Assembly: GCA_001442985.1 (NCBI GenBank)
Contig: LDYB01000012.1
Coordinates: forward strand, 1-64,000
DNA from: Armatimonadetes bacterium DC
GTDB taxonomy: Bacteria; Armatimonadota; Fimbriimonadia; Fimbriimonadales; GBS-DC
Length of the DNA stretch: 64,000 nt
Reading direction: 5' to 3'
Part shown: piece by piece, positions 1 to 64,000 of the stretch
How the letters are laid out: every line of letters starts with the position of its first letter
How positions within the stretch are numbered: position 1 is the stretch's first letter
Made by a program: the position numbers and the translations under genes
Notes under the pieces: generated by a model
What the model was told of the DNA's origin: nothing
What the model saw: only the letters and a program-made list of their open reading frames with translations
Database searches by the model: none

Positions 1-1072
1 CAGGTAGGCTACAAACGCCTATCATGCAAGCAAGAAGGCGAGATCTGGTATGGTTTCAATCCCTCACAGGTAGGCTACAAACTCGGTCAGCACGATCCGA
101 AGAAGGTCTGGGCAATTAAACTGTTTCAATCCCTCACAGGTAGGCTACAAACCAAGAAGTCGAAGCGTGGGCGCCGTGCGAAAAAATCGTTTCAATCCCT
201 CACAGGTAGGCTACAAACAGGCAAGCCACTTCAGCAACAGTTCCCGCTCCTTCTCGTTTCAATCCCTCACAGGTAGGCTACAAACAGAAACGGAGGTCAA
301 CGATGAGTGAAGTGATTGTACGTTTCAATCCCTCACAGGTAGGCTACAAACCATCTCACGCCACCTCCTCGCCAGTGCCGCCACACGTTTCAATCCCTCA
401 CAGGTAGGCTACAAACACAGCGTAGCAATCTCCGCCTTGAGTGCCTCTATCTGTTTCAATCCCTCACAGGTAGGCTACAAACGGACGCACACACGAACAT
501 GCCGAGCTCCACAAAGAGTTTCAATCCCTCACAGGTAGGCTACAAACAAAGATTGCCGTTCCAGTCCAACTCTGCCCAGTAGGTTTCAATCCCTCACAGG
601 TAGGCTACAAACAGAGGCAAATAGAGATAATGTGAAGACGATTATTGGTTTCAATCCCTCACAGGTAGGCTACAAACGTAAGGCGTTTGCGGCAGAAGTT
701 GAGAGTGCCGAGGTTTCAATCCCTCACAGGTAGGCTACAAACACTCCCAGTACCTGCGCTATCGCCAGCGCATACACAGTTTCAATCCCTCACAGGTAGG
801 CTACAAACGGGGATAGCACTGCAGTTGCGGTCAGGTCGAATACTGTTTCAATCCCTCACAGGTAGGCTACAAACGATGCGCCCCCGTGCAACAGCGGATT
901 TAACGACCCTGGTTTCAATCCCTCACAGGTAGGCTACAAACACTCATCGGCGGCTTTGTGGATGACGTAGCTGACAAGTTTCAATCCCTCACAGGTAGGC
1001 TACAAACTCTCCATGCAGGTAATGTCGTTTTGACATTCCAAAGTTTCAATCCCTCACAGGTAGGCTACAAAC
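1..1072 (-). CRISPR. CRISPR array, leader-proximal part, cut by left window edge
   Basis: There are 16 complete copies and one truncated copy (1-16) of a 30-bp repeat. On the plus strand it begins GTTTCAATCCC and ends GTAGGCTACAAAC. Complete copies start at 53, 123, 189, 256, 322, 387, 453, 518, 583, 648, 713, 779, 845, 912, 978 and 1043. All read as identical by eye. The 16 spacers are 35-40 bp and differ from one another. On the minus strand the repeat ends in ATTGAAAC, the usual 8-nt 5' handle of mature crRNA in type I-B and type III systems, so transcription should run leftward from the leader at 1073-1190. The rest of the array lies left of the window. No cas gene is present in the window, so the system type is open. 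Repeat identity up to the leader end suggests a recently active array. Confidence 0.98.
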
Positions 1073-1190
1073 CAACCCGCCTTTCGCGGGTCGGTCCCGA
1101 AAATGAGTTCAAAACGGTTCCGATTGTCAAGGTTCGGGCGTTGCCCGTTGGCGGGTTTATTATACCCCATCGGTGTCGGTGAAGTCAAGC
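1073..1190 (-). promoter_or_regulatory. CRISPR leader 1 with sigma70-like promoter
   Basis: Reading leftward (minus strand), a TTGACT -35 box (1183-1188) and a perfect TATAAT -10 box (1159-1164) are separated by 18 bp. Transcription would start near 1151 and enter the first repeat at 1072. Between promoter and repeat there is a small hairpin (CGGGC-GTT-GCCCG on the plus strand, about 1136-1148) and a CCCGC/GCGGG pair directly next to the repeat. The whole segment is about 87 percent identical (hand count) to 5660-5784, which also abuts a repeat. That identity confirms it is the leader rather than trailer sequence. Confidence 0.9.
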
Positions 1191-1192
1191 TC

Positions 1193-1250
1193 TGGCGTCG
1201 ATCGGACTCGGATTTGAACTCAAGGGGTGAAAAGCTGGCGATCGACGCCA
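1193..1250. repeat. 12-bp perfect inverted repeat upstream of the CRISPR leader
   Basis: TGGCGTCGATCG at 1193-1204 is mirrored by CGATCGACGCCA at 1239-1250, with 34 bp between the arms. It sits just upstream of the leader -35 box and is not present beside the second leader. It could be an operator for a regulator of the array, or a hairpin ending transcription from the right. From 1251 to 1394 I see no gene, repeat or clear promoter. Confidence 0.6.
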
Positions 1251-1394
1251 AACGGGTTTTTGGGGTACAGGATGTGGTGTGTGATAGTGCAGATAACACG
1301 CTACTTGTGGTGTATCGTCTTCTTGTTTGTCGTCGAACGAAGGGTTAGTCAAAAAATCGGGCGAAATGAACTCAAAAACACCCTCTTTGTGAGA

Positions 1395-2027
1395 CTACGA
1401 TGCGGAGGTTCGCAGGGCGTGGAGGTAGCGTGCCGCGCTTTCAGCAGGGTCGGGCGCGTCCAGAATCCCCGAAAGCACCGCCACGCCCCGCGCTCCCGAC
1501 TTAAGGCACTCCCCCACGCGCTCCGGCGTGATGCCCCCAATCCCGATCAGGGGCAGCGGAACCGCCTGCGCCACCGCACGCAACAGCGCGACGCCTTCGG
1601 GCGCCTTGTCAGGATGGCTGGCGGTCGGGTAGAGCGTGCCTACAAGCAGGTAATCGGCGCCTGCCGCTGCTGCCTGCCGCGCGCTCTCCACCGAGTGAAC
1701 CGAATAGCCCACCAGCCGATGGGGGTCGGGCGCAACAGGGTTCTTCAAATGATGTTCGGGCAGGTGGATGCCCTCGGCGCCTGCCCACTCCGCCAGCGCG
1801 GGGTAGGGGTTGACCGAGAAAAGCGCATTCGTGGCGCGGGTCAGGCGACGCACCTCCAGCGCGACCTCCACACACAGGCGCGGGGGCAGGTCGCGTATGC
1901 GGAGCATGACCCAGTTTACGCCCCCTGCAAGGGCTTGCTCCACGCGAGGCAGGAGCGATTCAGCGTCGCTCTGGGGCGCCCAGGGCACAATCAGCATCAG
2001 CACGCGCTCGGGCAACGCGGGCTTCAC
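1395..2027 (-). CDS. thiE: Thiamine phosphate synthase ThiE
   Basis: ThiE joins the hydroxymethylpyrimidine diphosphate and thiazole phosphate halves of thiamine in the cytosol. The 210-residue product has the family's usual length and TIM-barrel motifs: an SVHS-type segment, the [14 protein letters not shown] stretch, and the phosphate-binding IGIGGITPE loop near the C-terminus. The GTG start was chosen because it overlaps the thiG stop codon (GTGA). Longer open frames upstream run antisense-like through thiG and have no family similarity. It is the second gene of a thiG-thiE operon. No thiS, thiO or thiF is next to it, so the sulfur carrier must be encoded elsewhere. Confidence 0.93.
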
Positions 2028-2800
2028 GAGCGCACCACGCCCTCCAGCGGGCTGGAAGCCGAAGCGTAAGGCAGTTTCGGGATACGCCCCGCGCGGAACG
2101 CCTTGCGCCCCGCCTCCACGCCCAGCCGGAACGCCTCCGCCATCAGCACGGGGTTTTGCGCTTTGGCAATCGCGGTGTTCACCAGCACGGCGTCGCAACC
2201 GATTTCCATCGCGAGCGCGGCTTCCGACGGCGCGCCCAGCCCTGCGTCCACCACCACGGGCACATTCACCTGCTCCACAATAATCCGTATTGGCTCCAGC
2301 CCCACCGCGAAGCCCTGCCCTGTGCCAATCGGCGCTGCCAGCGGCATCACCGTCGCGCAGCCAAGCGCCTCCAGCCGCTTCGCCAGCTCAGGGTCCGCAG
2401 GAATGTAGGGCAACACCACAAAGCCTTCGTCCACCAGCACCTTGCACGCTTCATAGGTACCAATCGGGTCGGGGAGCAGATATTTCGGGTCGGGCACGAC
2501 TTCCACCTTAATCCAGTCGCTCAGCCCCATCGCGCGTGCCAGTCGCGCCACCCGAATCGCCTCTTCCGCCGTGCGACAGCCTGCCGTGTTGGGCAGAATC
2601 TGATAGCGGCTCCAGTCTAAATCGTCCAGAATCGAGCGTTTGGGGGCGTCCAGATCGATTCGGCGGAGAGCCACCGTTACAATCTCGGCGCCCGAAGCCT
2701 CAATCGCGCGGCGCATCGTCTCGGCGTCGGGGTATTTGCCAGTGCCCACCATCAGGCGCGAGCGGAAAGTTTTGCCTGCAATCACCAGCGGGTCATCCAT
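2024..2800 (-). CDS. thiG: Thiazole synthase ThiG
   Basis: ThiG builds the thiazole phosphate ring of thiamine from deoxyxylulose phosphate, dehydroglycine and ThiS-thiocarboxylate. The 258-residue protein shows the typical start ([17 protein letters not shown]), the LPNTAGC segment, the Schiff-base lysine K98 in SDWIKVEVV, and the VNTAIAKA phosphate-binding end. The ATG at 2800 begins the conserved N-terminus; upstream codons in frame are not thiG-like. A TATAAT box lies at 2811-2816, only 10 nt before the start, and no Shine-Dalgarno sequence is visible, so the mRNA is probably almost leaderless. thiE overlaps the 3' end by 4 nt. Confidence 0.95.
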
Positions 2801-2810
2801 CACAACAGGA

Positions 2811-2816
2811 ATTATA
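2811..2816 (-). promoter_or_regulatory. -10 box of thiG, near-leaderless start
   Basis: GGTATAAT on the minus strand ends 10 nt before the thiG ATG. The divergent phosphatase gene starts at 2841, so the whole intergenic region is only 40 bp. Confidence 0.6.
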
Positions 2817-2840
2817 CCTGTGTCGGCGAAATGGGAAAGT

Positions 2841-3959
2841 ATGCAAACCCAGCCCACCCAGTTGCGAATTGCGTATGGCGACGATCCCTGCACGCAGATG
2901 CTGATTACATGGCAGGTTTCCAAGCCTGTGGAGTCGCCCGTTGTGGAGTACGGCACGACGCCCCAGCTGGGCATGCGGGTGTCGGCGACACGGCGCACCT
3001 ATCCCCATGAGACAGGCGTGATTTACCATGCCCGCCTGACGGGGTTGCAGCCAGGCACGCGCTATTACTACCGTGTGGGAAGCGCGCAGGGTGGCTTCAG
3101 TCGCGCCTACAGTTTCCACACGCCGCGCCGCGAGCCGCACGACTTCGTGTTCACCGCCTTCGCCGACCACGGCACGACCGCGTTCAGCCAGCGCAACACG
3201 CGCAATGTGCTGGCGCACAACCCGACTTTCCATTTTATTGCGGGCGACCTTTCGTATGCGAACGGGCGCCAGCCGATATGGGATGTGTATGAGCGCCAGC
3301 TGGAGGTTCTCGCCGCTCGCGTGCCCACGATGGTCTGCCTCGGCAACCACGAAAACGAGCGCGTGGGCGACCAGCGCATCGGCTACATCGCCACAATGAC
3401 TCGTTTCCCGATGCCCAACGACGGCAAGTATTACTATCACTTCGCGATTGGGAACGCCTTCTTTGTGGCGTTCAACAGCAACGAGCCTGACGACGCCGAG
3501 CAACGCCGCTGGCTGGAGCGCACACTTCAAGACGCCCAGCGCCACCGCGCCTACCGCTGGCGAATCGCGTTTATGCACCATCCGCCCTACAGCTCCACCG
3601 TGCGGCGGGGCAACAACACGCGCATCATCCAGACCTTCGTGCCCTTGCTGGAGCGCTACGGGGTAGACCTCGTGATTATGGGGCATAACCACAACTACGA
3701 GCGTTTCTATCCCATGCGGGGTGGGCGCGCGGTGGTGCGCTCTGGCAACCGCTATCCGCAGGGCAAGGGCGTGGTGTATGTGATTTGCGGCGGTGGGGGC
3801 GTCTCGCTGTATGACCTCATGCCAGAGCCAACGCCGTGGACCGCCAAACGCGAGCGCACCTACTGCTACCTCAAGGTGTTCGTGCCCGTGCGGGGCGCCC
3901 TGCGTGTGGAAGCTTACCGCGCCGACAACACCCTGATTGAGCGGTTTGAGATTGGGTGA
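2841..3959 (+). CDS. Purple-acid-phosphatase-like metallophosphoesterase
   Basis: The 372-residue protein has an N-terminal fibronectin-like domain (about residues 5-95, with the [17 protein letters not shown] signature of purple acid phosphatases). A calcineurin-like metallophosphoesterase domain follows. Metal-binding motifs are [12 protein letters not shown] (the Tyr typical of the purple enzymes), GNHE, FMHHPPY and GHNHNYER, all intact. Family members hydrolyse phosphate monoesters with an Fe-metal centre. The ATG at 2841 was chosen because upstream residues are antisense to thiG and unlike the family. No signal peptide is visible, which is odd for a family usually exported. The substrate cannot be told from sequence. 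Confidence 0.88.
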
Positions 3960-4075
3960 GAAACCCTCCCCCGCGCTAACTCGTCAAACCCTGTGAAATT
4001 CCCTACGCCTGAGGGCAGCCCCTGTGGAAAACTCACATGGGTGAGCCGAAGGCAAACCCAGCGGGGAGGTACTGA

Positions 4076-5152
4076 ATGATGACTGTGCGACAGTTGGCAA
4101 TCTCTGTATTGTTGTTGAGCGTGCTTGCCGCAGCGCTCACAGGTTGCGGAGGAGGTTCGGGTACTGGCGTGCGCAGCGGCTCTGTCGGCGTTTATGTAAC
4201 CGACGACTTCAGCCAGCAATTCAGTCAGGTTGTGTTCACGCTTTACCGAATTGAGGTTGGGCGTGAAGGCGACGCGAACAGTTTCCACACCGTGTTTGAA
4301 GAGAGTGGAGGGCTGGCGCTTGATGTCCGGGCGCTGAGTAACATCGCCCAGTTCCTCAGTGTGGGCGCCGTGCCGGAAGGAGTTTACAACCGCGCCCGCA
4401 TCACCGTTGCCGACCAGATTCAGGTGACTGACGCCTCTGGCACGCCCCAGACCCTGCTCCTTGACGCAGGCGTCGGCACGCCCCTGCCCAGCGGACAGCT
4501 CCAGATTGAGTTCCCCATCCAGCTCACCGTTGCCGCTTCGGGGAACACAACGCTGGTCGTGGATTTTGACCTGCCCTCGTTCTCCTTCATCAACGGCGTG
4601 GTGCGCCCGGCTCTGCGCCACCTGCGCGAAGATCAACTGGGCAACCGCCAGCGCCTCGCCGAGATCGAAGGCGTGATTACAGAGCTGACCTCCAGCGGTT
4701 TTACGCTCCGCCTGCGCAGCGGACGACTGGTCAGCGTGGAGACCACTTCCCAGACCGTTATCACTGCCGAGGACTCCAGCACGCCGACACTCGCTGTTGG
4801 ACAGCGTGTGGAAGTGGAAGGAACCGTAAACATGGCGACCATGACCATCACAGCGACCTGTGTGCAAATCGAAGACCTTGACAACACGACCGAACTCAAA
4901 GAAGTCAAGGGCGTGGTTGTGCAGCTCGGTGAAGGGCAATTCACCCTGCGCCTGAAGCGCGCTCGTGATTTCACCCTCCTCAACCCCGAACTGGTCATTA
5001 CCTACAACAGCCAGACCCGGTGGAAGAGCGAAGAGGGTCAACCCGCTTCCCCCAACCTCCTGCAGGTCGGCATGGAGGTAGAAGTCAAGGGCGTGGTGCA
5101 AACACAGGGCGTTCTGCAGGCGCACCTGATTGAGCTGGAAATCGAGGATTGA
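4076..5152 (+). CDS. Lipoprotein with DUF4382-like and DUF5666-like domains
   Basis: The 358-residue protein starts with a lipoprotein signal (hydrophobic stretch ending in the lipobox LTGC, Cys near residue 23) followed by a glycine-rich linker. Residues about 33-185 resemble DUF4382 (GSVGVYVTDD start, VFTLYRIEV, a spaced beta pattern). Two repeats then resemble DUF5666 small beta barrels (EIEGVITEL and EVKGVVVQL starts, about 192-265 and 270-350). These domains occur in secreted or membrane-attached proteins of unknown role. An upstream GGGGAGGT (about 4063-4070) supports a start at the ATGATG of 4076/4079. The 116-bp region before it contains a short CTCAC/GTGAG hairpin (4032-4045). Confidence 0.8.
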   Translation: MMTVRQLAISVLLLSVLAAALTGCGGGSGTGVRSGSVGVYVTDDFSQQFSQVVFTLYRIEVGREGDANSFHTVFEESGGLALDVRALSNIAQFLSVGAVPEGVYNRARITVADQIQVTDASGTPQTLLLDAGVGTPLPSGQLQIEFPIQLTVAASGNTTLVVDFDLPSFSFINGVVRPALRHLREDQLGNRQRLAEIEGVITELTSSGFTLRLRSGRLVSVETTSQTVITAEDSSTPTLAVGQRVEVEGTVNMATMTITATCVQIEDLDNTTELKEVKGVVVQLGEGQFTLRLKRARDFTLLNPELVITYNSQTRWKSEEGQPASPNLLQVGMEVEVKGVVQTQGVLQAHLIELEIED

Positions 5153-5168
5153 CCTCGTGGCGAACGCA

Positions 5169-5209
5169 GGAACCGAACGGGGAGCTTTGAGGCTACCCCG
5201 TTCGGTTCC
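5169..5209. terminator. Strong hairpin between convergent genes
   Basis: A 14-bp perfect stem (GGAACCGAACGGGG at 5169-5182 with its complement at 5196-5209) with a short inner AGC/GCT pair follows the lipoprotein gene. It has no clean U tract, but it lies between two convergent genes and overlaps the 3' end of the leftward gene, so it probably ends transcription in both directions. Confidence 0.75.
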
Positions 5210-5570
5210 GTTCCTCCACAGACAGCTCTTTTCCTGCCAGCCAGCGCGCCAGCTCCGCCTGCCAGTTCAAAGGGCTAATGAAAAATAACTCCACCCCGTG
5301 CCGACGCAGTTGCACGATTTCGTTCCATTCGCGCCACGCCGCGATGGCGTCCATCTCCTGAAGCCTGCCCCAGCGGAACAGTTTAATCCCCCATTCGGGG
5401 GGCATGCCAGCGTCCAGCACATCGAAATGAAAGCCCCGATAGGTGGCGCCCAGAATGTGGGGCACATGGTGCGCGTTCAGGAATTCTGAAATCTCGTGCA
5501 GGAGCGTTTCGGGCGCTTCAGCGCGCGTGTCGCGTATCACGGTTTCGCGAACGCGCAGTTTTCGTTTCAA
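5193..5570 (-). CDS. Hypothetical protein whose 5' end runs into a CRISPR repeat
   Basis: An open frame of 125 codons has normal protein composition (for example HEISEFLNAHHVPHILGAT and VELFFISPLNWQAELARW), but I recognise no family. The longest start is a TTG inside the repeat at 5564-5593, using the ATTGAAAC handle. The next plausible start is GTG at 5540 (MIRDTRAEAP...). No promoter or Shine-Dalgarno sequence is visible upstream because that position is CRISPR repeat. The gene is therefore either truncated by the array or read from the CRISPR leader through the two repeats. About 29 bp of its 5' end (5535-5563) are nearly repeated in the spacer 5594-5629. Confidence 0.55.
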   Translation of the reverse strand: MKRKLRVRETVIRDTRAEAPETLLHEISEFLNAHHVPHILGATYRGFHFDVLDAGMPPEWGIKLFRWGRLQEMDAIAAWREWNEIVQLRRHGVELFFISPLNWQAELARWLAGKELSVEERNRTG

Positions 5571-5659
5571 TCCCTCACAGGTAGGCTACAAACGCCCCGC
5601 ATTATCACTTTCGCGAACGCGCAGTTTTCGTTTCAATCCCTCACAAGTAGGCTACAAAC
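5564..5659 (-). CRISPR. Second, two-repeat CRISPR locus
   Basis: There are two copies of the same 30-bp repeat as in the array at 1-1072 (5564-5593 and 5630-5659) around one 36-bp spacer. The leader-side copy has one substitution (CACAAGTAGG instead of CACAGGTAGG). A leader homologous to that of the main array follows at 5660. The last 21 bp of the spacer are identical to the 21 bp just left of the first repeat, and another TATCAC matches after a 2-nt gap. The unit of flank plus repeat is therefore nearly duplicated in tandem. Confidence 0.9.
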
Positions 5660-5784
5660 CAACCCGCCCTTTGTGGGTCGGTCCCGAAAATGGGTTCAAA
5701 ACGGTTCCGACTATCGAGATTCGAGCGTTGCCCGTTGGCGATTATATAATACCCCATCGGTGTGGGTGCAGTCAAGCTTTGGCG
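5660..5784 (-). promoter_or_regulatory. CRISPR leader 2, diverged copy of leader 1
   Basis: About 87 percent identical by hand count to 1073-1197, beginning at the same base after the repeat. The promoter is kept: TTGACT at 5770-5775, an 18-bp spacer, and TATTAT at 5746-5751 (minus strand). The hairpin CGAGC-GTT-GCCCG is present with one mismatch. The -35 box overlaps the stop codon of the gene at 5772-6017. Confidence 0.85.
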
Positions 5785-6017
5785 ACCGTGTATGGCGCGT
5801 AGAGCGCCACCTGATTGGCATTTGAACGCAGCTGCTGTATCAGAGGCTGGGCTACACTGGAACTGAGAAGCGACTGCCAGTCTGGGGGATGGTCAGGAAG
5901 CCGACTCACGGCGCGCTCAATACGGCTCTCCAGCACGGTCAGCGTGTCGCGACGCTCCTGCGCCAGGCACTCCAGATAGTAGTCAATCAGAGCCGTTAGC
6001 ACCCCAACCTCAGACAT
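5772..6017 (-). CDS. Hypothetical 81-residue protein
   Basis: A small, probably cytosolic helical protein starting MSEVGVLTALIDYYLECL, with no signal peptide or known motif. I do not recognise the family. The ATG at 6017 is favoured because a GGTACAAT -10 box (6026-6031) lies 8 nt before it, matching the leaderless pattern seen elsewhere in the window. A longer open frame reaches 6071. Its stop codon overlaps the -35 box of CRISPR leader 2, so its transcription runs straight into that leader. Confidence 0.55.
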   Translation of the reverse strand: MSEVGVLTALIDYYLECLAQERRDTLTVLESRIERAVSRLPDHPPDWQSLLSSSVAQPLIQQLRSNANQVALYAPYTVAKA

Positions 6018-6095
6018 CAGGGGGAATTGTACCTGTGCAGGGGAAAGCCTCCCTTGTGCAGTTGCACGCAACGGGAATCAACAGCGAAATTCCGC

Positions 6096-6111
6096 GAATT
6101 TTGCGAAATTC
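6096..6111. promoter_or_regulatory. Palindrome upstream of prepilin gene, possible operator
   Basis: GAATTTTGCGAAATTC is a 16-bp palindrome (arms GAATTT/AAATTC). A second direct copy of GCGAAATTC lies just left at about 6083-6091. It is an A/T-rich cluster in an otherwise GC-rich sequence, about 100 bp before the prepilin start. The binding protein is unknown. The rest of 6018-6213 shows no gene. Confidence 0.4.
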
Positions 6112-6213
6112 ACCCCCAATTCAGGACACTGCCAGCAGGAATTAGGGCTACCTGTAGAGTAATAATTTAAACGAGGGACGACCCCCCTCAATCTTAAGAG
6201 GAGGCGTATCGCT

Positions 6214-7119
6214 ATGAGAGGGTATGGCAGAGGCTTTACCTTGATTGAGCTGTTGGTCGTCATCGCGATTATCGCCATTCTGGCGGCGATTCTGTTCCCG
6301 GTCTTCGCGCAGGCGCGTGAGAAAGCGCGCCAGACAAGCTGCACGAGTAATGCCAAGCAGTGGGGACTCGCCTTCATGCAATACATCAACGATTATGACG
6401 AGACCTTCCCCCTGAGCTTTGGGCTGCAAACTCCCGGTGCGCCTGCCAATATCTGGCAGTTCGGTCATCTGGTACCCCCCGACTGGTCTCGCTCGCAAGG
6501 AGCCCAGACAGGGCACTTCCGGGGCGTATCCTCGCTGGTCCACTGGGCGAACACCGTGTATCCCTACATTAAAAATCACGGCTTGTACGGCTGTCCCTCG
6601 GGTCCTGAGATTCGCTTCGGTCCGCTGGACTCCGCGGGCGATTACAACAACCCGCTCAAGCCGCCTGCAGGGGTCAGCTACACGATGAACGGGCTTCTGC
6701 ATGGCTACGCGATGGCGGGCGTTGCGCGTCCGTCGCAACTGCCGCTGGTGTGGGAAGGGCGCGGCAAGGCGAAGTCGCTGGGCGTGATTGTGTCGAACCC
6801 GGTTCTTCGGTGCGACCCCAACGACCCGCGTCCGTGCCGCTACTTCAGCTGCACCTACGGCAATCCGGGCAACGCCTATCCGATCAGCGCGATGTTCGCG
6901 CTCTCGGGCACAATGTGGATTCACAACCAGGGCGCGCTGTTCGTGATGGCGGATGGGCACGCCAAATGGCGCCGACTGGGCGCTCAGCTCGCACCCGCCA
7001 ACACCGACTGGCGCGTAGACCCCTACACGGGCTACGACTCCAACGGCTTCCCGGGCTACTTCTGGTGGGATGGCTGCAACGCCTGGCTCTTCCGACCTGA
7101 CTACGAGTTCAATATCTGA
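6214..7119 (+). CDS. Prepilin-type N-terminal cleavage/methylation protein, DUF1559-like
   Basis: The 301-residue protein has a type IV prepilin signal: [18 protein letters not shown], with cleavage after the Gly before Phe (about residue 8) and a single hydrophobic helix. It continues [16 protein letters not shown], a form I associate with Armatimonadota. Near the C-terminus [10 protein letters not shown] fits the H-X9-DG type of pseudopilin-like proteins. These are exported, processed by a prepilin peptidase and inserted in the inner membrane; their roles are mostly unknown. A GAGGAGGCG Shine-Dalgarno stretch lies near 6199. The N-terminal DNA is almost identical to that of the gene at 12037. 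Confidence 0.88.
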
Positions 7120-7130
7120 ACCCATTCTCC

Positions 7131-7166
7131 AGGTGCGGTGGGCAATCAAATGTGCCCACCGCACCT
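7131..7166 (+). terminator. Perfect 13-bp intercistronic hairpin
   Basis: AGGTGCGGTGGGC (7131-7143) and its exact complement (7154-7166) enclose a 10-nt loop between the prepilin gene and the small membrane protein gene. There is no U tract, so it may reduce read-through or protect the upstream mRNA rather than end transcription fully. Confidence 0.6.
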
Positions 7167-7188
7167 CCTGCGCATATGGGAGGAGACA

Positions 7189-7428
7189 ATGAAACAGCAA
7201 GTACCCAAACCTGTGGCGATTCTGATCATCGTGGTCGCCGTGATTGTCATCGTCTTCCTCGGCTGGAAACTGATCAACCCTCCGGAGCCGAAGCCTGTCG
7301 GCTCGCCTCCGGGTCAGCAGATGATGCCACCTGCCATGCCACCCGTGGCGCCACAGGCGCCAGGTCAACAACCGCAAGGCGCCCCACAAGCACCAGCCAC
7401 AGGGGGACAGCAAACCGAACCGATGTAG
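7189..7428 (+). CDS. Small membrane protein with proline-rich tail
   Basis: The 79-residue protein has one N-terminal transmembrane helix (PKPVAILIIVVAVIVIVFLGW, about residues 4-26) and a long Pro/Gln/Ala-rich tail likely exposed outside the membrane. The start at 7189 follows GGAGGAGA at the right distance. It is probably co-transcribed with the prepilin gene across the hairpin at 7131-7166. The family is not recognised. Confidence 0.7.
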   Translation: MKQQVPKPVAILIIVVAVIVIVFLGWKLINPPEPKPVGSPPGQQMMPPAMPPVAPQAPGQQPQGAPQAPATGGQQTEPM

Positions 7429-7454
7429 GCGGTTAGTGAAAGCACGGAACCCTT

Positions 7455-7489
7455 CTCCTGCGTGGGGCACCAGCCTCCGCAGGAGATTT
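7455..7489 (+). terminator. Rho-independent terminator before carB
   Basis: CTCCTGCG (7455-7462) pairs with CGCAGGAG (7478-7485) and is followed by ATTTTAAT. It ends the small prepilin operon ahead of the carB promoter. Confidence 0.75.
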
Positions 7490-7522
7490 TAATACCCTTC
7501 TCCAACAACTCCTTCCTTCGGG

Positions 7523-7528
7523 TATAAT
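7523..7528 (+). promoter_or_regulatory. carB -10 box
   Basis: GGGTATAAT at 7521-7528 lies about 47 bp before carB. No clear -35 box is seen. A GGGAGG Shine-Dalgarno stretch precedes the start, so this gene has a normal leader. Confidence 0.6.
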
Positions 7529-7575
7529 ACCGCCACCCTTTAAGTCCGCCCCGTGAGGCGACAAGGGAGGAAACG

Positions 7576-10500
7576 ATGCCAATTGATCGCTCACTACGGA
7601 AGGTTCTGGTTATCGGCTCCGGTCCGATTATTATTGGGCAAGCCGCTGAGTTTGACTACTCCGGGACGCAGGCATGTCGCTCCCTCAAAGAGGAAGGTCT
7701 GGAGGTTGTGCTGATTAACTCCAACCCCGCCACCATCATGACCGACCCCGACACTGCCGACAGGGTGTATATCGAGCCGCTCACGGTGGAGTTCGCCGAG
7801 CGCGTGATTGCCCGCGAGCGCCCCGACGGACTGCTGCCCACACTGGGAGGGCAAACCGGGCTGAACCTGGCGACCGAGCTGGCAGTGCGCGGCATTCTGG
7901 ACAAATATGGCGTGCGCCTGCTGGGCACGCCCCTGAGCGCGATTCAGGCAGCAGAAGACCGCGAGCGGTTCCGCGAGCTGATGCGCCAGATTGGCGAACC
8001 GGTACCCGAATCGTGGATTGTGGAGAGCCTTGGCGAGCTGCGCAAAGTCGCTGAAATCGCTCCCTACCCCTGTATCGTGCGCCCCGCTTACACCTTAGGA
8101 GGCACCGGCGGCGGGATTGCCCACAACCCCGATGAGCTGATGGAAATTGGCGCACGCGGCTTGCAACTTTCCATGCGCCATCAGATTCTGGTGGAACGCT
8201 CACTGCTCGGCTGGAAAGAGATTGAGTACGAGGTAATGCGCGACGGCGCCGATAATGCGATTGTCGTCTGCAACATGGAAAACATAGACCCGATGGGCGT
8301 CCACACAGGCGATTCCATCGTGGTCGCCCCCTCGCAAACCCTTTCGGATTTTGAGTATCAGCTATTGCGCACGGCGTCGCTGAAAATCATTCGGGCGCTG
8401 GGCATTCAGGGTGGGTGCAATGTGCAGCTGGCGCTGAACCCCCACGGCGCCGATTACTATGTGATTGAGGTCAACCCCCGCGTGAGCCGCTCCTCCGCGC
8501 TGGCTTCCAAAGCCACAGGCTACCCGATTGCCCGCATCGCCGCCAAGATTGCGATTGGGCTGCGACTGGACGAAATTCGCAACCCCATCACGCAAACTTC
8601 CGCCGCCTTTGAGCCTGCGCTGGACTACTGCGTGCTGAAAATTCCCCGATTCCCCTTCGATAAGTTCCCCACGGGCGACCGCACGCTGGGCACGCAGATG
8701 AAAGCCACCGGCGAGGTGATGGCGATAGACCGCACCTTCGAAGGCGCCCTCATGAAGGCAGTGCGCGGGCTGGAAATTGGCGTCTCCGACCTGCGCTACC
8801 CGGGCGCCTCTAAGCTCAGCACGATGGAGCTGGAAACCCGTATCGAGACACCGAACGACCTGCGTCTGTTCTATATCGCCGAAGCGTTCCGCCGTGGCTG
8901 GCTGGTGGAAGAGGTTCACGCCCTCAGCAAAATAGACCCATGGTTTCTGCATAAAATCCGTCAGGTGGTGGAGCTGGAGCAGGAGCTGATTCGCCAGAGC
9001 AAGCCCCTGCGCGAGGCGTTTCTGGGCAACGACGACGAATCGCTGATTGCGCGGGTGCGTCAGGCGAAAGAGTGGCAGTTCCCCGACCGATTCTTTGCCC
9101 AGATTACAGGCTTGCACGAGCGCGAAGTGCGTGCGGCGCGAAAGCGCTGGGGTATCCTGCCCGCCTATAAGATGGTGGACACCTGCGCGGGCGAGTTCGA
9201 AGCGTACACCCCCTACTTCTACTCGACCTATCACGGAGAAAGCGACCGCCCCTCTGCCGACGCCCCCCGCAAAGTGCTGGTGCTGGGGTCGGGTCCCATC
9301 CGAATCGGGCAGGGAATCGAGTTTGACTACTCCGCCGTGCATGCGGTCAAGACCCTGCGCGAGCGCGGTTATTATGCCATCATCCTCAACAATAACCCCG
9401 AAACCGTTTCCACCGATTTTGACATCTCCAACGCGCTCTACTTTGACCCCATCACACTGGAAGATGTGCTGAACCTGCTGGAATATGAGGGGAATGTAGA
9501 GGGGGTGATGGTGCAGTTTGGCGGGCAAACCGCCATCAATCTGGTGAAACGCTTGCAGGAGTTTGGCGTGCCGATTCTGGGCACACCGCCTGAGTCGGTG
9601 GATATTGCGGAAGACCGCTATCGGTTCGATGCGCTGTTGCAAGAGCTGGGCATCCCGCGCCCGCCGGGACGCGCCGTCACGACGCTGGAAGACGCGCTGG
9701 CAACGGCGCACGCCGTGGGCTACCCCGTGCTGGTGCGCCCTTCCTATGTGCTGGGGGGACGCGCGATGCAAATTGTGCGCTCCGACACCGAGCTGGAAAC
9801 CTATTGGCAGTCGGCGGTGCTGGCGTTTCCCGACGCCCCCGTGCTGGTGGACAAGTATATCGAGGGCAAAGAGGCGGAGGTGGACCTGATTGGCGACGGC
9901 GAGCGCGTGTTCATCCCCGCGATTATGGAACATATTGAGCGGGCTGGGGTGCATTCAGGCGATAGCATGACGGTCGTGCCCCCACAGACCCTCAGCGACT
10001 CCGAACAGGCGCAGATGATAGACTACGCTCTGCGGCTGGGGCGTGCGCTCAAAGTGTGCGGGTTGATGAACATCCAGTTCGTGGTGGAGGATGGCAAGGT
10101 GTATGTGATTGAGGTGAACCCGCGCGCGAGCCGAACCGTGCCCTACCTCTCCAAAATCACAGGCGTTCCGATGGTCTCGCTGGCGGTGCGGGCACAGCTG
10201 GGCGAGCCGCTGACAGAGACAGGCATCGCCCCTCCGCCACGCTGGGTCGCCGTGAAAGCGCCCGTATTCTCCTCGCTTAAACTGAAAAAGGTGGAGGTGG
10301 CGCTGGGTCCTGAAATGCGCTCCACAGGCGAGGTGATGGGGATTGACCGCGCCTACGCGCCTGCGCTCTATAAAGCGCTGGTCGCCAGCGGCACCGTGCC
10401 GCCTCGCAGGGGGAATGTGCTGCTCACCTTAGCGGACGCCGACAAAGCCGAAGGGGTACGACTGGCAGAGGCGTTCCATCAGAAAGGGTTCAAACTCTAC

Positions 10501-10824
10501 GCCACGCTGGGCACAGCGCGCGCCCTGCAAAAAGCAGGTTTACCCGTGCAGGTTGTGCCCAAAATCGGTCAGGGCAAACCCGACCTGCTGACCTACATCA
10601 CCGAGAAGCACATTCAGCTCTTAATCAACACGCCCAGCCCTGATCACAGGGCGGAACAGCAGGGGCTTCTGATTCGGCGTGCGGCGGTGGAACAGGGCAT
10701 CCCCTGCCTCACCTCGCTGGATACCGCATGGGCGCTGCTGATTGCGCTGGAAGCCCATCAATTTGAAGTAGAGCCGATTCAGACGCTGGTGCGCGAGGCA
10801 GTCAGCACGCTCTCCAGAGCCTGA
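7576..10824 (+). CDS. carB: Carbamoyl phosphate synthase large subunit CarB
   Basis: CarB makes carbamoyl phosphate from bicarbonate, ATP and ammonia channelled from CarA, feeding pyrimidine and arginine synthesis. The 1082-residue protein is full length. It has two homologous ATP-grasp halves, each with the [22 protein letters not shown] start and the VIEVNPR motif, an oligomerisation linker, and a C-terminal methylglyoxal-synthase-like regulatory domain (about residues 945-1075, LLINTPSPD). Conserved segments such as EYEVMRD and [12 protein letters not shown] are intact. carA is not in the window. The last 46 bp overlap the 3' end of hisC on the other strand. Confidence 0.97.
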
Positions 10825-11885
10825 ATGAATCGGCGGTTCTGCTCCATCGTGCCCGTGTTCACACGCAGATAGGTGGGCAAGCCAAAAATCGCGCCTGTGC
10901 GCACCAGCACGCCATGCTCGCGCAACAGCGCCTGCGCCACCTGCTCGGCGTTCGCACCCACCTCTATCAGAATAAAGTTCGCCCATGAAGGCACGGTGCG
11001 CAATCCCAGCCGCGCACACTCGGTCTGAAAATAGTCCAGCCCTTCCCGATTGAGCGCCCGCGTGCGCGCCACATGGGCTTGATCCTGAAGCGCCGCAATC
11101 GCCGCCACTTGCGCCAGACGGTTCACATTGAACGGCTCCCGCACGCGCTCCAGGGGGTCCAAAATCTCCGGGCGCGCTACAGCATAGCCAATCCGCAACC
11201 CCGCCAGCCCATAGGCTTTGGAGAAGGTGCGCATCACCAGCACATTCCGCCCTGCTCGCACATAGTCCAGCCCGTTCGGATAGTCGGGATGATCCACATA
11301 CTCATAATAAGCCTCGTCCAGCACCAGCAGCACATGCGGCGGCAGGCGCTCCAGCAGCCATTCCACCTCAGCACGGGTTGCCAGCGTGCCAGTAGGATTG
11401 TTCGGGTTCGCAAGATAGAAGAGCTTCGTTCGAGAATCGACGCGCTCCAGCATGGTGGGCAGGTCGTACCGGAAGTCGGGCGTGAGAGGCACTTTGTGCA
11501 ATACCGCCTGATTGAGCTGGGCGGACGCCTCATAGCGCACAAAGGAGGGATCGCCCATAATCAGTCCATCGCCCGGCTCCAGATACGCGATTCCCAGCAG
11601 GTGGATAATCTCATCGGAACCGTTGGCGCAGAAGAAATGGTCTGGGGGCAACCCATAAAACTGGCTGAGCGCCTCCCGAAGCGCCTGACACCCCCCGTCA
11701 GGGTAGAGGTGAACCTGATGGAGATGCGCCTGTATCGCCTGTACTACAAGGGGCGATGCGCCCAGCGGGTTCTCGTTGGCAGAAAGCTTGATAATTTCGC
11801 TCAGCCCCAGCTCCTGCCGAAGCTGTTCCAGCGGCTTGCCCGCTTTGTACGGTTGCATCTGCTGCACATGGGGTCGCGCTCGCAC
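10779..11885 (-). CDS. hisC: Histidinol-phosphate aminotransferase HisC
   Basis: A class I/II PLP aminotransferase of 368 residues converting imidazole acetol phosphate to histidinol phosphate in histidine synthesis. Visible are [13 protein letters not shown], the NPNNPTGT loop, DEAYYEY and the PLP lysine K223 in [16 protein letters not shown]. The GTG start at 11885 follows a GGTATACT box (11893-11898) by 7 nt with no Shine-Dalgarno sequence, so the transcript is probably leaderless. No other his genes are near. Assignment over related aminotransferases (for example an aromatic one) rests on overall motif fit. Confidence 0.92.
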
Positions 11886-11892
11886 ATCCTAA

Positions 11893-11898
11893 AGTATA
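11893..11898 (-). promoter_or_regulatory. -10 box of hisC, leaderless start
   Basis: GGTATACT on the minus strand ends 7 nt before the GTG start. Confidence 0.6.
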
Positions 11899-12036
11899 CC
11901 TCGTCGGGAACCTCCCCAAAATTCAGACAGTTTAACATTTTATCGGCAGGAGGATGCCTGCTGGTGGTGTATAATACTCATTAACCGTTCGTTCGAGAAC
12001 GGTGTAAACCTGATACTCGGTCGAGGAGGTATGACG

Positions 12037-12921
12037 ATGAAGCGACGCGGCTTTACGCTGATTGAGCTGTTGGTCGTCATTGCGATTATCGCCATTCTGG
12101 CGGCGATTCTGTTCCCGGTCTTCGCACAGGCGCGTGAGAAGGCACGCCAGACCTTCTGCGTTAATAACACGAAGCAGGTAACGCTGGGCATGCTCCAGTA
12201 TCTCCAGGACTATGACGAGAGCTTTCCGTTCAGCATCTACGCGACCTTCCAGGGACCGAATAACGCTCTCTGTGCCTACACCGTGTACCACGCCATCTAC
12301 CCCTACCTCAAAAACGCGGATTTGGCTGGGTGTCCTTCGGACCGCGAGGCGTGGGATGTGCGTACCGCGTTTCTACCGCTGCAGCTGTGCCCGGATAATA
12401 CAACCTCCCCGTTCAAGACCACTGCCTACATCGCGAACTGGGAGATTGTGGAGCGGGGCAGCCTGCCCACCATCCAGAACTTCCCCTGGCCCGGCTTCCC
12501 CTACAGTGTGAAACTGGCAATGATCGATGATGTCGTCAAGACCACCACGCTTTACGATGGCGTGTTGGGCGATCATATGGGAAGCAATACAGGATTGGGT
12601 AGCTACGCTCAGGGGCGCCACAACGGTGTCGCGTCAGTGGGGTATGTGGATGGGCACGCCGGTAACGCCAAAACACGCCTTATTCAGGGCGGCACAGTGC
12701 GCGTGCGGGAGCAAGCGAGTAAAACCCGCCCGCTCTATGCGGTGGAGCAGCCCAACAGCCCCTTCCGAACAACGGGCAACTTCATCTACTACGGCATGAG
12801 CGGCGTGGTCAGCCAGTTCCCAACAGGGCACCCGCGCGCAGGGCAGCCGTGCCACTATGCGCCCATCCAGCCCAATCAGGGCTACACCGGGCAGCCCAAC
12901 CACTGCCGCCATCCGAACTGA
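12037..12921 (+). CDS. Prepilin-type N-terminal cleavage/methylation protein
   Basis: The 294-residue protein has the prepilin signal [18 protein letters not shown], then [13 protein letters not shown], and a divergent C-terminal part with [10 protein letters not shown], fitting the H-X9-DG type. It is predicted to be an exported, membrane-inserted pseudopilin-like protein of unknown role. The second ATG (12037) was chosen over 12031 because GAGGAGGT ends at 12030 and gives a usual 7-nt spacing. The first 100 bp of coding DNA are about 94 percent identical to those of the gene at 6214, whereas the remainder has diverged. Confidence 0.88.
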
Positions 12922-12960
12922 GCCGTAAATTTCACGGGTGCGGAAAGTGATAAAGTTCAG

Positions 12961-12992
12961 GGCTCGGCTCTCCTCAAATGGGGAGCCGAGCC
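12961..12992 (+). terminator. Hairpin after prepilin gene
   Basis: GGCTCGGCTC (12961-12970) pairs with GAGCCGAGCC (12983-12992). There is no U tract. A second small hairpin CCCCCA-GATT-TGGGGG follows at 13052-13067 with CAAATTT after it. No gene lies in 12922-13228; the region holds these hairpins and the nrd promoter. Confidence 0.6.
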
Positions 12993-13096
12993 GCATAAAG
13001 GTTTCCGTTACCTGCCATCTCCCCTACATGTACGATCCCCTTTGCTAAACACCCCCAGATTTGGGGGCAAATTTAACATTTCACCCCCTCTGACCC

Positions 13097-13127
13097 TTGA
13101 CAAACCTGCCAACGGGTAGGGTATACT
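13097..13127 (+). promoter_or_regulatory. Promoter of nrdB-nrdA
   Basis: TTGACA (13097-13102) and TATACT (13122-13127) are 19 bp apart. The leader to nrdB is about 95 nt. A nine-codon frame (13132-13161, MQPQHRVSL) starts only 4 nt after the -10 box, but whether it is translated is unclear. I found no convincing NrdR box pair. Confidence 0.6.
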
Positions 13128-13228
13128 CCCCATGCAACCACAACACCGTGTATCACTATAGGTTGTGTGTTGAGAACACAAAAGCCACGAATAAGCGCAA
13201 CAAACTACAACATGTGGAGGGTTATGCG

Positions 13229-14203
13229 ATGGCGCTGTTTGAGAAACGGGTGCATCTGAAGCCGTATGAGTACCCCGATTTGTTGAGGTTCCGGGACGCC
13301 ATCCGCCACTCGTACTGGCTGCATACCGAGTTTGCCCTTTCGGGCGATGTTCAGGACTGGTATGCCCGCACGGAACCCCACGAGCGCAACGCGCTCAAAA
13401 ACACCCTGCTCGCCATCTCCCAGATTGAGGTCTCGGTCAAAACCTTCTGGGCGCGAATTTACGACCGCATGCCCAAGCCCGAAATTGCCGAGGTTGGGAT
13501 GACCTTCGCTGAAAGCGAGGTGCGCCATGCGAACGCCTATTCACACCTGCTGGATATCCTCGGCTTGAGCAGTGAGTTTGAGAAAATCTACAGCATCCCC
13601 GCCCTGATGGAGCGCGTCCAGTACCTGCAGCACGCGCAGGAAGGTCTGCGTAGCAGCGACAACCGCCAGTTCGCGCTCACGCTACTGCTGTTCTCGGCTT
13701 TCGTGGAGCACATCTCGCTCTTCTCCCAGTTCCTGATTATTATGGCGTTCAACAAGTATCGCGCGGCGTTCAAGGGAGTCTCGAACATCGTGGAGGCAAC
13801 CAGCAAAGAGGAGCAGATTCATGGCATGTTCGGCGTGGAGCTGGTGCGCCTTCTCCAGCAGGAGAACCCGGAATGGTTCAACGCGGAGACCGAGGAGGTT
13901 GTGTTGCAAGCAGTGGAACGCGCTTACGCCGCAGAGCAACGCATTCTGGACTGGATTTTTGAACGCGGCGAACTGGAGTACCTGACCTACGCTCAGGTGG
14001 ACGCCTTCCTGAGAAATCGCTTCAACAACTCGCTGCGGAATGTGGGAATCCGTCCGGCATTCACGGTAGACGAAACCGCGCTGGCGGCTACACGCTGGTT
14101 TGACGAGGAATTGCTCGCCACCAAAGAGAACGACTTCTTCAACAAGCGGAGCATCACCTATTCCAAGAAGATGAAAAGTTTCAGCGAAGACGCGCTTTTC
14201 TGA
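13229..14203 (+). CDS. nrdB: Ribonucleotide reductase small subunit NrdB
   Basis: The 324-residue beta subunit of class I ribonucleotide reductase houses the di-metal site and tyrosyl radical used by NrdA. All expected ligands are visible: E67, E97 and H100 in AESEVRHANAY, radical tyrosine Y104, E160 in FVEHI, and E195/H198 in EEQIH. The conserved tyrosine argues against the radical-free class Ic type. The ATG at 13229 follows a GGAGGG Shine-Dalgarno stretch; the reading frame upstream is not similar. It is followed by nrdA after 48 bp. Confidence 0.95.
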   Translation: MALFEKRVHLKPYEYPDLLRFRDAIRHSYWLHTEFALSGDVQDWYARTEPHERNALKNTLLAISQIEVSVKTFWARIYDRMPKPEIAEVGMTFAESEVRHANAYSHLLDILGLSSEFEKIYSIPALMERVQYLQHAQEGLRSSDNRQFALTLLLFSAFVEHISLFSQFLIIMAFNKYRAAFKGVSNIVEATSKEEQIHGMFGVELVRLLQQENPEWFNAETEEVVLQAVERAYAAEQRILDWIFERGELEYLTYAQVDAFLRNRFNNSLRNVGIRPAFTVDETALAATRWFDEELLATKENDFFNKRSITYSKKMKSFSEDALF

Positions 14204-14251
14204 ACACAGCACGCGCGGGGTATTTCCCCCGCGCGCATAAGGAGGGCTAGC

Positions 14252-15919
14252 ATGGGAAACGCAACCGAAAGACCCCCTTTCTATTGGCTCAACGAGGAGA
14301 GCCGCCGATTCCTCTCGCGCGATTATCTGTTGCCAGGGGTCAGTCCCGAAGAGCGCATCCGTCAGATTGCCGACTACGCCGAGGCGATTCTGGGGATTGA
14401 GGGCTTCGGCGACAAATTCTACGGCTACATGGCGCGCGGCTGGTACTCACTGGCGACCCCCATCTGGACGAACTTCGGGCTGCGACGAGGGCTGCCCATC
14501 TCTTGCTACGGGAGCTATATTGAAGACGACTCGGCGTCGATACTGTATACGGCGTCGGAAGTCGGCATGATGACCAAGTTGGGGGGTGGTACTTCGGCGT
14601 ACTTCGGGAAGCTGCGCCCGCGCGGCGCCCCCATTCGCGACAACGGCTATAGCAACGGCAGCTTCTCGTTTGCCAAACTGTTTGACCGCATGATAGAAGT
14701 CTTCAGCCAGGGCAGCACGCGCCGCGGACAGTGCGCCGCCTATATCGATATCGAACACCCCGATATCGAGGAGTGGCTCTGGATTCAACGCGAAGGGTGC
14801 GAGATTCAGCTGCTCTACTGGGGCGTGTGCGTGGGGAACGACTGGCTCCAGCAGATGCGCGACGGCGACACCGAAAAGCGCCGCCTGTGGGCAAAAGTGC
14901 TGGAGTCGCGTGCCGAGGTCGGCATCCCCTATATCTTCTTCAAAGACAACGCGAACGCGGGCGCGCCAGAGGTCTACAAGCAACTCGGCAAGCGGATTCA
15001 TGCCTCTAACCTCTGCACCGAGATTATGCTCTCCTCCGCGCCCGATGAGAGCTTCGTGTGCTGTCTCTCCTCGCTCAATCTGCTCCACTACGACGAATGG
15101 AAACACACCGACGCGGTGGAGACGATGGTCTTCTTCCTCGATGCCGTTATGGAAGACTTCATCCGCCGTGTGCGCGACATCCCGTTTATGCAACGCGCCT
15201 ATAACTTCGCCGTTCGCCATCGGGCGCTGGGGCTGGGCGTGCTGGGATGGCACTCGCTGCTCCAATCCAAACGCATCCCGATAGAAAGCATGGACGCCTA
15301 TCGCCTGAATGTGGAAATCTTCCGTACCCTTCAGGATCGCGCCTACAACGCCTCGATGGAACTGGCACGCCGATACGGAGAACCCGAATACCTCAAGGGC
15401 TACGGCAGGCGCAACACGACCCTGCTCGCAGTCGCCCCCACGAAGTCCTCATCGTTCATTCTGGGGCAGGTGTCGCCCTCCATTGAGCCATATATGAGCA
15501 ACTACTATGTGAAAGACCTCGCGAAAGTTAAAACGACTTTCAAAAACCCTTACCTTCAGGAGGTGCTTCGCGCTCGCGGCAAAGACACTGATGCCGTCTG
15601 GCAAAGTATCGCGGAACACGACGGCTCGGTGCAACATCTCGATTTTTTGAGCGATGAGGAGCGCGACATTTTCAAGACCTTCAGCGAGATTTCACAAATG
15701 ACCCTGCTCCAGCAAGCCGCGCAACGCCAAGCGTTTATCGACCAGGGGCAGTCGCTCAACCTGATGATTCACCCTGAAACGCCCGTGCGCGACATCAACC
15801 TGCTTATGCTTCGAGCGGCAGAGCTGGGCTTGAAGTCGCTATATTACCAGTATAGCGTGAACGCGGCGCAGGAGTTCAATCGCGAGCTGTTGCTCAGCTG
15901 CCGCGTGTGTGAGGCATAA
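14252..15919 (+). CDS. nrdA: Ribonucleotide reductase large subunit NrdA, short form
   Basis: The catalytic alpha subunit reduces ribonucleoside diphosphates to deoxy forms. At 555 residues it is a compact version. It starts directly before the catalytic barrel and has no ATP-cone domain, so the usual dATP activity switch is missing. Catalytic residues are visible: C85 in LPISCYGS, N253/C255/E257 in SNLCTEI, the partner cysteine in FVCCLSSLNL, the radical-path pair in SLYYQYS, and a C-terminal redox pair in SCRVCEA. AAGGAGGG precedes the start. It is the second gene of the nrdBA operon. Confidence 0.95.
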   Translation: MGNATERPPFYWLNEESRRFLSRDYLLPGVSPEERIRQIADYAEAILGIEGFGDKFYGYMARGWYSLATPIWTNFGLRRGLPISCYGSYIEDDSASILYTASEVGMMTKLGGGTSAYFGKLRPRGAPIRDNGYSNGSFSFAKLFDRMIEVFSQGSTRRGQCAAYIDIEHPDIEEWLWIQREGCEIQLLYWGVCVGNDWLQQMRDGDTEKRRLWAKVLESRAEVGIPYIFFKDNANAGAPEVYKQLGKRIHASNLCTEIMLSSAPDESFVCCLSSLNLLHYDEWKHTDAVETMVFFLDAVMEDFIRRVRDIPFMQRAYNFAVRHRALGLGVLGWHSLLQSKRIPIESMDAYRLNVEIFRTLQDRAYNASMELARRYGEPEYLKGYGRRNTTLLAVAPTKSSSFILGQVSPSIEPYMSNYYVKDLAKVKTTFKNPYLQEVLRARGKDTDAVWQSIAEHDGSVQHLDFLSDEERDIFKTFSEISQMTLLQQAAQRQAFIDQGQSLNLMIHPETPVRDINLLMLRAAELGLKSLYYQYSVNAAQEFNRELLLSCRVCEA

Positions 15920-15926
15920 TTAAGAC

Positions 15927-16733
15927 ATGGAATTCACCCGAATCGCAGACGGACTGGCGTTCCCAGAGGGTCCCACATGGGACGGCAAAACGGGGTTGTT
16001 TGTGGTGAATGTCTACAACAACCGGCTGGAATATTTCAGACTGAACGCCTCGGGCACGGTGGAACAGCGTATCCTGTACGCCGAACTGCCCGGCAAAGGC
16101 AACGGCACGACCTTGCACCCTGATGGCACGCTTTATGTCGCCGACTACGAGCGCAAAGCGATTCTCAAAGTGCCTGCCCCCAACCGCGTGGAAGTGGTGG
16201 TGGAGCGCTACCAGAACCAGCCCCTGCGCGGTCCTAACGACCTCTGCTTTGACCGCGCGGGCAACCTCTATTTTACTGACCCGCGCGACAGCTGGGACGA
16301 ACCCATCGGCGCCGTGTATCGGCTCGACAAAAACGGCACGCTGGAGCGGATTGCCGAGGGATTGCACTTCCCGAACGGCATCGCGATAGACCCCCAGGAG
16401 CGGTTTCTGTATGTGGCGGAGACCCGTCGCAATCGTATCCTGCGCTGGGCACTGAAAAACGGCAAAATCGCCTCCCGAACGCCTGAGGTGTTCACCGAGT
16501 TGACAAAGGGCGCCATCGGTCCCGACGGGATGCGCTTCGATTCAAAAGGGCACCTCTGGGTGGCGCATTACGGGCGCGGCGTGGTGCAGTTAGACCCCTC
16601 CGGCAAAGAGGTCGCCCTCTATACCCTGCCAGGCAAGGGCGTTACCAATCTGGAGTTTGGCGGCGCACGCCGACAGTGGCTGTTTGTTACCGAGACCGAA
16701 ACGAACGCCCTCTATCGCGCCACGCTCAGCTAA
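15927..16733 (+). CDS. SMP-30/gluconolactonase family protein
   Basis: A 268-residue six-bladed beta-propeller of the SMP-30/gluconolactonase/LRE family, whose members hydrolyse lactones or organophosphates with a divalent metal. Visible motifs are FPEGPTWD (metal-binding Glu), RGPNDLCFDRAGNLYFTDP, HFPNGIAIDP and PDGMRFDSKGHLWVAHYGRG. No signal peptide is seen, so it is likely cytosolic. It starts 8 nt after the nrdA stop and may be read from the same transcript. Its last 8 bp overlap the 3' end of the aminotransferase gene on the other strand. The substrate is unknown. Confidence 0.88.
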   Translation: MEFTRIADGLAFPEGPTWDGKTGLFVVNVYNNRLEYFRLNASGTVEQRILYAELPGKGNGTTLHPDGTLYVADYERKAILKVPAPNRVEVVVERYQNQPLRGPNDLCFDRAGNLYFTDPRDSWDEPIGAVYRLDKNGTLERIAEGLHFPNGIAIDPQERFLYVAETRRNRILRWALKNGKIASRTPEVFTELTKGAIGPDGMRFDSKGHLWVAHYGRGVVQLDPSGKEVALYTLPGKGVTNLEFGGARRQWLFVTETETNALYRATLS

Positions 16734-18003
16734 GCACCATCTGCACCAGCTCGCGCGCGGCGACCACCGACTCGGCGAACACCTGTAGCGCGGTCTCCGC
16801 CTGCTCGCGGGTCATAATCAGTGGCGGCTCCATGCGAATCACTTTTGGGTTGTTCAGCGTGTAGGCGGCAATCACCCCGCGCTGAATCATGTTGGTGATG
16901 GTCAGCTCGCCGAAGTCCGCCTCGTGAAACTCCACGCCAATCATCAGCCCGCGCCCGCGCACTTCCTGCACGAAGTCGGGGTACTCCGCCTGAACCTGGC
17001 GCAAGCCACGAATCAGATACTCGCCCACCTCGCGCGCGTTCTCCACCAGCCCCTCTTCTTCAATCACCTGTAGCGTGGCAAGCCCTGCCGCGCACGCCAG
17101 TTCGTTCCCGCCGAAGGTGCTGGTGTGAAGCAGCGGGTTCTCGCCGAACATCTCTTCCCATATCTGGGCGTTTGAGGAGAAGGAGCCAATCGGCAGCACA
17201 CCGCCCCCAAGCGACTTGGCGAGCGTCACGATATCGGGTTTCACGCCGGAATGGTCTACACCCCACATTTTGCCTGTGCGTCCCAGCCCCGTCTGCACCT
17301 CGTCGATAATCAGCAGCGCGCCGTGCCGGTCGCAGAGTTCGCGCAGGCGCGGGAGGTAATCATCAGGTGGGATGCGGATGCCGCCCTCGCCCTGAATCGG
17401 CTCCACAATCACGCCCGCCGTTTGATCGTCTATATGCTGGGCGACCGCATCGGCGTCGCCGAACGGCACATGCACAAAGCCGGGCAGCAGGGGGTCAAAC
17501 GGCTTACGATACACCTCGCGCCCGCTGGCGGAGAGGCTCCCCATCGTCTTCCCGTGATAGCTGCCAATCGTGCTGATCATTTTCACGCGCCCTGTGGCTT
17601 TGCGTGCCAGCTTGATGGCGCCCTCCACCGCCTCCGTGCCAGAGTTGCAGAAGAAACTGTATTGCATCTCGCCCGGCAGAATCTGGGCAAGTTTTTCGGC
17701 GAGCCTCGCCTGCGGCGCGTTGAACATGATTTTGCTTGGCATGGGCATCATGTCCAGCTGGCGCTTGACCGCCTCCACCACTTTTGGGTGGCGGTGCCCC
17801 AGCGCGAACATGCCGTACCCGCCAAGACAATCCAGAAACTTGCGTCCCTGCGCGTCGTAGATATAGCACCCTTCCGCATACCACTCCACGCCCAGCCCTG
17901 CGAAGCGCAACACTTTGGCTAAGCCGGGGTTCAGATGGCGCTCGGTCAAATCGGCTATCTGCTCGGTAAAAGCCTCAGGATTCTCAGGGAACGGCACCGT
18001 CAT
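16726..18003 (-). CDS. Class III PLP aminotransferase, ornithine/putrescine type
   Basis: The 425-residue protein carries the class III signature: CLGGYGMFALGHRHPKVV, FFCNSGTEAVEGAIKLAR, the GSYHGKTMGSLSASG loop, VEPIQGEGGI, LIIDEVQTGLGRTGKMW, and the PLP lysine in VTLAKSLGGG. It resembles putrescine aminotransferases and ornithine-oxoacid aminotransferases, moving an omega-amino group to 2-oxoglutarate. A TATAAT box (18028-18033, minus strand) and an AAGGAGT Shine-Dalgarno stretch precede it. Substrate choice among ornithine, putrescine or related amines cannot be made from the sequence. Confidence 0.9.
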   Translation of the reverse strand: MTVPFPENPEAFTEQIADLTERHLNPGLAKVLRFAGLGVEWYAEGCYIYDAQGRKFLDCLGGYGMFALGHRHPKVVEAVKRQLDMMPMPSKIMFNAPQARLAEKLAQILPGEMQYSFFCNSGTEAVEGAIKLARKATGRVKMISTIGSYHGKTMGSLSASGREVYRKPFDPLLPGFVHVPFGDADAVAQHIDDQTAGVIVEPIQGEGGIRIPPDDYLPRLRELCDRHGALLIIDEVQTGLGRTGKMWGVDHSGVKPDIVTLAKSLGGGVLPIGSFSSNAQIWEEMFGENPLLHTSTFGGNELACAAGLATLQVIEEEGLVENAREVGEYLIRGLRQVQAEYPDFVQEVRGRGLMIGVEFHEADFGELTITNMIQRGVIAAYTLNNPKVIRMEPPLIMTREQAETALQVFAESVVAARELVQMVLS

Positions 18004-18035
18004 CGTCGTCCACTCCTTACGGCAGGGATTATACC

Positions 18036-19379
18036 TTACCCCGCCTGCTGGAGCGCCGACCGTCGCAATACCTGCTGATAGACTGCCTCTGTGAGCGCCT
18101 CGCTACCCTCCAGTCGCGCCACCATCTGGAAATAGTCTTCCACCCACTCCAGATCGCTCATCCGGTACAGATGAAGCGGTGGCAAGCGGCTCTCCGCAAA
18201 AATCGGGATTCCCAGCGATTCGGCGCGGAGGCAGAAGTGGGCGTCTTCCCCTTTGTAAGGGACTCCCTTCACTTCGGCGAACGAGACGCCCCGCTCCAGC
18301 GCCTCGCGCCGTATCAGCGTACACGCCCCGCCGCCGTAAACCCGATACAAGCCGGGCGCCCGCACTAACGACTCTATAAAGTGCAGGCTACGCCGTTGTG
18401 CCTCCGCTTCAGGCAACGCCTGTCCCCGCACGGGGCGATAAAACTGGTACGGATGTCCCAACCACACATTGGGCAGGGGCGGATCGCCCGGCAGCCAGTT
18501 CGTCCAGAACACCGAGACCACAATTGGCGCCTCCTGCGCAATCAGATGCTTCAGATGGTTCGGGGCGACCACCAGATCGCTGTCCAGAATCCAGAGAGCG
18601 TCGTATCCTGCTTCGTAAGCATAACGAAGGATGCGGTCTTTGAGCGCGGCGAGCCGCCACACGATGCCCACTTCCCAGTGATGAGTGTGTTCTGTGCGCT
18701 GGTAGCCTGAGCCTGGCGCGGCGTGCCAGAGCGTTACGGAATGCTCCGCGCTTTCCGCGAACCCCTTCAGAATCTGCGTGGAGCGCGGGTCATCGTTGTT
18801 GTCCACAAACAGGTAGGCGACTTCCAGCCCCGCTGTGTCCAGCTGGCGTTGCGCCTCCAGAAACACCTGCAGAATTTCTGGCTGTTGACGCACGGGGGCG
18901 GCAATCAGCACCCGCTCACACGGCACTACCGCTCGTTGACGGTCATAGACCCCCACCCACCAGACTCCATCTTCGGGCAGAATTCCGAACTCGCGATGTG
19001 CCTGAAAGCCCCATTTCTGCCACTCAGACTCCCGAACCACCCCCAGCGGCGCGACGGCAACCACCCAGCGCGTCGTGAGCCGAAGCGCTTCCTCAAGCCG
19101 TTCACGGACGGTCTCCCCGGTGCCCAGCACCACCACCAGCTCATAATCAGGGCGCACCAGCCCCGGGGGCAAAAACGCCTGTCCTATCACCTGCCGTGCG
19201 TGCCCCAGCCAGTGGGTTTCGTCTGTGCCGTGAACCGTTGCATAGGGCAGATGATGCTGGAGTATGCGCGTGCTGTCGCCTCGCTCACACCCCAGGTCCA
19301 GCACCCGAATTGGCTCCCAGCGCCCGCACGGCAGGTTCTCCAGCGCCAGCTCCGCTAACCGCATGCGCAAAGTTTCCAT
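18036..19379 (-). CDS. Methyltransferase-like and glycosyltransferase-like fusion
   Basis: The 447-residue product has two parts. Residues about 20-150 resemble a class I SAM-dependent methyltransferase (VLDLGCERGDST motif I, then a VVVLGTGE strand), although later motifs are weak. Residues about 155-430 resemble a GT-A glycosyltransferase (ERVLIAAPVRQQPEIL start, VDNNDDP, a DXD-type metal site D266-S-D268 in LWILDSDLVV, and a C-terminal GEDAHFCLRAE segment). It may modify glycans. I do not know this combination as a standard family, so both labels are tentative. The start could also be the later ATG at MRLAEL. Confidence 0.65.
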   Translation of the reverse strand: METLRMRLAELALENLPCGRWEPIRVLDLGCERGDSTRILQHHLPYATVHGTDETHWLGHARQVIGQAFLPPGLVRPDYELVVVLGTGETVRERLEEALRLTTRWVVAVAPLGVVRESEWQKWGFQAHREFGILPEDGVWWVGVYDRQRAVVPCERVLIAAPVRQQPEILQVFLEAQRQLDTAGLEVAYLFVDNNDDPRSTQILKGFAESAEHSVTLWHAAPGSGYQRTEHTHHWEVGIVWRLAALKDRILRYAYEAGYDALWILDSDLVVAPNHLKHLIAQEAPIVVSVFWTNWLPGDPPLPNVWLGHPYQFYRPVRGQALPEAEAQRRSLHFIESLVRAPGLYRVYGGGACTLIRREALERGVSFAEVKGVPYKGEDAHFCLRAESLGIPIFAESRLPPLHLYRMSDLEWVEDYFQMVARLEGSEALTEAVYQQVLRRSALQQAG

Positions 19380-19411
19380 TCTGCTCTGAATTATCGGGAA
19401 ACAGCTCAGCC

Positions 19412-19433
19412 GAGTGCAGGGCGCTCTGCACTC
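19412..19433. other. Hairpin in divergent promoter region
   Basis: GAGTGCAG (19412-19419) pairs with CTGCACTC (19426-19433) about 16 bp upstream of the -10 box of the Uma2 gene. It could be an operator or the stem of a leader RNA of the leftward gene. Confidence 0.35.
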
Positions 19434-19449
19434 TCGCTACAGCGCATGG

Positions 19450-19455
19450 TATACT
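19450..19455 (+). promoter_or_regulatory. -10 box of Uma2 gene, near-leaderless
   Basis: GGTATACT ends 10 nt before the ATG at 19466, with no Shine-Dalgarno sequence. Confidence 0.55.
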
Positions 19456-19465
19456 ATTGAATATC

Positions 19466-20272
19466 ATGCCAGGCAAAACCCTGCCCAAAACAGCCCGAAC
19501 AGTCAAGCAATCCCGCCCGCCCCAGGCGGCAGCCGCGGAGACACCCCTCTGCGACCCCGATCTGGACGAGATGCTCGAACGCCTGCGCAATATTGAACTG
19601 ATAGAGGAGGACGGCGAGCCTTTGGAAAGCGACTGGCATGTGAAACAGATTCATCTGCTGGACGAAATCGTGCGTCAGCATCTGGGTGAACCCGACAACT
19701 ACTTCTGTGGCGGCAACATGTTTATCTATTACAGCCTCGAGCAAGCCGATGCGGTACGCGAGAACCGCGCCGCGTTTAAGGGTCCCGATTTCTTCGTTGT
19801 GCGCGGCGTGGACGGGCGCAAACCGCGCGTGTGCTGGGTCGCATGGCACGAAGGGGGGCGCTATCCCGACCTGGTATTCGAGCTGGTCTCACGAAAGACG
19901 GCTCGCAAGGACAAAGAGGAGAACCTTCAATTCTACGCGCAAGTGTTGCGCGTACCCGAATATTTCTGGTACGACCCCCTTCAGGACGAGTTGCGTGGTT
20001 TTCGGCTGAACGCGGCGCGGGCGGCGTATGAACCGATAGAGCCGAACGAGCGCGGCTGGCTCTGGAGCGCAATCCTGGAAGCGTACTGGGGCACATGGGA
20101 TGGCGAGTATAACGGTCGGCGGTATCGCTGGGTGCGCCTCTATCGCGCCGATGGCAGCCTCGTGCCCACCAAAGAGGAGCTGGTCACCCTGGAACGCCAG
20201 CGTGCCGAGCAAGCCGAAGCCGAGCTGCAACGACTCAAGAAACTGCTTCAGGAAAAGGGCATCGAGTCGTAG
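19466..20272 (+). CDS. Uma2 family protein with coiled-coil tail
   Basis: A 268-residue member of the Uma2 (DUF820) family, a PD-(D/E)XK nuclease-like fold common in cyanobacteria and other multi-copy hosts, with no settled function. The core includes GPDFFVVRGVDGRK, YPDLVFELVSRKT (the catalytic-type D and E) and VPEYFWYDPLQDELRGF. An extra N-terminal region of about 45 residues and a C-terminal coiled coil (LVTLERQRAEQAEAELQRL) frame it. The ATG at 19466 is set by the -10 box 10 nt upstream. Confidence 0.85.
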   Translation: MPGKTLPKTARTVKQSRPPQAAAAETPLCDPDLDEMLERLRNIELIEEDGEPLESDWHVKQIHLLDEIVRQHLGEPDNYFCGGNMFIYYSLEQADAVRENRAAFKGPDFFVVRGVDGRKPRVCWVAWHEGGRYPDLVFELVSRKTARKDKEENLQFYAQVLRVPEYFWYDPLQDELRGFRLNAARAAYEPIEPNERGWLWSAILEAYWGTWDGEYNGRRYRWVRLYRADGSLVPTKEELVTLERQRAEQAEAELQRLKKLLQEKGIES

Positions 20273-20377
20273 CGCCCTTGTTTCGAGCAGGCGCCCCCAC
20301 AGGCGTGGGAACGCCTCGGCAAAAAGCCCTGTCGCGAGCGGGTATCATATGGAATAGCCCTGCATGTGGAGGGAACG

Positions 20378-23300
20378 ATGATTGTACGCGAATGGCTCAA
20401 GAAACTGCTGGACCCGACGGAGCGTGAAGTCAAACGGCTCTGGCCCGTAGTGCATAAAATCAACGCCTTAGAACCTGAAATTCAGAAACTGACCAACGAA
20501 CAGCTGCGTGCGAAAACCGACGAATTCAAGAAGCGCCTTCAGGACGGCGCAACGCTGGACGATATTTTGCCTGAGGCGTTCGCGGTGGTGCGTGAGGCGG
20601 CGCGCCGCACGCTCAACATGCGCCACTTCGATGTGCAGCTGCTGGGGGGGATTGTGCTTCATCAGGGGCGCATCGCCGAGATGAAGACCGGCGAAGGGAA
20701 AACCCTCGTCGCCACGCTTCCTCTCTATCTGAACGCGCTTCTGGGCAAGGGCGTGCATCTGGTCACAGTCAACGATTACCTCGCCCGCCGCGACGCCGTG
20801 TGGATGGGTCCGATCTATCACCTGCTGGGGCTGAGCGTCGGCGTGATTCAGGGGCAAAGCGCCGAACATGATGAGCGCGGCGGCTCGTATATCTACGAAC
20901 CAGGCTATGTCCACCCCGACCCACGCTACCTGCACCTGCGCGAGGTCAGCCGCAAGGAAGCCTACGCCGCCGACATCACCTACGGCACCAACCACGAGTT
21001 CGCCTTCGACTACCTGCGCGATAACATGGTCTTCTCGGTGGACGACCTCGTGCAGCGCGAACTCTACTACGCGATTATCGACGAGGTGGACAGCATTCTG
21101 ATTGACGAGGCGCGAACGCCCCACATCATCTCAGGGCAGATTCAGGAAGACCTCTCCATCTATCAGCGGGTGGACTCCTATGTGCGGCGGCTCCAGCCCG
21201 GACGCGACTATGTGGTGGACGAAAAGCACCACAGCGTCACGCTCACCGAAGAGGGGATCGAGCGCCTGGAGCAGATGATGGGCGTGCGCAACCTTGCCGA
21301 AGAGGTGGAGCTGATGCCCTACATCAACGCCGCCCTCAAAGCGCACGGCTACTTCAAGAAAGATGTGCATTATGTGGTGCGCAACGGCGAAATCATTATC
21401 GTCGATGAGTTCACCGGGCGCCTGATGCACGGGCGCCGCTTCAGCGACGGCATCCATCAGGCGCTGGAAGCTAAAGAGGGCGTGCCCATCAAGCAAGAGA
21501 GCCAGACGATTGCCGTCGTCACCTTCCAGAACTACTTCCGACTCTACCAGAAACTGGCGGGCATGACGGGCACTGCCAAAACCGAAGAGGAAGAGTTCCG
21601 CAAAATCTATGGCATGGATGTCGTCTGCATCCCCACGCATCGCCCGATGATCCGAATTGACCACCCCGATGTCGTCTACAAAACTCTGGAGGCGAAGTTG
21701 CGGGGGATTGCGCTGGAGATTCTGCGCCTTTACACCAAGCAGCAGCCCGTGCTGGTCGGCACGCGCTCGATTGAGATGTCGGAGGTCGTCTCCTCGCGGC
21801 TGACTTTTGATAAACTGCAGATGCTGGTGTTGATTGAGCGGGCGCGTCGCGCGCTGGAAGAAGCCAAAGACATCGACAAGAAACAGCGCGAGGACTGGCG
21901 CAAGACGCTTCTGATGCCCTTGAACGCGCTCTCGATGCGCCAGATTACGCCCATCCTGCGGGCGCTGAACCTGCCCACCAGCCCCACCGACCCCGCGCAT
22001 GTGAAGTGGTTTCTGGAACACTGGGAGCTGCCCGAGGAGAACGCCCAGTATTTCATCGAGGCGATGGAGCATGGTATCCCCCACAATGTGCTGAACGCGA
22101 AGTATCACGAGAAAGAGGCGCGCATTATCGCCGAAGCGGGTCGCAAGGGCGCCGTGACCATCGCCACGAACATGGCGGGGCGCGGCGTGGACATCCTGCT
22201 GGGTGGCTCCATCGTCAAAAGCGACGAAAACGAATCGGAGCAGACCGAAGCGGAGGCGCAGGCACAGGAGGCGGAGCTGCTCTCCTTCCGACGCGGGGGT
22301 AAAGAGCGCGCCGCGCCGCCCCTGCCCCTCTCGGAACAGGAGCGCTCCAAAGCCGCCGAAGAGGTGCGCAAACTCGGCGGACTCTATGTGCTGGGCACAG
22401 AACGCCACGAAAGCCGACGCATCGATAACCAGTTGCGCGGACGCGCCGGGCGTCAGGGCGACCCCGGCGAATCGCGCTTCTTCCTCTCGCTGGACGATGA
22501 GCTGATCCGACTCTTCGGCGAGAACCTGCGCAATAGCCCGCTGCTCAAAGGCTGGCCCGAAGATGAACCCCTCGAAGCCAAAATGCTCTCCAGAGCCATC
22601 GAGAACGCCCAGAAGCGCGTGGAGCTCCACAACTTCTCGATGCGCAAGTATGTGTTGCAGTATGACGATGTGCTGAACAATCAGCGCCAGCTCATCTATC
22701 GCATGCGGCGCGAAATCCTGTTCGGCATCGACACGCGCGAGAAGGCGCTCAAGTTCATCCGCGAGATGCTGGAAGAGGTCATCAACGAGTACGCGCCGCG
22801 CAACCTGCCTCCCACCGAGTGGGATATGCAGGGTCTCTATCAGCGGCTCAACACGATCTTCCCGCTGGAGTTTTACATCAAGCCCGACGACTTCCACTTC
22901 AACCGTCACGATGTGATGGTGGAGCAGATTCTGGAGTGGGCGGAGCAAGCCTATCAGTGGCGCGAGGAGCAGCTCACGCCCGAAATTATGCGCGAGCTGG
23001 AGCGCTACTTCATGCTCCAGATTATCACGCGCCGCTGGGTGGAGCATCTGGCGTCGATGGACTACCTGCGTGAGGGGATCGGCTTGCGCGGCTACGGGCA
23101 GATTGACCCGCTGGTCGCCTACAAGCAGGAGGCGGCGAAGGTGTTCGCCGAAACGCTGGCGGGCATCCGCAACGATGTGGTGATGGCGCTGTTCCACGCG
23201 CAGGTCGTGCCCCAGCAGCCGCAGACGGTGGTGCGCATTCACGACGGCAGCCCGAACCCTGCCACCGCCGCACCCGCCGCACGCCCTGCCGTCCAGCGTC

Positions 23301-23416
23301 TGAACGACGACGGCGAACCTGTCCTCCAGCCAGCGGGCAAAGTCGGGCGCAACGACCCCTGCCCCTGCGGTAGCGGCAAGAAATACAAAAAGTGCTGCTA
23401 CCCGAAGTATGGGTGA
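20378..23416 (+). CDS. secA: Preprotein translocase ATPase SecA, long form
   Basis: SecA drives export of unfolded proteins through SecYEG. The 1012-residue protein has the DEAD motor (MKTGEGKTLVATLP Walker A near residue 105, IDEVDSILIDEARTP Walker B), preprotein-binding domain, helicase domain 2 (TNMAGRGVDILLGG, RGRAGRQGDPGES), wing and scaffold domains, and a C-terminal zinc motif CPCGSGKKYKKCC that binds SecB or lipids. About 100 extra residues lie in motor domain 2 between LVGTRSIEMSEVVSSRL and HGIPHNVLNAK; Thermus-type SecA has an insert at this place. The ATG at 20378 follows GGAGGG. Confidence 0.97.
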   Translation: MIVREWLKKLLDPTEREVKRLWPVVHKINALEPEIQKLTNEQLRAKTDEFKKRLQDGATLDDILPEAFAVVREAARRTLNMRHFDVQLLGGIVLHQGRIAEMKTGEGKTLVATLPLYLNALLGKGVHLVTVNDYLARRDAVWMGPIYHLLGLSVGVIQGQSAEHDERGGSYIYEPGYVHPDPRYLHLREVSRKEAYAADITYGTNHEFAFDYLRDNMVFSVDDLVQRELYYAIIDEVDSILIDEARTPHIISGQIQEDLSIYQRVDSYVRRLQPGRDYVVDEKHHSVTLTEEGIERLEQMMGVRNLAEEVELMPYINAALKAHGYFKKDVHYVVRNGEIIIVDEFTGRLMHGRRFSDGIHQALEAKEGVPIKQESQTIAVVTFQNYFRLYQKLAGMTGTAKTEEEEFRKIYGMDVVCIPTHRPMIRIDHPDVVYKTLEAKLRGIALEILRLYTKQQPVLVGTRSIEMSEVVSSRLTFDKLQMLVLIERARRALEEAKDIDKKQREDWRKTLLMPLNALSMRQITPILRALNLPTSPTDPAHVKWFLEHWELPEENAQYFIEAMEHGIPHNVLNAKYHEKEARIIAEAGRKGAVTIATNMAGRGVDILLGGSIVKSDENESEQTEAEAQAQEAELLSFRRGGKERAAPPLPLSEQERSKAAEEVRKLGGLYVLGTERHESRRIDNQLRGRAGRQGDPGESRFFLSLDDELIRLFGENLRNSPLLKGWPEDEPLEAKMLSRAIENAQKRVELHNFSMRKYVLQYDDVLNNQRQLIYRMRREILFGIDTREKALKFIREMLEEVINEYAPRNLPPTEWDMQGLYQRLNTIFPLEFYIKPDDFHFNRHDVMVEQILEWAEQAYQWREEQLTPEIMRELERYFMLQIITRRWVEHLASMDYLREGIGLRGYGQIDPLVAYKQEAAKVFAETLAGIRNDVVMALFHAQVVPQQPQTVVRIHDGSPNPATAAPAARPAVQRLNDDGEPVLQPAGKVGRNDPCPCGSGKKYKKCCYPKYG

Positions 23417-23489
23417 TGTCCTGAAAGGCTTCACCTGCTCTCTTGCAAAGAACTGGGGTATCAGGCAACAGGATGCCCAAGCGACGGGG

Positions 23490-23512
23490 AGCCAGCGCAG
23501 GCTGGCTTCTTC
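23490..23512 (+). terminator. Terminator after secA, remnant of a palindromic repeat
   Basis: AGCCAGC-GCAG-GCTGGCT (23490-23507) followed by TCTTCT. The hairpin and the downstream GAGGAACGG stretch resemble part of the palindromic element at 31578-31700. Confidence 0.65.
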
Positions 23513-23540
23513 TAATAGAGGAACGGGCTACCCCATCAGG

Positions 23541-23546
23541 TACACT
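23541..23546 (+). promoter_or_regulatory. -10 box of purL, leaderless start
   Basis: GGTACACT ends 7 nt before the purL ATG; no Shine-Dalgarno sequence is present. Confidence 0.55.
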
Positions 23547-23553
23547 TATACCG

Positions 23554-25812
23554 ATGGTCAGCACGAGCCGTTCCCCTGAGGTGTGGCGTTCGATGGGACT
23601 GACGGACGCCGAGTACGCACGCATCGTCGAGTTGCTCCAGCGCGAACCCACCGACACCGAGCTGGGCATGTTCGCCGTGATGTGGTCGGAACACTGTGGC
23701 TACAAGTATTCGCGCCCCGTGTTGCGCCTGTTCAAAAAGTACCGCGAGGCGCTGGAGGGCGCGGGCTTTGAAAACGCGGGCGTCGTGCCGCTGGACGAGC
23801 AGTACGGGATTGCGATGAAGGTGGAGAGCCACAATCACCCCTCGGCGGTGGAACCCCATCAGGGTGCGGCGACGGGCGTGGGGGGCATCATTCGCGACAT
23901 CTTCACGATGGGCGCCCGCCCGATTGCCATCTTAGACTCCCTGCGATTCGGTCCGCTGGACGAGGCACGCAACCGCTACCTGTTTGAGCATGTGGTGGAG
24001 GGCATCTCCAGCTACGGCAACTGCATCGGCGTGCCCACCGTCGCAGGTGAGGTCTACTTCCACCCCTGCTATTCAGGCAACCCGCTGGTGAACGCGATGG
24101 CGGTGGGCGTCGTGCCGCTGAACCGCATCGTAAGCGCCCGCGCCGATGTGCCCGGCAGCGCGGTGATGTATGTCGGCGCCAGCACAGGACGCGACGGCAT
24201 CCACGGCGCCACCTTCGCCTCCGAAACACTGGACGAAGACAGTGAACAGAAGCGCCCCAATGTGCAGATTGGCGACCCCTTCATGGAGAAACTGCTGATT
24301 GAAGCCACCTTAGAGGCGCTGGAGACGGGCGCCGTGCTGGGCATGCAAGACATGGGCGCGGCAGGGCTGACCTGCACCACCTGCGAGCCGACCTCCAAAT
24401 CGGGTACGGGCGTGGAGATTGACACCGCCCTCGTGCCCACACGCGAACCCGACATGACCCCCTACGAGATTATGCTCTCCGAGTCGCAGGAGCGGATGCT
24501 GCTCTATGTGCAGGCGGAGCGCGAAGAGGAAGTCGCCCGCGTGTTCCGCAAGTGGGGGCTGAACGCCGTTGTGATCGGGCGCGTGATAGAGGAACCCATC
24601 CTGCGCGTGCGCCATCATGGCGAGGTGGTCGCCGAAATCCCGCCCGATTACCTCACCAAACAGTGCCCCGTCTACTATCTGGAGACGCAGGAGCCCGAGT
24701 ACCTGCGCGAGGTGCAGAATTTGGACCTGAGCGCCCTGCCCGATGTGGAGTCGCCCGAAGCGGCGCTGCTCCAGCTGCTGGAGTCGCCCAACATCGCCAG
24801 CAAGCGCTGGGTTTTCGAGCAGTACGACTGGCTGGTGGGCACGCAGACCGTCGTGCCGCCCGGCGAGGGCGACGCGGCGGTGTTGCGCGTGCGCGGTTCC
24901 CAGAAAGGGATTGCGCTCAAAATTGACTGCAACAGCCGCTACTGCTATCTGCATCCCTATCGTGGGGGGCAACTGGCGGTGGCGGAGGCGGCGCGCAATG
25001 TGGCGTGTACGGGCGCCATGCCCCGCGCCATCACCGACTGCCTCAACTTCGGCAACCCCCAGCGCCCTGAGATTTTCTATCAGTTTGAGCAGGCGGTTCA
25101 CGGGATTGCCGACGCCAGCGAGTATTTCGGCACGCCCGTGATTTCGGGCAATGTGAGCTTCTACAACGAGAGCGAGCGCGGTGCGGTCTACCCCACCCCC
25201 ACGATTGGCATGCTGGGCGTGCTGGAGCGAGCGGAAGACGCCCTTCAGGCAGGGTTCCGCGAGGCGGGGCTGGCGGTGCTGCTCGTTCAGCCGCCTGCGT
25301 GGGACGACCCTCATCTGGGGCTGGGCGGGAGCGAGTATCTGAGTGTGATTCACGGGCTGGAGCGCGGCATACCCCCCACCCTGCTGCTGGACGCCGAGGC
25401 GCAACTGCACCGCTTTCTGGTGGCGTGCGCACGCCAGCGGCTTGTGCGCTCGGCACACGATATCAGTGAGGGCGGCTTCGCCGTCGCGCTGACCGAATCG
25501 GCGCTGATTGGCAACTGCGGCGTGCAGGTGAATCTGCCGCACGAAGCGTTCCGCTGGGCGCAGGGGCGACGCGATGCGATTCTGTTCAGCGAAGCGCAAA
25601 CGCGAGTCATCCTCTCCGCGTCGAACGAGGCGGTTCCCGCCATTCAGAGCATGGCACAGGCGCACGGGCTGGCGTGCTATCGGATTGGCGAAACAGGCGG
25701 CGAGGAGGTGGCGATTGCTTACGAGGGCGAGCCGCTGATCCGCCTGAGCCTGCAGGCGTGTCGCAACGCTTACGAGAACGCCATCCCCCGCTGGATGGAA
25801 CGGCGAGTCTGA
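23554..25812 (+). CDS. purL: Phosphoribosylformylglycinamidine synthase PurL
   Basis: PurL, with PurQ and PurS, converts FGAR to FGAM using ATP and glutamine-derived ammonia in purine synthesis. The 752-residue protein is the small, PurQ/PurS-dependent type. Conserved segments include MWSEHCGYKYSRP, the ESHNHPSAVEPHQGAATGVGG ATP site, MGARPIA, AHDISEGGFAVAL in the second half, and a repeated AIR-synthase-like architecture. The ATG at 23554 begins just before the conserved N-terminus and follows a -10 box by 7 nt. No other pur gene is nearby. Confidence 0.96.
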   Translation: MVSTSRSPEVWRSMGLTDAEYARIVELLQREPTDTELGMFAVMWSEHCGYKYSRPVLRLFKKYREALEGAGFENAGVVPLDEQYGIAMKVESHNHPSAVEPHQGAATGVGGIIRDIFTMGARPIAILDSLRFGPLDEARNRYLFEHVVEGISSYGNCIGVPTVAGEVYFHPCYSGNPLVNAMAVGVVPLNRIVSARADVPGSAVMYVGASTGRDGIHGATFASETLDEDSEQKRPNVQIGDPFMEKLLIEATLEALETGAVLGMQDMGAAGLTCTTCEPTSKSGTGVEIDTALVPTREPDMTPYEIMLSESQERMLLYVQAEREEEVARVFRKWGLNAVVIGRVIEEPILRVRHHGEVVAEIPPDYLTKQCPVYYLETQEPEYLREVQNLDLSALPDVESPEAALLQLLESPNIASKRWVFEQYDWLVGTQTVVPPGEGDAAVLRVRGSQKGIALKIDCNSRYCYLHPYRGGQLAVAEAARNVACTGAMPRAITDCLNFGNPQRPEIFYQFEQAVHGIADASEYFGTPVISGNVSFYNESERGAVYPTPTIGMLGVLERAEDALQAGFREAGLAVLLVQPPAWDDPHLGLGGSEYLSVIHGLERGIPPTLLLDAEAQLHRFLVACARQRLVRSAHDISEGGFAVALTESALIGNCGVQVNLPHEAFRWAQGRRDAILFSEAQTRVILSASNEAVPAIQSMAQAHGLACYRIGETGGEEVAIAYEGEPLIRLSLQACRNAYENAIPRWMERRV

Positions 25813-25843
25813 ACACAACAACCTGACAGGCGTCTATTAAAGT

Positions 25844-27226
25844 ATGCAATCCTCCTTGCGTGAGCGATTGGCACATTTGTTGCGCCGTGCGGGGCTAAGC
25901 GCCCACAAAAGCGAGATAGAGCGCCTGCTCCCGCTGGGGATTGAGGGCGCGGTGGACGCCCTGCTTGCGTTTGACCAGCAGCCGGAAACGATTGATGACG
26001 AGGCAATCCTCCAGCTTCTGCGCGGCGACTCGCCCCGACTCCAGCCCCCGATGGTCGCCAACTGGTGGCTCTATCGGATGCTGGTTACCCAGCGCCCGAT
26101 GCAGGAACGCATGGCACTCTTCTGGCACAACCACTTCGCCACTTCCGCCAGCAAGGTCGGCGACGGCAACCTGATGCTGATGCAAATTCAGATGTTCCAG
26201 CGGCTGGCGCTGGCGGACTTCAAAACGCTGGTGCTGGAAGTCAGCAAAGACCCCGCGATGCTGGTGTGGCTGGACGGCGTGCGGAATGTGAAGGGGAAGC
26301 CGAACGAAAACTTCGCCCGCGAGCTGCTGGAACTGTTCACGATGGGGATTGGACACTACACCGAGCGCGACATTCAGGAGGCGGCGCGCGCCTTCACGGG
26401 ATGGTCGTTCAGTCGGGTGACGCGCAGTTTCGTGTTCAACCGCGCCCAGCACGACGACGGCGAAAAAGAGTTTCTCGGCAAACGCGGGCGCTTCAGTGGC
26501 GAAGATATCGTTCAGATGGCGGTGGAGCATCCTGCAACGGCGCCCTTTATCGCACGCAAATTTTATCGCCTCTTTATTAATGATGTAGACCCAGTGGACG
26601 AGCGCACGGTGCAGGCACTGGCGAAGGAGTTCACCCAATCGGGCTACAGCACACGCGCGCTGATGCGCAAACTGCTGCTCTCCGAAGCGTTCTGGAGCCC
26701 GCGCAACTATCGTCGGCGTATCAAAAGTCCTGTGGAGTTCGTGGTGGGCACGCTGCGCCAGGTGGGCATTGGGGAGCGCTTGCGCCAGCTGAACCTGAGC
26801 AGCGGCGTGGGACAGCGCGCGGTGGTCGCCTACCTGCGTCTCGTGAACCAGTGGACGCGCCGAATCGGACAGGCACTGCTCTACCCGCCTGATGTGGCAG
26901 GCTGGGAGTGGGGCACCGCGTGGATCAGCAGTCAGACGATGCTGGAGCGTATGCGCTTCGCCGAGGTGATAGTGCCGAACCGTGGTCCGCTGGGGTTTCA
27001 AACCCTGCGCGAGCTGCTGGGCACGGAGCCACCGCGCACCATAGAGGGCTTCATAGACCGCCTCGGCGAGGTGCTGGATGTAGCGCTGAGCAAGGAAACA
27101 CGCGAGAAGTTGCAGGAGTACCTGCAAAAGCGAGGGGGCGTCACGGCTCTGGCACGCGCCGACCGTACCGTTGTGCAGGGCATCCTGCAGATTGTGTTCG
27201 CCAGCCCCGAATTCCAGATGTTGTGA
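25844..27226 (+). CDS. DUF1800 family protein
   Basis: A 460-residue protein with typical DUF1800 features: LRRAGLSAHKSEIERLL near the start, LFWHNHFATS, NENFARELLELFTMGIG, YTERDIQEAARAFTGW and WGTAWISSQTMLERM. The family is widespread in Planctomycetes, Armatimonadota and others, often next to DUF1501 genes, but its biochemical role is unknown. No DUF1501 partner is present here. No signal peptide is visible. It lies 31 bp after purL and may share its transcript. Confidence 0.88.
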   Translation: MQSSLRERLAHLLRRAGLSAHKSEIERLLPLGIEGAVDALLAFDQQPETIDDEAILQLLRGDSPRLQPPMVANWWLYRMLVTQRPMQERMALFWHNHFATSASKVGDGNLMLMQIQMFQRLALADFKTLVLEVSKDPAMLVWLDGVRNVKGKPNENFARELLELFTMGIGHYTERDIQEAARAFTGWSFSRVTRSFVFNRAQHDDGEKEFLGKRGRFSGEDIVQMAVEHPATAPFIARKFYRLFINDVDPVDERTVQALAKEFTQSGYSTRALMRKLLLSEAFWSPRNYRRRIKSPVEFVVGTLRQVGIGERLRQLNLSSGVGQRAVVAYLRLVNQWTRRIGQALLYPPDVAGWEWGTAWISSQTMLERMRFAEVIVPNRGPLGFQTLRELLGTEPPRTIEGFIDRLGEVLDVALSKETREKLQEYLQKRGGVTALARADRTVVQGILQIVFASPEFQML

Positions 27227-27301
27227 ACAAAACCGAGAAACAAGCGTCTGCAGGCGTGCAGGGGCTAATCCCTGAACTCAACCCTTAAGGAGGTGTTTGA
27301 A

Positions 27302-27820
27302 ATGAGCAACCGCAAACTGCTGTGGCTGTGCGCTCTGGGCGCAATCGCCGCGATTGCCTTCGCGCAGACGGTTACCGTGCGTGGCGCGGCAGGACGCGGT
27401 GCCGCAGGGGCGCCCAACGCCGATCGCCCGAATGCGCGCTTCGACTTCCATGTCGCGCAGTTCACCTACAACGACCAGACTCGCGTGCGCGGACAGTTCA
27501 ACTTCTCGTTCCGCGGCGAGCGTCTCGTAGAGATTGCTATACGCGAGGTCGGGCGCTTCGGCGCGAACATGGACACGGGCGTCGCCGAGTTCTCGGGACC
27601 TGCGATTGCGGTCATCCGCACACGGGAAGGCGTGCGCCGCGAGCGCGGGATTGCCTTCGTGCGGGTGCAGGATAACCGCGGTCCTGATCAGACTGAAGGC
27701 GACCCTGACACAATCACTGTCGCCTTCCGACCGCGCCCCGACGCTGACCCCATCTTCACCTACCGTGGCGTGGTCAAAGCGGGCGACATCAAGGTCTTCG
27801 AGCGCACAGGCAGTCGGTAG
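27302..27820 (+). CDS. Small secreted protein of unknown function
   Basis: The 172-residue protein starts with a Sec-type signal peptide (KLLWLCALGAIAAIAFAQ, cleavage likely after AFA or FAQ). A Gly/Ala-rich linker and a basic beta-rich domain follow (FDFHVAQFTYNDQTRVRGQ, ITVAFRPRPDADPIFTYRG). I do not recognise the family, although the pattern resembles small proteins carrying a post-COAP-like beta sandwich. AAGGAGGT about 10 nt upstream favours the ATG at 27302 over the GTG at 27293. It follows the DUF1800 gene by 75 bp. Confidence 0.7.
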   Translation: MSNRKLLWLCALGAIAAIAFAQTVTVRGAAGRGAAGAPNADRPNARFDFHVAQFTYNDQTRVRGQFNFSFRGERLVEIAIREVGRFGANMDTGVAEFSGPAIAVIRTREGVRRERGIAFVRVQDNRGPDQTEGDPDTITVAFRPRPDADPIFTYRGVVKAGDIKVFERTGSR

Positions 27821-27859
27821 TTCTCCTTAAAAGGGCACACCCCCAGTAAGGTGTCCTCA

Positions 27860-27902
27860 CAGCGCCCCCTCCCGATTGATTGTGGAGGGGCGCTGCTTTA
27901 AT
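27860..27902. terminator. Strong terminator between convergent genes
   Basis: CAGCGCCCC...CTCC pairs with GGAG...GGGGCGCTG (27860-27895), followed by CTTTAATCTT. It ends the rightward secreted-protein gene and touches the stop of the leftward Uma2 gene. Confidence 0.8.
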
Positions 27903-28533
27903 CTTCCCCTTCAAACAGGGCTTTCACAGGAATCTCCAAACTCGGCTCAAACAACGGACGCACCACCTCATCCAGACTGTAATACCGCAACGCCCGATAC
28001 CGCGCGTTGAACGCCGTCCCCTCCGCGGGCGACACCGGCTCCCGATACACCTCCAGACACCGCTCCACAAGGTTCACAATCCAGTATTCGGGAATGCCCG
28101 CCGAAGCGTACAGGCTCATCTTCTCCGTGCGGTCGTACTCCAGCGAAGTGTCGGCAATCTCAATCACCAGCAGGGCGGTGATGGGATGTTGCTGGCGGTA
28201 ATCGCTCGGCTTGCCCGGCACAATCGCAATATCGGGATACGGCTCACTGTCCCCCAAACGCAGGGGGTCTTCTATGCGCACATGCCAGTTCGCTGACGCG
28301 CGTCGCTGCCACGGGCGAGCCGAGTAGGTCTTGCACACCGAATGTTCAGGTCCGACAGGCGCCATCTGGACAATCTCGCCTCCAATCAGTTCCACGCGCT
28401 GGTCTTGAAACAGTCCCAGCGCCCCCAAATGCTCAAACTGTTCGGGTGTGAAGCGGTAGGGACGCCCCCCCTCTGGAACCATTTCCACAGAGCGAGGCAC
28501 TCGTCGCTCACGCGGCTTCGCTTTCGTTGCCAT
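27898..28533 (-). CDS. Uma2 family protein, tandem copy A
   Basis: A 211-residue Uma2 (DUF820) protein, PD-(D/E)XK nuclease-like. The core YPDIAIVPGKPSDY, LLVIEIADTSLEYDR and the lysine-bearing TEKMSLYASAGIPEYWIV are intact. The ATG at 28533 is preceded by GAGAGG and a GGTATACT box further up. Its 3' half is about 95 percent identical in DNA to copy B, while the middle segment (around residues 75-105) is unrelated, so the pair is mosaic. Function unknown. Confidence 0.88.
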   Translation of the reverse strand: MATKAKPRERRVPRSVEMVPEGGRPYRFTPEQFEHLGALGLFQDQRVELIGGEIVQMAPVGPEHSVCKTYSARPWQRRASANWHVRIEDPLRLGDSEPYPDIAIVPGKPSDYRQQHPITALLVIEIADTSLEYDRTEKMSLYASAGIPEYWIVNLVERCLEVYREPVSPAEGTAFNARYRALRYYSLDEVVRPLFEPSLEIPVKALFEGED

Positions 28534-28583
28534 CCTCTCACCGTGTAGAGTATACCGCACCAGCTCCAGCCTGTCGGTTCGCT

Positions 28584-29225
28584 TCACTCTTCCCCTTCAA
28601 ACAAGGCTTTCACAGGAATCTCCAGCGTCGGCTCAAACAACGGACGCACCACCTCGTCCAGACTGTAATACCGCAACGCCCGATACCGCGCGTTGAACGC
28701 CGTCCCCTCCACGGACGACACCGGCTCCCGATACACCTCCAGACACCGCTCCACAAGGTTCACAATCCAGTATTCGGGAATGCCCGCCGAAGCGTACAGG
28801 CTCATCTTCTCCGTGCGGTCGTACTCCAGCGAGGTGTCGGCAATCTCAATCACCAGCAGGGCGGTGGTGGGATGTTGCTGGCGGTAATCGCTTGGTTTGC
28901 CTGGCACAATCGCAATATCGGGATACGGCTCGCTCCCACCCAAACGCAAGGGATTCTGCACACGAACATAATAAGACTTCCCCGACAGGCGTCGTCCAAG
29001 GCTCAACATCGTCTGGTCTACCGTGCTTCCATGCTCAGGTCCGACAGGTGGCATCTGAACAATCTCCCCCTCTATCAACTCCACACGCTGGTTTTGAAAT
29101 AGCCCCAGCGCTCCCAGTTGTTCAAACTGCTCAGGTGTAAAGCGGTAGCGGCGTACTGCCTCTGGAACCACCTCTGCAGGCTGGGGCACATGCGGGCGCT
29201 GGCGCGACTTCGTTTTTGTCGCCAT
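28584..29225 (-). CDS. Uma2 family protein, tandem copy B
   Basis: A 213-residue paralogue of copy A in the same direction, 50 bp upstream of it. The PD...E...K core is the same (PDIAIVPGKPSDY, LVIEIADTSLEYDR, EKMSLYAS). It differs in its N-terminal third and in the middle segment (MLSLGRRLSGKSYYVRVQN against the copy A equivalent). A start five codons earlier (MSGER) is possible, but MATKTK aligns with copy A and follows GAGAGG. Confidence 0.88.
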   Translation of the reverse strand: MATKTKSRQRPHVPQPAEVVPEAVRRYRFTPEQFEQLGALGLFQNQRVELIEGEIVQMPPVGPEHGSTVDQTMLSLGRRLSGKSYYVRVQNPLRLGGSEPYPDIAIVPGKPSDYRQQHPTTALLVIEIADTSLEYDRTEKMSLYASAGIPEYWIVNLVERCLEVYREPVSSVEGTAFNARYRALRYYSLDEVVRPLFEPTLEIPVKALFEGEE

Positions 29226-29320
29226 CCTCTCACCACTCATAGGATACCTCATGGCACTGTCGAAAAGAGAACACCGAAACACACTCTCTCAATTTCGCGT
29301 AATTCATCTGGAGGTGCATG

Positions 29321-30208
29321 ATGCCAATCGTGCGCTGGATTGGGTTCGTGCTGATGGCTTTTGGGCTGCTGGTCTCCCTTTTCGCTCAGGAAGGGGAACA
29401 AATCACCATCCCGCCGCAGATTATGACCTACGAGCAGTTAGCGCGCCTGCTGACAACCCCAGAACGCCCCGTGTATGCTGAAGACTCGCTCAAGCGCCGC
29501 GCCATCCTGATCCATCTCAAAGACCGCTCGTGGGACGAAGCGCGACGCTTGCTGGAATACGGTCTGGAGCTGCAGATTCGGCAGTATTGGGATGATGAGG
29601 GAAACCCCTACTGGCTACTGGAGCGCGACCCTGAAGCCGCCAAGCGCGACGCGCGGTTCTTTGACCAGTATGTGCGCGTCGTTACGCAACAGATTCAGGA
29701 CGACCTGAAACGCTACGACACACTGCTCACGCAGCCGCTCAAATCGCTTCAGGAAGCCTACCGCAACTCTGAACCCTCTAATCAGACCGACTCTGAGGAG
29801 GTATCCCTCACTCTGGATACCCCCCTTTCGGAAGACCTGCGTCACCGTGCGGAGCAGCGCATGCGCCTTTACTGGGCGCAGTCGCTGGACGGCTATGTGA
29901 TGCTCCGCTGGATGCGACGCCACTGGAACGAACATCTGACTCGCAGAATGATTCGCGAACGCGGTTTGATTATGCTCCAGCCGCGTGCGCTGGGACTGGA
30001 AGGGCTGGATGAGGAGACGCTGACATCCTTTATACGGAGCGGAGGACACTGGTTTTTTGGGGATACTTCCGCAGAATCCGAGGAGCATACGACCTTGCGA
30101 TGGGGGTTGTCGGCTGGGACCCTGCAACCCGTCATCTCATTCCTTATGCAGACCTGTTGTCGCCTCTGGATGCAGGCACAGGCTGGCTCTTTATCCCCGT
30201 GCATGTGA
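29321..30208 (+). CDS. 5' part of a secreted protein gene interrupted by a frameshift
   Basis: The protein begins with a signal peptide (VRWIGFVLMAFGLLVSLFAQ) and continues as a helical, charged secreted protein of unknown family. The frame stays protein-like up to GGHWFFG near 30057 and then gives low-quality sequence to a stop at 30208. The next frame picks up protein-like sequence at the same place. The joint is a run of six T followed by four G (30051-30060). Re-reading one T (a -1 shift) would yield HWFFWGYFRRIRGAYDL and one product of about 665 residues. The second ATG (29321) is favoured by the Shine-Dalgarno spacing (GGAGG at 29310). Confidence 0.7.
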   Translation: MPIVRWIGFVLMAFGLLVSLFAQEGEQITIPPQIMTYEQLARLLTTPERPVYAEDSLKRRAILIHLKDRSWDEARRLLEYGLELQIRQYWDDEGNPYWLLERDPEAAKRDARFFDQYVRVVTQQIQDDLKRYDTLLTQPLKSLQEAYRNSEPSNQTDSEEVSLTLDTPLSEDLRHRAEQRMRLYWAQSLDGYVMLRWMRRHWNEHLTRRMIRERGLIMLQPRALGLEGLDEETLTSFIRSGGHWFFGDTSAESEEHTTLRWGLSAGTLQPVISFLMQTCCRLWMQAQAGSLSPCM

Positions 30209-31320
30209 AAACAGAGCCGTTGTCTCTGGAAGCGCTGTTCCGCCAGATGAGCCCTGAGGCGGTGCGCTTTGTGCATGAGCTGGATCAGCGCCAGCGCGAG
30301 GCGTTCGAGGGCGACTCGCCCCTCAAAAAACCCTTCCGCATTCGCGAGGGCAGCTGGCTCTCAGAAATTCTCCAGCAGTATGCGGAGCAGCTGGGTCAGG
30401 AGGTGTTGATGGAGCTGGCTCCAGAGCAGGAGTGGGTTCATGGCGTATCTACAAGCACACAGACGACCCTGCTGGCGCTCCTCAGCGAACAGAGGCTCTT
30501 TGTACAGGGAGAAGGTTCAGTCTGGCTATCGCCGCCGATTGATCAGGTAGACAGCGATTGGGAGCCGGCGATTGCAGCGGTTGTGCTTTCTTGGAATGCG
30601 CACTACCTTCCTGACCTGCCTGAGTCGGCTTCCGTGAATACGCTGTGGCAAGTGGCAGCCACACGGCTGAGAAATATCTGGCGCTTCGAAGTTCACGACG
30701 GGGTGCTGATTGCCCGCAACCTGCTGGGGTTCTTGAGCCGTGTTTATGACTATCCGTTCGACGCGCTTGTGGAGCTGGAGCGTCAGGCGGTGGTGGGTTC
30801 CGATGGCATACCCCGAATCCCCCCTGAGGCGCGGTGGCGGTTCGTGCATGCCCTCAGCCGCGCGCCGTCGAATGCGATACCCGCGATTGCAGGCTACCGC
30901 ATGACACGCTATCTGGAAGCGGATACGGAACTCTGGACGCTGCTGGCGCTGTTAGACCGCATGCCCAACAAACAGCACTACTGGAAGCGCCTGCAGCGGG
31001 GCGAGGGCGTGGAAATCCCCTTCACCCTGCTCGGCGCTGATGCGGGCGACCGCCTGCTGAACCTGTGGCGGATGAACACTTTTTATTACGGGGGACTTCA
31101 GCCGTTCGGCTATCGCCATGCGTGGCATCCCGACTTTATGCTCTATCTGCGTCGGGGGCGCGTGAGTCTGTTCCCTTCCGAATACCATATTTCGGTAAGC
31201 ATTCTGGGGTATGTTTGGGACCTCGAGAACAGCGAATGGGATGCTCGCACATTCCATATTGGTCAGTTCAGCTGGGCATGGCTTGGCGAGCCACCTCAAA
31301 CTACTCCCTCATCGAGGTAG
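30100..31320 (+). CDS. 3' part of the frameshifted secreted protein gene
   Basis: The 406-residue frame starts at an ATG that has no Shine-Dalgarno sequence. Protein-like sequence extends upstream of it (WGYFRRIRGAYDLA) to about 30056, where the first frame degrades. It is therefore best read as the C-terminal part of the gene beginning at 29321. The product is helical and Trp-rich with no recognised domain. It is a pseudogene, a programmed or transcriptional slippage gene, or an artefact of the T run. Confidence 0.65.
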   Translation: MGVVGWDPATRHLIPYADLLSPLDAGTGWLFIPVHVKTEPLSLEALFRQMSPEAVRFVHELDQRQREAFEGDSPLKKPFRIREGSWLSEILQQYAEQLGQEVLMELAPEQEWVHGVSTSTQTTLLALLSEQRLFVQGEGSVWLSPPIDQVDSDWEPAIAAVVLSWNAHYLPDLPESASVNTLWQVAATRLRNIWRFEVHDGVLIARNLLGFLSRVYDYPFDALVELERQAVVGSDGIPRIPPEARWRFVHALSRAPSNAIPAIAGYRMTRYLEADTELWTLLALLDRMPNKQHYWKRLQRGEGVEIPFTLLGADAGDRLLNLWRMNTFYYGGLQPFGYRHAWHPDFMLYLRRGRVSLFPSEYHISVSILGYVWDLENSEWDARTFHIGQFSWAWLGEPPQTTPSSR

Positions 31321-31350
31321 CATTGGGCAGCGAAACCGAAGCCTTTCTCT

Positions 31351-31557
31351 GTGGACGGAGCGCGGTTCCGCGAGTGGCGGACGCAGGCGCGCATCGAGCA
31401 GGAAGAAGCGGAATGGCTCCGCCCGCTCACGCCCGAACCGTCCCGCGCCATCTCCCTTGCTCTCTGGGAGTCGGCAAACCGCCTTGCCCCCCAGCAGCCT
31501 TCCGAGTTTACTACGCGCCTGCAGAAGGTGTTCCAGCGTATGCCCAGAAAGATGTGA
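31351..31557 (+). CDS. Small hypothetical ORF after the frameshifted gene
   Basis: A 68-codon frame with GTG start gives a basic helical protein (FREWRTQARIEQEEAEWLRP..., ending RMPRKM). It is in the same frame as the preceding gene, whose TAG stop is at 31318-31320, with sense codons between. It may be a separate small gene or a former extension of the upstream protein. No ribosome-binding site is clear. Confidence 0.4.
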   Translation: MDGARFREWRTQARIEQEEAEWLRPLTPEPSRAISLALWESANRLAPQQPSEFTTRLQKVFQRMPRKM

Positions 31558-31577
31558 ACGGGTTCAGGCGCTCTGTC

Positions 31578-31700
31578 GCAAAGCCCCCGAAAGAGCGACG
31601 GCTAAAGCCGTTCCTACTAAACAAAGCCAGCCTCCGCTGGCTATTTTAGCCGACGAAGGTCGGCTTCGTTTTATAGGAACGGCTTCAGCCGTCGAGGCGG
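31578..31700. repeat. Palindromic intergenic element (REP/MITE-like)
   Basis: An outer inverted repeat (CGACGGCTAAAGCCGTTCCTA on the left, and its complement with one mismatch ending GCCGTCG at about 31698) encloses two hairpins: AGCCAGC-CTCC-GCTGGCT, then AGCCGAC-GAAG-GTCGGCT with T-rich sequence after it. No ORF is inside. A partial relative lies at 23490-23530. The region 31701-31843 shows nothing else recognisable. It probably also ends transcription of the rightward genes. Confidence 0.7.
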
Positions 31701-31843
31701 GGGCGTTCCCCAACAGGCTTCAGGAGCGCATAAGACGGCGTTCCTCTCAAAAAAACCTACCCTTATAAGGAACCGAACGCAGGGGGGTCTTGGAATGCGC
31801 ACGCTCCCATCCTTGCAACAGAGCAGGTTCAGGCGCCAACCTT

Positions 31844-33910
31844 TCAGACTTCCTCAATTACAAGCCGACCCGCCTGCACCCCAACCCTCACAGTACGCTC
31901 CACCTGCCCCAGCGTGTCCAGCATTGCAGGAATCTGGGGCGCCATCAGCATCATCAGCTCGCGCTCTACAGTGCGCTCCAGCTCGCGGGCGCCATAACGC
32001 TCATGATAACCCCGCTCGGTCAGCCACTCAATCGCTTCGGACGAGACCTCCAGCCGAATCTTGCGGTCGGCATAAATCTTCTGAATGCGTGGCAGGAAGC
32101 GCTCGGTAATAATCCGCTGAATATGCTCCTTCTCCAGTGGGCGAAAGATGCAGATGGCGTCCACGCGATTGATAAACTCAGGCGCGAACTGCTGGGCGAA
32201 CGCCTTGCGCCAGTCCTCCAGCGACGGAGCGCCCCGACGGAAGCCGACCTCCTCTTCAGGGTGCAGGTTGGAGGTCATAATGATAATCGCGTCGGCGAAC
32301 GAGACCCGCCGCCCCTGGGCATCCGTAATGGCGCCGTCGTCAAAAATCTGCAGGAAGAGCTTGTGAATATCCTCGTGCGCCTTCTCAATCTCGTCCAACA
32401 GCACCACACAGAAGGGGTTTTCTGCCACGAAGTCCAGCAGCGGGCTGCCCATCTCGAAGCCGACATAGCCGAACTCAGCGCCCAGCAGCCGCGCGGCGGT
32501 ATGGCGCTCATAAAACTGGTTCATGTCCAGCCTCAGCATGCGCTCCGAAGAGCCGAAGAAATACTCTGCCAGCACGCGCGCCGTTTCGGTCTTACCCACG
32601 CCCGTCGGTCCCACAAACAGGAACACGCCGTTGGGGCGCTCTGGGCGCAGGTCTAAGCGGCGAATTTTCATGCTGAAAATCTGCACCAGCGTCTCAATCG
32701 CCTCGTCCTGCCCGATTACGCGCGACTTGAGCGCCGCCTCTAACCCTTTGATGCGCTCCAGCATCGACTGCTCTCCTGCGCCAATTGGCAGCCCCGTGAC
32801 GAGACTGGCGGATTCCCACACCACCTTCGGGGGCACACGGCGCAGGTTCTGGGTCTGGGCGCGCCCTGCGGCGTGGTCTAACAGCAAAATCGCCTTATCC
32901 GGGAACGGGCGATGCAGGATATGCTCATCGGCGACGCGCACGATAGTCTGAAGGGTCTCCTCTGGAAACTCCAGCGCGAACTGCTCGGAAAACTTCGCTG
33001 CCAGCTGGCGCAATACCTCCAGAGTCTCTTCTGCACTCAGCGGATGCACCAGCACAGGCTGGAACCGCTTGAGCAAATCAGGCGAACGACTGATTCGCCG
33101 ACGGAACAGCTCCACGCTGGAGACCGCCCCAATCACAGGCACACGCCGCACCACCAGCTCCGACAGGAAACTCCAGCGTAGCCCCTCGATCTGAGGTAGT
33201 GGCGCATTCAAAAACGCCTCGAAAGGCTCAATATACAGAATCGCGTTCTGCTTGCTGGCTTCTTCCACAATTCCCGCATAAAACTGCGGATGGTCAAAAA
33301 TCTGGGGCACGCTGAACACAGGGCGGTTGCGCAGAATCTCAGGCACTTCTCCGCGCGCGATCCGTTCTGCCAGCCCATGTACCACCGCGCGCCTGCCTAC
33401 GCCCTCCAGCCCCACCAGCACCGCATAGGGGTTGATGGGGCGGCACAGGATTTCCATGAGCTGGGCAATCTCCTCGTCGCGCCCGACGACATGGGGTAAT
33501 GCGCCACTGCGCGCCATCTCGGTCAAGTTCAGCCCGAACTGGCTGAGCAGGTTGCCCCTCGCTTCCACAGGGGCGCCTATCCCTCGTAGCGCCAGCAGCG
33601 CACGCCCAATATGGATGGAGTCAATCTCGTTTTCTCCTTCTTCCTGAGCCATCTTATAGGCTAAGAGCAGCACCTCTTCCAGCGGCACGGCATACTGGGG
33701 GTTGTTTGTGGCGATCTCGTCTTCCACACTCTGGAGCAGGGCGCTCACATCGAGATCGGGAGCAATCTGAAGCGCCATGAGAGCGTGGCGATGAAGGAAG
33801 GCGATCAGCAAATGCCGCGCATCGGGTTTGTTAGGTGCGGCGCGCTCCTGCGCTAATTCCAACAGGCGCTGGGCACCGACGGTTAGACTGACCTGCGTTA
33901 GCTGTGGCAT
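31844..33910 (-). CDS. ClpB/ClpC-like AAA+ protein with degenerate first ATPase domain
   Basis: The 688-residue protein has a Clp N-terminal helical repeat domain (residues 1-135), a D1 AAA+ domain (140-370) and a D2 domain (395-680). In D1 the Walker A reads GLEGVGRRA (167-175) instead of GxxGxGKT, and the Walker B reads LYIEPFE instead of the DE type, so D1 should not hydrolyse ATP. D2 is intact: GPTGVGKTE (434-442) and CVVLLDEIEKAHEDI. No long ClpB middle coiled coil is present and no IGF-like ClpP loop is obvious. It may act as a disaggregase or unfoldase powered by D2 alone. The ATG at 33910 follows a GGTACACT box by 6 nt. Confidence 0.88.
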   Translation of the reverse strand: MPQLTQVSLTVGAQRLLELAQERAAPNKPDARHLLIAFLHRHALMALQIAPDLDVSALLQSVEDEIATNNPQYAVPLEEVLLLAYKMAQEEGENEIDSIHIGRALLALRGIGAPVEARGNLLSQFGLNLTEMARSGALPHVVGRDEEIAQLMEILCRPINPYAVLVGLEGVGRRAVVHGLAERIARGEVPEILRNRPVFSVPQIFDHPQFYAGIVEEASKQNAILYIEPFEAFLNAPLPQIEGLRWSFLSELVVRRVPVIGAVSSVELFRRRISRSPDLLKRFQPVLVHPLSAEETLEVLRQLAAKFSEQFALEFPEETLQTIVRVADEHILHRPFPDKAILLLDHAAGRAQTQNLRRVPPKVVWESASLVTGLPIGAGEQSMLERIKGLEAALKSRVIGQDEAIETLVQIFSMKIRRLDLRPERPNGVFLFVGPTGVGKTETARVLAEYFFGSSERMLRLDMNQFYERHTAARLLGAEFGYVGFEMGSPLLDFVAENPFCVVLLDEIEKAHEDIHKLFLQIFDDGAITDAQGRRVSFADAIIIMTSNLHPEEEVGFRRGAPSLEDWRKAFAQQFAPEFINRVDAICIFRPLEKEHIQRIITERFLPRIQKIYADRKIRLEVSSEAIEWLTERGYHERYGARELERTVERELMMLMAPQIPAMLDTLGQVERTVRVGVQAGRLVIEEV

Positions 33911-33916
33911 GCCATG

Positions 33917-33963
33917 AGTGTACCATGAGGGGTTTTCCAATCCCCTGCTTCAGCAGGTACAAT
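33917..33963. promoter_or_regulatory. Divergent -10 boxes, clp-like gene and queF
   Basis: Minus strand GGTACACT (33917-33922) lies 6 nt before the clp-like ATG. Plus strand GGTACAAT (33958-33963) lies 7 nt before the queF ATG. Both genes lack a Shine-Dalgarno sequence. Confidence 0.55.
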
Positions 33964-33970
33964 TACCGCC

Positions 33971-34381
33971 ATGCCAGAGAACTACTGGTTGCCCCGTTCG
34001 GGACCGATGCCCCGCCCGCGTAGCATCGCGGAAGCGGTGGAAGTGCTAAAACATGAGGCGTTTCCCGCCCCAGGGGTCAGCAAGGTGCGCTTTCACGCAC
34101 GCGAGTTCACCGCTATCTGCCCACGCTCAGGTCAGCCTGACTTCGGCGAGGTCATCATTGAATATATCCCGAACCAGCTCTGCCTGGAGTCGAAGGCGCT
34201 GAAGTTTTACCTGTGGGCATATCGGGACGAGGGCGCCTACGCGGAGTCGCTCGCGGCGCGGATTGCGGATGATATCATGGCGGCGATTCAGCCCCGCTAT
34301 GTGCGCGTCGTGGTGCGTCAGTACCCGCGCGGCGGGATTGAAATTGAGGCGGAGGCGGAGCGCTCTGCAGAAAACTCTTGA
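33971..34381 (+). CDS. queF: preQ0 reductase QueF
   Basis: NADPH-dependent 7-cyano-7-deazaguanine reductase, which makes preQ1 for the tRNA base queuosine. The 136-residue single-domain (YkvM-type) protein shows the catalytic cysteine C50 in FTAICPRSGQPDFGE with Asp57, and the QueF motif ESKALKFYLWAYRDEGAYAE. It has the usual length of the short bacterial type. The transcript is probably leaderless. Other queuosine genes are not in the window. Confidence 0.95.
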   Translation: MPENYWLPRSGPMPRPRSIAEAVEVLKHEAFPAPGVSKVRFHAREFTAICPRSGQPDFGEVIIEYIPNQLCLESKALKFYLWAYRDEGAYAESLAARIADDIMAAIQPRYVRVVVRQYPRGGIEIEAEAERSAENS

Positions 34382-34465
34382 ATTCGCCCGCGCAAACGGG
34401 TACAATAAAGACATGGCGATGCCCGTTCACGCCGGCAAGACCTTGTCCTGCAACAGGAGTCGGGA

Positions 34466-35557
34466 ATGGAAAGAATAGGCGTTGGGATTGTGGGTGCAGG
34501 CGGTATCGCCAGCGCTCACGCAAAAGCGGTAGAACAGCTCAAGGGCGAAGCCACTCTGATTGGCGTTGCCGATATCGATGAAGACCGCGCCCGCGCCTTT
34601 GCCCGACGCCATCAAATCCCGGTGTGGACCACAGAATACGAAGACCTGCTTCACCGCGACGACATCCATGTGATTCACCTCTGCACGCCCCATCACCTGC
34701 ATGCACCGTATGCAATTGCGGCGCTCAAAGCAGGCAAGCATGTGCTGGTGGAAAAGCCGCTGGCGACCAGCCTGGAAGAGGCGGATCAAATGCTAACAGC
34801 CGCGCAAAAAGCGAACCGCCAGCTGGGCGTGGTGTTCCAGTTGCGATTTGAACCCGATGTGCGTCGGGCGCGCGAAGTGATTCGATCGGGCGTGCTGGGC
34901 AAGCCCTTCTACGCGGAGGTCAGCTGTTTGTGGTGGCGGCGCCCGGTCTACTACGAGGTCAGCTGGCGGGGGAAATGGGCAACCGAGGGCGGCGGCGCGG
35001 TGATTAATCAGGCGGTTCACCACATCGACTTACTGATTCACCTGATTGGCATGCCAGACGAAGTGGAAGCGCACATCGATACGATAGCCCACGAGATTGA
35101 AGTGGAAGACTGGTGCCTGGCAAACTTCCGCTGGCAGGATGGATTGCACGCTGTGTTCTGCGCTTCCACTGCAGCGGAGCTGGAAACCGACGCGAGTCGC
35201 ATGCTGGTGCTGGGGCAATACGGCACGGTGCAGATGTTCCCGTTCCGCCCCTACTCGCGTCAGGAAGAGCGATTGTTGCGCATCGCCGAGGTCTGCCGCA
35301 CTGTGCCAGAGCGCGAACTGCCCGGGCACACGGCGCTGGTGCATGATTTCCTGCGTGCGGTGCGTGAGCGCCGTGCCCCGCTCGTCTCAGGCGTCGAGGG
35401 GCGTCAGGCGCTGGAACTGGTAACTGCCATCTACCAGTCGGCGTTCACGGGCGAACCGGTGTCGCTCCCACTGACCCCCCAAAGCCCCTGCTACACCACC
35501 GCAGGAAAACTGGAAATGGCACGGCGCTATGTGGAACAACGAGCGAAGCGAACCTAA
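34466..35557 (+). CDS. Gfo/Idh/MocA family oxidoreductase
   Basis: A 363-residue NAD(P)-dependent sugar or inositol dehydrogenase-like enzyme. The N-terminal Rossmann fold shows GIVGAGGIASAHAKA, the CTPHHLHAPYAIAAL strand and the EKPLAT motif (catalytic-type Lys near residue 96). The C-terminal GFO/IDH domain contains GGGAVINQAVHHIDLL, with the expected Asp and His. The start follows CAGGAG. The substrate is unknown. The ANTAR regulator gene follows, with an in-frame ATG overlapping this stop (TAATG). Confidence 0.9.
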   Translation: MERIGVGIVGAGGIASAHAKAVEQLKGEATLIGVADIDEDRARAFARRHQIPVWTTEYEDLLHRDDIHVIHLCTPHHLHAPYAIAALKAGKHVLVEKPLATSLEEADQMLTAAQKANRQLGVVFQLRFEPDVRRAREVIRSGVLGKPFYAEVSCLWWRRPVYYEVSWRGKWATEGGGAVINQAVHHIDLLIHLIGMPDEVEAHIDTIAHEIEVEDWCLANFRWQDGLHAVFCASTAAELETDASRMLVLGQYGTVQMFPFRPYSRQEERLLRIAEVCRTVPERELPGHTALVHDFLRAVRERRAPLVSGVEGRQALELVTAIYQSAFTGEPVSLPLTPQSPCYTTAGKLEMARRYVEQRAKRT

Positions 35558-35580
35558 TGAGAGAGATGGAGGAGGCCCGT

Positions 35581-36168
35581 ATGGAAACAAGAAACCCTGT
35601 GCGTATCCTGATTGCCGAGGACGAGGAACTGACCCGTGTGATGGTGCGTACCCAACTGGAACAACTCGGCTATGAGGTGGTTGGGGAAGCCGAAACGGGG
35701 GAGGACGCCGTGCGACTGGCGTTGCAAACTCGTCCCGATGTGGTGATTCTGGATATTCGAATGCCCGTTATGGACGGGATTGAGGCGGCGCGGCAAATCG
35801 TATCGCAACACCCCTGCGCTGTGGTGTTCCTCACAGCGTATGCGGAAGAAGAGCTGATTACGCAAGCCACTCAGGTGGGCGCGTATGGCTACCTGCTCAA
35901 ACCGTTCCGCAAGCAGGAGCTGGCGCCTGCCATCACGCTCGCGCTCACGCGGTTCCGCGAGATGCAAGCCAAAGACCGCGAAGTGCGCGAACTTCAGGAA
36001 GCGCTGGAGACGCGCAAACTCATCGAACGCGCGAAGGGCATCCTGATGGATCGGCTGGGCTTGAGCGAAGCCGAGGCGTTCCGCCGAATCCACTTCATGG
36101 CACGCAACCAGAACAAGACCATGAAGGAGATTGCCCAGAGCGTGATTACTGCTGCCGAAATCCTTTAA
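35581..36168 (+). CDS. Response regulator with REC and ANTAR domains
   Basis: The 195-residue protein has a receiver domain (residues 8-120; acid cluster EDE near 13-15, phospho-acceptor D58 in VVILDIRMPVMDG, conserved lysine in LLKPFRK) and a C-terminal ANTAR domain (about 135-190; RKLIERAKGILMDRLGLSEAEAFRRIH). ANTAR proteins bind paired hairpins in RNA and prevent transcription termination. No histidine kinase gene is adjacent, and the RNA target is unknown. The ATG at 35581 after GGAGG is preferred; one at 35557 overlaps the upstream stop. Confidence 0.92.
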   Translation: METRNPVRILIAEDEELTRVMVRTQLEQLGYEVVGEAETGEDAVRLALQTRPDVVILDIRMPVMDGIEAARQIVSQHPCAVVFLTAYAEEELITQATQVGAYGYLLKPFRKQELAPAITLALTRFREMQAKDREVRELQEALETRKLIERAKGILMDRLGLSEAEAFRRIHFMARNQNKTMKEIAQSVITAAEIL

Positions 36169-36174
36169 AAAAAG

Positions 36175-36810
36175 ATGTGTGAATGGGTGCTGGCGTCGGC
36201 TTCCCCGCGCCGACAGGCACTGCTGAAACTGTTCGGGCAACCGTTTCGCGTCCACCCCGCTGGAATCGACGAGCGGTTGCCCGAAACCACTTCTCGCCCC
36301 GCGTTGCTGGGCAAAAAACTGGCGCGCGCCAAAGCCGAAGCGGTTGCCCCTTACTATTCAGACGCGCTGATTATTGCGGCGGACACGCTGGTGGTTGTGG
36401 GAAACCGCATTCTGGGCAAACCTGCCGACGCTGGCGAAGCCGCCGCGATGCTCAAAATGCTCTCAGGGCGCACGCACACCGTCATCACCTCCCTCTGCCT
36501 GCTGTTGCGTCAGAACGGGCACACCGTGCGCCTCACTTTGGACGCGCCCCGAACCCGCGTGCGCTTCCGCCCCCTCACCGACGAATGGATTACATGGTAC
36601 ATTCAGACAGGCGAGCCGTTTGATAAAGCAGGCGCCTACGGCATTCAGGAATACGGCGCCCTGCTTGTGGAGGCGGTCTATGGCTGCTACTTCAATGTGG
36701 TCGGCTTGCCCCTCGCCACCTTAGCCCAGCGCCTGGAAGAACTGCTGGGGTGGAAGCCCACTACGCCCCCTGCCCCGGGCGAGGCAACCAGAACATCGAT
36801 TCGGGCGTAA
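36175..36810 (+). CDS. maf: Maf-type nucleoside triphosphate pyrophosphatase
   Basis: A 211-residue Maf protein, which hydrolyses dTTP, UTP or modified nucleotides to monophosphates and pyrophosphate. The family motifs are present: LASASPRRQALL at the N-terminus, IIAADTLVVV with GNRILGKP, and EPFDKAGAYGIQEYGALL. It follows the ANTAR gene by 6 nt and is probably co-transcribed. Its 3' end overlaps that of the flavin reductase gene on the opposite strand by 50 bp, which is unusual. Confidence 0.93.
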   Translation: MCEWVLASASPRRQALLKLFGQPFRVHPAGIDERLPETTSRPALLGKKLARAKAEAVAPYYSDALIIAADTLVVVGNRILGKPADAGEAAAMLKMLSGRTHTVITSLCLLLRQNGHTVRLTLDAPRTRVRFRPLTDEWITWYIQTGEPFDKAGAYGIQEYGALLVEAVYGCYFNVVGLPLATLAQRLEELLGWKPTTPPAPGEATRTSIRA

Positions 36811-37387
36811 CGCGGCAGTACCACGACTCGCCCAGACGCCCGATAAAATCCACCAGGCGGTCATCCACCAGGGCGCCATCTTTGAGCAGATGCTCCGCAA
36901 TATGAAAACAGAGAACCTCCCCAATGATGTAGTTTGCTGCCACGGGACCCGTGCCGTGCGATACGATCTGAAACAGCTTGCACTCCATCTGGATGGGGCT
37001 TTCGGCGACGCGCGGCGGACGCACAAACTGCGACGGAATCGGCGTCAGCCCCACCTTCTCGAATTCACTCACGCCATGCTCATATTCGTAGGAGGTCCAG
37101 TTCATCTGCTCCGCCAGCGCGTAGGGAGCGATGTTAATCACAAACTCGCCGGTGCTTTGCACATTGCGCAGGGTGTCTTTGGCGCGCCCGTCGCGCGTGT
37201 TGCTCACGGAAAACACCACCGACGGCGGGTTCGCGCCCCCTGCATTAAAGAAACTGAACGGCGCCAGATTGAAGCATTCGTCTGGTGAACAGGTGCTAAC
37301 CCACGCAATCGGGCGGGGCGCAATACAACTGGTTAGCAGCGCATAAGTCGCACGCGGACCCAAATCCGTAGGGATGAAGGTTTTCAT
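36761..37387 (-). CDS. Flavin reductase-like FMN-binding split-barrel protein
   Basis: A 208-residue flavoredoxin/flavin reductase family protein. It shows the start motif YALLTSCIAPRPIAWVST, the FMN-binding LAPFSFFNAGGANPPSVVFS segment and a late GEVLCFHIAEHLL strand. It probably binds FMN and serves as an NAD(P)H-dependent flavin or redox partner enzyme in the cytosol. The ATG overlaps the stop of the DUF5615 gene (ATGA), so it is the third gene of that operon; a TATAAT at 37393-37398 might add an internal promoter. Confidence 0.88.
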   Translation of the reverse strand: MKTFIPTDLGPRATYALLTSCIAPRPIAWVSTCSPDECFNLAPFSFFNAGGANPPSVVFSVSNTRDGRAKDTLRNVQSTGEFVINIAPYALAEQMNWTSYEYEHGVSEFEKVGLTPIPSQFVRPPRVAESPIQMECKLFQIVSHGTGPVAANYIIGEVLCFHIAEHLLKDGALVDDRLVDFIGRLGESWYCRVTPESMFWLPRPGQGA

Positions 37388-37751
37388 AGGCGATTATAGG
37401 ATACCCTAATCCGCACTCTTCCTTCCTCAACGATCCATAAGGCATTTTCTACTGGCTGCTCCCCCAGCATCTGCAACACCTGCCCTACCAGCCTATACAC
37501 GGTCTCCCGATCTTGCTTCACTGGACATAACACGAGGATACCCGCATGGGAGCGCGTTCCGTAGCGGCGAATATCGCCGAAGCCTCTGTCCAGCGTCAAC
37601 AGTATCCGCCCTTCTTGCTGGCACACCTCAAAAATCACTTCATCAGGCTTGCCAGCGAGCCCTTCCCCTGCCACGGTCTCGGCGTCATACCCTGCAGCGC
37701 GCAACTGTTGAGCCAACTCTATGGGAAGATTCTCGTCAATCTTGAATCGCA

Positions 37752-37752
<1 letters not shown>
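37384..37752 (-). CDS. DUF5615 PIN-like protein, probable toxin of a TA pair
   Basis: A 122-residue protein starting KIDENLPIELAQQLRAAGYDA, followed by LTLDRGFGDIRRYG, the layout of DUF5615/Mut7-C-like PIN-fold proteins. The acidic residues (D, E, D...D) fit a metal-dependent RNase site. Members are usually paired with a DUF433 protein upstream, as here, and are thought to be toxins. Its ATG shares one base with the DUF433 stop (TGATG), which fits translational coupling. Confidence 0.87.
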
Positions 37753-38063
<311 letters not shown>

Positions 38064-38065
38064 CT

Positions 38066-38533
38066 ATGGCAAAGCAATCGGAAGGCGGGATGAAGGTCAT
38101 CACCACGAACCGCAAGGCGTATCACGAATATCACATCGAAGACACGATTGAAGCAGGGATTGCGCTGACGGGTTCGGAGGTGAAGTCTATCGCGGCGGGC
38201 AAAGTGAACCTGTCGGACGCCTATTGCCGCGTGGAAAACGGCGAGATGTGGCTGGTGAACATGCATGTCGCCCCCTACGAGAACGCCCCGATTTACGGGC
38301 ATGACCCGCGTCGCAAGCGCAAACTGCTTTTACACAAGTGGGAGATTGAGCGCCTGCGTGGCAAAGCCGAGCAGAAGGGCTATACGCTCATCCCGCTCAA
38401 GCTTTACTTTCGCAACGGCAAAATCAAGGTGGAGATTGGGCTGGTGCGGGGCAGGCGCCAGTACGACAAGCGCGAAGCCATCAAGCGGCGCGATATCGAG
38501 CGCGAGCTGCGCCGCGAGATGGGGCGCGGGTAG
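38066..38533 (+). CDS. smpB: SsrA-binding protein SmpB
   Basis: The 155-residue tmRNA partner for rescue of stalled ribosomes. Family features are visible: NRKAYHEYHIEDTIEAGIAL, TGSEVKSIAAGKVNLSDAY, HVAPYENAP, the RKRKLLLH loop, and the basic C-terminal tail KREAIKRRDIERELRREM that enters the decoding centre. I found no tmRNA (ssrA) gene in the window. The mRNA is probably near-leaderless. Confidence 0.97.
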   Translation: MAKQSEGGMKVITTNRKAYHEYHIEDTIEAGIALTGSEVKSIAAGKVNLSDAYCRVENGEMWLVNMHVAPYENAPIYGHDPRRKRKLLLHKWEIERLRGKAEQKGYTLIPLKLYFRNGKIKVEIGLVRGRRQYDKREAIKRRDIERELRREMGRG

Positions 38534-38536
38534 CGC

Positions 38537-39646
38537 TCACCGTCGCGGGGCGTCCAGCCGATAGCGCTGGTTCAGTCGATAGGGGCGAACTGAACCGCCT
38601 GAGCGCACGACGGCATAACGCATCACAACCCGCACGAAGGTAATCATCAGCCCAATCGCCAGCCCAATCATGCCTGCGCCCAGCCAGCGCCCGGTGGCGT
38701 CCGTAGCGTTGGCGAGCGCCCAGAAAAAGGCTCCTGATGCCAGTAGCCCACCTAATGCGCCCGCCAGCACCGCGGCTCTTGGGGGCAGGTTCGGCGTGCC
38801 GCGCGCCAGCCCGTAGCCCAGCACACTGCCCAGAACCGCAAACCCCAGCGCCCGCGCCATGAGGGGATTCCACGCAAAAAGCAGACTGAACATGCCCTGC
38901 GCCAGCAGCCCAGCGAGCGCGCCACCCCCCAGTCCGACCAGCATACCGCCCAGCACCCGCTTCCAGCCGAACGCTTCGGGAGGCACGCCGAACCAGCGCT
39001 GGGGCAGGCGCAGCCCCAGCGCAAGCATGGCTCCCAGCGCCGCGCCCCAGCCGCCCACAATCAGAAACACCTGCCAGCCCCAACCATCCCCTGCCAGAGG
39101 TTCCCAGTCCTCCACAGCAGTGGGATTGACCCGAATACGGCGCGACTCCTCACGGGGGTTAAGCGCGCCCGTGAACTCCCGAACGCGCCCGTTCACCACA
39201 ATCCGCAGGGTGTAAGGCGTGGGGTCAGGCGCGCCCTTGTTCGCGTAGTGATGCACATAAACCTGATAGTCGCCCTGCGGGGCGTGCCCAGGTCGCCAAT
39301 AGATATTCTCTACCGGGCGATCCGTCATAAAGTCAGCGTTGGCGTCCACATCCAGCTCGCCCCCGGAGGGCGACTGCCGATTGCGATAGGAGATGTGCGC
39401 CCCCGTGGGGTCAATCACATGCAGGTCTAAGTCGTTGAAGTTGTTCCACATCAGCGAGAACTGCGGGTCGCCGAACTGGGCGCCTGCCGCACGCAGGCGT
39501 CGGACAATCTCCGGGTCATGTTGAAACAGCAGGTTAGGCGTGTTTTGCTGGGGGGGCAGTATCGCCGCAAATAGGGCGTTCAGCACAAGCGCCGTTATCA
39601 GCGCACACAACGCTCCGACAGCCCCGAACAGCAGGCGCGTGCCCAT
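38537..39646 (-). CDS. Membrane protein with DUF2135 (YfaP-like) domain
   Basis: The 369-residue protein has an N-terminal helix (5-30) and a domain at 60-175 resembling DUF2135/YfaP (LMWNNFNDLDLHVIDPTG, GGELDVDANAD, VENIYWRPGHAPQGDYQVYVHHY). About five further transmembrane helices follow (193-213, 231-257, 265-283, 291-311, 321-342). The DUF2135 domain should sit outside the cytoplasm. It is the last gene of a three-gene operon with a vWA protein and a coiled-coil membrane protein. Function unknown. It ends 3 bp from the smpB stop on the other strand. Confidence 0.75.
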   Translation of the reverse strand: MGTRLLFGAVGALCALITALVLNALFAAILPPQQNTPNLLFQHDPEIVRRLRAAGAQFGDPQFSLMWNNFNDLDLHVIDPTGAHISYRNRQSPSGGELDVDANADFMTDRPVENIYWRPGHAPQGDYQVYVHHYANKGAPDPTPYTLRIVVNGRVREFTGALNPREESRRIRVNPTAVEDWEPLAGDGWGWQVFLIVGGWGAALGAMLALGLRLPQRWFGVPPEAFGWKRVLGGMLVGLGGGALAGLLAQGMFSLLFAWNPLMARALGFAVLGSVLGYGLARGTPNLPPRAAVLAGALGGLLASGAFFWALANATDATGRWLGAGMIGLAIGLMITFVRVVMRYAVVRSGGSVRPYRLNQRYRLDAPRR

Positions 39647-39649
39647 GGT

Positions 39650-41125
39650 TCACCTGCCGAAAAGCCAGCGTTTGAGCCGTTGCCCGAAACTCTCCTGCCT
39701 GTAGCCCCCTGAGGCGCCGGCGAAGCCCAGCTGGCTGGTCTGCTCGCCCCGAATGCTCTCCAGCAGGCTCTGGAAATAGTCCTGAAACTGCTTGTGCAAG
39801 CCAATCGCCTGCGTGCGTGCGGCGTCGAGGCGTGCTTTGAGGTCCTCCAGCTTTGCCTGTACCGTCTCGATTTCCATCCGCAGACTCGCGGCACGGTTGC
39901 CCAGAACAAACGCCTCCTGTACGGCTGGCTCCTTGCGGCGCTCTTCAATGTGCTGCCACATCAGATACTCGATATGCGCCTCGCGCTGGCGGATTTCCGC
40001 CTCACGCCAGCCTCGTACCGCCTTGTAGACCAGATAGGGCAAGCTCACAATCGCGCCCACTGCCAGGTAGACCCAGAAGGGGAACAGCCCCCTGCCGGTC
40101 TCCACCCCTTCCAGCTGCAGTTTGCGCAGGGCTTCCTCATGAAGCATCTGCAAGCCCAGAGCATCCACCATCACCATCGAGACGCCTATCAGCAGCGCGA
40201 GGGGCGACAGAAACACCACAGGGAACCAACGCTGGAGCAAGGGGATAGGCTTTACGGAGTCGCTTGCGTCGCGCTTTTCCAGCGCCTGCGCATAGGAGCT
40301 GGACAGGTTGTAATAAATATGCCCACCGAGCTTCTCCACAATATAGCCCACACCCGCGGCGAAGGCGACTACGAGCAGGTTGCGCAGGTTCAGCAGGTCG
40401 TCCAGCTTCAGAAAGCCCGTGATGACGCCGATGTTGACCCCCAGCAGCACGCCTGCTGTCAACGGCGCAAAGAATTCCATCAGAAGGGTTGTGAGCTGGG
40501 TGGGAATGTCTTGCTTGTAGCTGTAGGGTGGGGCAATTCCCTGCTCGCCGCAGATTTCTTCGGGGCGTGCGAAGGCGCTGCGCAGTGCCTGCTCCGCCAG
40601 TTCAGGCGACGCCTGTAAAGGCTCTGGAGTCGCCTTTTTGCGTTTCTTTTCCGCGGGTTCCTGCACAGGCAGGGGTAGACGCGCCTCGGAGAGCTTCTGG
40701 AAGAATCGCTCCTCGGTTTGGCGCAGCTCCTGACGCAGTTGCATCATGTGGCGCTCCAGTTCGGCACGTTGGGGTTCCAGTTCATGGCGCAGTTGCTCGT
40801 ACTCACGCATTGCGGGCAACACATGCGTGTAGAGCCGATAGAGCAGCTCATGACGCTCCGCTTCGTAGCCACGACTGCTCAGGTACTCACACGCCGCCTG
40901 CACCTGGCGCTCCAGTAACTGGAGCTCCAGCGCCCCATAGGGGGCGTCGGTGTAAGTGCCTTTTTCTGGCGGCACCTGCCAGAAGGGCGAACTGTTCTGA
41001 TAGGGCGCTATCGCCAAACTTTCCCGGTTCGCAGAATCCGCTGAGCTATCTGCGGCAGGCAACGAAACAACGGCTTGCTCCCCCGGGACGGAGCGCGAGT
41101 ACAGGTTCTCATCACGCGGTTCCAT
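39650..41125 (-). CDS. Coiled-coil membrane protein of unknown family
   Basis: A 491-residue protein: a low-complexity N-terminus, a coiled coil (about 68-150), a charged KKRKK patch, four transmembrane helices (218-240, 248-265, 301-325, 348-370) and a second coiled coil (372-470) with an ERRKEP break. Both coiled coils are predicted to face the same side, as the helix number is even. I do not recognise the family. It sits between the vWA gene (16-bp gap) and the DUF2135 gene (3-bp gap), so the three are surely co-transcribed. A Shine-Dalgarno AAGGAGGT stretch precedes it. Confidence 0.75.
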   Translation of the reverse strand: MEPRDENLYSRSVPGEQAVVSLPAADSSADSANRESLAIAPYQNSSPFWQVPPEKGTYTDAPYGALELQLLERQVQAACEYLSSRGYEAERHELLYRLYTHVLPAMREYEQLRHELEPQRAELERHMMQLRQELRQTEERFFQKLSEARLPLPVQEPAEKKRKKATPEPLQASPELAEQALRSAFARPEEICGEQGIAPPYSYKQDIPTQLTTLLMEFFAPLTAGVLLGVNIGVITGFLKLDDLLNLRNLLVVAFAAGVGYIVEKLGGHIYYNLSSSYAQALEKRDASDSVKPIPLLQRWFPVVFLSPLALLIGVSMVMVDALGLQMLHEEALRKLQLEGVETGRGLFPFWVYLAVGAIVSLPYLVYKAVRGWREAEIRQREAHIEYLMWQHIEERRKEPAVQEAFVLGNRAASLRMEIETVQAKLEDLKARLDAARTQAIGLHKQFQDYFQSLLESIRGEQTSQLGFAGASGGYRQESFGQRLKRWLFGR

Positions 41126-41141
41126 GAAAATGGCTACCTCC

Positions 41142-41828
41142 TTAGTGCAATCGGCTTTTGAGCTGGCGCACGGCGTCGCCCGTGTCGCTGGGACTGAACA
41201 GAATCAGCTTCTGCGCTTTCTCCAGCGGCTCCAGACTGCGCCGCATGGTCATCCGGTACTGCTCCTTTACGGGTCCGACGAGGATGGCGGAGAGTTTGTC
41301 CTGCTGAGCGAGTTGTTCCGCGATTTTGCGGGTCTGTTCGGGCGCGTGGTTCTCGCCGTCGGTGAACAGGCACAGCACAATCTGGCGGTTCTGGTTTTGC
41401 GGGTCCTGCACGAACTGGAGCATTTCGGTCAGGGGCAGGTCGGGGCGCGTGCCCCACGAACCCATCGCTTTGAGCACCCCGTCGCGATAAATCGAGTTCA
41501 GCTCCTCGCTACGCTGGGGGTATTTATCGGCGACCTCGCGCAGGTTCTCTGCGTAGCGCCAGATTTTGACCCGAACCGACTCGGCGAAGATACTGTCAAT
41601 CAGCTCGTTCATCACGCCAATACAGCGTCGGCGTTCCGCTTCGTTCATCGACTGGCTCACATCGAAGGCGACCGCGTAGGCGATGGGCTTGAGGCGGTTC
41701 TCCTGGGTGCGCTTGTAGAGCCACCAGCCTCCCCCAGCAAACGCCAGCAGCGCCAGAATCCCCAGCAACAGGGCAACCCAGCTGCTTTCGCCCTCACTTC
41801 CCTCATAACGGGTGCTATGTCTTGGCAT
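41142..41828 (-). CDS. Membrane-anchored von Willebrand factor A domain protein
   Basis: The 228-residue protein has one transmembrane helix (about 17-37) and a vWA domain with a full MIDAS metal site: DVSQS at 56-60, a downstream Thr (in LPLTEML) and LFTDGEN. It would bind Mg and a protein ligand. It lacks a C-terminal helix. It is the first gene of the operon. GGGGGAT before the start and TATACT boxes at about 41850 and 41896-41901 (minus strand) are likely promoter elements. Confidence 0.85.
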   Translation of the reverse strand: MPRHSTRYEGSEGESSWVALLLGILALLAFAGGGWWLYKRTQENRLKPIAYAVAFDVSQSMNEAERRRCIGVMNELIDSIFAESVRVKIWRYAENLREVADKYPQRSEELNSIYRDGVLKAMGSWGTRPDLPLTEMLQFVQDPQNQNRQIVLCLFTDGENHAPEQTRKIAEQLAQQDKLSAILVGPVKEQYRMTMRRSLEPLEKAQKLILFSPSDTGDAVRQLKSRLH

Positions 41829-42059
41829 GGCATCCCCCTATTGTGTCAGTATATGGGAATACGAAGTTGACGCCGTTGAAGTTCCCCACAGGTGTAGTAT
41901 ACCACAGCACGCCAGTGAAGACAATTCCAAGCAAGCCGCACAGAGGCTGCCTGGGAAAACGAGCAGGTTCACCCGTCGAGATTGACACAAGGATTACCAG
42001 ATTGCTTCCCAGTGCGAATTTCCCATGTGAATTCCGAGAATCGGTATGGAATAACCCCT

Positions 42060-42081
42060 CTGCCTTCCCCAGAGAAGGCAG
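42060..42081 (+). other. Hairpin in the leader of the pseudopilin operon
   Basis: CTGCCTTC (42060-42067) pairs with GAAGGCAG (42074-42081), ending about 10 nt before the CAGGAGG ribosome site of the first pseudopilin gene. The region 41829-42059 has no gene; besides divergent promoter boxes near 41850-41901 I see no further structure. Confidence 0.5.
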
Positions 42082-42105
42082 AACTTGCTTCAGGAGGCAT
42101 GAGCG

Positions 42106-42537
42106 ATGCGATTACGCGGATTTACGCTGATTGAAATGCTGGCAGTGCTGGTGATTATCGTGACGCTGGCAGCGATTGTGGTGCCGCGCTTTATTAATGC
42201 GGGCACGCGCAGTCGTGAAGCCGCGTTGCGCCAGACCCTGGCGGAAGTGCGCAACGCCATCACTATCTTCCGTAACGACACGGGCTACTACCCCCAGACT
42301 TTGCAGGACATCACACGCCCGCCGAACAACCCACCCACACAGGGCTATGACCGCTGGGGACAGCTCCGTCCAATTGACCCTGCCGACTATCACGGACCGT
42401 ATCTGGATCAGCTTCCGGTGTGCCCCATCTCCAAGCAGCCGTTCCAGTATTACCGCGACCCTGCGACGGGCGCATGGAATGTGCGTTCGCCCGCGCCCGG
42501 CAGAGCGCAGGATGGCTCGCTCTACCGCAACTGGTAG
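42106..42537 (+). CDS. GspG-like major pseudopilin
   Basis: The 143-residue prepilin has signal RLRGFTLIEMLAVLVIIVTL, cleaved between Gly4 and Phe5. The GspG-type C-terminal domain has EVRNAITIFRNDTGYYPQTLQDI, GYDRWGQLRP, GPYLDQLP and a short DPATGAWNVRSPAPG. Type II secretion and related pseudopili use such a subunit. It is the first of four linked pilin-like genes and has a clear AGGAGG site. Confidence 0.88.
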   Translation: MRLRGFTLIEMLAVLVIIVTLAAIVVPRFINAGTRSREAALRQTLAEVRNAITIFRNDTGYYPQTLQDITRPPNNPPTQGYDRWGQLRPIDPADYHGPYLDQLPVCPISKQPFQYYRDPATGAWNVRSPAPGRAQDGSLYRNW

Positions 42538-42552
42538 TCATGAGGGGGTTCC

Positions 42553-42963
42553 ATGTTCAGCGTGCCTGCGCGTCGCCAGCTGGGCTTAAGTCTTGTTGAG
42601 GCGTTAATCACCATCGTGATTATCGCCTTCGGCTTGCTGGCGATAGCGGGCACGCTGGGCTGGGTCAGCAAAAACACCACCAAACTGCGCTATCAGGAAA
42701 TTGCGCTGAGCCTTGCCGAGAGCCGACTGGCGGAGCTGGAGACCAATCCCAGACTCCCAGCCCGACCGACTACATGGGTAGTGAATGTGGGGCGCCCTCA
42801 CAGCGGTCTTCCCGAAGGGGCGACGATGCGAATCTATTCGGAACCCTACCCGACGCCAACCGAGCGTCGCCTGCGTCGCGTGCTCATCGAGATTCGCTGG
42901 GGCACGCCGGGCGATCCCCTCGCAGGGAGCATTCGGCGTGAGCGACTGATATGCTTGAGGTGA
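42553..42963 (+). CDS. PilV/GspI-like minor pseudopilin
   Basis: The 136-residue protein has a class III signal of the form QLGLSLVEALITIVIIAFGLL and a C-terminal beta domain. LAIAGTLGWVSKN and LSLAESRLAELE fit PilV/GspI minor pilins that prime pilus assembly. It starts 15 bp after the first pilin gene. Confidence 0.8.
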   Translation: MFSVPARRQLGLSLVEALITIVIIAFGLLAIAGTLGWVSKNTTKLRYQEIALSLAESRLAELETNPRLPARPTTWVVNVGRPHSGLPEGATMRIYSEPYPTPTERRLRRVLIEIRWGTPGDPLAGSIRRERLICLR

Positions 42964-42967
42964 GACC

Positions 42968-43573
42968 ATGCGTCGTCAGCAAGGCTTGAGCCTGATGGAA
43001 GCCCTGATTGCGCTCGCCGTGAGCGGGCTGCTAATCGCGCTCCTGATGGGCGTTTATGTGCAGGGCACAGGGGGCTACTCCCGTGTGCAGGCACAAAACC
43101 TCACTGAGCGCACGGTGGAACTGGCGTTCCGCGCTATCGAAAACGCCTGCTGGGACGCGATGTACGCCGAAGTGGACAACGGACGCCTGATTCTCACCTA
43201 CCCGCGCGACACCGACGCCTACGGCAACCCAATTCCTGTCAAAACGGGCGAAAGCCCCGTCTATCGGGCAGGACAACGCTACGCTTATTACCTCTCGGAC
43301 GCGACGGGGAATCCCAACCGCCCAGGCACAATCCTATGGCGCGGCACGGTTTCGGGTTCGGGCACAATCACACCTGATCGAGAATGGAGTCTGGAATCCT
43401 CGGGGCGCGGGCGCATTATGCCTTTAGTAGAATTCACACCCAGCGTGCAGGTGAATCCCACCGGGGTTACCGTAACGGTTCAGGTTCGGGCGCAGCTGCG
43501 CTCAGGGGGCGAGGTCTATGAGACGCGACGACAGAGGAGTTTTCTGGTGCGCAACGCCAATGCATGGCGTTAG
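42968..43573 (+). CDS. PilW/GspJ-like minor pseudopilin
   Basis: The 201-residue protein has signal RRQQGLSLMEALIALAVSGLL followed by a beta-rich pilin domain (ENACWDAMYAEVDNGRLIL, a late VTVTVQVRAQL strand). The signal matches PilW/GspJ-type minor pilins. It starts 4 bp after the previous gene and overlaps the next by 14 bp. Confidence 0.8.
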   Translation: MRRQQGLSLMEALIALAVSGLLIALLMGVYVQGTGGYSRVQAQNLTERTVELAFRAIENACWDAMYAEVDNGRLILTYPRDTDAYGNPIPVKTGESPVYRAGQRYAYYLSDATGNPNRPGTILWRGTVSGSGTITPDREWSLESSGRGRIMPLVEFTPSVQVNPTGVTVTVQVRAQLRSGGEVYETRRQRSFLVRNANAWR

Positions 43574-44615
43574 TCGTTTCCAGCGGGGAAGCGTCTATGT
43601 AATCGCGCTTCTGACGCTGGTTGTGTTGGGCACGCTTGCCAGCGTGCTGGGCTGGTCGGCATTAGTGCAAGCCCAGCGGGCACAGCAGCGCGAAACGCGC
43701 CTGCGGCTGGAGTCGCTCTGCCAGAGCGGGATTACCTACGCCAGCTGGGCGCGGCGCGTGCAAAAGCGTCCCCTACCCTTCACAGAAACCTTGAACCTCA
43801 GCGAGGGCAGAGTGGTTGTGCGAGCGCAGCCTGCCAACCGCTACGGGCGCAACGCCTTTCAGGTTATCAGCACCGCGACCTACAAGGATCAGACCCTGAC
43901 CCGCACACGCATTCTGGACGGCAACAGCCAGCCGCGCACAACTACCGAGTTCGCCCTGTATGTGGATAAAGGCATTACCGTGGGAACAGGGCAAGATATC
44001 ACGGTTAAGGGCGACGCCCACTCCAATCACCTCATCAAAGTGATGTCTGGAGGCAGGCTCTATGTGGATGGCTCGCTGACCAGCCGACTCAACATGCTCG
44101 GCTCGCCCGCCGCGACCCTTTATCGGGAAGAGTTTAGCGGCGCTGTGCCGTTTGACATCCCCGACATCTCCCTGCTACGCCTGCGTGCAACCCAGCTCAT
44201 CACGGGTGATCTGAACCTTCCCTTCGGGCTGTCGCTCCCGGACGGCGCCATCTATTATGTGGCAGGCAATCTCAGTATCGAGGGAACGCTGCGCGGCAGG
44301 GCGACCGTCGTGGTGGAAGGCAATCTGACATTCACCGATGAGATGAAATATGCAGACGAGGACAGCCTTTTCATCTTCATTGTCAACGGGAATATCGTTC
44401 TGCCCGACGACGAACGCATCGTGGGGGTTCTCATCTCGTACAATGGGAATGTTGTCGCCGATGACGAGAGCGAGGTGTACGGGGGCATTATCCTCTTGAA
44501 TGGCTCTCTGATTGTCTCGGACGAATTCACCGTAGAACACGACCCGCGCATTAATGCAGACCTGTTTCGGGATATTGTCGGTGGAGCACTATTAACCCCT
44601 GTTCCCACCCCATAA
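43560..44615 (+). CDS. PilX-like membrane protein with polymer-forming repeat domain
   Basis: The 351-residue protein has an N-terminal helix without a canonical prepilin Gly-Phe site (SVYVIALLTLVVLGTLASVLGW), as in PilX-type proteins. The second half is repetitive beta sequence (GAIYYVAGNLSIEGTLRGRATVVVEGNL, NIVLPDDERIVGVLISYNGN) suggestive of a right-handed helix like bactofilin or polymer-forming proteins. ATG 43560 overlaps the previous gene by 14 bp; an earlier in-frame start at 43518 is possible. Last of the pilin set. Confidence 0.7.
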   Translation: MHGVSRFQRGSVYVIALLTLVVLGTLASVLGWSALVQAQRAQQRETRLRLESLCQSGITYASWARRVQKRPLPFTETLNLSEGRVVVRAQPANRYGRNAFQVISTATYKDQTLTRTRILDGNSQPRTTTEFALYVDKGITVGTGQDITVKGDAHSNHLIKVMSGGRLYVDGSLTSRLNMLGSPAATLYREEFSGAVPFDIPDISLLRLRATQLITGDLNLPFGLSLPDGAIYYVAGNLSIEGTLRGRATVVVEGNLTFTDEMKYADEDSLFIFIVNGNIVLPDDERIVGVLISYNGNVVADDESEVYGGIILLNGSLIVSDEFTVEHDPRINADLFRDIVGGALLTPVPTP

Positions 44616-44638
44616 AACGGGCTACAGGAGAGAGAACG

Positions 44639-46219
44639 ATGAGACGATGGCGCTGGACACTGGAAGGGTTTTGCCGCGCCCTGTTTGTGGGGTGCGTCGG
44701 CTGGAGCGCGCTCGCGAGCGGCTCCGAGCTGATGGGTGTTTTGACAGCCGCTCTGGGGCTGAGCGCTGCTGGGTTGAGCCGAATACGCTCGGAGCGCGTT
44801 CGTTCGCATACGGGTTCGCTCTGGGCGATGTGGTGGCTGTTTGGTGGGGCGATTACCGCGCTCTCTTCCCAGCCCCAGTGGACATGGTGGGTGGGCGTGC
44901 TGGCAGGCGTGGGCGTCAGCTGGAGCGGCGGCTCGCCCCTCTGGCGTGTGCTGGGAAGTGCAACGGCGCTCGCAGGTAATGGCGTCCCCCCCTCTGCCCT
45001 GAACGCCCTGATCGAGTATTCCGTACGCTGTCTGCTGGCGCTGGGAGCCGTGCTTGGCGTTCGCGCGGCGTCCGCCACTCCCAAAGCCGAGTCGGAAGCG
45101 GTTTCCAGCGGGTTCGAACCGATATCGATAGACAACCTGCCCCACCCGCGTGCGCTGACCCAGCGATTGAGCGTCTACCTCCAGCAACATCTGGGACATG
45201 TGCAGGCAGAAGCGGCAGTACTGTACCTCTACGACCTGCGCGCGGGCACGCTGGAGCCGATTCTGCGCCTGGGCGCGCTGCCCGATCTGGTGAAGAATCG
45301 GGGGCGCGTGCTGATGGGCGACGGGATGGTGGGCGTATGCGCCAGCTCGGGTAAGCCGATTGCGTTCCTCTCGTTGCTGAAGCCACCGCCCGATTTGCCC
45401 AAAAGCGTGGCGTGGGAGGGCGCGCCCAGCCTGTGTGTGCCGTTGTTTGACCCCGCTTCGCCCAGCGGGCGCCCGATGGGCGTGTTGCAACTGATTGGCG
45501 CGCACCTGACGATGGACGCACTCCCCAAAGCGCGCGCCTTAGCCAGCCGAATCGCCGAAGCGTTAGCCGCTGCACGCCAGCGCGAAGCGGAACAGCTCGC
45601 AAACTTCCAGCGGTTGAGCGCGATTGTGGCGCAGGTGGAAGAACAAAGCCCCCACACGCGCGGGCACTCCCATCGCGTCGCCGCGTTGTGCGACCTGCTC
45701 TCGCAGGAGCTGGGGCTGGAAAGCGAAGTCCGTGAGAAGCTGCGTATCGCCGCGCTGTTCCACGACATCGGCAAAACGCGCATCCCGCCCGAAATCCTCA
45801 ACAAGGAAGGCAAATTGACCGACGAGGAGCGGATGATTGTGCGACGCTACCCCCTCTACAGCGTGGAAATCTGCGCAGGGATGGGTTTCGATGAAGATGT
45901 GCTGTTCCTGATTCGGCATCACGGCGAGCGCCTGGACGGCAGTGGCTATCCCGAGGGGCTGGACGCAACCCGTCAGCCGCTGGCTTTACGCATTCTGGCA
46001 GTCGCCGATGTGTTCGACGCGATGGCGTGTACGCGCTCCTACCGCGACGCGCTCACCACCGAAGCACGCCTGCGCGAGCTGAGCAAAATGGCAGGCACGA
46101 AGCTGGACATTCTGGTGGTGGAAACCCTGCGCCGATGCCACCTGCAGGGGCGCGTGGAACCGCTCTACAACGAGCTGGTCTCCCATTCGTTCAGCGCAGG
46201 GATGCCGCTGGCGGCATAG
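44639..46219 (+). CDS. Membrane GAF and HD-GYP domain protein, probable c-di-GMP phosphodiesterase
   Basis: A 526-residue protein with three to four N-terminal helices (about 10-145), a GAF domain (about 165-310) and an HD-GYP domain (about 325-500). The HD pair is H375-D376 in LFHDIGKTRIP, followed by the RHHGERLDGSGYPEGL motif with GYP at 436-438 and VADVFDAM. Such proteins usually degrade cyclic di-GMP, which often controls pili. It follows the pilin genes by 23 bp with AGGAGAG before the start, so it is likely in the same operon. The GAF domain may sense a small ligand. Confidence 0.92.
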   Translation: MRRWRWTLEGFCRALFVGCVGWSALASGSELMGVLTAALGLSAAGLSRIRSERVRSHTGSLWAMWWLFGGAITALSSQPQWTWWVGVLAGVGVSWSGGSPLWRVLGSATALAGNGVPPSALNALIEYSVRCLLALGAVLGVRAASATPKAESEAVSSGFEPISIDNLPHPRALTQRLSVYLQQHLGHVQAEAAVLYLYDLRAGTLEPILRLGALPDLVKNRGRVLMGDGMVGVCASSGKPIAFLSLLKPPPDLPKSVAWEGAPSLCVPLFDPASPSGRPMGVLQLIGAHLTMDALPKARALASRIAEALAAARQREAEQLANFQRLSAIVAQVEEQSPHTRGHSHRVAALCDLLSQELGLESEVREKLRIAALFHDIGKTRIPPEILNKEGKLTDEERMIVRRYPLYSVEICAGMGFDEDVLFLIRHHGERLDGSGYPEGLDATRQPLALRILAVADVFDAMACTRSYRDALTTEARLRELSKMAGTKLDILVVETLRRCHLQGRVEPLYNELVSHSFSAGMPLAA

Positions 46220-46250
46220 GAACCCAATACAACCCATCAAACTCCGCTTC

Positions 46251-46282
46251 GCAGGATTCGAGAGTGCTCTCTTGAATCCTGC
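46251..46282 (+). other. Extended hairpin between the HD-GYP and transporter genes
   Basis: GCAGGATTC (46251-46259) pairs with GAATCCTGC (46274-46282). Inside, GAGA pairs with TCTC around a GTGC loop. The right arm ends 4 nt before the ATG of the transporter, so it could mask the start or act as an attenuator. It has no U tract. The transporter ATG has no Shine-Dalgarno sequence outside this stem. Confidence 0.6.
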
Positions 46283-46286
46283 CTTC

Positions 46287-47147
46287 ATGGAGCAAAACAT
46301 TTTCACAGCGGTTATTTTACCGATTGCTCTGGCGGTCATTATGCTGGGGCTTGGGATGGGGTTGACTCCAGCGGACTTCGCGCGGATTTTCGTCTTCCCC
46401 AAAGCCGCGTTGATTGGGCTAATCTGCCAGATGGCGCTTTTGCCCATCGTGGGGATTGGGCTGGCACACCTGTTCCCGATGGAGCCTGCGCTCAAGGTGG
46501 GCTTGATGATTCTGGCGGTGTGTCCTGCGGGCGCCAGCGCGAACCTGTTCACCTACCTTTCGCGTGGCGATGTGGCGCTGGCAGTGACGCTGACGGCGTT
46601 CAACAGCGTACTCATCGTGTTCACCGCGCCTATCTTGATTAACCTCTCGTTGCTTTACTTTATGGGCGAGGGACGCGAGATTCAGCTCCCTGTGGGGCGC
46701 ACGATTCTGCAGGTCGCGCTGATTACGCTGTTGCCCATCAGCTTGGGGATGTTGATTCGCCGTTTTGCGCCAGCATTCTGTGAGCGGATTGAGGCGCCCG
46801 TGCGCATTCTCTCGTTTCTTTTTCTGGCGGTGGCGGTGCTGGGCGCGACGCTTCAGGTGCGCGAGAACCTGCCGAGCTACTTCCGACAGGTCGGGCTACC
46901 GATGCTGACGCTGAATGTGCTGACGATGGGGTTGGGGTATGGGGTAGGGCGCCTGCTGGGGCTACCGCGCCAGCAAAACATCACGATTGCGATAGAGGGC
47001 GGTATTCAAAATGGCACGCTCGCGATTTTTATTGCCAGCACCCTGCTTCAGGCGCCCGCGATGTCGATTCCCCCGGCGGTCTATAGCCTTATTATGTTCG
47101 CCACAGGTGGCTATATGATTTATCGGTTTGGTCGGCACATGAAGTAA
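46287..47147 (+). CDS. Bile acid:sodium symporter family protein
   Basis: A 286-residue, about nine to ten helix membrane protein of the BASS family (SBF). It has GLGMGLTPADFARIF, KVGLMILAVCPAGASANLFTYLSRGDVALAVTLT and EGGIQNGTLAIFIAS, the typical core segments. Members move organic anions with sodium; some relatives near sulfur genes are proposed to carry thio compounds, but that is only context here (a sulfide oxidation operon is next). ATG 46287 is favoured over the TTG at 46272 inside the hairpin. Confidence 0.9.
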   Translation: MEQNIFTAVILPIALAVIMLGLGMGLTPADFARIFVFPKAALIGLICQMALLPIVGIGLAHLFPMEPALKVGLMILAVCPAGASANLFTYLSRGDVALAVTLTAFNSVLIVFTAPILINLSLLYFMGEGREIQLPVGRTILQVALITLLPISLGMLIRRFAPAFCERIEAPVRILSFLFLAVAVLGATLQVRENLPSYFRQVGLPMLTLNVLTMGLGYGVGRLLGLPRQQNITIAIEGGIQNGTLAIFIASTLLQAPAMSIPPAVYSLIMFATGGYMIYRFGRHMK

Positions 47148-47167
47148 TCTTCAGCCAAGCGTCGTTG

Positions 47168-47204
47168 CCCTCCTCCCCCACAGGCAAGCCTGTGAGGGAG
47201 GGGT
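47168..47204. terminator. Terminator between convergent genes
   Basis: CTCCCCCACAGGC and GCCTGTGAGGGAGG (about 47170-47201) form a long stem with a 2-nt AA loop region, followed by GGTCGTTTC. It lies between the transporter gene and the leftward sulfur gene. Confidence 0.7.
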
Positions 47205-47208
47205 CGTT

Positions 47209-48624
47209 TCACGCACGCTCTAACGGAAAGGCATGCTCCTCCCACGCGAGGATGCCGCCCGTGAGGTTATACAGGTTCTGGTAGCCATGCGCCATCAGGG
47301 CGCTGATGGCGGTGCTGGAACGGTCGCCGCCGAGGCAGTGGACAATCACGGGGCGATCTTTGGGGATGGCGTCCTTGCGCTGGAGGATGCGCCCCGCATG
47401 GATGTGAAGCGCGTTCGGGATATGCCCTTCCCGATATTCGCCCAGCCCGCGCACATCCACCACGAGCGCCTCGCCGTTTTTCCACATCTCGTGGGCACGC
47501 TCGGCGGTAATTTGGGGCACCGTTTCCAGCTCAGAAGGCGCGTAGCCTTCCAGCGACGGGATATAGCCCACGATGGAATCCAGCCCGACCCGAATCAGCT
47601 GCCGCACGAGGGTCTCTATCTGTTCGGGCGCTGCCAGCAACACGATGGGCTTATTGTAGTCAAGGAGCCAGCCTGCCCATGTGGAGAACCACTTCCCTGC
47701 GGGGATATTGATGGCGCCCTTGATGTGTCCGCCTGCGAAGGCGAACTTGTCGCGTGTATCCACCAGCTGGGCGCCCTCTGCCATCGCTCGCTGGAAGGCT
47801 TCAGGGGTCAGCAGGGGCGGCTGCGGGAGCGAGCCGAGAATGGGCATGCCGTCGCGATTGAGGCGCTTCATGACTGCAAAGTAGGTGGGCGCTTCGGGCT
47901 GGTCTGCCAGCAGTTCTCGCACGAACGCCTCCTCGTTATAGGCGGTAACGGACTTCGCCCACCATGCGTGGCGCTTCTCGTAGCCCAGCGTGGTGGCAGG
48001 GAGCGCCCCCAGCGCCTTGCCACACGCCGAACCTGCCCCGTGCCCAGGCCAGATCTGCAGGTAGTCGGGTTGTTCAAGAAACCGCACGAGGCTCTTATAA
48101 AGGGCGCGCGCCCCTGGCTCGGCAGTCCCCTGAATGCCTGCCGCTTCTTCCAGCAGGTCCGAGCGTCCCAGGTCGCCCACAAAAATAAAGTCGCCCGTGA
48201 TGGCGATAACGGGGTCGGAAAGATCGGATGAATCGTACAGGAGGAAGGTGATGTGTTCTGGGGTATGTCCGGGGGTATGCACGGCGCGCACGCGGATATT
48301 GCCGATGTGCCACTCATCGCCATCTTTGAGTAGTTTCACGGAGAAGCCCTCCAGCCCCCGATATTTCCAGTTCTCGTCGCCCTCATCGGAGAGGTAAAGT
48401 GTGGCGCCTGTCGCATGCGCCAGCTCGCGCGCACCCGACAGAAAGTCGGCGTGAATATGGGTCTCGCCGACCGCCACAATCTTGAGGCGCGTCTGTTGAG
48501 CCAGATTCAGGTAAACATCGATATCGCGGCGTGGGTCAATCACCATCGCTTCGCCCGTTGCGGGGCACCCGAAAAAGTAGGACGCCTGTGCCAGACCCTC
48601 TTCGTAAATCTGCCGAAAAATCAT
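47209..48624 (-). CDS. Persulfide-dioxygenase-like metallo-beta-lactamase with two rhodanese domains
   Basis: The 471-residue protein has an N-terminal MBL domain (about 1-245) with the ETHE1-type HxHxDF motif in ETHIHADFLSGARELA, HTPGHTPEH, and GDFIFVGDLGRSDLL. Two rhodanese domains follow (about 265-360 and 370-468). The first lacks the active cysteine (ALLAAPE), while the second keeps it in VIVHCLGGDRSS. It likely oxidises glutathione persulfide or polysulfide to sulfite, with sulfur transfer by the last domain. It is downstream of an SQR-like gene, which would supply persulfide. Confidence 0.9.
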   Translation of the reverse strand: MIFRQIYEEGLAQASYFFGCPATGEAMVIDPRRDIDVYLNLAQQTRLKIVAVGETHIHADFLSGARELAHATGATLYLSDEGDENWKYRGLEGFSVKLLKDGDEWHIGNIRVRAVHTPGHTPEHITFLLYDSSDLSDPVIAITGDFIFVGDLGRSDLLEEAAGIQGTAEPGARALYKSLVRFLEQPDYLQIWPGHGAGSACGKALGALPATTLGYEKRHAWWAKSVTAYNEEAFVRELLADQPEAPTYFAVMKRLNRDGMPILGSLPQPPLLTPEAFQRAMAEGAQLVDTRDKFAFAGGHIKGAINIPAGKWFSTWAGWLLDYNKPIVLLAAPEQIETLVRQLIRVGLDSIVGYIPSLEGYAPSELETVPQITAERAHEMWKNGEALVVDVRGLGEYREGHIPNALHIHAGRILQRKDAIPKDRPVIVHCLGGDRSSTAISALMAHGYQNLYNLTGGILAWEEHAFPLERA

Positions 48625-48652
48625 CGTTGCACCTCCTTAGTGAGCTTTGAAA

Positions 48653-48683
48653 GAAGGGGCAAAGAAGCGCTTCTTGCCCCTTC
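48653..48683 (-). other. Intercistronic hairpin in the sulfur operon
   Basis: GAAGGGGCAA (48653-48662) pairs with TTGCCCCTTC (48674-48683), with an inner GAAG/CTTC pair. It lies between the SQR-like and dioxygenase genes and may stabilise the upstream message or set relative expression. Without a U tract it is unlikely to be a full terminator. Confidence 0.6.
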
Positions 48684-48693
48684 CTTGAAAAGT

Positions 48694-49950
48694 TTACGCC
48701 AGCCCTCGCAACATCAGGTTCCAGTACATAAAGGGCAGCCCGTACTTCTTGAGGAGCCACATATCGTAGCGCTCCTTGCAGGTGTTGATAAGCGGCAGGC
48801 TGGGCGTGGGTTTATAATCGTAGTCGAACTCAGCCAGCACCATCCGCCCGTAAGCCGTTACGAGCGGGCACGAGGTGTAGCCGTTATAGTGCTTGTCCGG
48901 CTCTTTGCCTGCCATTACTTTGAGCAGGTTATTCACGACGACGGGCGCCTGCTTGCGCACGGCGGCGCCAGTGCGCGAGGTGGGCAACCCCGCGGCGTCG
49001 CCCAGTGCGAACACATTCGGATATTCAGGGCTTTGCAAGGTGTGGATATCGACATTAATGAAGCCCACCATCGCCCCGTCCCGATGCGCCAGCGGCGATT
49101 GACGAATGAACTCCGGCGCCCGCTGAGGGGGACCAATATGGAGCATGTCGAACGGAATTGTCCGCGTCTCGCCAGGCTTGTCTTTGAGGGCAAAGGTGGC
49201 TTCTTTGCGCACGGGGTCTACGGCAATCAGCTCGTGCTTGGTCAGCACTTCGATATTGTAGCGCTGGCAGACCCCTTCCAGCACCTTACAAAACTCTGGC
49301 ACTCCGAAGAGCAAACCGCCAGCCGTCGCATAGATGACTTTCACCGGGCGCTTATGGCGGCGGAAGTAATCGGCTGCCATATAGGCGATTTTCTGGGGCG
49401 CGCCTGCGCACTTGAGGGTATAGCCCGGCTCTGCCGTATTCGGCATCGTGAACAGGGCGATGCCCTCGTGCGTTTGCTGGATAAACTCAAAGGTTCTGGG
49501 AGCCAGTTCGTACTCGTAGTTCGTGGAAACGCCGTTGCGTCCGAGCGCTTCGCGCGCGCCTTCAATCTTGTCCCAGTCTGAAACGATGCCCGGAGCAACA
49601 ATCAAAAAGTCATAGCGCACGCGCGTACCGTTGCGGGTACATACCACTTGTTGCACGGGGTCAATCTCGACGGCGTAGTCCTGAACCCAGCGCATGCCTT
49701 TGGGGATGTAGCGTGCTTCGTCGCGCACACTCTGCTCTGCACGCGCAACGCCTGCGCCCACGAGCGTCCAGAGCGGCTGGTAGTAGTGCTTCGACGAAGG
49801 TTCAATAATCGCCACATCGCGAATACCCTTACGCGCCAGTTGAGCGGCTACCGTAATCCCTGCGGTGCCGCCACCCACAATCACGATTCGATGATGCACC
49901 GTCTCACGCGCCTTACCCGGCGCAATCTCCACACCTGTGTAGGACATCAT
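48694..49950 (-). CDS. Sulfide:quinone oxidoreductase-like flavoprotein
   Basis: A 418-residue FAD-dependent pyridine-nucleotide-disulfide family protein. The FAD site is IVIVGGGTAGITVAAQL. PLWTLVGAG and ALGDAAGLPTSRTGAAVRKQAPVV are typical of type II sulfide:quinone reductases, as in eukaryotic mitochondria. Two cysteines likely active in sulfide oxidation are in LKCAGAPQKIAY (about 181) and in TSCPLVTAYG (about 361). The C-terminal helix YGLPFMYWNLMLRGLA fits membrane attachment. It passes electrons to quinone and makes persulfide used by the downstream enzyme. Start is one of two adjacent ATGs (49950/49947). Confidence 0.92.
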   Translation of the reverse strand: MMSYTGVEIAPGKARETVHHRIVIVGGGTAGITVAAQLARKGIRDVAIIEPSSKHYYQPLWTLVGAGVARAEQSVRDEARYIPKGMRWVQDYAVEIDPVQQVVCTRNGTRVRYDFLIVAPGIVSDWDKIEGAREALGRNGVSTNYEYELAPRTFEFIQQTHEGIALFTMPNTAEPGYTLKCAGAPQKIAYMAADYFRRHKRPVKVIYATAGGLLFGVPEFCKVLEGVCQRYNIEVLTKHELIAVDPVRKEATFALKDKPGETRTIPFDMLHIGPPQRAPEFIRQSPLAHRDGAMVGFINVDIHTLQSPEYPNVFALGDAAGLPTSRTGAAVRKQAPVVVNNLLKVMAGKEPDKHYNGYTSCPLVTAYGRMVLAEFDYDYKPTPSLPLINTCKERYDMWLLKKYGLPFMYWNLMLRGLA

Positions 49951-50076
49951 CCTCTATCACCACCCTGTGAGGGAGTTCATGATATTTTAGAGGCGTCAAG
50001 GAGAGCAAAGGATTCATCGTTTCGAGAAAAATCCGGGGAATTGGACGCTTTCAGAGGGCAAATTCCGTTCGCGCGC

Positions 50077-50682
50077 CTATTGATACCGCTCTGGGGTGAA
50101 CTGTTCGGGCGGGGTCTCGGCGCGGAGTTTGCGCACCGAGCCGCCCAGCGTCAGAATCAGCACCCACCCCCGCGCGTTGGCAATACGGTCGGTTTGCCAT
50201 GTCGGGTGAAACACCCGCGCCCAGTGCCAGTGGCATTCCGAGAGCGGGGTCAAATCGCCCCACTTACCCTCGCCGTAGGGCGGTCCTGCCTGCCACCAGC
50301 CCAGCTGGCGGGCAATCGCCCAGTTGGGCACATAGGTGTAGCTCACTCCACTGGGGAGATAAAAGTTGCCTTCCAGTCGTAGCGCGTCGCCAAGGGTATC
50401 CTCCACCTGATGCTGACCTTCTAACGGGTCTACGGGGCAGATAAACACGCGCCCTTCCCGCACATAGGGGTAGATTTTGGAGAGATAGGGCGGCAGCTCG
50501 TCGTAATCATCACGATACATGCGCACCGCCAGCCCAATCTGGCGCAGGTTGGAAATGCACACCGTGCGCTGCCCTGCCCGCCGCGCCAGCGTGTACACTG
50601 GAAGCAGAATTGCCATCAGCAGGGCAATTATCGCAATAACCACCAGCAGCTCTGTGAGCGTGAACCCGCGCCTGTAGTGCAT
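50077..50682 (-). CDS. Prepilin-type N-terminal cleavage/methylation protein
   Basis: A 201-residue pseudopilin-like protein with signal [20 protein letters not shown], a cleavage site after the Gly before Phe, and a C-terminal domain with [26 protein letters not shown], as in DUF1559-type prepilins. It lacks an obvious H-X9-DG end. It follows pth by 27 bp on the same strand and may share its transcript. Confidence 0.83.
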
Positions 50683-50709
50683 CACTCTTTTAGACGAACG
50701 AAGCGCGAA

Positions 50710-51309
50710 TTAGTTTGCAGGGGGTGATTCCAGCGAGTAGGCTTTGTTGAATCGCGCCATCACCTTCTCTACCGGCTCGGTCAGCCACGCCTCGCACGCA
50801 TCGGCTGCCACCTCCAGCAGGTGGCGCATCAGGGGCTTCTCATGCTCTTCAAACGGCGACAGCACGAAATCTGCCATGTCGGTTTCAGGCGGCAGGGGAC
50901 CGATGCCGATACGCAGTCGGGGGAACTGTTCCGTCTGAATCGCCTGAATGATGGAGCGCATGCCGTTGTGTCCGCCTGCAGAGCCAGAGGGGCGCATGCG
51001 CAGGGTTCCCAGTGGCAGCGCGAGGTCGTCGTACACCACCAGCATCTGTTCGGGTTTCAGGGAGTACGCCTTCAACAGGGCGCGCACCGCCTCCCCAGAG
51101 CGGTTCATGTAGGTCATCGGCTGTGCCAGCACCACAGGGACGCCGTGAATCACGCCTGTGCCCAATCGGGAGTGGTGGCGATGAGACTTGAGAGGAATCG
51201 CGTGGCGTTTCGCCAGCAACGACACCACCCAGAAGCCCACATTGTGGCGCGTGCCTGCGTATTCCTCGCCGGGGTTGCCCAGCCCCACGATCAGTCGCTC
51301 CACCTGCAT
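50710..51309 (-). CDS. pth: Peptidyl-tRNA hydrolase Pth
   Basis: Pth recycles peptidyl-tRNA released from stalled ribosomes. The 199-residue protein shows LIVGLGNPGEEYAGTRHNVGFW (N and H active residues), QPMTYMNRSGEAV, VVYDDLALPLGTLRMRPSGSAGGHNGM and RLRIGIGP, all conserved. It starts 3 bp after the DUF1343 stop, so it is in the leftward operon from 54871. Confidence 0.96.
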   Translation of the reverse strand: MQVERLIVGLGNPGEEYAGTRHNVGFWVVSLLAKRHAIPLKSHRHHSRLGTGVIHGVPVVLAQPMTYMNRSGEAVRALLKAYSLKPEQMLVVYDDLALPLGTLRMRPSGSAGGHNGMRSIIQAIQTEQFPRLRIGIGPLPPETDMADFVLSPFEEHEKPLMRHLLEVAADACEAWLTEPVEKVMARFNKAYSLESPPAN

Positions 51310-51312
51310 GGC

Positions 51313-52434
51313 TTATGCGTAAAGCAAAAACGGTTCGCGGCGAATCAGGAACGCCCTCACATCGCGCTCCATGCGTTGCAGGATGCGTTCGGGTTCCGCG
51401 CCGTCCATCAGCATGGTATGCACCTCGCGGTTTGCCAGTAGCCCCAGCGCCTTATGCGCCTCCCAGTGCTGGGGATAGAGCTTGCGCAGGGCGTAGCCCA
51501 GCCCCACGCCCAGCGAAACGGGTTTCAGTCGTGCGCGGTCGGTGATGACAATCGCCACACCTTCGCATGCAACCCCTTTGTAAACGCTGGCGGTGGGCGT
51601 GAACACAACGGGCACGAACCGCGCGCCTGCCGAGGTGGGCAGCTCGTTCAGCATGCCCGCTAAGGTGCGCCCGTTAATCCACGGCGCGCCCACAATCTCA
51701 AAAGGCGTATCGGTTCCGCGCCCGACAGAGAGGTTCGTGCCTTCCCACAGCCCGACGCCCGGGTACAGCAACGCCTGCTGGAGCCGACGCATGTTGGGCG
51801 AGGGGTTGACCCAGTAGAGTCCGCACTCGTCGAGCCACATCGCGCGGCGCCAGCCTTCGCAGGGGATGACGGTCAACTCCACCTTCAGGTTGCGCTCCGC
51901 CTGAAACAGTTTCGCCAGCTCTCCTACGGTCATCCCGTGCCGCAGGGGGAGGGTGTGATAAGCTGTGAAGCTGAGGCGGTCGGCGTCCGCCAGCGCGCCC
52001 TCCACATCCACGCCATTAATAGGGTTCACCCGATCCAGCACATAGAACGGGATGCCCGCTTCGGCGCAGGCTTCCATCGCCAGCCCCATCGTGGAGATGT
52101 AGGTGTAGAAGCGCGTGCCGATGTCCTGAATATCAAACACGAGGGCGTCCAGCGCGGCAAGCTGCGCCTGCGTGGGTTTTTTGCGCTCGCCGTAGAGGCT
52201 GTAGATGGGCAACCCGGTGCGCTCGTCCACACTGTCGGGCACGGTTTCGTCCAGCTGACCCCGAATGCCATGTTCGGGGCTAAACAGCGCCACGAGCCGA
52301 TACCCCGCCTCGCGCAGGGCGTCTATCGTGGGCTTCAGGTCGGCGGTAAGACCCGTGTGGTTGGTAATCAGCCCAATTCGCTCGCCGAGGGGCGGTCGGG
52401 TACGCAAAAGCCTATCGATGCCGTTGAGAACCAT
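51313..52434 (-). CDS. DUF1343 family protein, NamZ-like exo-muramidase
   Basis: The 373-residue protein matches DUF1343: RIGLITNHTGLT, LVALFSPEHGIRG, LPIYSLYGE, VFDIQDIGTRFYTYISTM, YWVNPSPNMRRLQQALLYPGVGLWEGTNLSVGRGT and the ending beta strands. A Bacillus member (NamZ) is an exo-beta-N-acetylmuramidase in peptidoglycan recycling. No signal peptide is seen at the chosen start (MVLNGIDRLL), so a cytosolic role in recycling fits. The start lies 4 bp after the upstream gene. Confidence 0.88.
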   Translation of the reverse strand: MVLNGIDRLLRTRPPLGERIGLITNHTGLTADLKPTIDALREAGYRLVALFSPEHGIRGQLDETVPDSVDERTGLPIYSLYGERKKPTQAQLAALDALVFDIQDIGTRFYTYISTMGLAMEACAEAGIPFYVLDRVNPINGVDVEGALADADRLSFTAYHTLPLRHGMTVGELAKLFQAERNLKVELTVIPCEGWRRAMWLDECGLYWVNPSPNMRRLQQALLYPGVGLWEGTNLSVGRGTDTPFEIVGAPWINGRTLAGMLNELPTSAGARFVPVVFTPTASVYKGVACEGVAIVITDRARLKPVSLGVGLGYALRKLYPQHWEAHKALGLLANREVHTMLMDGAEPERILQRMERDVRAFLIRREPFLLYA

Positions 52435-52438
52435 CGTC

Positions 52439-53641
52439 TTATACCGGAAGCGGCGTCTCATGTTCCATCAGGGTGTGCAGGGCGGGTTCGTAATGCTCTA
52501 TCAGGTGATGCACATGCTCGCGCAGGGGGATGGGCTGCTTGCCCGGTTGCGAGGGGTTGACGATTTGCCGAATCGCGTCCAGCGGATGTTTTTTGCGCGC
52601 GGCGACGCTGAGCAGCCATTCGCTGGCTTGCTCTACGGGCAAGTGCGCCTCGTAGCCATTAATCTGCAGCAGGGCGAGGGTGGCAATCAGCGCGGTGGCG
52701 TAGTTGCCCTGCGCAAAGGGGCGATATTTCAGGTAGCCCCACAGGAACCGCGCCGCCTGCAACACCACATCACGGCTCTGGCGGTAGCTATACTGATAGT
52801 AAGTCGCCTCTTCCAGCCGCTCGTAGGAATAAGGCTGCGGGCGTTTCGTGACTTCGGTGTTAATCCAGATGAGGTCTTGCAGGGTCAGGTAGCGCCATTC
52901 GGAGCTGGGTCCGGGCACGGGCTGAAGGGCGGTTCGGGCAGGCGCGGGCAGGTTCGCCAGCGGCACCAGCGCCTGCTGACGGATTGCCGCCTCCACCGCC
53001 ACCAGTTGGGGCTTGCTCTCCGCCAGAATTGCCTCAATCAGGTCGGGATAGGTGAGGGGGCTGGGGTTCTCGGACGCTTCAATGCTTTGCAGTGTCGCGG
53101 GGTTTTGCACGAGGCGCGTGAGGTTCTCGGCGTCGCTGGGGTAGTCTGCGCCGTGCGCTTGCAAAAACGCCAGCGTCAGCACCAGCGCGACACCTGCCTG
53201 ATCGCCTGCGAAAGGCGACAGGCGCAAAAAGGTTTCAAGGAGCGTGCTGGCGCGCACGCCCAGCGCCGATTCAGGCGGTACAAGGGGAGACGCCATCAGC
53301 GCGCGCTCCAGACGGTCTGCCTGCACATCAGGGCATGCCTGATAGAAAGTCTCATAGGCGTGTAGAGCGTCGCGTTCCGTGGGGTAGCGATAAAGCACGC
53401 CCTGCGCCGACGCGCGTGCAATCGCTTTGGAGTGCGCCGAAAACACACGCGATATTGCCTCCGCAGGCGACTCGCCCACGAGCGAGGTCTCCACCCCCTG
53501 ACGAATCTCCGGGGGCAGGTGCGCCCAGCCTTCCAGAATCATGCGGAGCGCCAGCCCAGACTGGCGTGTGGAATCATCCAGCGGCTCGGTGTTGAGAATC
53601 TGTTCGCGAAGCGCCTCGATAACCCGATTGAGTTCAGCCAT
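52439..53641 (-). CDS. Protein with two degenerate Fic/Doc-like modules
   Basis: A 400-residue helical protein I do not recognise as a named family. Residues about 252-345 resemble Doc/Fic proteins: LTLQDLIWINTEV start, then YRPFAQGNYATALIATLALLQING, which fits the HPFxxGN motif except that the catalytic His is Arg (R307). Residues about 130-170 carry a second similar segment, SPFAGDQAGVALVLTLAFLQAHG, with Ser at the His position. AMP-transfer activity is therefore unlikely; a binding role is more plausible. It overlaps the upstream gene by 8 bp and is in one operon with a muramidase-like protein and pth. Confidence 0.7.
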   Translation of the reverse strand: MAELNRVIEALREQILNTEPLDDSTRQSGLALRMILEGWAHLPPEIRQGVETSLVGESPAEAISRVFSAHSKAIARASAQGVLYRYPTERDALHAYETFYQACPDVQADRLERALMASPLVPPESALGVRASTLLETFLRLSPFAGDQAGVALVLTLAFLQAHGADYPSDAENLTRLVQNPATLQSIEASENPSPLTYPDLIEAILAESKPQLVAVEAAIRQQALVPLANLPAPARTALQPVPGPSSEWRYLTLQDLIWINTEVTKRPQPYSYERLEEATYYQYSYRQSRDVVLQAARFLWGYLKYRPFAQGNYATALIATLALLQINGYEAHLPVEQASEWLLSVAARKKHPLDAIRQIVNPSQPGKQPIPLREHVHHLIEHYEPALHTLMEHETPLPV

Positions 53642-54146
53642 CCGTGCCTCCGTGCTGGGTGGAATTGTACCCGAAGCCTGCTTGCTGAAGCGTGCCAATC
53701 TTAGGGAGCGTGCCTGCGTGTGGTAGCGCCTCTTTGACCGTGTAAAGCGGTGTGCGAGTGGCGGCGGCTTCGGGCAGGGGCAGTTCGTCGTCGCTCCACT
53801 CGGAGCGATAGGTCGCATAGCCCTGTGCAGGAACTCCCTCGACCCACAGCCACAACTCAAACCGCCACAAGCGCGTGCCTTCGGGAAAGGCGGGATTATT
53901 CAGAGGCTCAAAGCGCGAATCGCGTATCTCGCAGGGGATGCGTTTGCCCGCCACATCCCACGCCGAGGCTTTGCGGGGCGTGCGCCCGGGCTTAAGCGGC
54001 ATCGCCACGCGCAGTACCGCAGGTCCTGTATAAGTTTCTTCCGAAAAGTTTAACACAATCAGGGCGCGATAGTCGTTTTGCGTGCCCTCAAAGCGCGTGT
54101 CCACCTGCTCTGCAAGCGCGTTCAGAATCGCGGCCGCCTCGTTCAT
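53634..54146 (-). CDS. Small protein like the C-terminal beta domain of alpha-mannosidases
   Basis: A 170-residue protein whose middle part (YRALIVLNFSEETYTGPAVL, then AWDVAGKRIPCEI, and WVEGVPAQGYATY) resembles the late beta-sandwich of GH38-type glycosidases. No catalytic barrel is present. It could be a stand-alone sugar-binding domain or the leftover of a larger enzyme. It is squeezed between the cyanophycinase-like gene (4-bp ATGA overlap) and the Fic-like gene (8-bp overlap). The resemblance is by eye only. Confidence 0.5.
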   Translation of the reverse strand: MNEAAAILNALAEQVDTRFEGTQNDYRALIVLNFSEETYTGPAVLRVAMPLKPGRTPRKASAWDVAGKRIPCEIRDSRFEPLNNPAFPEGTRLWRFELWLWVEGVPAQGYATYRSEWSDDELPLPEAAATRTPLYTVKEALPHAGTLPKIGTLQQAGFGYNSTQHGGTDG

Positions 54147-54871
54147 GGGAGCCTCCTTCGTTCGCCGGGTAGCAGCACCTGCAGACGGATGGCGTCAGCG
54201 CCCAGCAGTTCCTTGTGCTGTCGGGTTTTTCCCTGCACCTGCGCCACCACCACCTGCCCTGCCTGCACTTTCAGGGTTCGGTTTTGCACCAGCGCCCATC
54301 CGTTCTCGTCGACGCCAATCCCGATAAGGGTTGGGTTTTCCATCAGAGCGCAGAGCAGGCGCAACAGCCGATGGCGTTTCAGAAAGTGCTGGTCTACAAT
54401 CGCGTCAGGGAGAAGCCCCAGCGCGGGCGCGAGGGTACAGCCCCCTTTTGTGAGGGGTTTCTCGCTCGATTGTTCGCCCGTGGGCATCAGGGCGCCCATG
54501 AGCGAGGCGCCTGCGCTTGTGCCGCCCACCACCCCGCCACGCTCATAAACCCCACGAATCGCCTGAATCAGCGACTTATGCGAACCCAGCCGTTCCATAA
54601 AGCGGTTCTGGTCGCCGCCTGGAATCCATACCGCACGCGCCTCCTTCAACAGGGGCAGCAGGGCTTCGGGGTCGGCGGTGTCGGGAGCATAGACCTGCTG
54701 GGCGCCGTGTTGTCGCAAAAACTCTGCGGAGCGCTCAGCGCCTTCCCCAATCGCCTGCTGGGTATGCGCCAGCACCACAATCGGCGCGCCCTGTGCAAGG
54801 CGTGCGATTGTCTGGGGAATTTCGGGTGGCGTTTCGCCCCCACCTGCGAGAATGACCGCGCCTTCAGGCAT
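54143..54871 (-). CDS. Cyanophycinase-like S51 family peptidase
   Basis: A 242-residue serine peptidase-like protein with AVILAGGGETPPEI, VWIPGGDQNRFM and the nucleophile S119 in VVGGTSAGASLM, and IGIGVDENGWALV near the end, as in cyanophycinase/peptidase E. Cyanophycinases cut beta-Asp-Arg polymers; other members have different acidic peptides as substrates. No cyanophycin synthetase is nearby, so the substrate is open. A GGTAAACT box (54878-54883) lies 6 nt before the ATG. Confidence 0.87.
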   Translation of the reverse strand: MPEGAVILAGGGETPPEIPQTIARLAQGAPIVVLAHTQQAIGEGAERSAEFLRQHGAQQVYAPDTADPEALLPLLKEARAVWIPGGDQNRFMERLGSHKSLIQAIRGVYERGGVVGGTSAGASLMGALMPTGEQSSEKPLTKGGCTLAPALGLLPDAIVDQHFLKRHRLLRLLCALMENPTLIGIGVDENGWALVQNRTLKVQAGQVVVAQVQGKTRQHKELLGADAIRLQVLLPGERRRLP

Positions 54872-54877
54872 AAACGG

Positions 54878-54900
54878 AGTTTACCCTATTCAGGTATACT
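54878..54900. promoter_or_regulatory. Divergent -10 boxes, cyanophycinase-like operon and deacetylase
   Basis: Minus-strand GGTAAACT (54878-54883) is 6 nt before the ATG at 54871; plus-strand GGTATACT (54895-54900) is 7 nt before the ATG at 54908. Only 36 bp separate the two start codons, and no Shine-Dalgarno sequence exists for either. Confidence 0.6.
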
Positions 54901-54907
54901 TGCACCG

Positions 54908-56008
54908 ATGGCGCCCTATTTTTACGACCCTGCGGTGGAACAGTACCAGTTCAGCGAGAGCCATCCGCTCAAGCCGAAGCGCCTTCAGTTGCTGAACGAA
55001 CTGCTGAAGGCGTATGGGCTGGACGCCCATCTGGACTGGCAAACGCCCCCGCCCATCCCCGAATCGGAAATCCTGCGCGTGCATACGCCCGAATATGTGG
55101 CGGTGGTGCAAGCCATCAGCCGCGGCGAACCCGTGATGGACGCCCATCGATGGGGGTTTTCGCTGTATGGGGATAACCCGCCGTTTCTGGGGATGTGGGA
55201 AGCGGCGCTGGCGTACACGAGCGCGACCGTCGCCGCCGCCCGCGCCGTTCGGGATGGCGCCCCACTCGCGTTCAATATCACGGGGGGACTGCACCATGCC
55301 CTGCCCCACCGTGCCAGTGGGTTCTGCATCTTCAACGATCCCGCAATCGCCGTCGCCATCCTGCGCGAGCGGTTCCAGCGAGTCGCCTATCTGGATATTG
55401 ACCTCCATCACGGCGACGGCGTGCAGTGGATTTTCTATCACGACCCCAGCGTGCTGACGGTTTCCATCCACGAGAGCGGCAAGTGGCTGTTTCCGGGCAC
55501 AGGCTTCGTCAACGAACTGGGCGAAGGCGAGGCGTACGGCACTTCCATCAACATCCCGCTGGCGCCGTTCACCGAAGACGACCTCTGGTGGGAGGCGTTC
55601 GAAGCAATTGTGCCCCGTGCGTTCGATCGGTTCCAGCCCGAAGCGATAGTGTTGCAGATGGGTGCCGACCCGCACTATTTAGACCCGCTGGGGCATCTGC
55701 ATCTCTCGGCGCAGGGGTGGGTGCGTGCGGTGGCGTGGGTGCGCTCGCTGGGGCTGCCTGTGGTGGCGCTGGGAGGCGGCGGCTATAATCTGACCACCGT
55801 GCCCCGCATGTGGACCCTGGCAATCGCCACGCTGCTGGGCGTGGAACTGCCTGATGAAACGCCTGCCCAATTCAGCTGGCACGACCGCATCCCGCGCCTG
55901 ACCGACGCCAGCGTCCCGCCCGTAGACCCCGCCGACCGCCAGCACGCCGAAAGCTACATGCGGGCACAGATGGCGTTTCTGGGTAAGATTCTGAAAGACG
56001 ATTCGTGA
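54908..56008 (+). CDS. Histone deacetylase/AcuC family protein
   Basis: The 366-residue zinc deacetylase-like protein shows the full class I-type site: GGLHHALPHRASGFCIFND (active His pair), AYLDIDLHHGDGVQ (zinc Asp and His), MGADPHYLDPLGHLHLS (zinc Asp) and LGGGGYNL (Tyr). Bacterial members remove acetyl groups from acetyl-CoA synthetase (AcuC) or polyamines. No acuA/acs is adjacent, so the substrate is open. The ATG at 54908 is fixed by the -10 box and by the conserved FYDPAVEQYQFSESHPLKP start. Confidence 0.93.
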   Translation: MAPYFYDPAVEQYQFSESHPLKPKRLQLLNELLKAYGLDAHLDWQTPPPIPESEILRVHTPEYVAVVQAISRGEPVMDAHRWGFSLYGDNPPFLGMWEAALAYTSATVAAARAVRDGAPLAFNITGGLHHALPHRASGFCIFNDPAIAVAILRERFQRVAYLDIDLHHGDGVQWIFYHDPSVLTVSIHESGKWLFPGTGFVNELGEGEAYGTSINIPLAPFTEDDLWWEAFEAIVPRAFDRFQPEAIVLQMGADPHYLDPLGHLHLSAQGWVRAVAWVRSLGLPVVALGGGGYNLTTVPRMWTLAIATLLGVELPDETPAQFSWHDRIPRLTDASVPPVDPADRQHAESYMRAQMAFLGKILKDDS

Positions 56009-56061
56009 GCCGACACAGGAGAACACTCCTCGTCCACGAATTCGCAAGATGGAGGGCAACC

Positions 56062-56523
56062 ATGACACTGCAAGACTACGCGATTGAAGCAACACGCAAG
56101 GCAGTAGACGACCTTCTGCGGTTTGCCAGCGCCGTTCCCGCGGACAAGCTCACCTGGCGTCCAGCAGAACACGCCCGCTCCGTGCTGGAAATTCTGCAGG
56201 AGTGCGCCGTTTTACCGCTGGGGATTGCCGACTATCTGCGCGAGCGCCCGCAGACGCCCCGCGACATCAGCGGCTACTTCGCCCAGATGGCGCAACTGGA
56301 CACCTTCGACAAATGCGTGCAGGCGCTTCAAGCAAACTCCGAAACCCTGTACGAGGCGATGCGAGGCGTCGCCGATTCCGACCTGTCCCAGACGGTAGTT
56401 ATGCCGTGGGGACAGACGATGACCCTCGCTCAGCTCCTGCTCACCCACTACTGGAACCTGACCTACCATCTGGGTCAGATTGCCTACATCCAGCTGCTCT
56501 ACGGCGACAGGAAGATGTATTAG
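56062..56523 (+). CDS. DinB-family protein
   Basis: A 153-residue four-helix DinB/DfsB-like protein. The C-terminal helix has THYWNLTYHLGQIAYIQLL with two metal-type His; the third His position is less clear (AEHARS near residue 36). Family members bind a divalent metal and include thiol-dependent transferases; the function here is unknown. GGAGGG precedes the start. It follows the deacetylase gene by 53 bp. Confidence 0.85.
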   Translation: MTLQDYAIEATRKAVDDLLRFASAVPADKLTWRPAEHARSVLEILQECAVLPLGIADYLRERPQTPRDISGYFAQMAQLDTFDKCVQALQANSETLYEAMRGVADSDLSQTVVMPWGQTMTLAQLLLTHYWNLTYHLGQIAYIQLLYGDRKMY

Positions 56524-56572
56524 GGAACTTCCTGCCCTCCTTCTCGTCGAACCAGATACAGAAAGGGAGCAA

Positions 56573-56653
56573 CCTTGAGAGAGAACCGCCCGACTTATGT
56601 GAAATTGGCTGGCGGGTGTGGAATAACTCCCTCGCGGGCGGCAAATCTCAAGG
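56573..56653 (+). ncRNA. Structured 5' region before the LuxR-type gene
   Basis: Two nested stems frame 81 nt: CCTTGAGA (56573-56580) with TCTCAAGG (56646-56653), and inside it CCGCCCG (56586-56592) with CGGGCGG (56635-56641). An asymmetric loop (GAGAA/CAAA) lies between them, and 42 nt of inner sequence has GGCGGG and other pairable stretches. The outer stem ends 18 nt before the ATG at 56671, next to the ribosome site GAGGTGG. It could be a leader RNA that controls translation, or a riboswitch; I match it to no known class. Confidence 0.5.
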
Positions 56654-56670
56654 AACGAGGTGGCAAAACG

Positions 56671-56928
56671 ATGAGCCAAAGGAACTGGCAAAAAGATAAG
56701 CCCGTTCGGTTGACCAAGCGCGAGATTGAGGTGCTGAGCCTTATCGCACAGGGACGCTCCTCGCAGGAGGTGGCGGACGCGCTGTTCGTGAGCAAGCGCA
56801 CGGTGGACTTCCATCTGGCGAACATTTACGAGAAGCTCAATGTCAACAACCGTGTGAAGGCGTTCCGACGCGCGGCGCAGATGGGGCTGATCCCTGTGGA
56901 AGCTTTCTTCAGCGACAGCGGCGACTGA
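56671..56928 (+). CDS. LuxR-type helix-turn-helix regulator, single domain
   Basis: The 85-residue protein consists of a GerE/LuxR DNA-binding domain: LTKREIEVLSLIAQGRSSQEVADALFVSKRTVDFHL, then ANIYEKLNVNNRVKAFRRA, all conserved. No receiver or ligand domain is attached. The ATG at 56671 is preferred since GAGGTGG precedes it; a TTG frame extends to 56575 through the structured region but is not family-like. It may act as a stand-alone repressor or with a partner. Confidence 0.87.
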   Translation: MSQRNWQKDKPVRLTKREIEVLSLIAQGRSSQEVADALFVSKRTVDFHLANIYEKLNVNNRVKAFRRAAQMGLIPVEAFFSDSGD

Positions 56929-56958
56929 GCGCCTCGCGCACTCCTTACTCTGACTTGA

Positions 56959-56982
56959 CCCCTCCCCACCGGGAGGGGTTTT
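56959..56982 (+). terminator. Rho-independent terminator after the LuxR-type gene
   Basis: CCCCTCCC-CACC-GGGAGGGG (56959-56978) followed by TTTT. It also lies at the 3' end of the leftward gene that stops at 56984. Confidence 0.9.
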
Positions 56983-56983
56983 C

Positions 56984-59323
56984 TCAATAACGGGGGAACC
57001 GATTGCCCGCAGGCTGAATGCCAGCAGGTGCAATCAGCACTACATCCCATTCCATGGCATAGGGGGGCTTCGTCCCGTTCGGGAGCCATTCCAGCTTGAG
57101 CGTGTAGTCCCCTGCTCTTAGCCCCACCGAGCCTATGGAAAACCACGCGAACTGATCGGCGTAGGCGCTCTGGGCGCGTTCGGGTCTGAGGTCCGATTCG
57201 CCCTGCGCTACGGGCGTCGCGCCTTCGGTGTCCTGAAACAGTTGCCAGCGCACTTTACCCAGCTCGCGACTCCCCTGCAAGCGCACGGCGAGCCAGAAGG
57301 TATAGCTGCCTTCCGCACGGATGGGCAGCGGGTACTGCGCGAAGAAGTTGCCCGCGATGGGGCTTCGGAGCCAGAGCGTGGCGCCGCCGCTGGCGCTCGC
57401 ATCGCGCCGAACCGTGCCAAAAGTGTGCAACCGCGCCGTTTCCGCTTCGTACCAGCGATACGGCATATAGGCGCGTTCCACCTCAAACCATGCCGAGCGC
57501 ATCGCCTCAAAGCCGGGCGCGCGGTCTTTGCGATAAAGCTCCTGCGCCCCCTGCAGGTGAAACTTCAGCACGCTGGGGTCCTGCCCACCGACCGAAGGGC
57601 GTTTGAGCAGCGCTTCGGCACGGCGTATCCACTGCTCCACGCAACTCTCGCAAAACGGGAGCGCTTCAAAACCCCGTATGCGCACAGGGATTGTGCCTAC
57701 CCGCAGGCGCACCATCTCGCCCTTGAGGTCCAGCTTAACGGGGTTGCCATTCAAGTCCATCGCTTCCAGCGGGTTGCGGTCTAACCGTCGCAACACTACC
57801 TCTTGCTCGCCCTCGGGTGACCAGAGAGTCAGCTCCACGAGGTTCGCCACAACCGTTTGCCCCGTTTTATCCAGCCTTTGCACTTCCACGAGACGCCAGA
57901 AGCCGGGCAGGTCAAACCCCCACACCACGGGGCGCAGGTTCGTATCAGTACTGCTCGGAACCCACCAGCCTGCAGGAAACTTCTGGATGCTCGTGGCGCC
58001 CCATAGCCCCGCTGGGAACGGCAGAAACTGGGGCTTTTCTGGGGGGCTGTCGGTCGCGTGAAGCGTTTGCCACGCAGAGCCAATCTGGTCAGGGGATGCC
58101 TCCCAGAACAGGGTTCGGATACCCAGCGCGCGTGCCCGCGCCTGCAGCAGGCTGGCGCGCTCCACATCGTTGCCCACGCCCTCGATCACGAGCGCCTGCA
58201 CAGGATAGGGCTGATTGATGAATTCAGCCGCCTCAAGGGTCAGCAGCAGACTGCCTATGGAACGCCACGCTTCGGGCAGGCGGATTCCGTTCGGCAGCAG
58301 CGGTGCTTTGAACGGCGCGGGCAGACTCAGCTCAGTGCGGTCTTCAGCAGGGCGCACCACAACAAAGGCGGCTTCGGGTGTGTAGCGCTGAAGCGCGTCC
58401 CGTAGTCCGGTCAGCAGCGTATTCCACCGCTCCGCCAGAAACTCGTGATAATCGCTCCAGAAGCGGCTGCGGTTGGGGTTGACCTCCAGCGGCTTGCGCG
58501 AATCGTCGGGGGCTATCAGAAACGGCAAGCCGCGCCCCTCACGCCACATCGGGAGCCGCTGCGCCGCATCAGCGTAGTCATGCAGACTGCTGCTGACATC
58601 CCATGCACGCTCCAGCTCCACCAGATGAGCGTAGCGCGCCCGCAGGAACCCTTCCCACTCCACACGCGCCAGCGTGCCGATGGGGAAACTCGCTATCGCC
58701 AGCGCGTCCCAGTGCGATTCCACCACCCAGCCCCGAAAGCCCGTTTTGGGCGCACGCACCCGTAGCAGGCGAATCAGCCCATCGCGATACCGATCCCAGC
58801 CTTCCCAGAGGTCGGGCATCGCATTCGCATAGCGCGGGTACAGTAGCAATACGCTGTTCGCCGTATCGCCCTGCGCATAGACCGCCTGACCCCCGCTCAG
58901 CGCAAGTTGCGCAAGCGTACGCAGGCTGGGCGTATCAGCAGGCGAAACCGCAATAAGGGTCTGGCTCGCGCCTGGCAATTGAATCGGGTAAATCCCCTCT
59001 TCGTTGCCAGCGATTCGGTAGCGTTCGGGGGCGCACACCCACGCTTCGGCGCGAGGAAGCTGGCGTAACCCCAACCACCACTCCAGCCCCGACGCTTCCA
59101 GCGTTTCCACCAGACGCGCCCATTCCGTCTCACGGGGGAGTTGCTCCAGCGGCACCAGCACCGTGCTGACCCCTGCGGCTTTCAGCGTGTTGAGCTCCTC
59201 TTCGAGCCGTTCAGGCTGATACCGCAGAGCGACGCCGAGCGTGGGGCGCGCTGGCTCGCCCTGCGCCCACACGAGGGCGAGCCATGCTCCCACGAGCCAC
59301 AGAGCCAGCATCAGCAGTCGCAT
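56984..59323 (-). CDS. Large secreted protein, glycoside-hydrolase-like
   Basis: The 779-residue protein has a signal peptide (LLMLALWLVGAWLALVWAQG) and an N-terminal region that starts TLGVALRYQPERLEEELNTLKAAGVSTVLVP, like the beginning of a TIM-barrel glycosidase (about 25-450). A beta domain near 460-560 (PVVWGFDLPGFWRLVEVQ) and a C-terminal jelly-roll-like domain (630-770, GGATLWLRSPIAGNFF, GSYTFWLAVRL) fit carbohydrate binding. I could not pick out catalytic acids. It is the last gene of the ribH operon (1-bp overlap, TAATG). Confidence 0.65.
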   Translation of the reverse strand: MRLLMLALWLVGAWLALVWAQGEPARPTLGVALRYQPERLEEELNTLKAAGVSTVLVPLEQLPRETEWARLVETLEASGLEWWLGLRQLPRAEAWVCAPERYRIAGNEEGIYPIQLPGASQTLIAVSPADTPSLRTLAQLALSGGQAVYAQGDTANSVLLLYPRYANAMPDLWEGWDRYRDGLIRLLRVRAPKTGFRGWVVESHWDALAIASFPIGTLARVEWEGFLRARYAHLVELERAWDVSSSLHDYADAAQRLPMWREGRGLPFLIAPDDSRKPLEVNPNRSRFWSDYHEFLAERWNTLLTGLRDALQRYTPEAAFVVVRPAEDRTELSLPAPFKAPLLPNGIRLPEAWRSIGSLLLTLEAAEFINQPYPVQALVIEGVGNDVERASLLQARARALGIRTLFWEASPDQIGSAWQTLHATDSPPEKPQFLPFPAGLWGATSIQKFPAGWWVPSSTDTNLRPVVWGFDLPGFWRLVEVQRLDKTGQTVVANLVELTLWSPEGEQEVVLRRLDRNPLEAMDLNGNPVKLDLKGEMVRLRVGTIPVRIRGFEALPFCESCVEQWIRRAEALLKRPSVGGQDPSVLKFHLQGAQELYRKDRAPGFEAMRSAWFEVERAYMPYRWYEAETARLHTFGTVRRDASASGGATLWLRSPIAGNFFAQYPLPIRAEGSYTFWLAVRLQGSRELGKVRWQLFQDTEGATPVAQGESDLRPERAQSAYADQFAWFSIGSVGLRAGDYTLKLEWLPNGTKPPYAMEWDVVLIAPAGIQPAGNRFPRY

Positions 59324-60387
59324 TACGGTTCAGGAATGAAGCTGATATGCTCATTGATACGGCGTGTGAAGGCAGCCAGCAGGCGCGCCGCGTTCTCCAC
59401 ATCCTCCAGCGCGAGCAGCTCGCACGGCGTATGCATATACCGCAACGGCACGGAGACCAGCCCTGTCGCCATCCCCGCGCGACTGATCTGCATCGCGTTC
59501 GCGTCGGTGCCTGTGCCGCCGCCTGCCGCCTCCAGCTGGTAGGGGATGCCTTCCGCCTCCGCTGTTTCCACCAGCATGTCGAACACGCGCGGGTTGATGT
59601 TCGCCCCACGGCAGATCACGGGTCCCTTGCCCGGCAGAATCTCGCCCACACGCTTCTTATCCACCGAAGGGTAGTCGGTGGCGTGCGTAACATCCACAGC
59701 GATTCCCACCTGCGGGTCTACACCATAAGCGCTGGTGCGGGCGCCGCGCAGTCCAATCTCCTCCTGCACGGTCGCGACGGCGAATACCGCAGCGGTGGGG
59801 CGATCCTCCGAGAGCAGTCGCAACGCTTCCGCCACAATAAACGCGCCCATCTTGTTATCGAACCCGCGCGCAGTGGCGAACCCGTTCCGCAACTCGCGAA
59901 ACTCCACATCAATCGTGATGGGGTCGCCAATCCGCACCACCGACTGGGCATCTGCCTTGCTCGTCGCGCCAATATCCACCCATAACTCGTGCAGTTTGGG
60001 CGCTTTGGAACGCTCGTCTTCCTCCATCAGGTGGATGGGCTTTTTGCCAATCACGCCCGGAATCGGTCCCGAACGGGTATGCACCAGCACGCGCTGCCCG
60101 ACGGGAATCACCGGGTCGTGCCCGCCAATCGGACCGAAGTAGAGGAACCCCTCTTCAGAGATATACTTGACGATGAACCCGATTTCGTCCATATGCCCCG
60201 CGAACATCACGCGCGGTCTGCCCGCCGGGTTGATGGCGGCAATCACATTGCCCATCACATCGGTTTGCACGCTGTCGGCGAACTCGCGTGTGTAGCGTCG
60301 GTAGAGCTCGCCCGCCCTCTGCTCATAGCCCGAAGGGGAGGGCGTGTTCACAATCTGCCGAAAGAACTCCAGCGATTCTGCTCTCAT
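59323..60387 (-). CDS. M42 family glutamyl aminopeptidase / endoglucanase-like
   Basis: A 354-residue M42 metallo-aminopeptidase of the tetrahedral (TET) type. Metal and catalytic residues are visible: MFAGHMDEIGFIVKYI (His, Asp), RGFDNKMGAF (Asp), TVQEEIGLRGA (Glu, Glu), AVDVTHATDYP (Asp) and the last His in RYMHTPCELL. The family trims peptides in the cytosol; some were once named endoglucanases. ATGA overlap with ribH upstream and TAATG overlap with the secreted protein gene downstream mark an operon. Confidence 0.93.
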   Translation of the reverse strand: MRAESLEFFRQIVNTPSPSGYEQRAGELYRRYTREFADSVQTDVMGNVIAAINPAGRPRVMFAGHMDEIGFIVKYISEEGFLYFGPIGGHDPVIPVGQRVLVHTRSGPIPGVIGKKPIHLMEEDERSKAPKLHELWVDIGATSKADAQSVVRIGDPITIDVEFRELRNGFATARGFDNKMGAFIVAEALRLLSEDRPTAAVFAVATVQEEIGLRGARTSAYGVDPQVGIAVDVTHATDYPSVDKKRVGEILPGKGPVICRGANINPRVFDMLVETAEAEGIPYQLEAAGGGTGTDANAMQISRAGMATGLVSVPLRYMHTPCELLALEDVENAARLLAAFTRRINEHISFIPEP

Positions 60388-60860
60388 CGTTTCTCTCCCA
60401 CGCTCGTTTTGATAAGATTCGCCATTTCGATGGCGCTGAGCGCGGCTTCGGCGCCCTTATTGCCTGCCTTACCGCCCGCCCGCTCCAGAGCCTGCTCAAA
60501 GGTGGCTTCGGTCAATATCCCAAGAGTCACGGGCACGCCTGTCTCGGTCATGGTGCGCATCAGGGCAGAACAGACCGCGCTGCTGATGTGTTGCGCGTGG
60601 CTGGTCTCGCCCTGAAGCACTGCGCCGAGACAGATTACCGCGTCATAACGCCCGCTTCGGGCGCACCGCTCCGCGATCAGGGGGATCTCCCAGCTGCCGG
60701 GCACCAGATAGAGGTCTATGCTCTGCGGGTCGGCGCCGTGTCGGAGCAGGGTCTGGATGGCGCCTTCACGCAGGCGATCGGTGATGAGCTCGTTATAGCG
60801 GCTGACCACCAGCGCGAACCGAAGCCCTTGCGCGCTCATGCTACCCTCGAAACGGCTCAT
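60384..60860 (-). CDS. ribH: 6,7-dimethyl-8-ribityllumazine synthase RibH
   Basis: RibH makes the riboflavin precursor lumazine from dihydroxybutanone phosphate and aminouracil, as a large hollow complex. The 158-residue protein shows FALVVSRYNELITDRL, VPGSWEIPL, ICLGAVLQGETSHAQHISS (the phosphate loop and active His) and VTLGILTEATFEQALERAGGKAGNKG. The ATG follows a GGTATAGT box (60868-60873) by 7 nt. A start seven codons later (MSAQG) is possible. Confidence 0.95.
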   Translation of the reverse strand: MSRFEGSMSAQGLRFALVVSRYNELITDRLREGAIQTLLRHGADPQSIDLYLVPGSWEIPLIAERCARSGRYDAVICLGAVLQGETSHAQHISSAVCSALMRTMTETGVPVTLGILTEATFEQALERAGGKAGNKGAEAALSAIEMANLIKTSVGEKR

Positions 60861-60867
60861 GGCGAAT

Positions 60868-60873
60868 ACTATA
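60868..60873 (-). promoter_or_regulatory. -10 box of ribH operon, leaderless start
   Basis: GGTATAGT on the minus strand ends 7 nt before the ribH ATG; no FMN riboswitch or Shine-Dalgarno sequence fits in that space. Confidence 0.55.
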
Positions 60874-60957
60874 CCCGACAGGGGCGTTTCGCGAGAGGAA
60901 TTCGCAGGCGTTTTGTCGAATCATGCACTGGACGAATTACCCTAAGGAGATGGCGCT

Positions 60958-63495
60958 ATGAGAAAAGGCTTTGTTGTGGTGGTCTTCCTGCTTCTCGTTT
61001 TGCTTTCCGGGCATGCACGAGACATACGGGATTCTCTCATTCAGCAGTTACGCGCGGAGGCGCCCGAGGTGTTGCTCTACTACGAAGGCGACACAATACG
61101 GCGCATCTGGGGGGTGCCTTTCGCCTTCGGAGCCTCGCCTGTGGATACCGCTCAGAATTTTGTGAACCGCTACGGCGCCCTGTTCACGCGGGGCACAAGC
61201 CAGCTCCGCATGACCCACACGCAGGATGTGATGCTGGGTAAGTTCACGGCGGTCTACTTCCAGCAAGAAATGGACAAAATCCCCGTTGATCGGGGCGAGC
61301 TGACCCTGCTGGTGCGCAACGAGGAGGGCTACCCGCTGGTGCTGGCGAGCAACTCGGTGCGCTTCGTATCGCCTCTCAAAACCGCCCCCACAATCTCCGA
61401 GGAAGGCGCGCTCAAGATTGTCGCCAGCTTGCGCCCCGACCTCCACCCCGACTCCAAGCCTGAACTGGTGATTTATCCTCACGAAGACCGCACCCACCTC
61501 GCGTGGGCATTCCCGGTGGACAACCATGTGCTGGAGAAGCGCGAACGCTATCGGGTGTTCGTGGACGCTCACACTGGCAAAGTGCTGGAGTGGCGCCCAG
61601 AGGTGTATTATGTGGACATTACCGGGCGCGTGGACGGCTACGCCACGCCGGGGCTACGCCCCGACTATTCGCTGAACCCGCCCGTGTTGCGCTCTATTCC
61701 CAAGCTGCGTGTGAGCCTCGTCGGCGGCGCGAGCGTGTTCACCAATCTCGACGGCACTTTTACCCTGCCCTACTCTGGTACCTCCGCCGTAACAGTGCAG
61801 GCAAACCTGATTGGTCCCGCCGTACAGGTCTCGAATCAGGCAGGGACAACCCTCTCGCTCCAGCAGACCGTGACCCCGCCCGGTCCCGCAAACTTCCTTT
61901 TCAATGACCCGCCCAACGAGTTTAACACCGCCCAGATGAACGGTCTCATCCAGACTCAGAGTGTCTATGACTTTATCAAGTCCATCAACCCCAGCTATCC
62001 GGGCGTGGATATTCAGATTCCGTGCAATGTGAATATCGCCAACACATGCAACGCCTATTACAGCAACCGCACGATTAACTTCTACCGCTCAGGGAATGGA
62101 TGTGTGAACACGGCGTACTCTACTGTGGTGTACCACGAGTACGGGCACTTCGTGATTCACATGGGGCATCCGAACGCCGCAGGCGACTATCATGAGGGCA
62201 TAGCCGATGTCACCGCGGCGTTCCTCACCGCAGACCCCTGTCTGGGGATTGACTTCCGTGGCGCGGGCACGGGCTGCATACGGAACGCTGTCAACAGTCG
62301 TCAGTACCCGTGCAATGTGGGCAGTCTGGGCGTGCATGCGTGTGGTCAGGTGATTAGCGGCGCCTTCTGGCAGACCTATCTGGAGATGCGCCAGCGATAT
62401 GCGAGCAACCCGCAGTTTGCTCTGGATCACATGCGTCAGCTCTACCTCAACAGTATCCTGTTGCGCCCTTCGGGAATTTCGCCTCAGATTACCATCGATG
62501 TGCTGACTCTGGACGACGACAACGGCAACATCTACGACGGCACGCCGCACTATGTGCAGATTGCCACCGGCTTCGCCCGCCACAACCTGCCCGCCCCGCA
62601 GCTGGACTGGGTGCGGATTGACCCTGTGCAACTGCCGTCTGCAGTGGTGTCGCCCTCGTATGGGAACACACGCTCTCTTATGCGGTTCCTCGTGCGTGTG
62701 AACAATCTGGTAGGCGAGCGCGACCCAAATGCGGTGTTCGTTCACTATTCGGTGAACGGCGGCGCGTATCAGACGGTACCGCTCCGCTATCAGGGCGGCG
62801 ACCGCTTTATGACCGCGATTCCTGCACCCCCATGCGGCAGCTCCATTCGCTACTATATTGAGGCGCGCGATACACAGGGACGCGCCACCTATTACCCACG
62901 CGAAGGCGTTAGTAACCCGCTTCAGGCATTCGTGGCGCTGGGCTTCGAGACCGTTATTGAGGACACCTTCAGCACCGACCTCGGCTGGACGGTCCAGTCT
63001 TTCTCCCTCACTGCAGGTGCATGGGTGCGTGGGGCGCCTCTGGGCACCAGCCAGAACGGTCTCCCTGCGAACCCTTCCGCCGACTCGCCCGATGCGGGCA
63101 CAGCGTGTTTCTTCACCGGGCAACGCAGCGCGACGGGGGGCGTCGGCGAAGCGGATGTGGACGGCGGTCCGACCTACCTCCTCTCGCCCGTTCTCAACCT
63201 CGCAGGTTCCGACGCGATTATCGAATACTACCGCTGGTTCTACAACGGCACAACGATCAACGATGTCTTCACCGTGGAAATCTCCAACGACAACGGCGCG
63301 ACATGGGTTCCTGTGGAGACGGTCAACTTCACAGGCTCCGAGAACCAGTGGGTGCGCCGCCAGTTCCGCGTGAGCGACTATGTTACGCCCACAGCGCAGG
63401 TGCGCGTCCGCTTCGGCACTTCCGACAACCCCAACGACTCGGTCTGCGAGGCGGCGGTAGACCACTTCGTGGTGCGGCGCTTCGTGTGTCCGTAA
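60958..63495 (+). CDS. Secreted zinc metalloprotease with FTP-like propeptide
   Basis: An 845-residue protein with signal peptide (FVVVVFLLLVLLSGHA), an FTP/PepSY-like propeptide (about 40-215; FVNRYGALF, then HLAWAFPV...RVFVDAHTGKVLEW), and a gluzincin domain. The zinc motif HEYGH is at about 393-397 in VVYHEYGHFVIHM, and a third ligand is the Glu in HEGIADVTAAF about 20 residues on, as in M4/M36 peptidases. C-terminal beta domains (from about 590 and 660) look like jelly-roll, adhesion or export modules. AAGGAGA precedes the start. Confidence 0.9.
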   Translation: MRKGFVVVVFLLLVLLSGHARDIRDSLIQQLRAEAPEVLLYYEGDTIRRIWGVPFAFGASPVDTAQNFVNRYGALFTRGTSQLRMTHTQDVMLGKFTAVYFQQEMDKIPVDRGELTLLVRNEEGYPLVLASNSVRFVSPLKTAPTISEEGALKIVASLRPDLHPDSKPELVIYPHEDRTHLAWAFPVDNHVLEKRERYRVFVDAHTGKVLEWRPEVYYVDITGRVDGYATPGLRPDYSLNPPVLRSIPKLRVSLVGGASVFTNLDGTFTLPYSGTSAVTVQANLIGPAVQVSNQAGTTLSLQQTVTPPGPANFLFNDPPNEFNTAQMNGLIQTQSVYDFIKSINPSYPGVDIQIPCNVNIANTCNAYYSNRTINFYRSGNGCVNTAYSTVVYHEYGHFVIHMGHPNAAGDYHEGIADVTAAFLTADPCLGIDFRGAGTGCIRNAVNSRQYPCNVGSLGVHACGQVISGAFWQTYLEMRQRYASNPQFALDHMRQLYLNSILLRPSGISPQITIDVLTLDDDNGNIYDGTPHYVQIATGFARHNLPAPQLDWVRIDPVQLPSAVVSPSYGNTRSLMRFLVRVNNLVGERDPNAVFVHYSVNGGAYQTVPLRYQGGDRFMTAIPAPPCGSSIRYYIEARDTQGRATYYPREGVSNPLQAFVALGFETVIEDTFSTDLGWTVQSFSLTAGAWVRGAPLGTSQNGLPANPSADSPDAGTACFFTGQRSATGGVGEADVDGGPTYLLSPVLNLAGSDAIIEYYRWFYNGTTINDVFTVEISNDNGATWVPVETVNFTGSENQWVRRQFRVSDYVTPTAQVRVRFGTSDNPNDSVCEAAVDHFVVRRFVCP

Positions 63496-63575
63496 GCCTT
63501 CGCGCAGGGGTGTGAGGTACTCCCCTCATACCCCTGACTGCGGGGGCATAGAACCCGCGAGGGATAAAATCAAAA

Positions 63576-63607
63576 CGGTAGGGGCGAGGCATGCCTCGCC
63601 CCTACCG
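63576..63607. repeat. Perfect 32-bp palindrome, terminator-like
   Basis: Arms CGGTAGGGGCGAGGCA and its exact complement (63576-63591/63592-63607) form an uninterrupted palindrome. It is followed by GTGTTTT, so it can end transcription after the protease gene. The core GTAGGGGCGAGGC resembles short palindromic repeats seen in several phyla. Apart from it, 63496-63683 shows no gene. Confidence 0.8.
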
Positions 63608-63683
63608 GTGTTTTCAGGGTTGCCTGCAACTGGAAGAGGCGCCCCCATCCCTCGCGAACTATCCCAGCATACATAAAGCAAGG

Positions 63684-63689
63684 TATACT
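63684..63689 (+). promoter_or_regulatory. -10 box of the right-edge gene
   Basis: GGTATACT, 20 nt before the ATG at 63710. A GGGGGA stretch in between could serve as a ribosome site. Confidence 0.5.
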
Positions 63690-63709
63690 ATTCGGGGGAC
63701 GGAAACACG

Positions 63710-64000
63710 ATGGGTGAATGGGTGGAACTGGCACGCTGGATTGCGCTGGGACTGGTGGGCACTGTTAGCGTGATTTTCCTGCCCTTGTGGCTGATAGGGC
63801 TGGTGCATACGTTTCTGGAGCATCGTCGGGCGATGAAACAGATGGGCATGGAAGATGAAACCCTAACCCAACAACTGCAGGCTCTACGCCGCGAGATAGA
63901 TGCCCTGCGCCGCACCACCACCGAGCATCTTTTGAGCCTGCAGGACAATCTGGAGAACTTACAGGAGCGTGTGCGCGCTCTGGAAACCGCCCGCGAGAAC
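63710..64000 (+). CDS. Partial membrane/coiled-coil protein, runs off the window
   Basis: The first 97 codons are visible. One transmembrane helix (about residues 8-34, ALGLVGTVSVIFLPLWLIGL) is followed by a charged coiled coil (LTQQLQALRREIDALRR and onward). The layout of helix, HRR basic patch and coiled coil is like phage-shock PspB, though the visible part is already longer than PspB. The C-terminus is beyond the window, so the family is left open. Confidence 0.65.
   Translation, partial: MGEWVELARWIALGLVGTVSVIFLPLWLIGLVHTFLEHRRAMKQMGMEDETLTQQLQALRREIDALRRTTTEHLLSLQDNLENLQERVRALETAREN

Follow-up and report, generated by a model that had tools for sequence, protein, structure and literature searches.

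A CRISPR array fragment between the two ends of a broken helicase gene in Armatimonadetes bacterium DC: a possible scar of self-targeting

Results

Structure of the small CRISPR locus

We analyzed a small CRISPR locus in a 64,000-nucleotide stretch of the Armatimonadetes bacterium DC genome (contig LDYB01000012.1, positions 1 to 64,000 of the forward strand; hereafter, the window). The locus comprised the following features, all on the minus strand:

5193..5542, minus strand: C-terminal fragment of a superfamily-1 helicase (AAA_11/AAA_12), with its stop codon at 5193-5195, recognized by a match to an 871-aa relative
5543..5563, minus strand: truncated second spacer copy of 21 nt, joined to the helicase fragment; the same sequence as 5609-5629, at the same offset from the repeat
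5564..5593, minus strand: leader-distal repeat, of consensus sequence
5594..5629, minus strand: spacer of 36 nt, whose plus strand encodes PRIITFANAQF, a helicase motif; the best of 145 spacers against the helicase
5630..5659, minus strand: leader-proximal repeat, with one substitution at 5646
5660..5784, minus strand: truncated CRISPR leader of 125 bp with a sigma-70-like promoter (TTGACT-18-TATTAT, 5775..5746), recognized by alignment with seven other leaders
5785..6017, minus strand: N-terminal fragment of the helicase, with an ATG at 6017 and a frame that then stops in the leader; recognized by BLASTP to two relatives

Two repeats, a spacer of the commonest length in the genome (36 nt) and a 125-bp leader at one end identified the locus as a CRISPR array. 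An intact array would carry a full-length leader, and here the leader likeness ended at 125 bp; the small locus is a fragment of an array. In total the fragment spanned 242 bp (5543-5784) and consisted of the leader, a repeat, the spacer, a second repeat and 21 nt of a second spacer copy.

The sequence at 5543-5563 was exactly identical to the last 21 nt of the spacer, as had been pointed out in a previous reading of the window made from its letters and open reading frames (ORFs) (the sequence-only reading). At up to three mismatches this 21-mer occurred at only these two sites in the 2.85-Mb genome, which excludes chance. The reported near-duplication of flank and repeat was also recovered, as a 51-nt direct repeat with 98% identity whose single difference lies in the leader-proximal repeat. 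The additional TATCAC match after a 2-nt gap was present, and its rarity depended on the test: a 6-nt match positioned within an offset of 3 nt was found in 0.065% of random 18-mers from the window, and a local alignment with the same score in 5.9%, which makes it weaker evidence. The most fitting reading of the flank is a second copy of the spacer that breaks off after 21 nt, since these nucleotides belong to the spacer's helicase motif and adjoin the repeat with identical register. A tandem spacer duplication at the end of contig C1 favors this reading. Contigs ended at duplicated spacers in two cases, with the copies adjacent on C1 (end of L063) and distant on C2 (end of L066), both uncertain as contig ends.

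The split helicase gene

The ORF at 5193-5570 had no match in a Pfam search. It encodes the C-terminal ~117 residues of a superfamily-1 helicase: in a search of the genome with the full-length 871-aa relative, it matched residues 759-869 (43%, E 8e-27). A separate alignment was gapless up to the array boundary. In two family-level relatives, the same sequence was the terminal part of 883-aa and 899-aa open frames. The sequence-only reading had taken the flank for the 5′ end of a gene, which is wrong, as the ORF has its TTG start within the repeat and is a piece of a longer gene. Its suggestion that this 5′ end was an old spacer came close, in that 5543-5563 most probably represents the opening 21 nt, in crRNA sense, of a second spacer copy, joined to part of a gene.

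On the other side of the array and on the same strand, the N-terminal piece (5785-6017) was identical to the N-termini of two relatives at 31/77 and 34/77 residues (BLASTP, E 3e-15 and 1e-18), and in the search with the full-length relative it covered residues 4-88, running over a stop into the leader. The same search gave one further match of 42 residues at E 0.055, and apart from it no other piece of the helicase was found genome-wide at E up to 10. The AAA_12 domain was absent from the whole genome in a search that was positive in nine of 14 control genomes. The missing part amounted to ~680 codons, roughly 80 to 759 (about 2 kb), and the 242 bp of array sequence stood in its place. The helicase copy of this genome is a broken gene, of which both fragments are still open frames. 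We regard it as almost certain that the gene was split around the array fragment and lost its middle. The sequence-only reading had overlooked that the array is flanked by both ends of a single helicase gene and that its spacer codes for a portion of such a gene.

The comparison with relatives, which that reading had proposed as a check, was made at family distance. Matches were obtained in five of 41 genomes, the own genome included, and in the same five among 113. The helicase domains were found in the full-length relatives, whereas the copy in this genome retained only the two ends; for the relative L003, of which a 619-aa part was tested, AAA_11 was detected at E 1.3e-19 and AAA_12 at E 1.8e-17. 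Loci 100% and 75% identical to this 619-aa part were present in two Fimbriimonadales MAG records.

Leader, orientation and other arrays

The sequence on the right of the small locus could be aligned with seven other leaders in the genome, at identities of 103-112 of 125 columns; the value of 103 belonged to C9, whose contig starts inside the leader. The genome thus contains at least eight leader copies. The leader likeness on the right and the minus-strand promoter indicated that the array is read leftwards and that the crRNA sense is the minus strand; a similar sigma-70-like promoter was found at the large array at 1-1072. In the small locus the leader likeness stopped abruptly at 5784, followed by helicase coding sequence, whereas the other seven leaders were alike to ~330 bp.

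The leader of the small locus differed at 12 of 118 columns that were invariant among the other seven. By contrast, a single position differed between its two repeats, and the two spacer copies were identical over 21 nt. The difference between leader (14/125) and repeats (1/60) gave a Fisher p of 0.04, where 14 is a rounding of the pairwise counts. Given the near-identical repeats and spacer copies and the two helicase fragments that are still open, the insertion looks recent and the donor leader already divergent. A donor leader of such a divergent type was not seen in the assembly; either it lies outside the assembly, or the ages of leader and repeats disagree.

At their leader-distal ends, five of the seven arrays with an assembled end started right after a shared hairpin. 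The C13 array started in other sequence, and the small locus in the helicase. With this common hairpin before the leader-distal repeat in five arrays, it seems that the leader, the array and the trailer spread together as a unit. The hairpin, CGCCCCTCCCTCGCGCGAGGAAGGGGCG and similar, stood directly before the leader-distal repeat in L059, L060, L063, L064 and L065 (contigs C17, C20, C1 and C18). On C13 (L062 4374-4403 and 5072-5101, reverse-strand coordinates), the same hairpin preceded a lone degenerate repeat ~670 bp from the array, whose first repeat was also degenerate.

The spacer and its helicase motif

Alignment of the spacer with the helicases of relatives first pointed to the motif site, where the PRIITFANAQF encoded on the plus strand of the spacer corresponds to PQIITFANARF and PQVISFANARF. 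Against L068 the spacer scored 48, with the next best of 145 spacers at 36, and against L069 it scored 43, with the next best at 37. Among 2000 shuffles and 3000 random 36-mers from the window, none scored as high as 48; the best reached 40. The motif occupied residues 595-605 of the L068 frame, inside the part that is missing here. Six of the eight codon differences from L068 and three of the seven from L069 were synonymous.

At the DNA level the match was weak, at 24/35 positions for each relative's helicase, and against L068 this value was equaled by three of 300 random 35-mers. The putative match to the host gene is made at the peptide level via relatives, the host's own sequence at this site being gone. 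The motif also recurred in other superfamily-1 helicases: a copy on a Leptolinea plasmid scored 43, the same as one of the relatives, so that the source of the spacer could be another helicase, and four other phage or plasmid stretches tested for the motif scored 21-34. The spacer very probably derives from a helicase of this superfamily-1 type, and its derivation from this very gene is likely, though with less assurance. No weight was given to the CCG that both relatives carry on the PAM side of the motif, as it follows from conserved glycine codons. Among the matches listed for 150 spacers and end pieces against 153 kb of the genome's own sequence (blastn-short), there were no other self-targets.

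CRISPR machinery

The genome encodes interference machinery of types III-A and III-D. Type III-A effector genes with Csx1 were located on the contig of the small locus, outside the window; the type III-D set was on a different contig. The type III-A genes (csm1, csm4, csm5 and csx1) spanned L085 5464-12578, and the type III-D genes (cas10, csx10 and several csm3-like genes) L084 1657-9415. Cas1 was not found in the 95%-complete assembly, despite ~150 spacers. Type I machinery was rejected, as Cas1 was not found and the Cas3-core matches were below the cut-off; the best of these, L071, looks like RecG from its sequence.

The ORFs next to nine array places numbered 90. For 33 of them (those other than the window's 52 and five more), no Cas effector was among the matches listed, which included two CARF models and one typeIV_DinG at E 5e-6; the Pfam list covered 25 of 37 families.

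Type III interference requires a guide complementary to a transcript. The guide from this spacer is complementary to the helicase mRNA.

Discussion

Whereas the structure of the locus is well supported, its mechanism is what we infer from that structure. We lean, without much confidence, towards self-targeting as the cause of the helicase loss, with a repair event that captured a leader-end fragment of an array. Some array would have gained the helicase spacer at its leader end, and type III complexes with this guide would have attacked the transcribed helicase gene. Codons ~80-759, including the target, were lost, presumably through this attack. The gap would then have been filled by a copy of the leader-end array fragment that is now seen with its edges at the locus. 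The fragment may have entered within the second spacer copy, possibly by short homology such as CGCGAAA, and left within the leader. CGCGAAA occurs in the spacer and may also have been native to the gene; it is a putative microhomology, the gene sequence at the join having been lost. The 21-nt stub could have arisen in two ways: either the donor array had already duplicated the spacer, or copying slipped from one repeat to the other.

This self-targeting course is favored by the helicase ends, which flank the fragment on the same strand while the middle was found nowhere else; by the position of the motif in the missing part, with many of the codon differences synonymous; and by the usual spacer length and the presence of both sets of type III effector genes. 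The putative target has been removed, since neither the helicase middle nor AAA_12 was found in the genome. Capture of an array fragment is favored by the leader, cut at 125 bp here and not in the seven others, and by the leader-distal start in the helicase as against the shared hairpin of five in seven arrays. The self-targeting course is weakened by the DNA-level match, which a few random sequences equaled, and by the motif in other helicases; by comparison helicases of the family level rather than the same genus; and by a leader that diverged more than the repeats, together with the missing Cas1. Because the spacer in the insert runs opposite to the gene, repair was not simply guided by homology between spacer and target. 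A simple model of homologous recombination between the two was rejected, as the orientation of the spacer is opposite to that of the strand-invasion product (worked by hand). The degrees of confidence expressed here for the splitting of the gene, the two statements on the spacer's origin and the self-targeting course are judgements and were not computed.

Acquisition in place would also explain why the spacer matches the gene around it and has the usual length. A leader-repeat fragment would have landed in the helicase by chance and taken a spacer from the surrounding gene, the middle being lost later. We consider this unlikely, as it accounts neither for the 21-nt stub in register with the repeats, for which a second spacer copy is required, nor for the absence of exactly the matched part, and Cas1 was not found. 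Slightly less probable still is a foreign plasmid or phage helicase of superfamily 1 as the source of the spacer, with the array fragment hitting the host helicase by coincidence or weak similarity. The motif is common to distant helicases, which were present in 94 plasmid and two phage records, and includes PRIITFSNEMFY in the Leptolinea plasmid, scoring 43. However, two overlapping parts of the spacer had no exact match in viral contigs, and phages and plasmids gave only weak spacer matches, none covering 80% of the spacer; it would also be improbable, in a 2.85-Mb genome, for the fragment to have hit a gene of this type by coincidence and for the matched segment to be missing from it. A viral source was rejected on these matches and on the lack of a close helicase in the viral contigs.

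An assembly artefact, in which helicase ends and array pieces were joined via repeats, is suggested by the 26 contigs of the genome, several of which end in arrays; we consider it very improbable, as the leader of the fragment has its own differences from all others, which marks a separate locus and not a mix, and the helicase pieces occur nowhere else in the genome. The option least likely of all comes from the sequence-only reading, according to which the array duplicated its own flank and the spacer copied the start of the gene. The exact 21-bp identity in register with the repeats agrees with it, but the other 15 nt of the spacer depart from the flank and continue the helicase motif on the plus strand, and the ORF is not a gene start; a tandem duplication of the flank was rejected on the same 15 nt. 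Repeat/tag discrimination guards against the targeting of sites beside repeat sequence, and the protection that the sequence-only reading had attributed to the adjacent repeat is sound in principle, but the flank match that it concerned is not the source of the spacer.

Returning to self-targeting, the passages on this subject in published work describe comparable events. Type III-A self-targeting in Staphylococcus aureus gave large target deletions in >87% of transformants (PMC5687920), and type I-F self-targeting in Pectobacterium left a 7-nt sequence of homology at a deletion junction, for which alternative end joining was proposed (PMC3630108); a review gives the same escape routes (PMC6990116). 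In the cases described in PMC3630108 and PMC5687920, a spacer had a match in a chromosomal gene, and the target was lost with its surroundings; here the putative target of the spacer is likewise gone together with the sequence around it. Unlike the plain deletions, spacer losses or cas mutations described there, the gap is occupied by a copy of an array's leader end, which places a mini-array at the site of the putative target. The 21-nt stub resembles a second spacer copy cut short, as in spacer duplication or array decay, but here array and helicase fragment meet at the cut, and the leader is truncated as well. Off-target spacer integration is a route to new CRISPR loci, and like it, the event produced a new small array at a non-CRISPR site. 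Whereas in off-target integration the target sequence turns into a repeat, a real leader and genuine repeats like those of existing arrays are present here. A keyword search of the literature retrieved no report of an array inserted at its own target or of a gene that an array had split; as evidence of absence this is weak.

The usual basis for recognizing a natural scar of CRISPR autoimmunity is a spacer together with a mutated target. Here the spacer, both fragments of the destroyed gene and the array fragment lie together within 0.8 kb, so that the order of events could be tested in a small number of related strains. Capture of the fragment during repair, if it took place, would hint at how arrays reach new places in a genome, which is poorly understood. 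As a more speculative and rather doubtful extension, arrays might place copies of themselves into the chromosomal sites that they target, with the break caused by a self-targeting guide being patched by the leader end of the array. Such a patch would destroy the target, end the autoimmunity and found a new array, and would provide a homing-like route of array multiplication in a genome with this many leader copies.

To the right of the locus, two genes with prepilin-like N-termini, at 6232-6417 and 12049-12234, shared 79% identity over 186 bp.

Follow-up and report, generated by a model that had tools for sequence, protein, structure and literature searches.

A pair of neighbouring genes is the core of a conserved gene unit in Armatimonadota. 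One gene encodes a membrane-anchored vWA protein (V) and the other a four-pass membrane protein with long helical tails (M), while the gene for a third membrane protein, carrying a DUF2135 domain (D), is an addition in one clade and not an equal member of a symmetric trio. The V-M-D unit was found in the window, the stretch of 64,000 nucleotides of Armatimonadetes bacterium DC (contig LDYB01000012.1) analysed here, and it is real, conserved and apparently undescribed. An initial annotation of the window had called it a candidate undescribed membrane complex, a description that is upheld by the conserved adjacency of the genes, the lack of a known family for M and the failure to find a paper on it. 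The pair, with or without D, is tentatively interpreted as a trans-envelope sensing and signalling complex that would signal through M.

Gene organization and distribution in Armatimonadota

The genes and a promoter-like site are located on the reverse strand of the window.

41896..41924 (-): promoter-like site, TTGTCT-17-TATACT with TG before the -10 element, about 70 bp upstream of V
41142..41828 (-): V, vWA protein of 228 aa
39650..41125 (-): M, 491 aa, predicted to have a helical N-terminal tail, four transmembrane (TM) helices and a helical C-terminal tail
38537..39646 (-): D, 369 aa, predicted to have a first TM helix (TM1), an external DUF2135 beta-sandwich and five Gly-rich TM helices

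The three genes are co-directional, each is preceded by a plausible ribosome-binding site, and the gaps of 16 bp between V and M and 3 bp between M and D are as initially annotated. The promoter-like site comes from a consensus scan only, which gave three sites in the region against 0.9 expected. An Rfam search was empty. The immediate neighbours of the operon are SmpB and pseudopilins (Pfam), the pseudopilin operon being divergent from V-M-D as had been stated. Inclusion of the pseudopilin operon in the unit was considered and rejected because the flanking genes differ in most relatives. Just past the end of the window (contig C12:64149-64868 of the same genome, G000) is the genome's only protein-kinase (PF00069) match.

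M is present in a single copy in its own genome (2.85 Mb). A scan of genome contigs with the single M protein gave no match and was insensitive, as relatives exist. Profiles of 12 and 18 M sequences detected M in 25 and 33 of 291 Armatimonadota genomes, respectively, and a third, wider profile was used outside the phylum. From the 291 genomes, 37 M loci were fetched and examined with our own ORF calls (70-aa floor): 14 from the window's family (f1), 11 from f13 (seven trios and four second pairs), nine from f3 and one each from f19, f12 and f28. The counts exclude M matches shorter than about 1000 bp, G018 (a weak match in a 203-aa frame, E 2e-4) and the second G011 fragment. In G011 (L013 and L060), M is apparently split near its C-terminal end into two overlapping frames, by an assembly error or a frameshift.

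The initial annotation had made the unit depend on its genes being neighbours in other genomes, and V does accompany M throughout: a V-type gene is on the same strand as M in all 37 loci and directly adjacent to it in 36. Adjacency was recomputed jointly for 33 loci, 32 of which are adjacent or overlapping, the other four having been counted separately. In L202 about 790 bp separate the two genes. Overlaps of 4 bp are frequent, and the order is M then V in L205-L208. Mean column identity across the M family is about 19%, and the weakest f3 M matches are credited only through the V gene found beside them. The flanking genes mostly differ among relatives and no gene family is general to the flanks, implying that the V-M linkage does not come from common neighbourhood ancestry. 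Some close relatives do have flanking genes in common, as would be expected if unrelated single-function genes were kept together by chance or slow rearrangement. However, this explanation is hardly tenable, being already contradicted by the adjacency data, in which V and M are found together in six families, in both gene orders and often with a 4-bp overlap, while the flanks vary.

D is beside M in 22 of the 37 loci (14 in f1, one in f12 and seven in f13) and absent from 15. The three-gene operon of the initial annotation is therefore found in other genomes, but the conserved core is only V-M. In the M tree, the D-bearing loci form one clade of 17 representatives (support 98/99), two of which (G181 and G211) are without D, a distribution that fits one gain and two losses. 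The G181 locus (L050) is a V-M pair of the window-family type in a genome of another family and nests inside g5, a genus of the window's family, possibly as a result of transfer or of a contaminated assembly. D-related loci occur in Fimbriimonadales, Armatimonadetes and Chthonomonadaceae, including HRbin15 and KatS3mg016/018.

Five of the nine f3 V-M pairs (L051, L198, L199, L204 and L209) are near a gene for a TrwB/VirD4-like coupling ATPase and a Replic_Relax gene, some also with serine recombinases; this is a raw count for which no enrichment is claimed. These neighbours suggest a role other than signalling. The pair may have arisen on mobile elements, serving for example surface exclusion, mating contact or membrane-level conflict, and have been kept on chromosomes, where it gained D. 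Such an origin is improbable: of 18 genomes sampled from the window's family, 14 have M, always as V-M-D and with no such mobile-element genes adjacent, PADLOC matches are weak and of the coiled-coil type, and an f3 M gave no match in a plasmid collection.

Outside the phylum, no M was detected in 29 genomes holding D-type proteins or in 119 Planctomycetota. The one match in 96 Verrucomicrobiota is confined to 84 residues of coil in a frame of 905 aa and was taken as spurious. This search covered 242 distinct genomes (two searched twice), mostly Planctomycetota and Verrucomicrobiota, with a divergent profile and no positive control, so that its negative outcome carries little weight. Judged by these profile matches, M is likely restricted to Armatimonadota for the phyla sampled, others being hardly covered.

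Predicted structures and topology of V, M and D

V matches the Pfam VWA family (PF00092, E 3e-6, above the cut-off) and has one N-terminal TM anchor at about residues 16-34. Its MIDAS site is complete, with the residues of the DxSxS motif (D56, S58 and S60), the threonine (T127) and the second aspartate (D157) all present, so that the initial description of a membrane-anchored vWA domain with a complete metal site is accurate. Across 23 diverse V proteins, D56, S/T58, T127 and D157 are kept in all 23 and S/T60 in 21, despite identities of about 15-20% among them, and divalent-metal binding is predicted from these residues. Lipobox-like signals are found in about ten of the 23, all divergent relatives of the window V, of which five are strict (L201, L202, L203, L208 and L209) and about five relaxed (L046, L198, L199, L200 and L204). 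Since the domains of lipoproteins are extracytoplasmic, these signals favour a vWA domain outside the cytoplasmic membrane. The charges flanking the TM segment of the window V (net -1 on the N-terminal and +3 on the C-terminal side) by themselves would put the domain inside, and the flanking charge bias over 25 V proteins is indecisive. The vWA domain is thus probably outside, facing the DUF2135 domain and opposite the coiled coils of M, as drawn from about ten of 23 relatives and not from the window V.

Hydropathy of 23 M homologues reveals four hydrophobic segments, and the main features of M are the following.

40685..40933 (-): M residues 65-147, N-terminal long helices, coiled-coil-like and predicted cytoplasmic (AlphaFold2 model; side from loop charges)
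40028..40474 (-): M residues 218-366, four TM segments (hydropathy)
40163..40165 (-): M D321, at the predicted outer end of TM3 (conservation)
39725..40015 (-): M residues 371-467, C-terminal long helices, predicted cytoplasmic (AlphaFold2 model; loop charges)

The loop charges in the 23 homologues favour an N-in/C-in topology, and both helical tails are therefore probably cytoplasmic. The long coiled coils of the initial annotation are recovered as predicted helical tails, but their placement on the same side as the vWA domain, if that was meant, does not agree with a vWA domain favoured outside. The AlphaFold2 model of M (18 sequences) has a mean pLDDT of 79. It gave no Foldseek match with E <0.001, and its best match in a VIA search (Z 9.2) is to generic long helices, including chemoreceptor models, which does not show a new fold. 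M belongs to no Pfam or NCBIfam family and has only sub-threshold, mostly coil-type matches. A match to a known transporter family, which the initial annotation had named as fatal to the unit, was thus not among the results.

Position 321 of M is acidic (D or E) in 22 of the 23 homologues. It was spotted while the alignment was scanned for conserved acids, so the proposal that D321 is a ligand for the MIDAS metal of V is drawn from the same data that reveal its conservation. With its four TM segments, its helices in the cytoplasm and its conserved acid at the membrane edge, M would also suit an energy-coupled unit like TolQ/ExbB or Mot, in which it would be an ion-driven motor and V and D the outer parts, and ExbB (9ddo, Z 6.3) is low in the VIA list. 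However, a Z of this size falls in the range stated for helical bundles that are unrelated, M has no MotA_ExbB Pfam match at E 1, no ExbD/TolR-type partner is adjacent, and D321 is at the edge of the TM segment rather than in the middle of the membrane. Such a motor is very improbable.

D has two recognizable regions.

39125..39472 (-): D residues 59-174, DUF2135/YfaP-like domain (hhalign to YfaP; weak matches to subtilase beta-jelly rolls)
38648..39079 (-): D residues 190-333, 5-TM module in common with FHA receptors (hhalign)

The YfaP-like DUF2135 domain of the initial annotation is confirmed by profile homology, although the score of the window D against PF09906 (19.8 bits) is under the 22-bit gathering score. 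The D family profile aligns with E. coli YfaP at an hhalign probability of 97.8% (E 8e-13, 32% identity over 90 columns), and a Gemmataceae relative passes the gathering score (22.7). Among 20 homologues, 36 residues of D are invariant, and in the DUF2135 domain five acids, D72, D74, D99, D101 and E113, do not vary. The 5-TM module aligns with that of FHA receptors (alignment A9; hhalign 97.5%, E 8e-12, 113 columns), both being Gly-rich, which inflates such scores. The AlphaFold2 model of D (20 sequences, mean pLDDT 87) gave no Foldseek match with E <0.001, a search in which effectively only residues 59-178 were tested. The predicted topology, with TM1, an outer domain, five TM helices and the C-terminus inside, fits the FHA domains carried by relatives. 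The window D itself has no FHA match in Pfam.

Relatives of D and comparison with known systems

The external domain of D is homologous to E. coli YfaP (DUF2135, b2225), a 258-aa protein that sits with yfaQ, yfaS, yfaT and yfaA; D instead has the 5-TM module and V and M as neighbours. Papers on DUF2135, or on YfaP with von Willebrand, were not found in a literature search whose coverage left out subscription journals, and no function for YfaP was found in papers that name it. Weak matches in sequence (Tk-SP, 3afg, E 0.13) and fold (KP-43, 1wmd, Z 5.4, 30% identity over 80 residues) relate the domain to the C-terminal beta-jelly roll of subtilases, whose protease domain D lacks. The Tk-SP jelly roll holds two Ca2+ sites (PMC12664993), making Ca2+ binding a candidate property of D by analogy.

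D-type proteins are distributed more widely than M. Proteins from Verrucomicrobiota and Planctomycetota (L077, L080-L084, L086, L098, L117 and L120) resemble D over nearly their full length, with TM1, DUF2135 and the TM region, and differ by a C-terminal extension that is FHA-like by eye; L082 has no Pfam FHA match. Some are encoded near TerY/PP2C or GAP1-N2 genes, and no M was detected in their genomes. The DUF2135 domain alone occurs in other groups, including Poseidoniales archaea. The Armatimonadota receptors L210-L215 have the Gly-rich 5-TM module in common with D and carry FHA without DUF2135, while D carries DUF2135 without FHA. Each has one FHA domain or two, in many cases together with a Cys-rich segment; a second FHA protein is encoded beside several of them, and L215 also has a vWA protein beside it.

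Domain fusions connect these parts. In a Verrucomicrobiota D-type protein (L083:7434-10268), whose gene adjoins a second D-type gene, a vWA domain (PF00092, E 4e-17) is inserted in DUF2135. Read from sequence by eye, L216 consists of vWA, 5-TM and FHA parts and L217 of TM, DUF2135, TM and FHA parts. In other phyla, D-type genes are near TerY-like vWA and PP2C genes (L084, L081 and L114), and in Gemmataceae they are near GAP1-N2, PP2C and vWA genes (L098, L117 and L120). The Gemmataceae set (L098, L117, L120 and L106) comprises GAP1-N2, a 539-aa protein, a D-type receptor, vWA and PP2C; it is largely conserved, with not every member present everywhere.

The MoxR-vWA ternary and GAP1 DO-GTPase systems (PMC7159879) combine vWA and membrane components as V-M-D does, and the Gemmataceae arrangement, with GAP1-N2 adjoining D-type genes, is a further likeness to the latter. 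Membership of V-M-D in the MoxR-vWA, TerY or GAP1 systems was rejected because their defining neighbours are absent in the window: neither a MoxR AAA+ ATPase, a GTPase or GAP1 gene nor a PP2C phosphatase is beside the operon.

A possible role in envelope sensing

In the preferred reading, sensing and signalling across the envelope, V would expose its metal-dependent vWA domain on the outer face of the cytoplasmic membrane, held by a TM anchor or, in many distant relatives, by a lipid, and D would present its jelly-roll domain on the same side, anchored by a 5-TM module otherwise found in FHA signalling receptors. The MIDAS metal would bind an acidic ligand, possibly D321 of M or the cluster of acidic residues in D. 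This contact would be altered by envelope stress or by a ligand, and the four-pass M would relay what happens outside by a change in its long helices in the cytoplasm.

The fusions in L083, L216 and L217, which link vWA, DUF2135, the 5-TM module and FHA, argue for such signalling, as do the constant strand and close linkage of V and M, the retained MIDAS residues, the lipoboxes, the N-in/C-in topology of M, the D-type genes near vWA and PP2C genes and the confinement of D to one clade. Against it, the fusions are found in D-type relatives and not in V or M themselves, no kinase or phosphatase adjoins the operon, and the genome's only protein-kinase match is about 22 kb away. The genome's five FHA matches, on two contigs, do not adjoin the operon either. 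The inward-pointing charge of the window V and the lack of a significant fold match for M also weigh against signalling.

Adhesion commonly involves vWA and jelly-roll domains tethered by a lipid or a TM segment, and no kinase, ATPase or regulator adjoins V-M-D, both of which would fit a structural role. The complex would then link the cytoplasmic membrane with a layer further out (the cell wall, the outer membrane or a surface layer), the helices of M serving as an internal scaffold that passes no signal. Such a role is rather unlikely, as D has its 5-TM module in common with FHA receptors, and in M one position at the membrane edge stays acidic and the tails are predicted inside.

A broader version of the signalling interpretation, put forward with reserve, takes V-M as the heart of a transmembrane system that has not been described before and that occurs in Armatimonadota alone or chiefly there. 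Its outer MIDAS-containing vWA protein would be read out through the acid of a dedicated four-TM coiled-coil transducer, and the system would serve mobile elements as well as chromosomes, the latter with D as an extra sensor. If this were true, vWA-based signalling would here do without a MoxR-type ATPase encoded next to it and would depend on two invariant partners joined by a further sensor on the outside, in a phylum whose genetics is little developed. A direct test could target two residues, one in the MIDAS site of V and the other the conserved acid of M. In several phyla, vWA and DUF2135 stand as outer domains ahead of one and the same 5-TM module, which would also give a functional lead for DUF2135. 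In genus g5, a further vWA protein is encoded a few kb from the operon (L053:6893-7942 and L054:4134-5186), and the L053 copy has a lipoprotein-like start.
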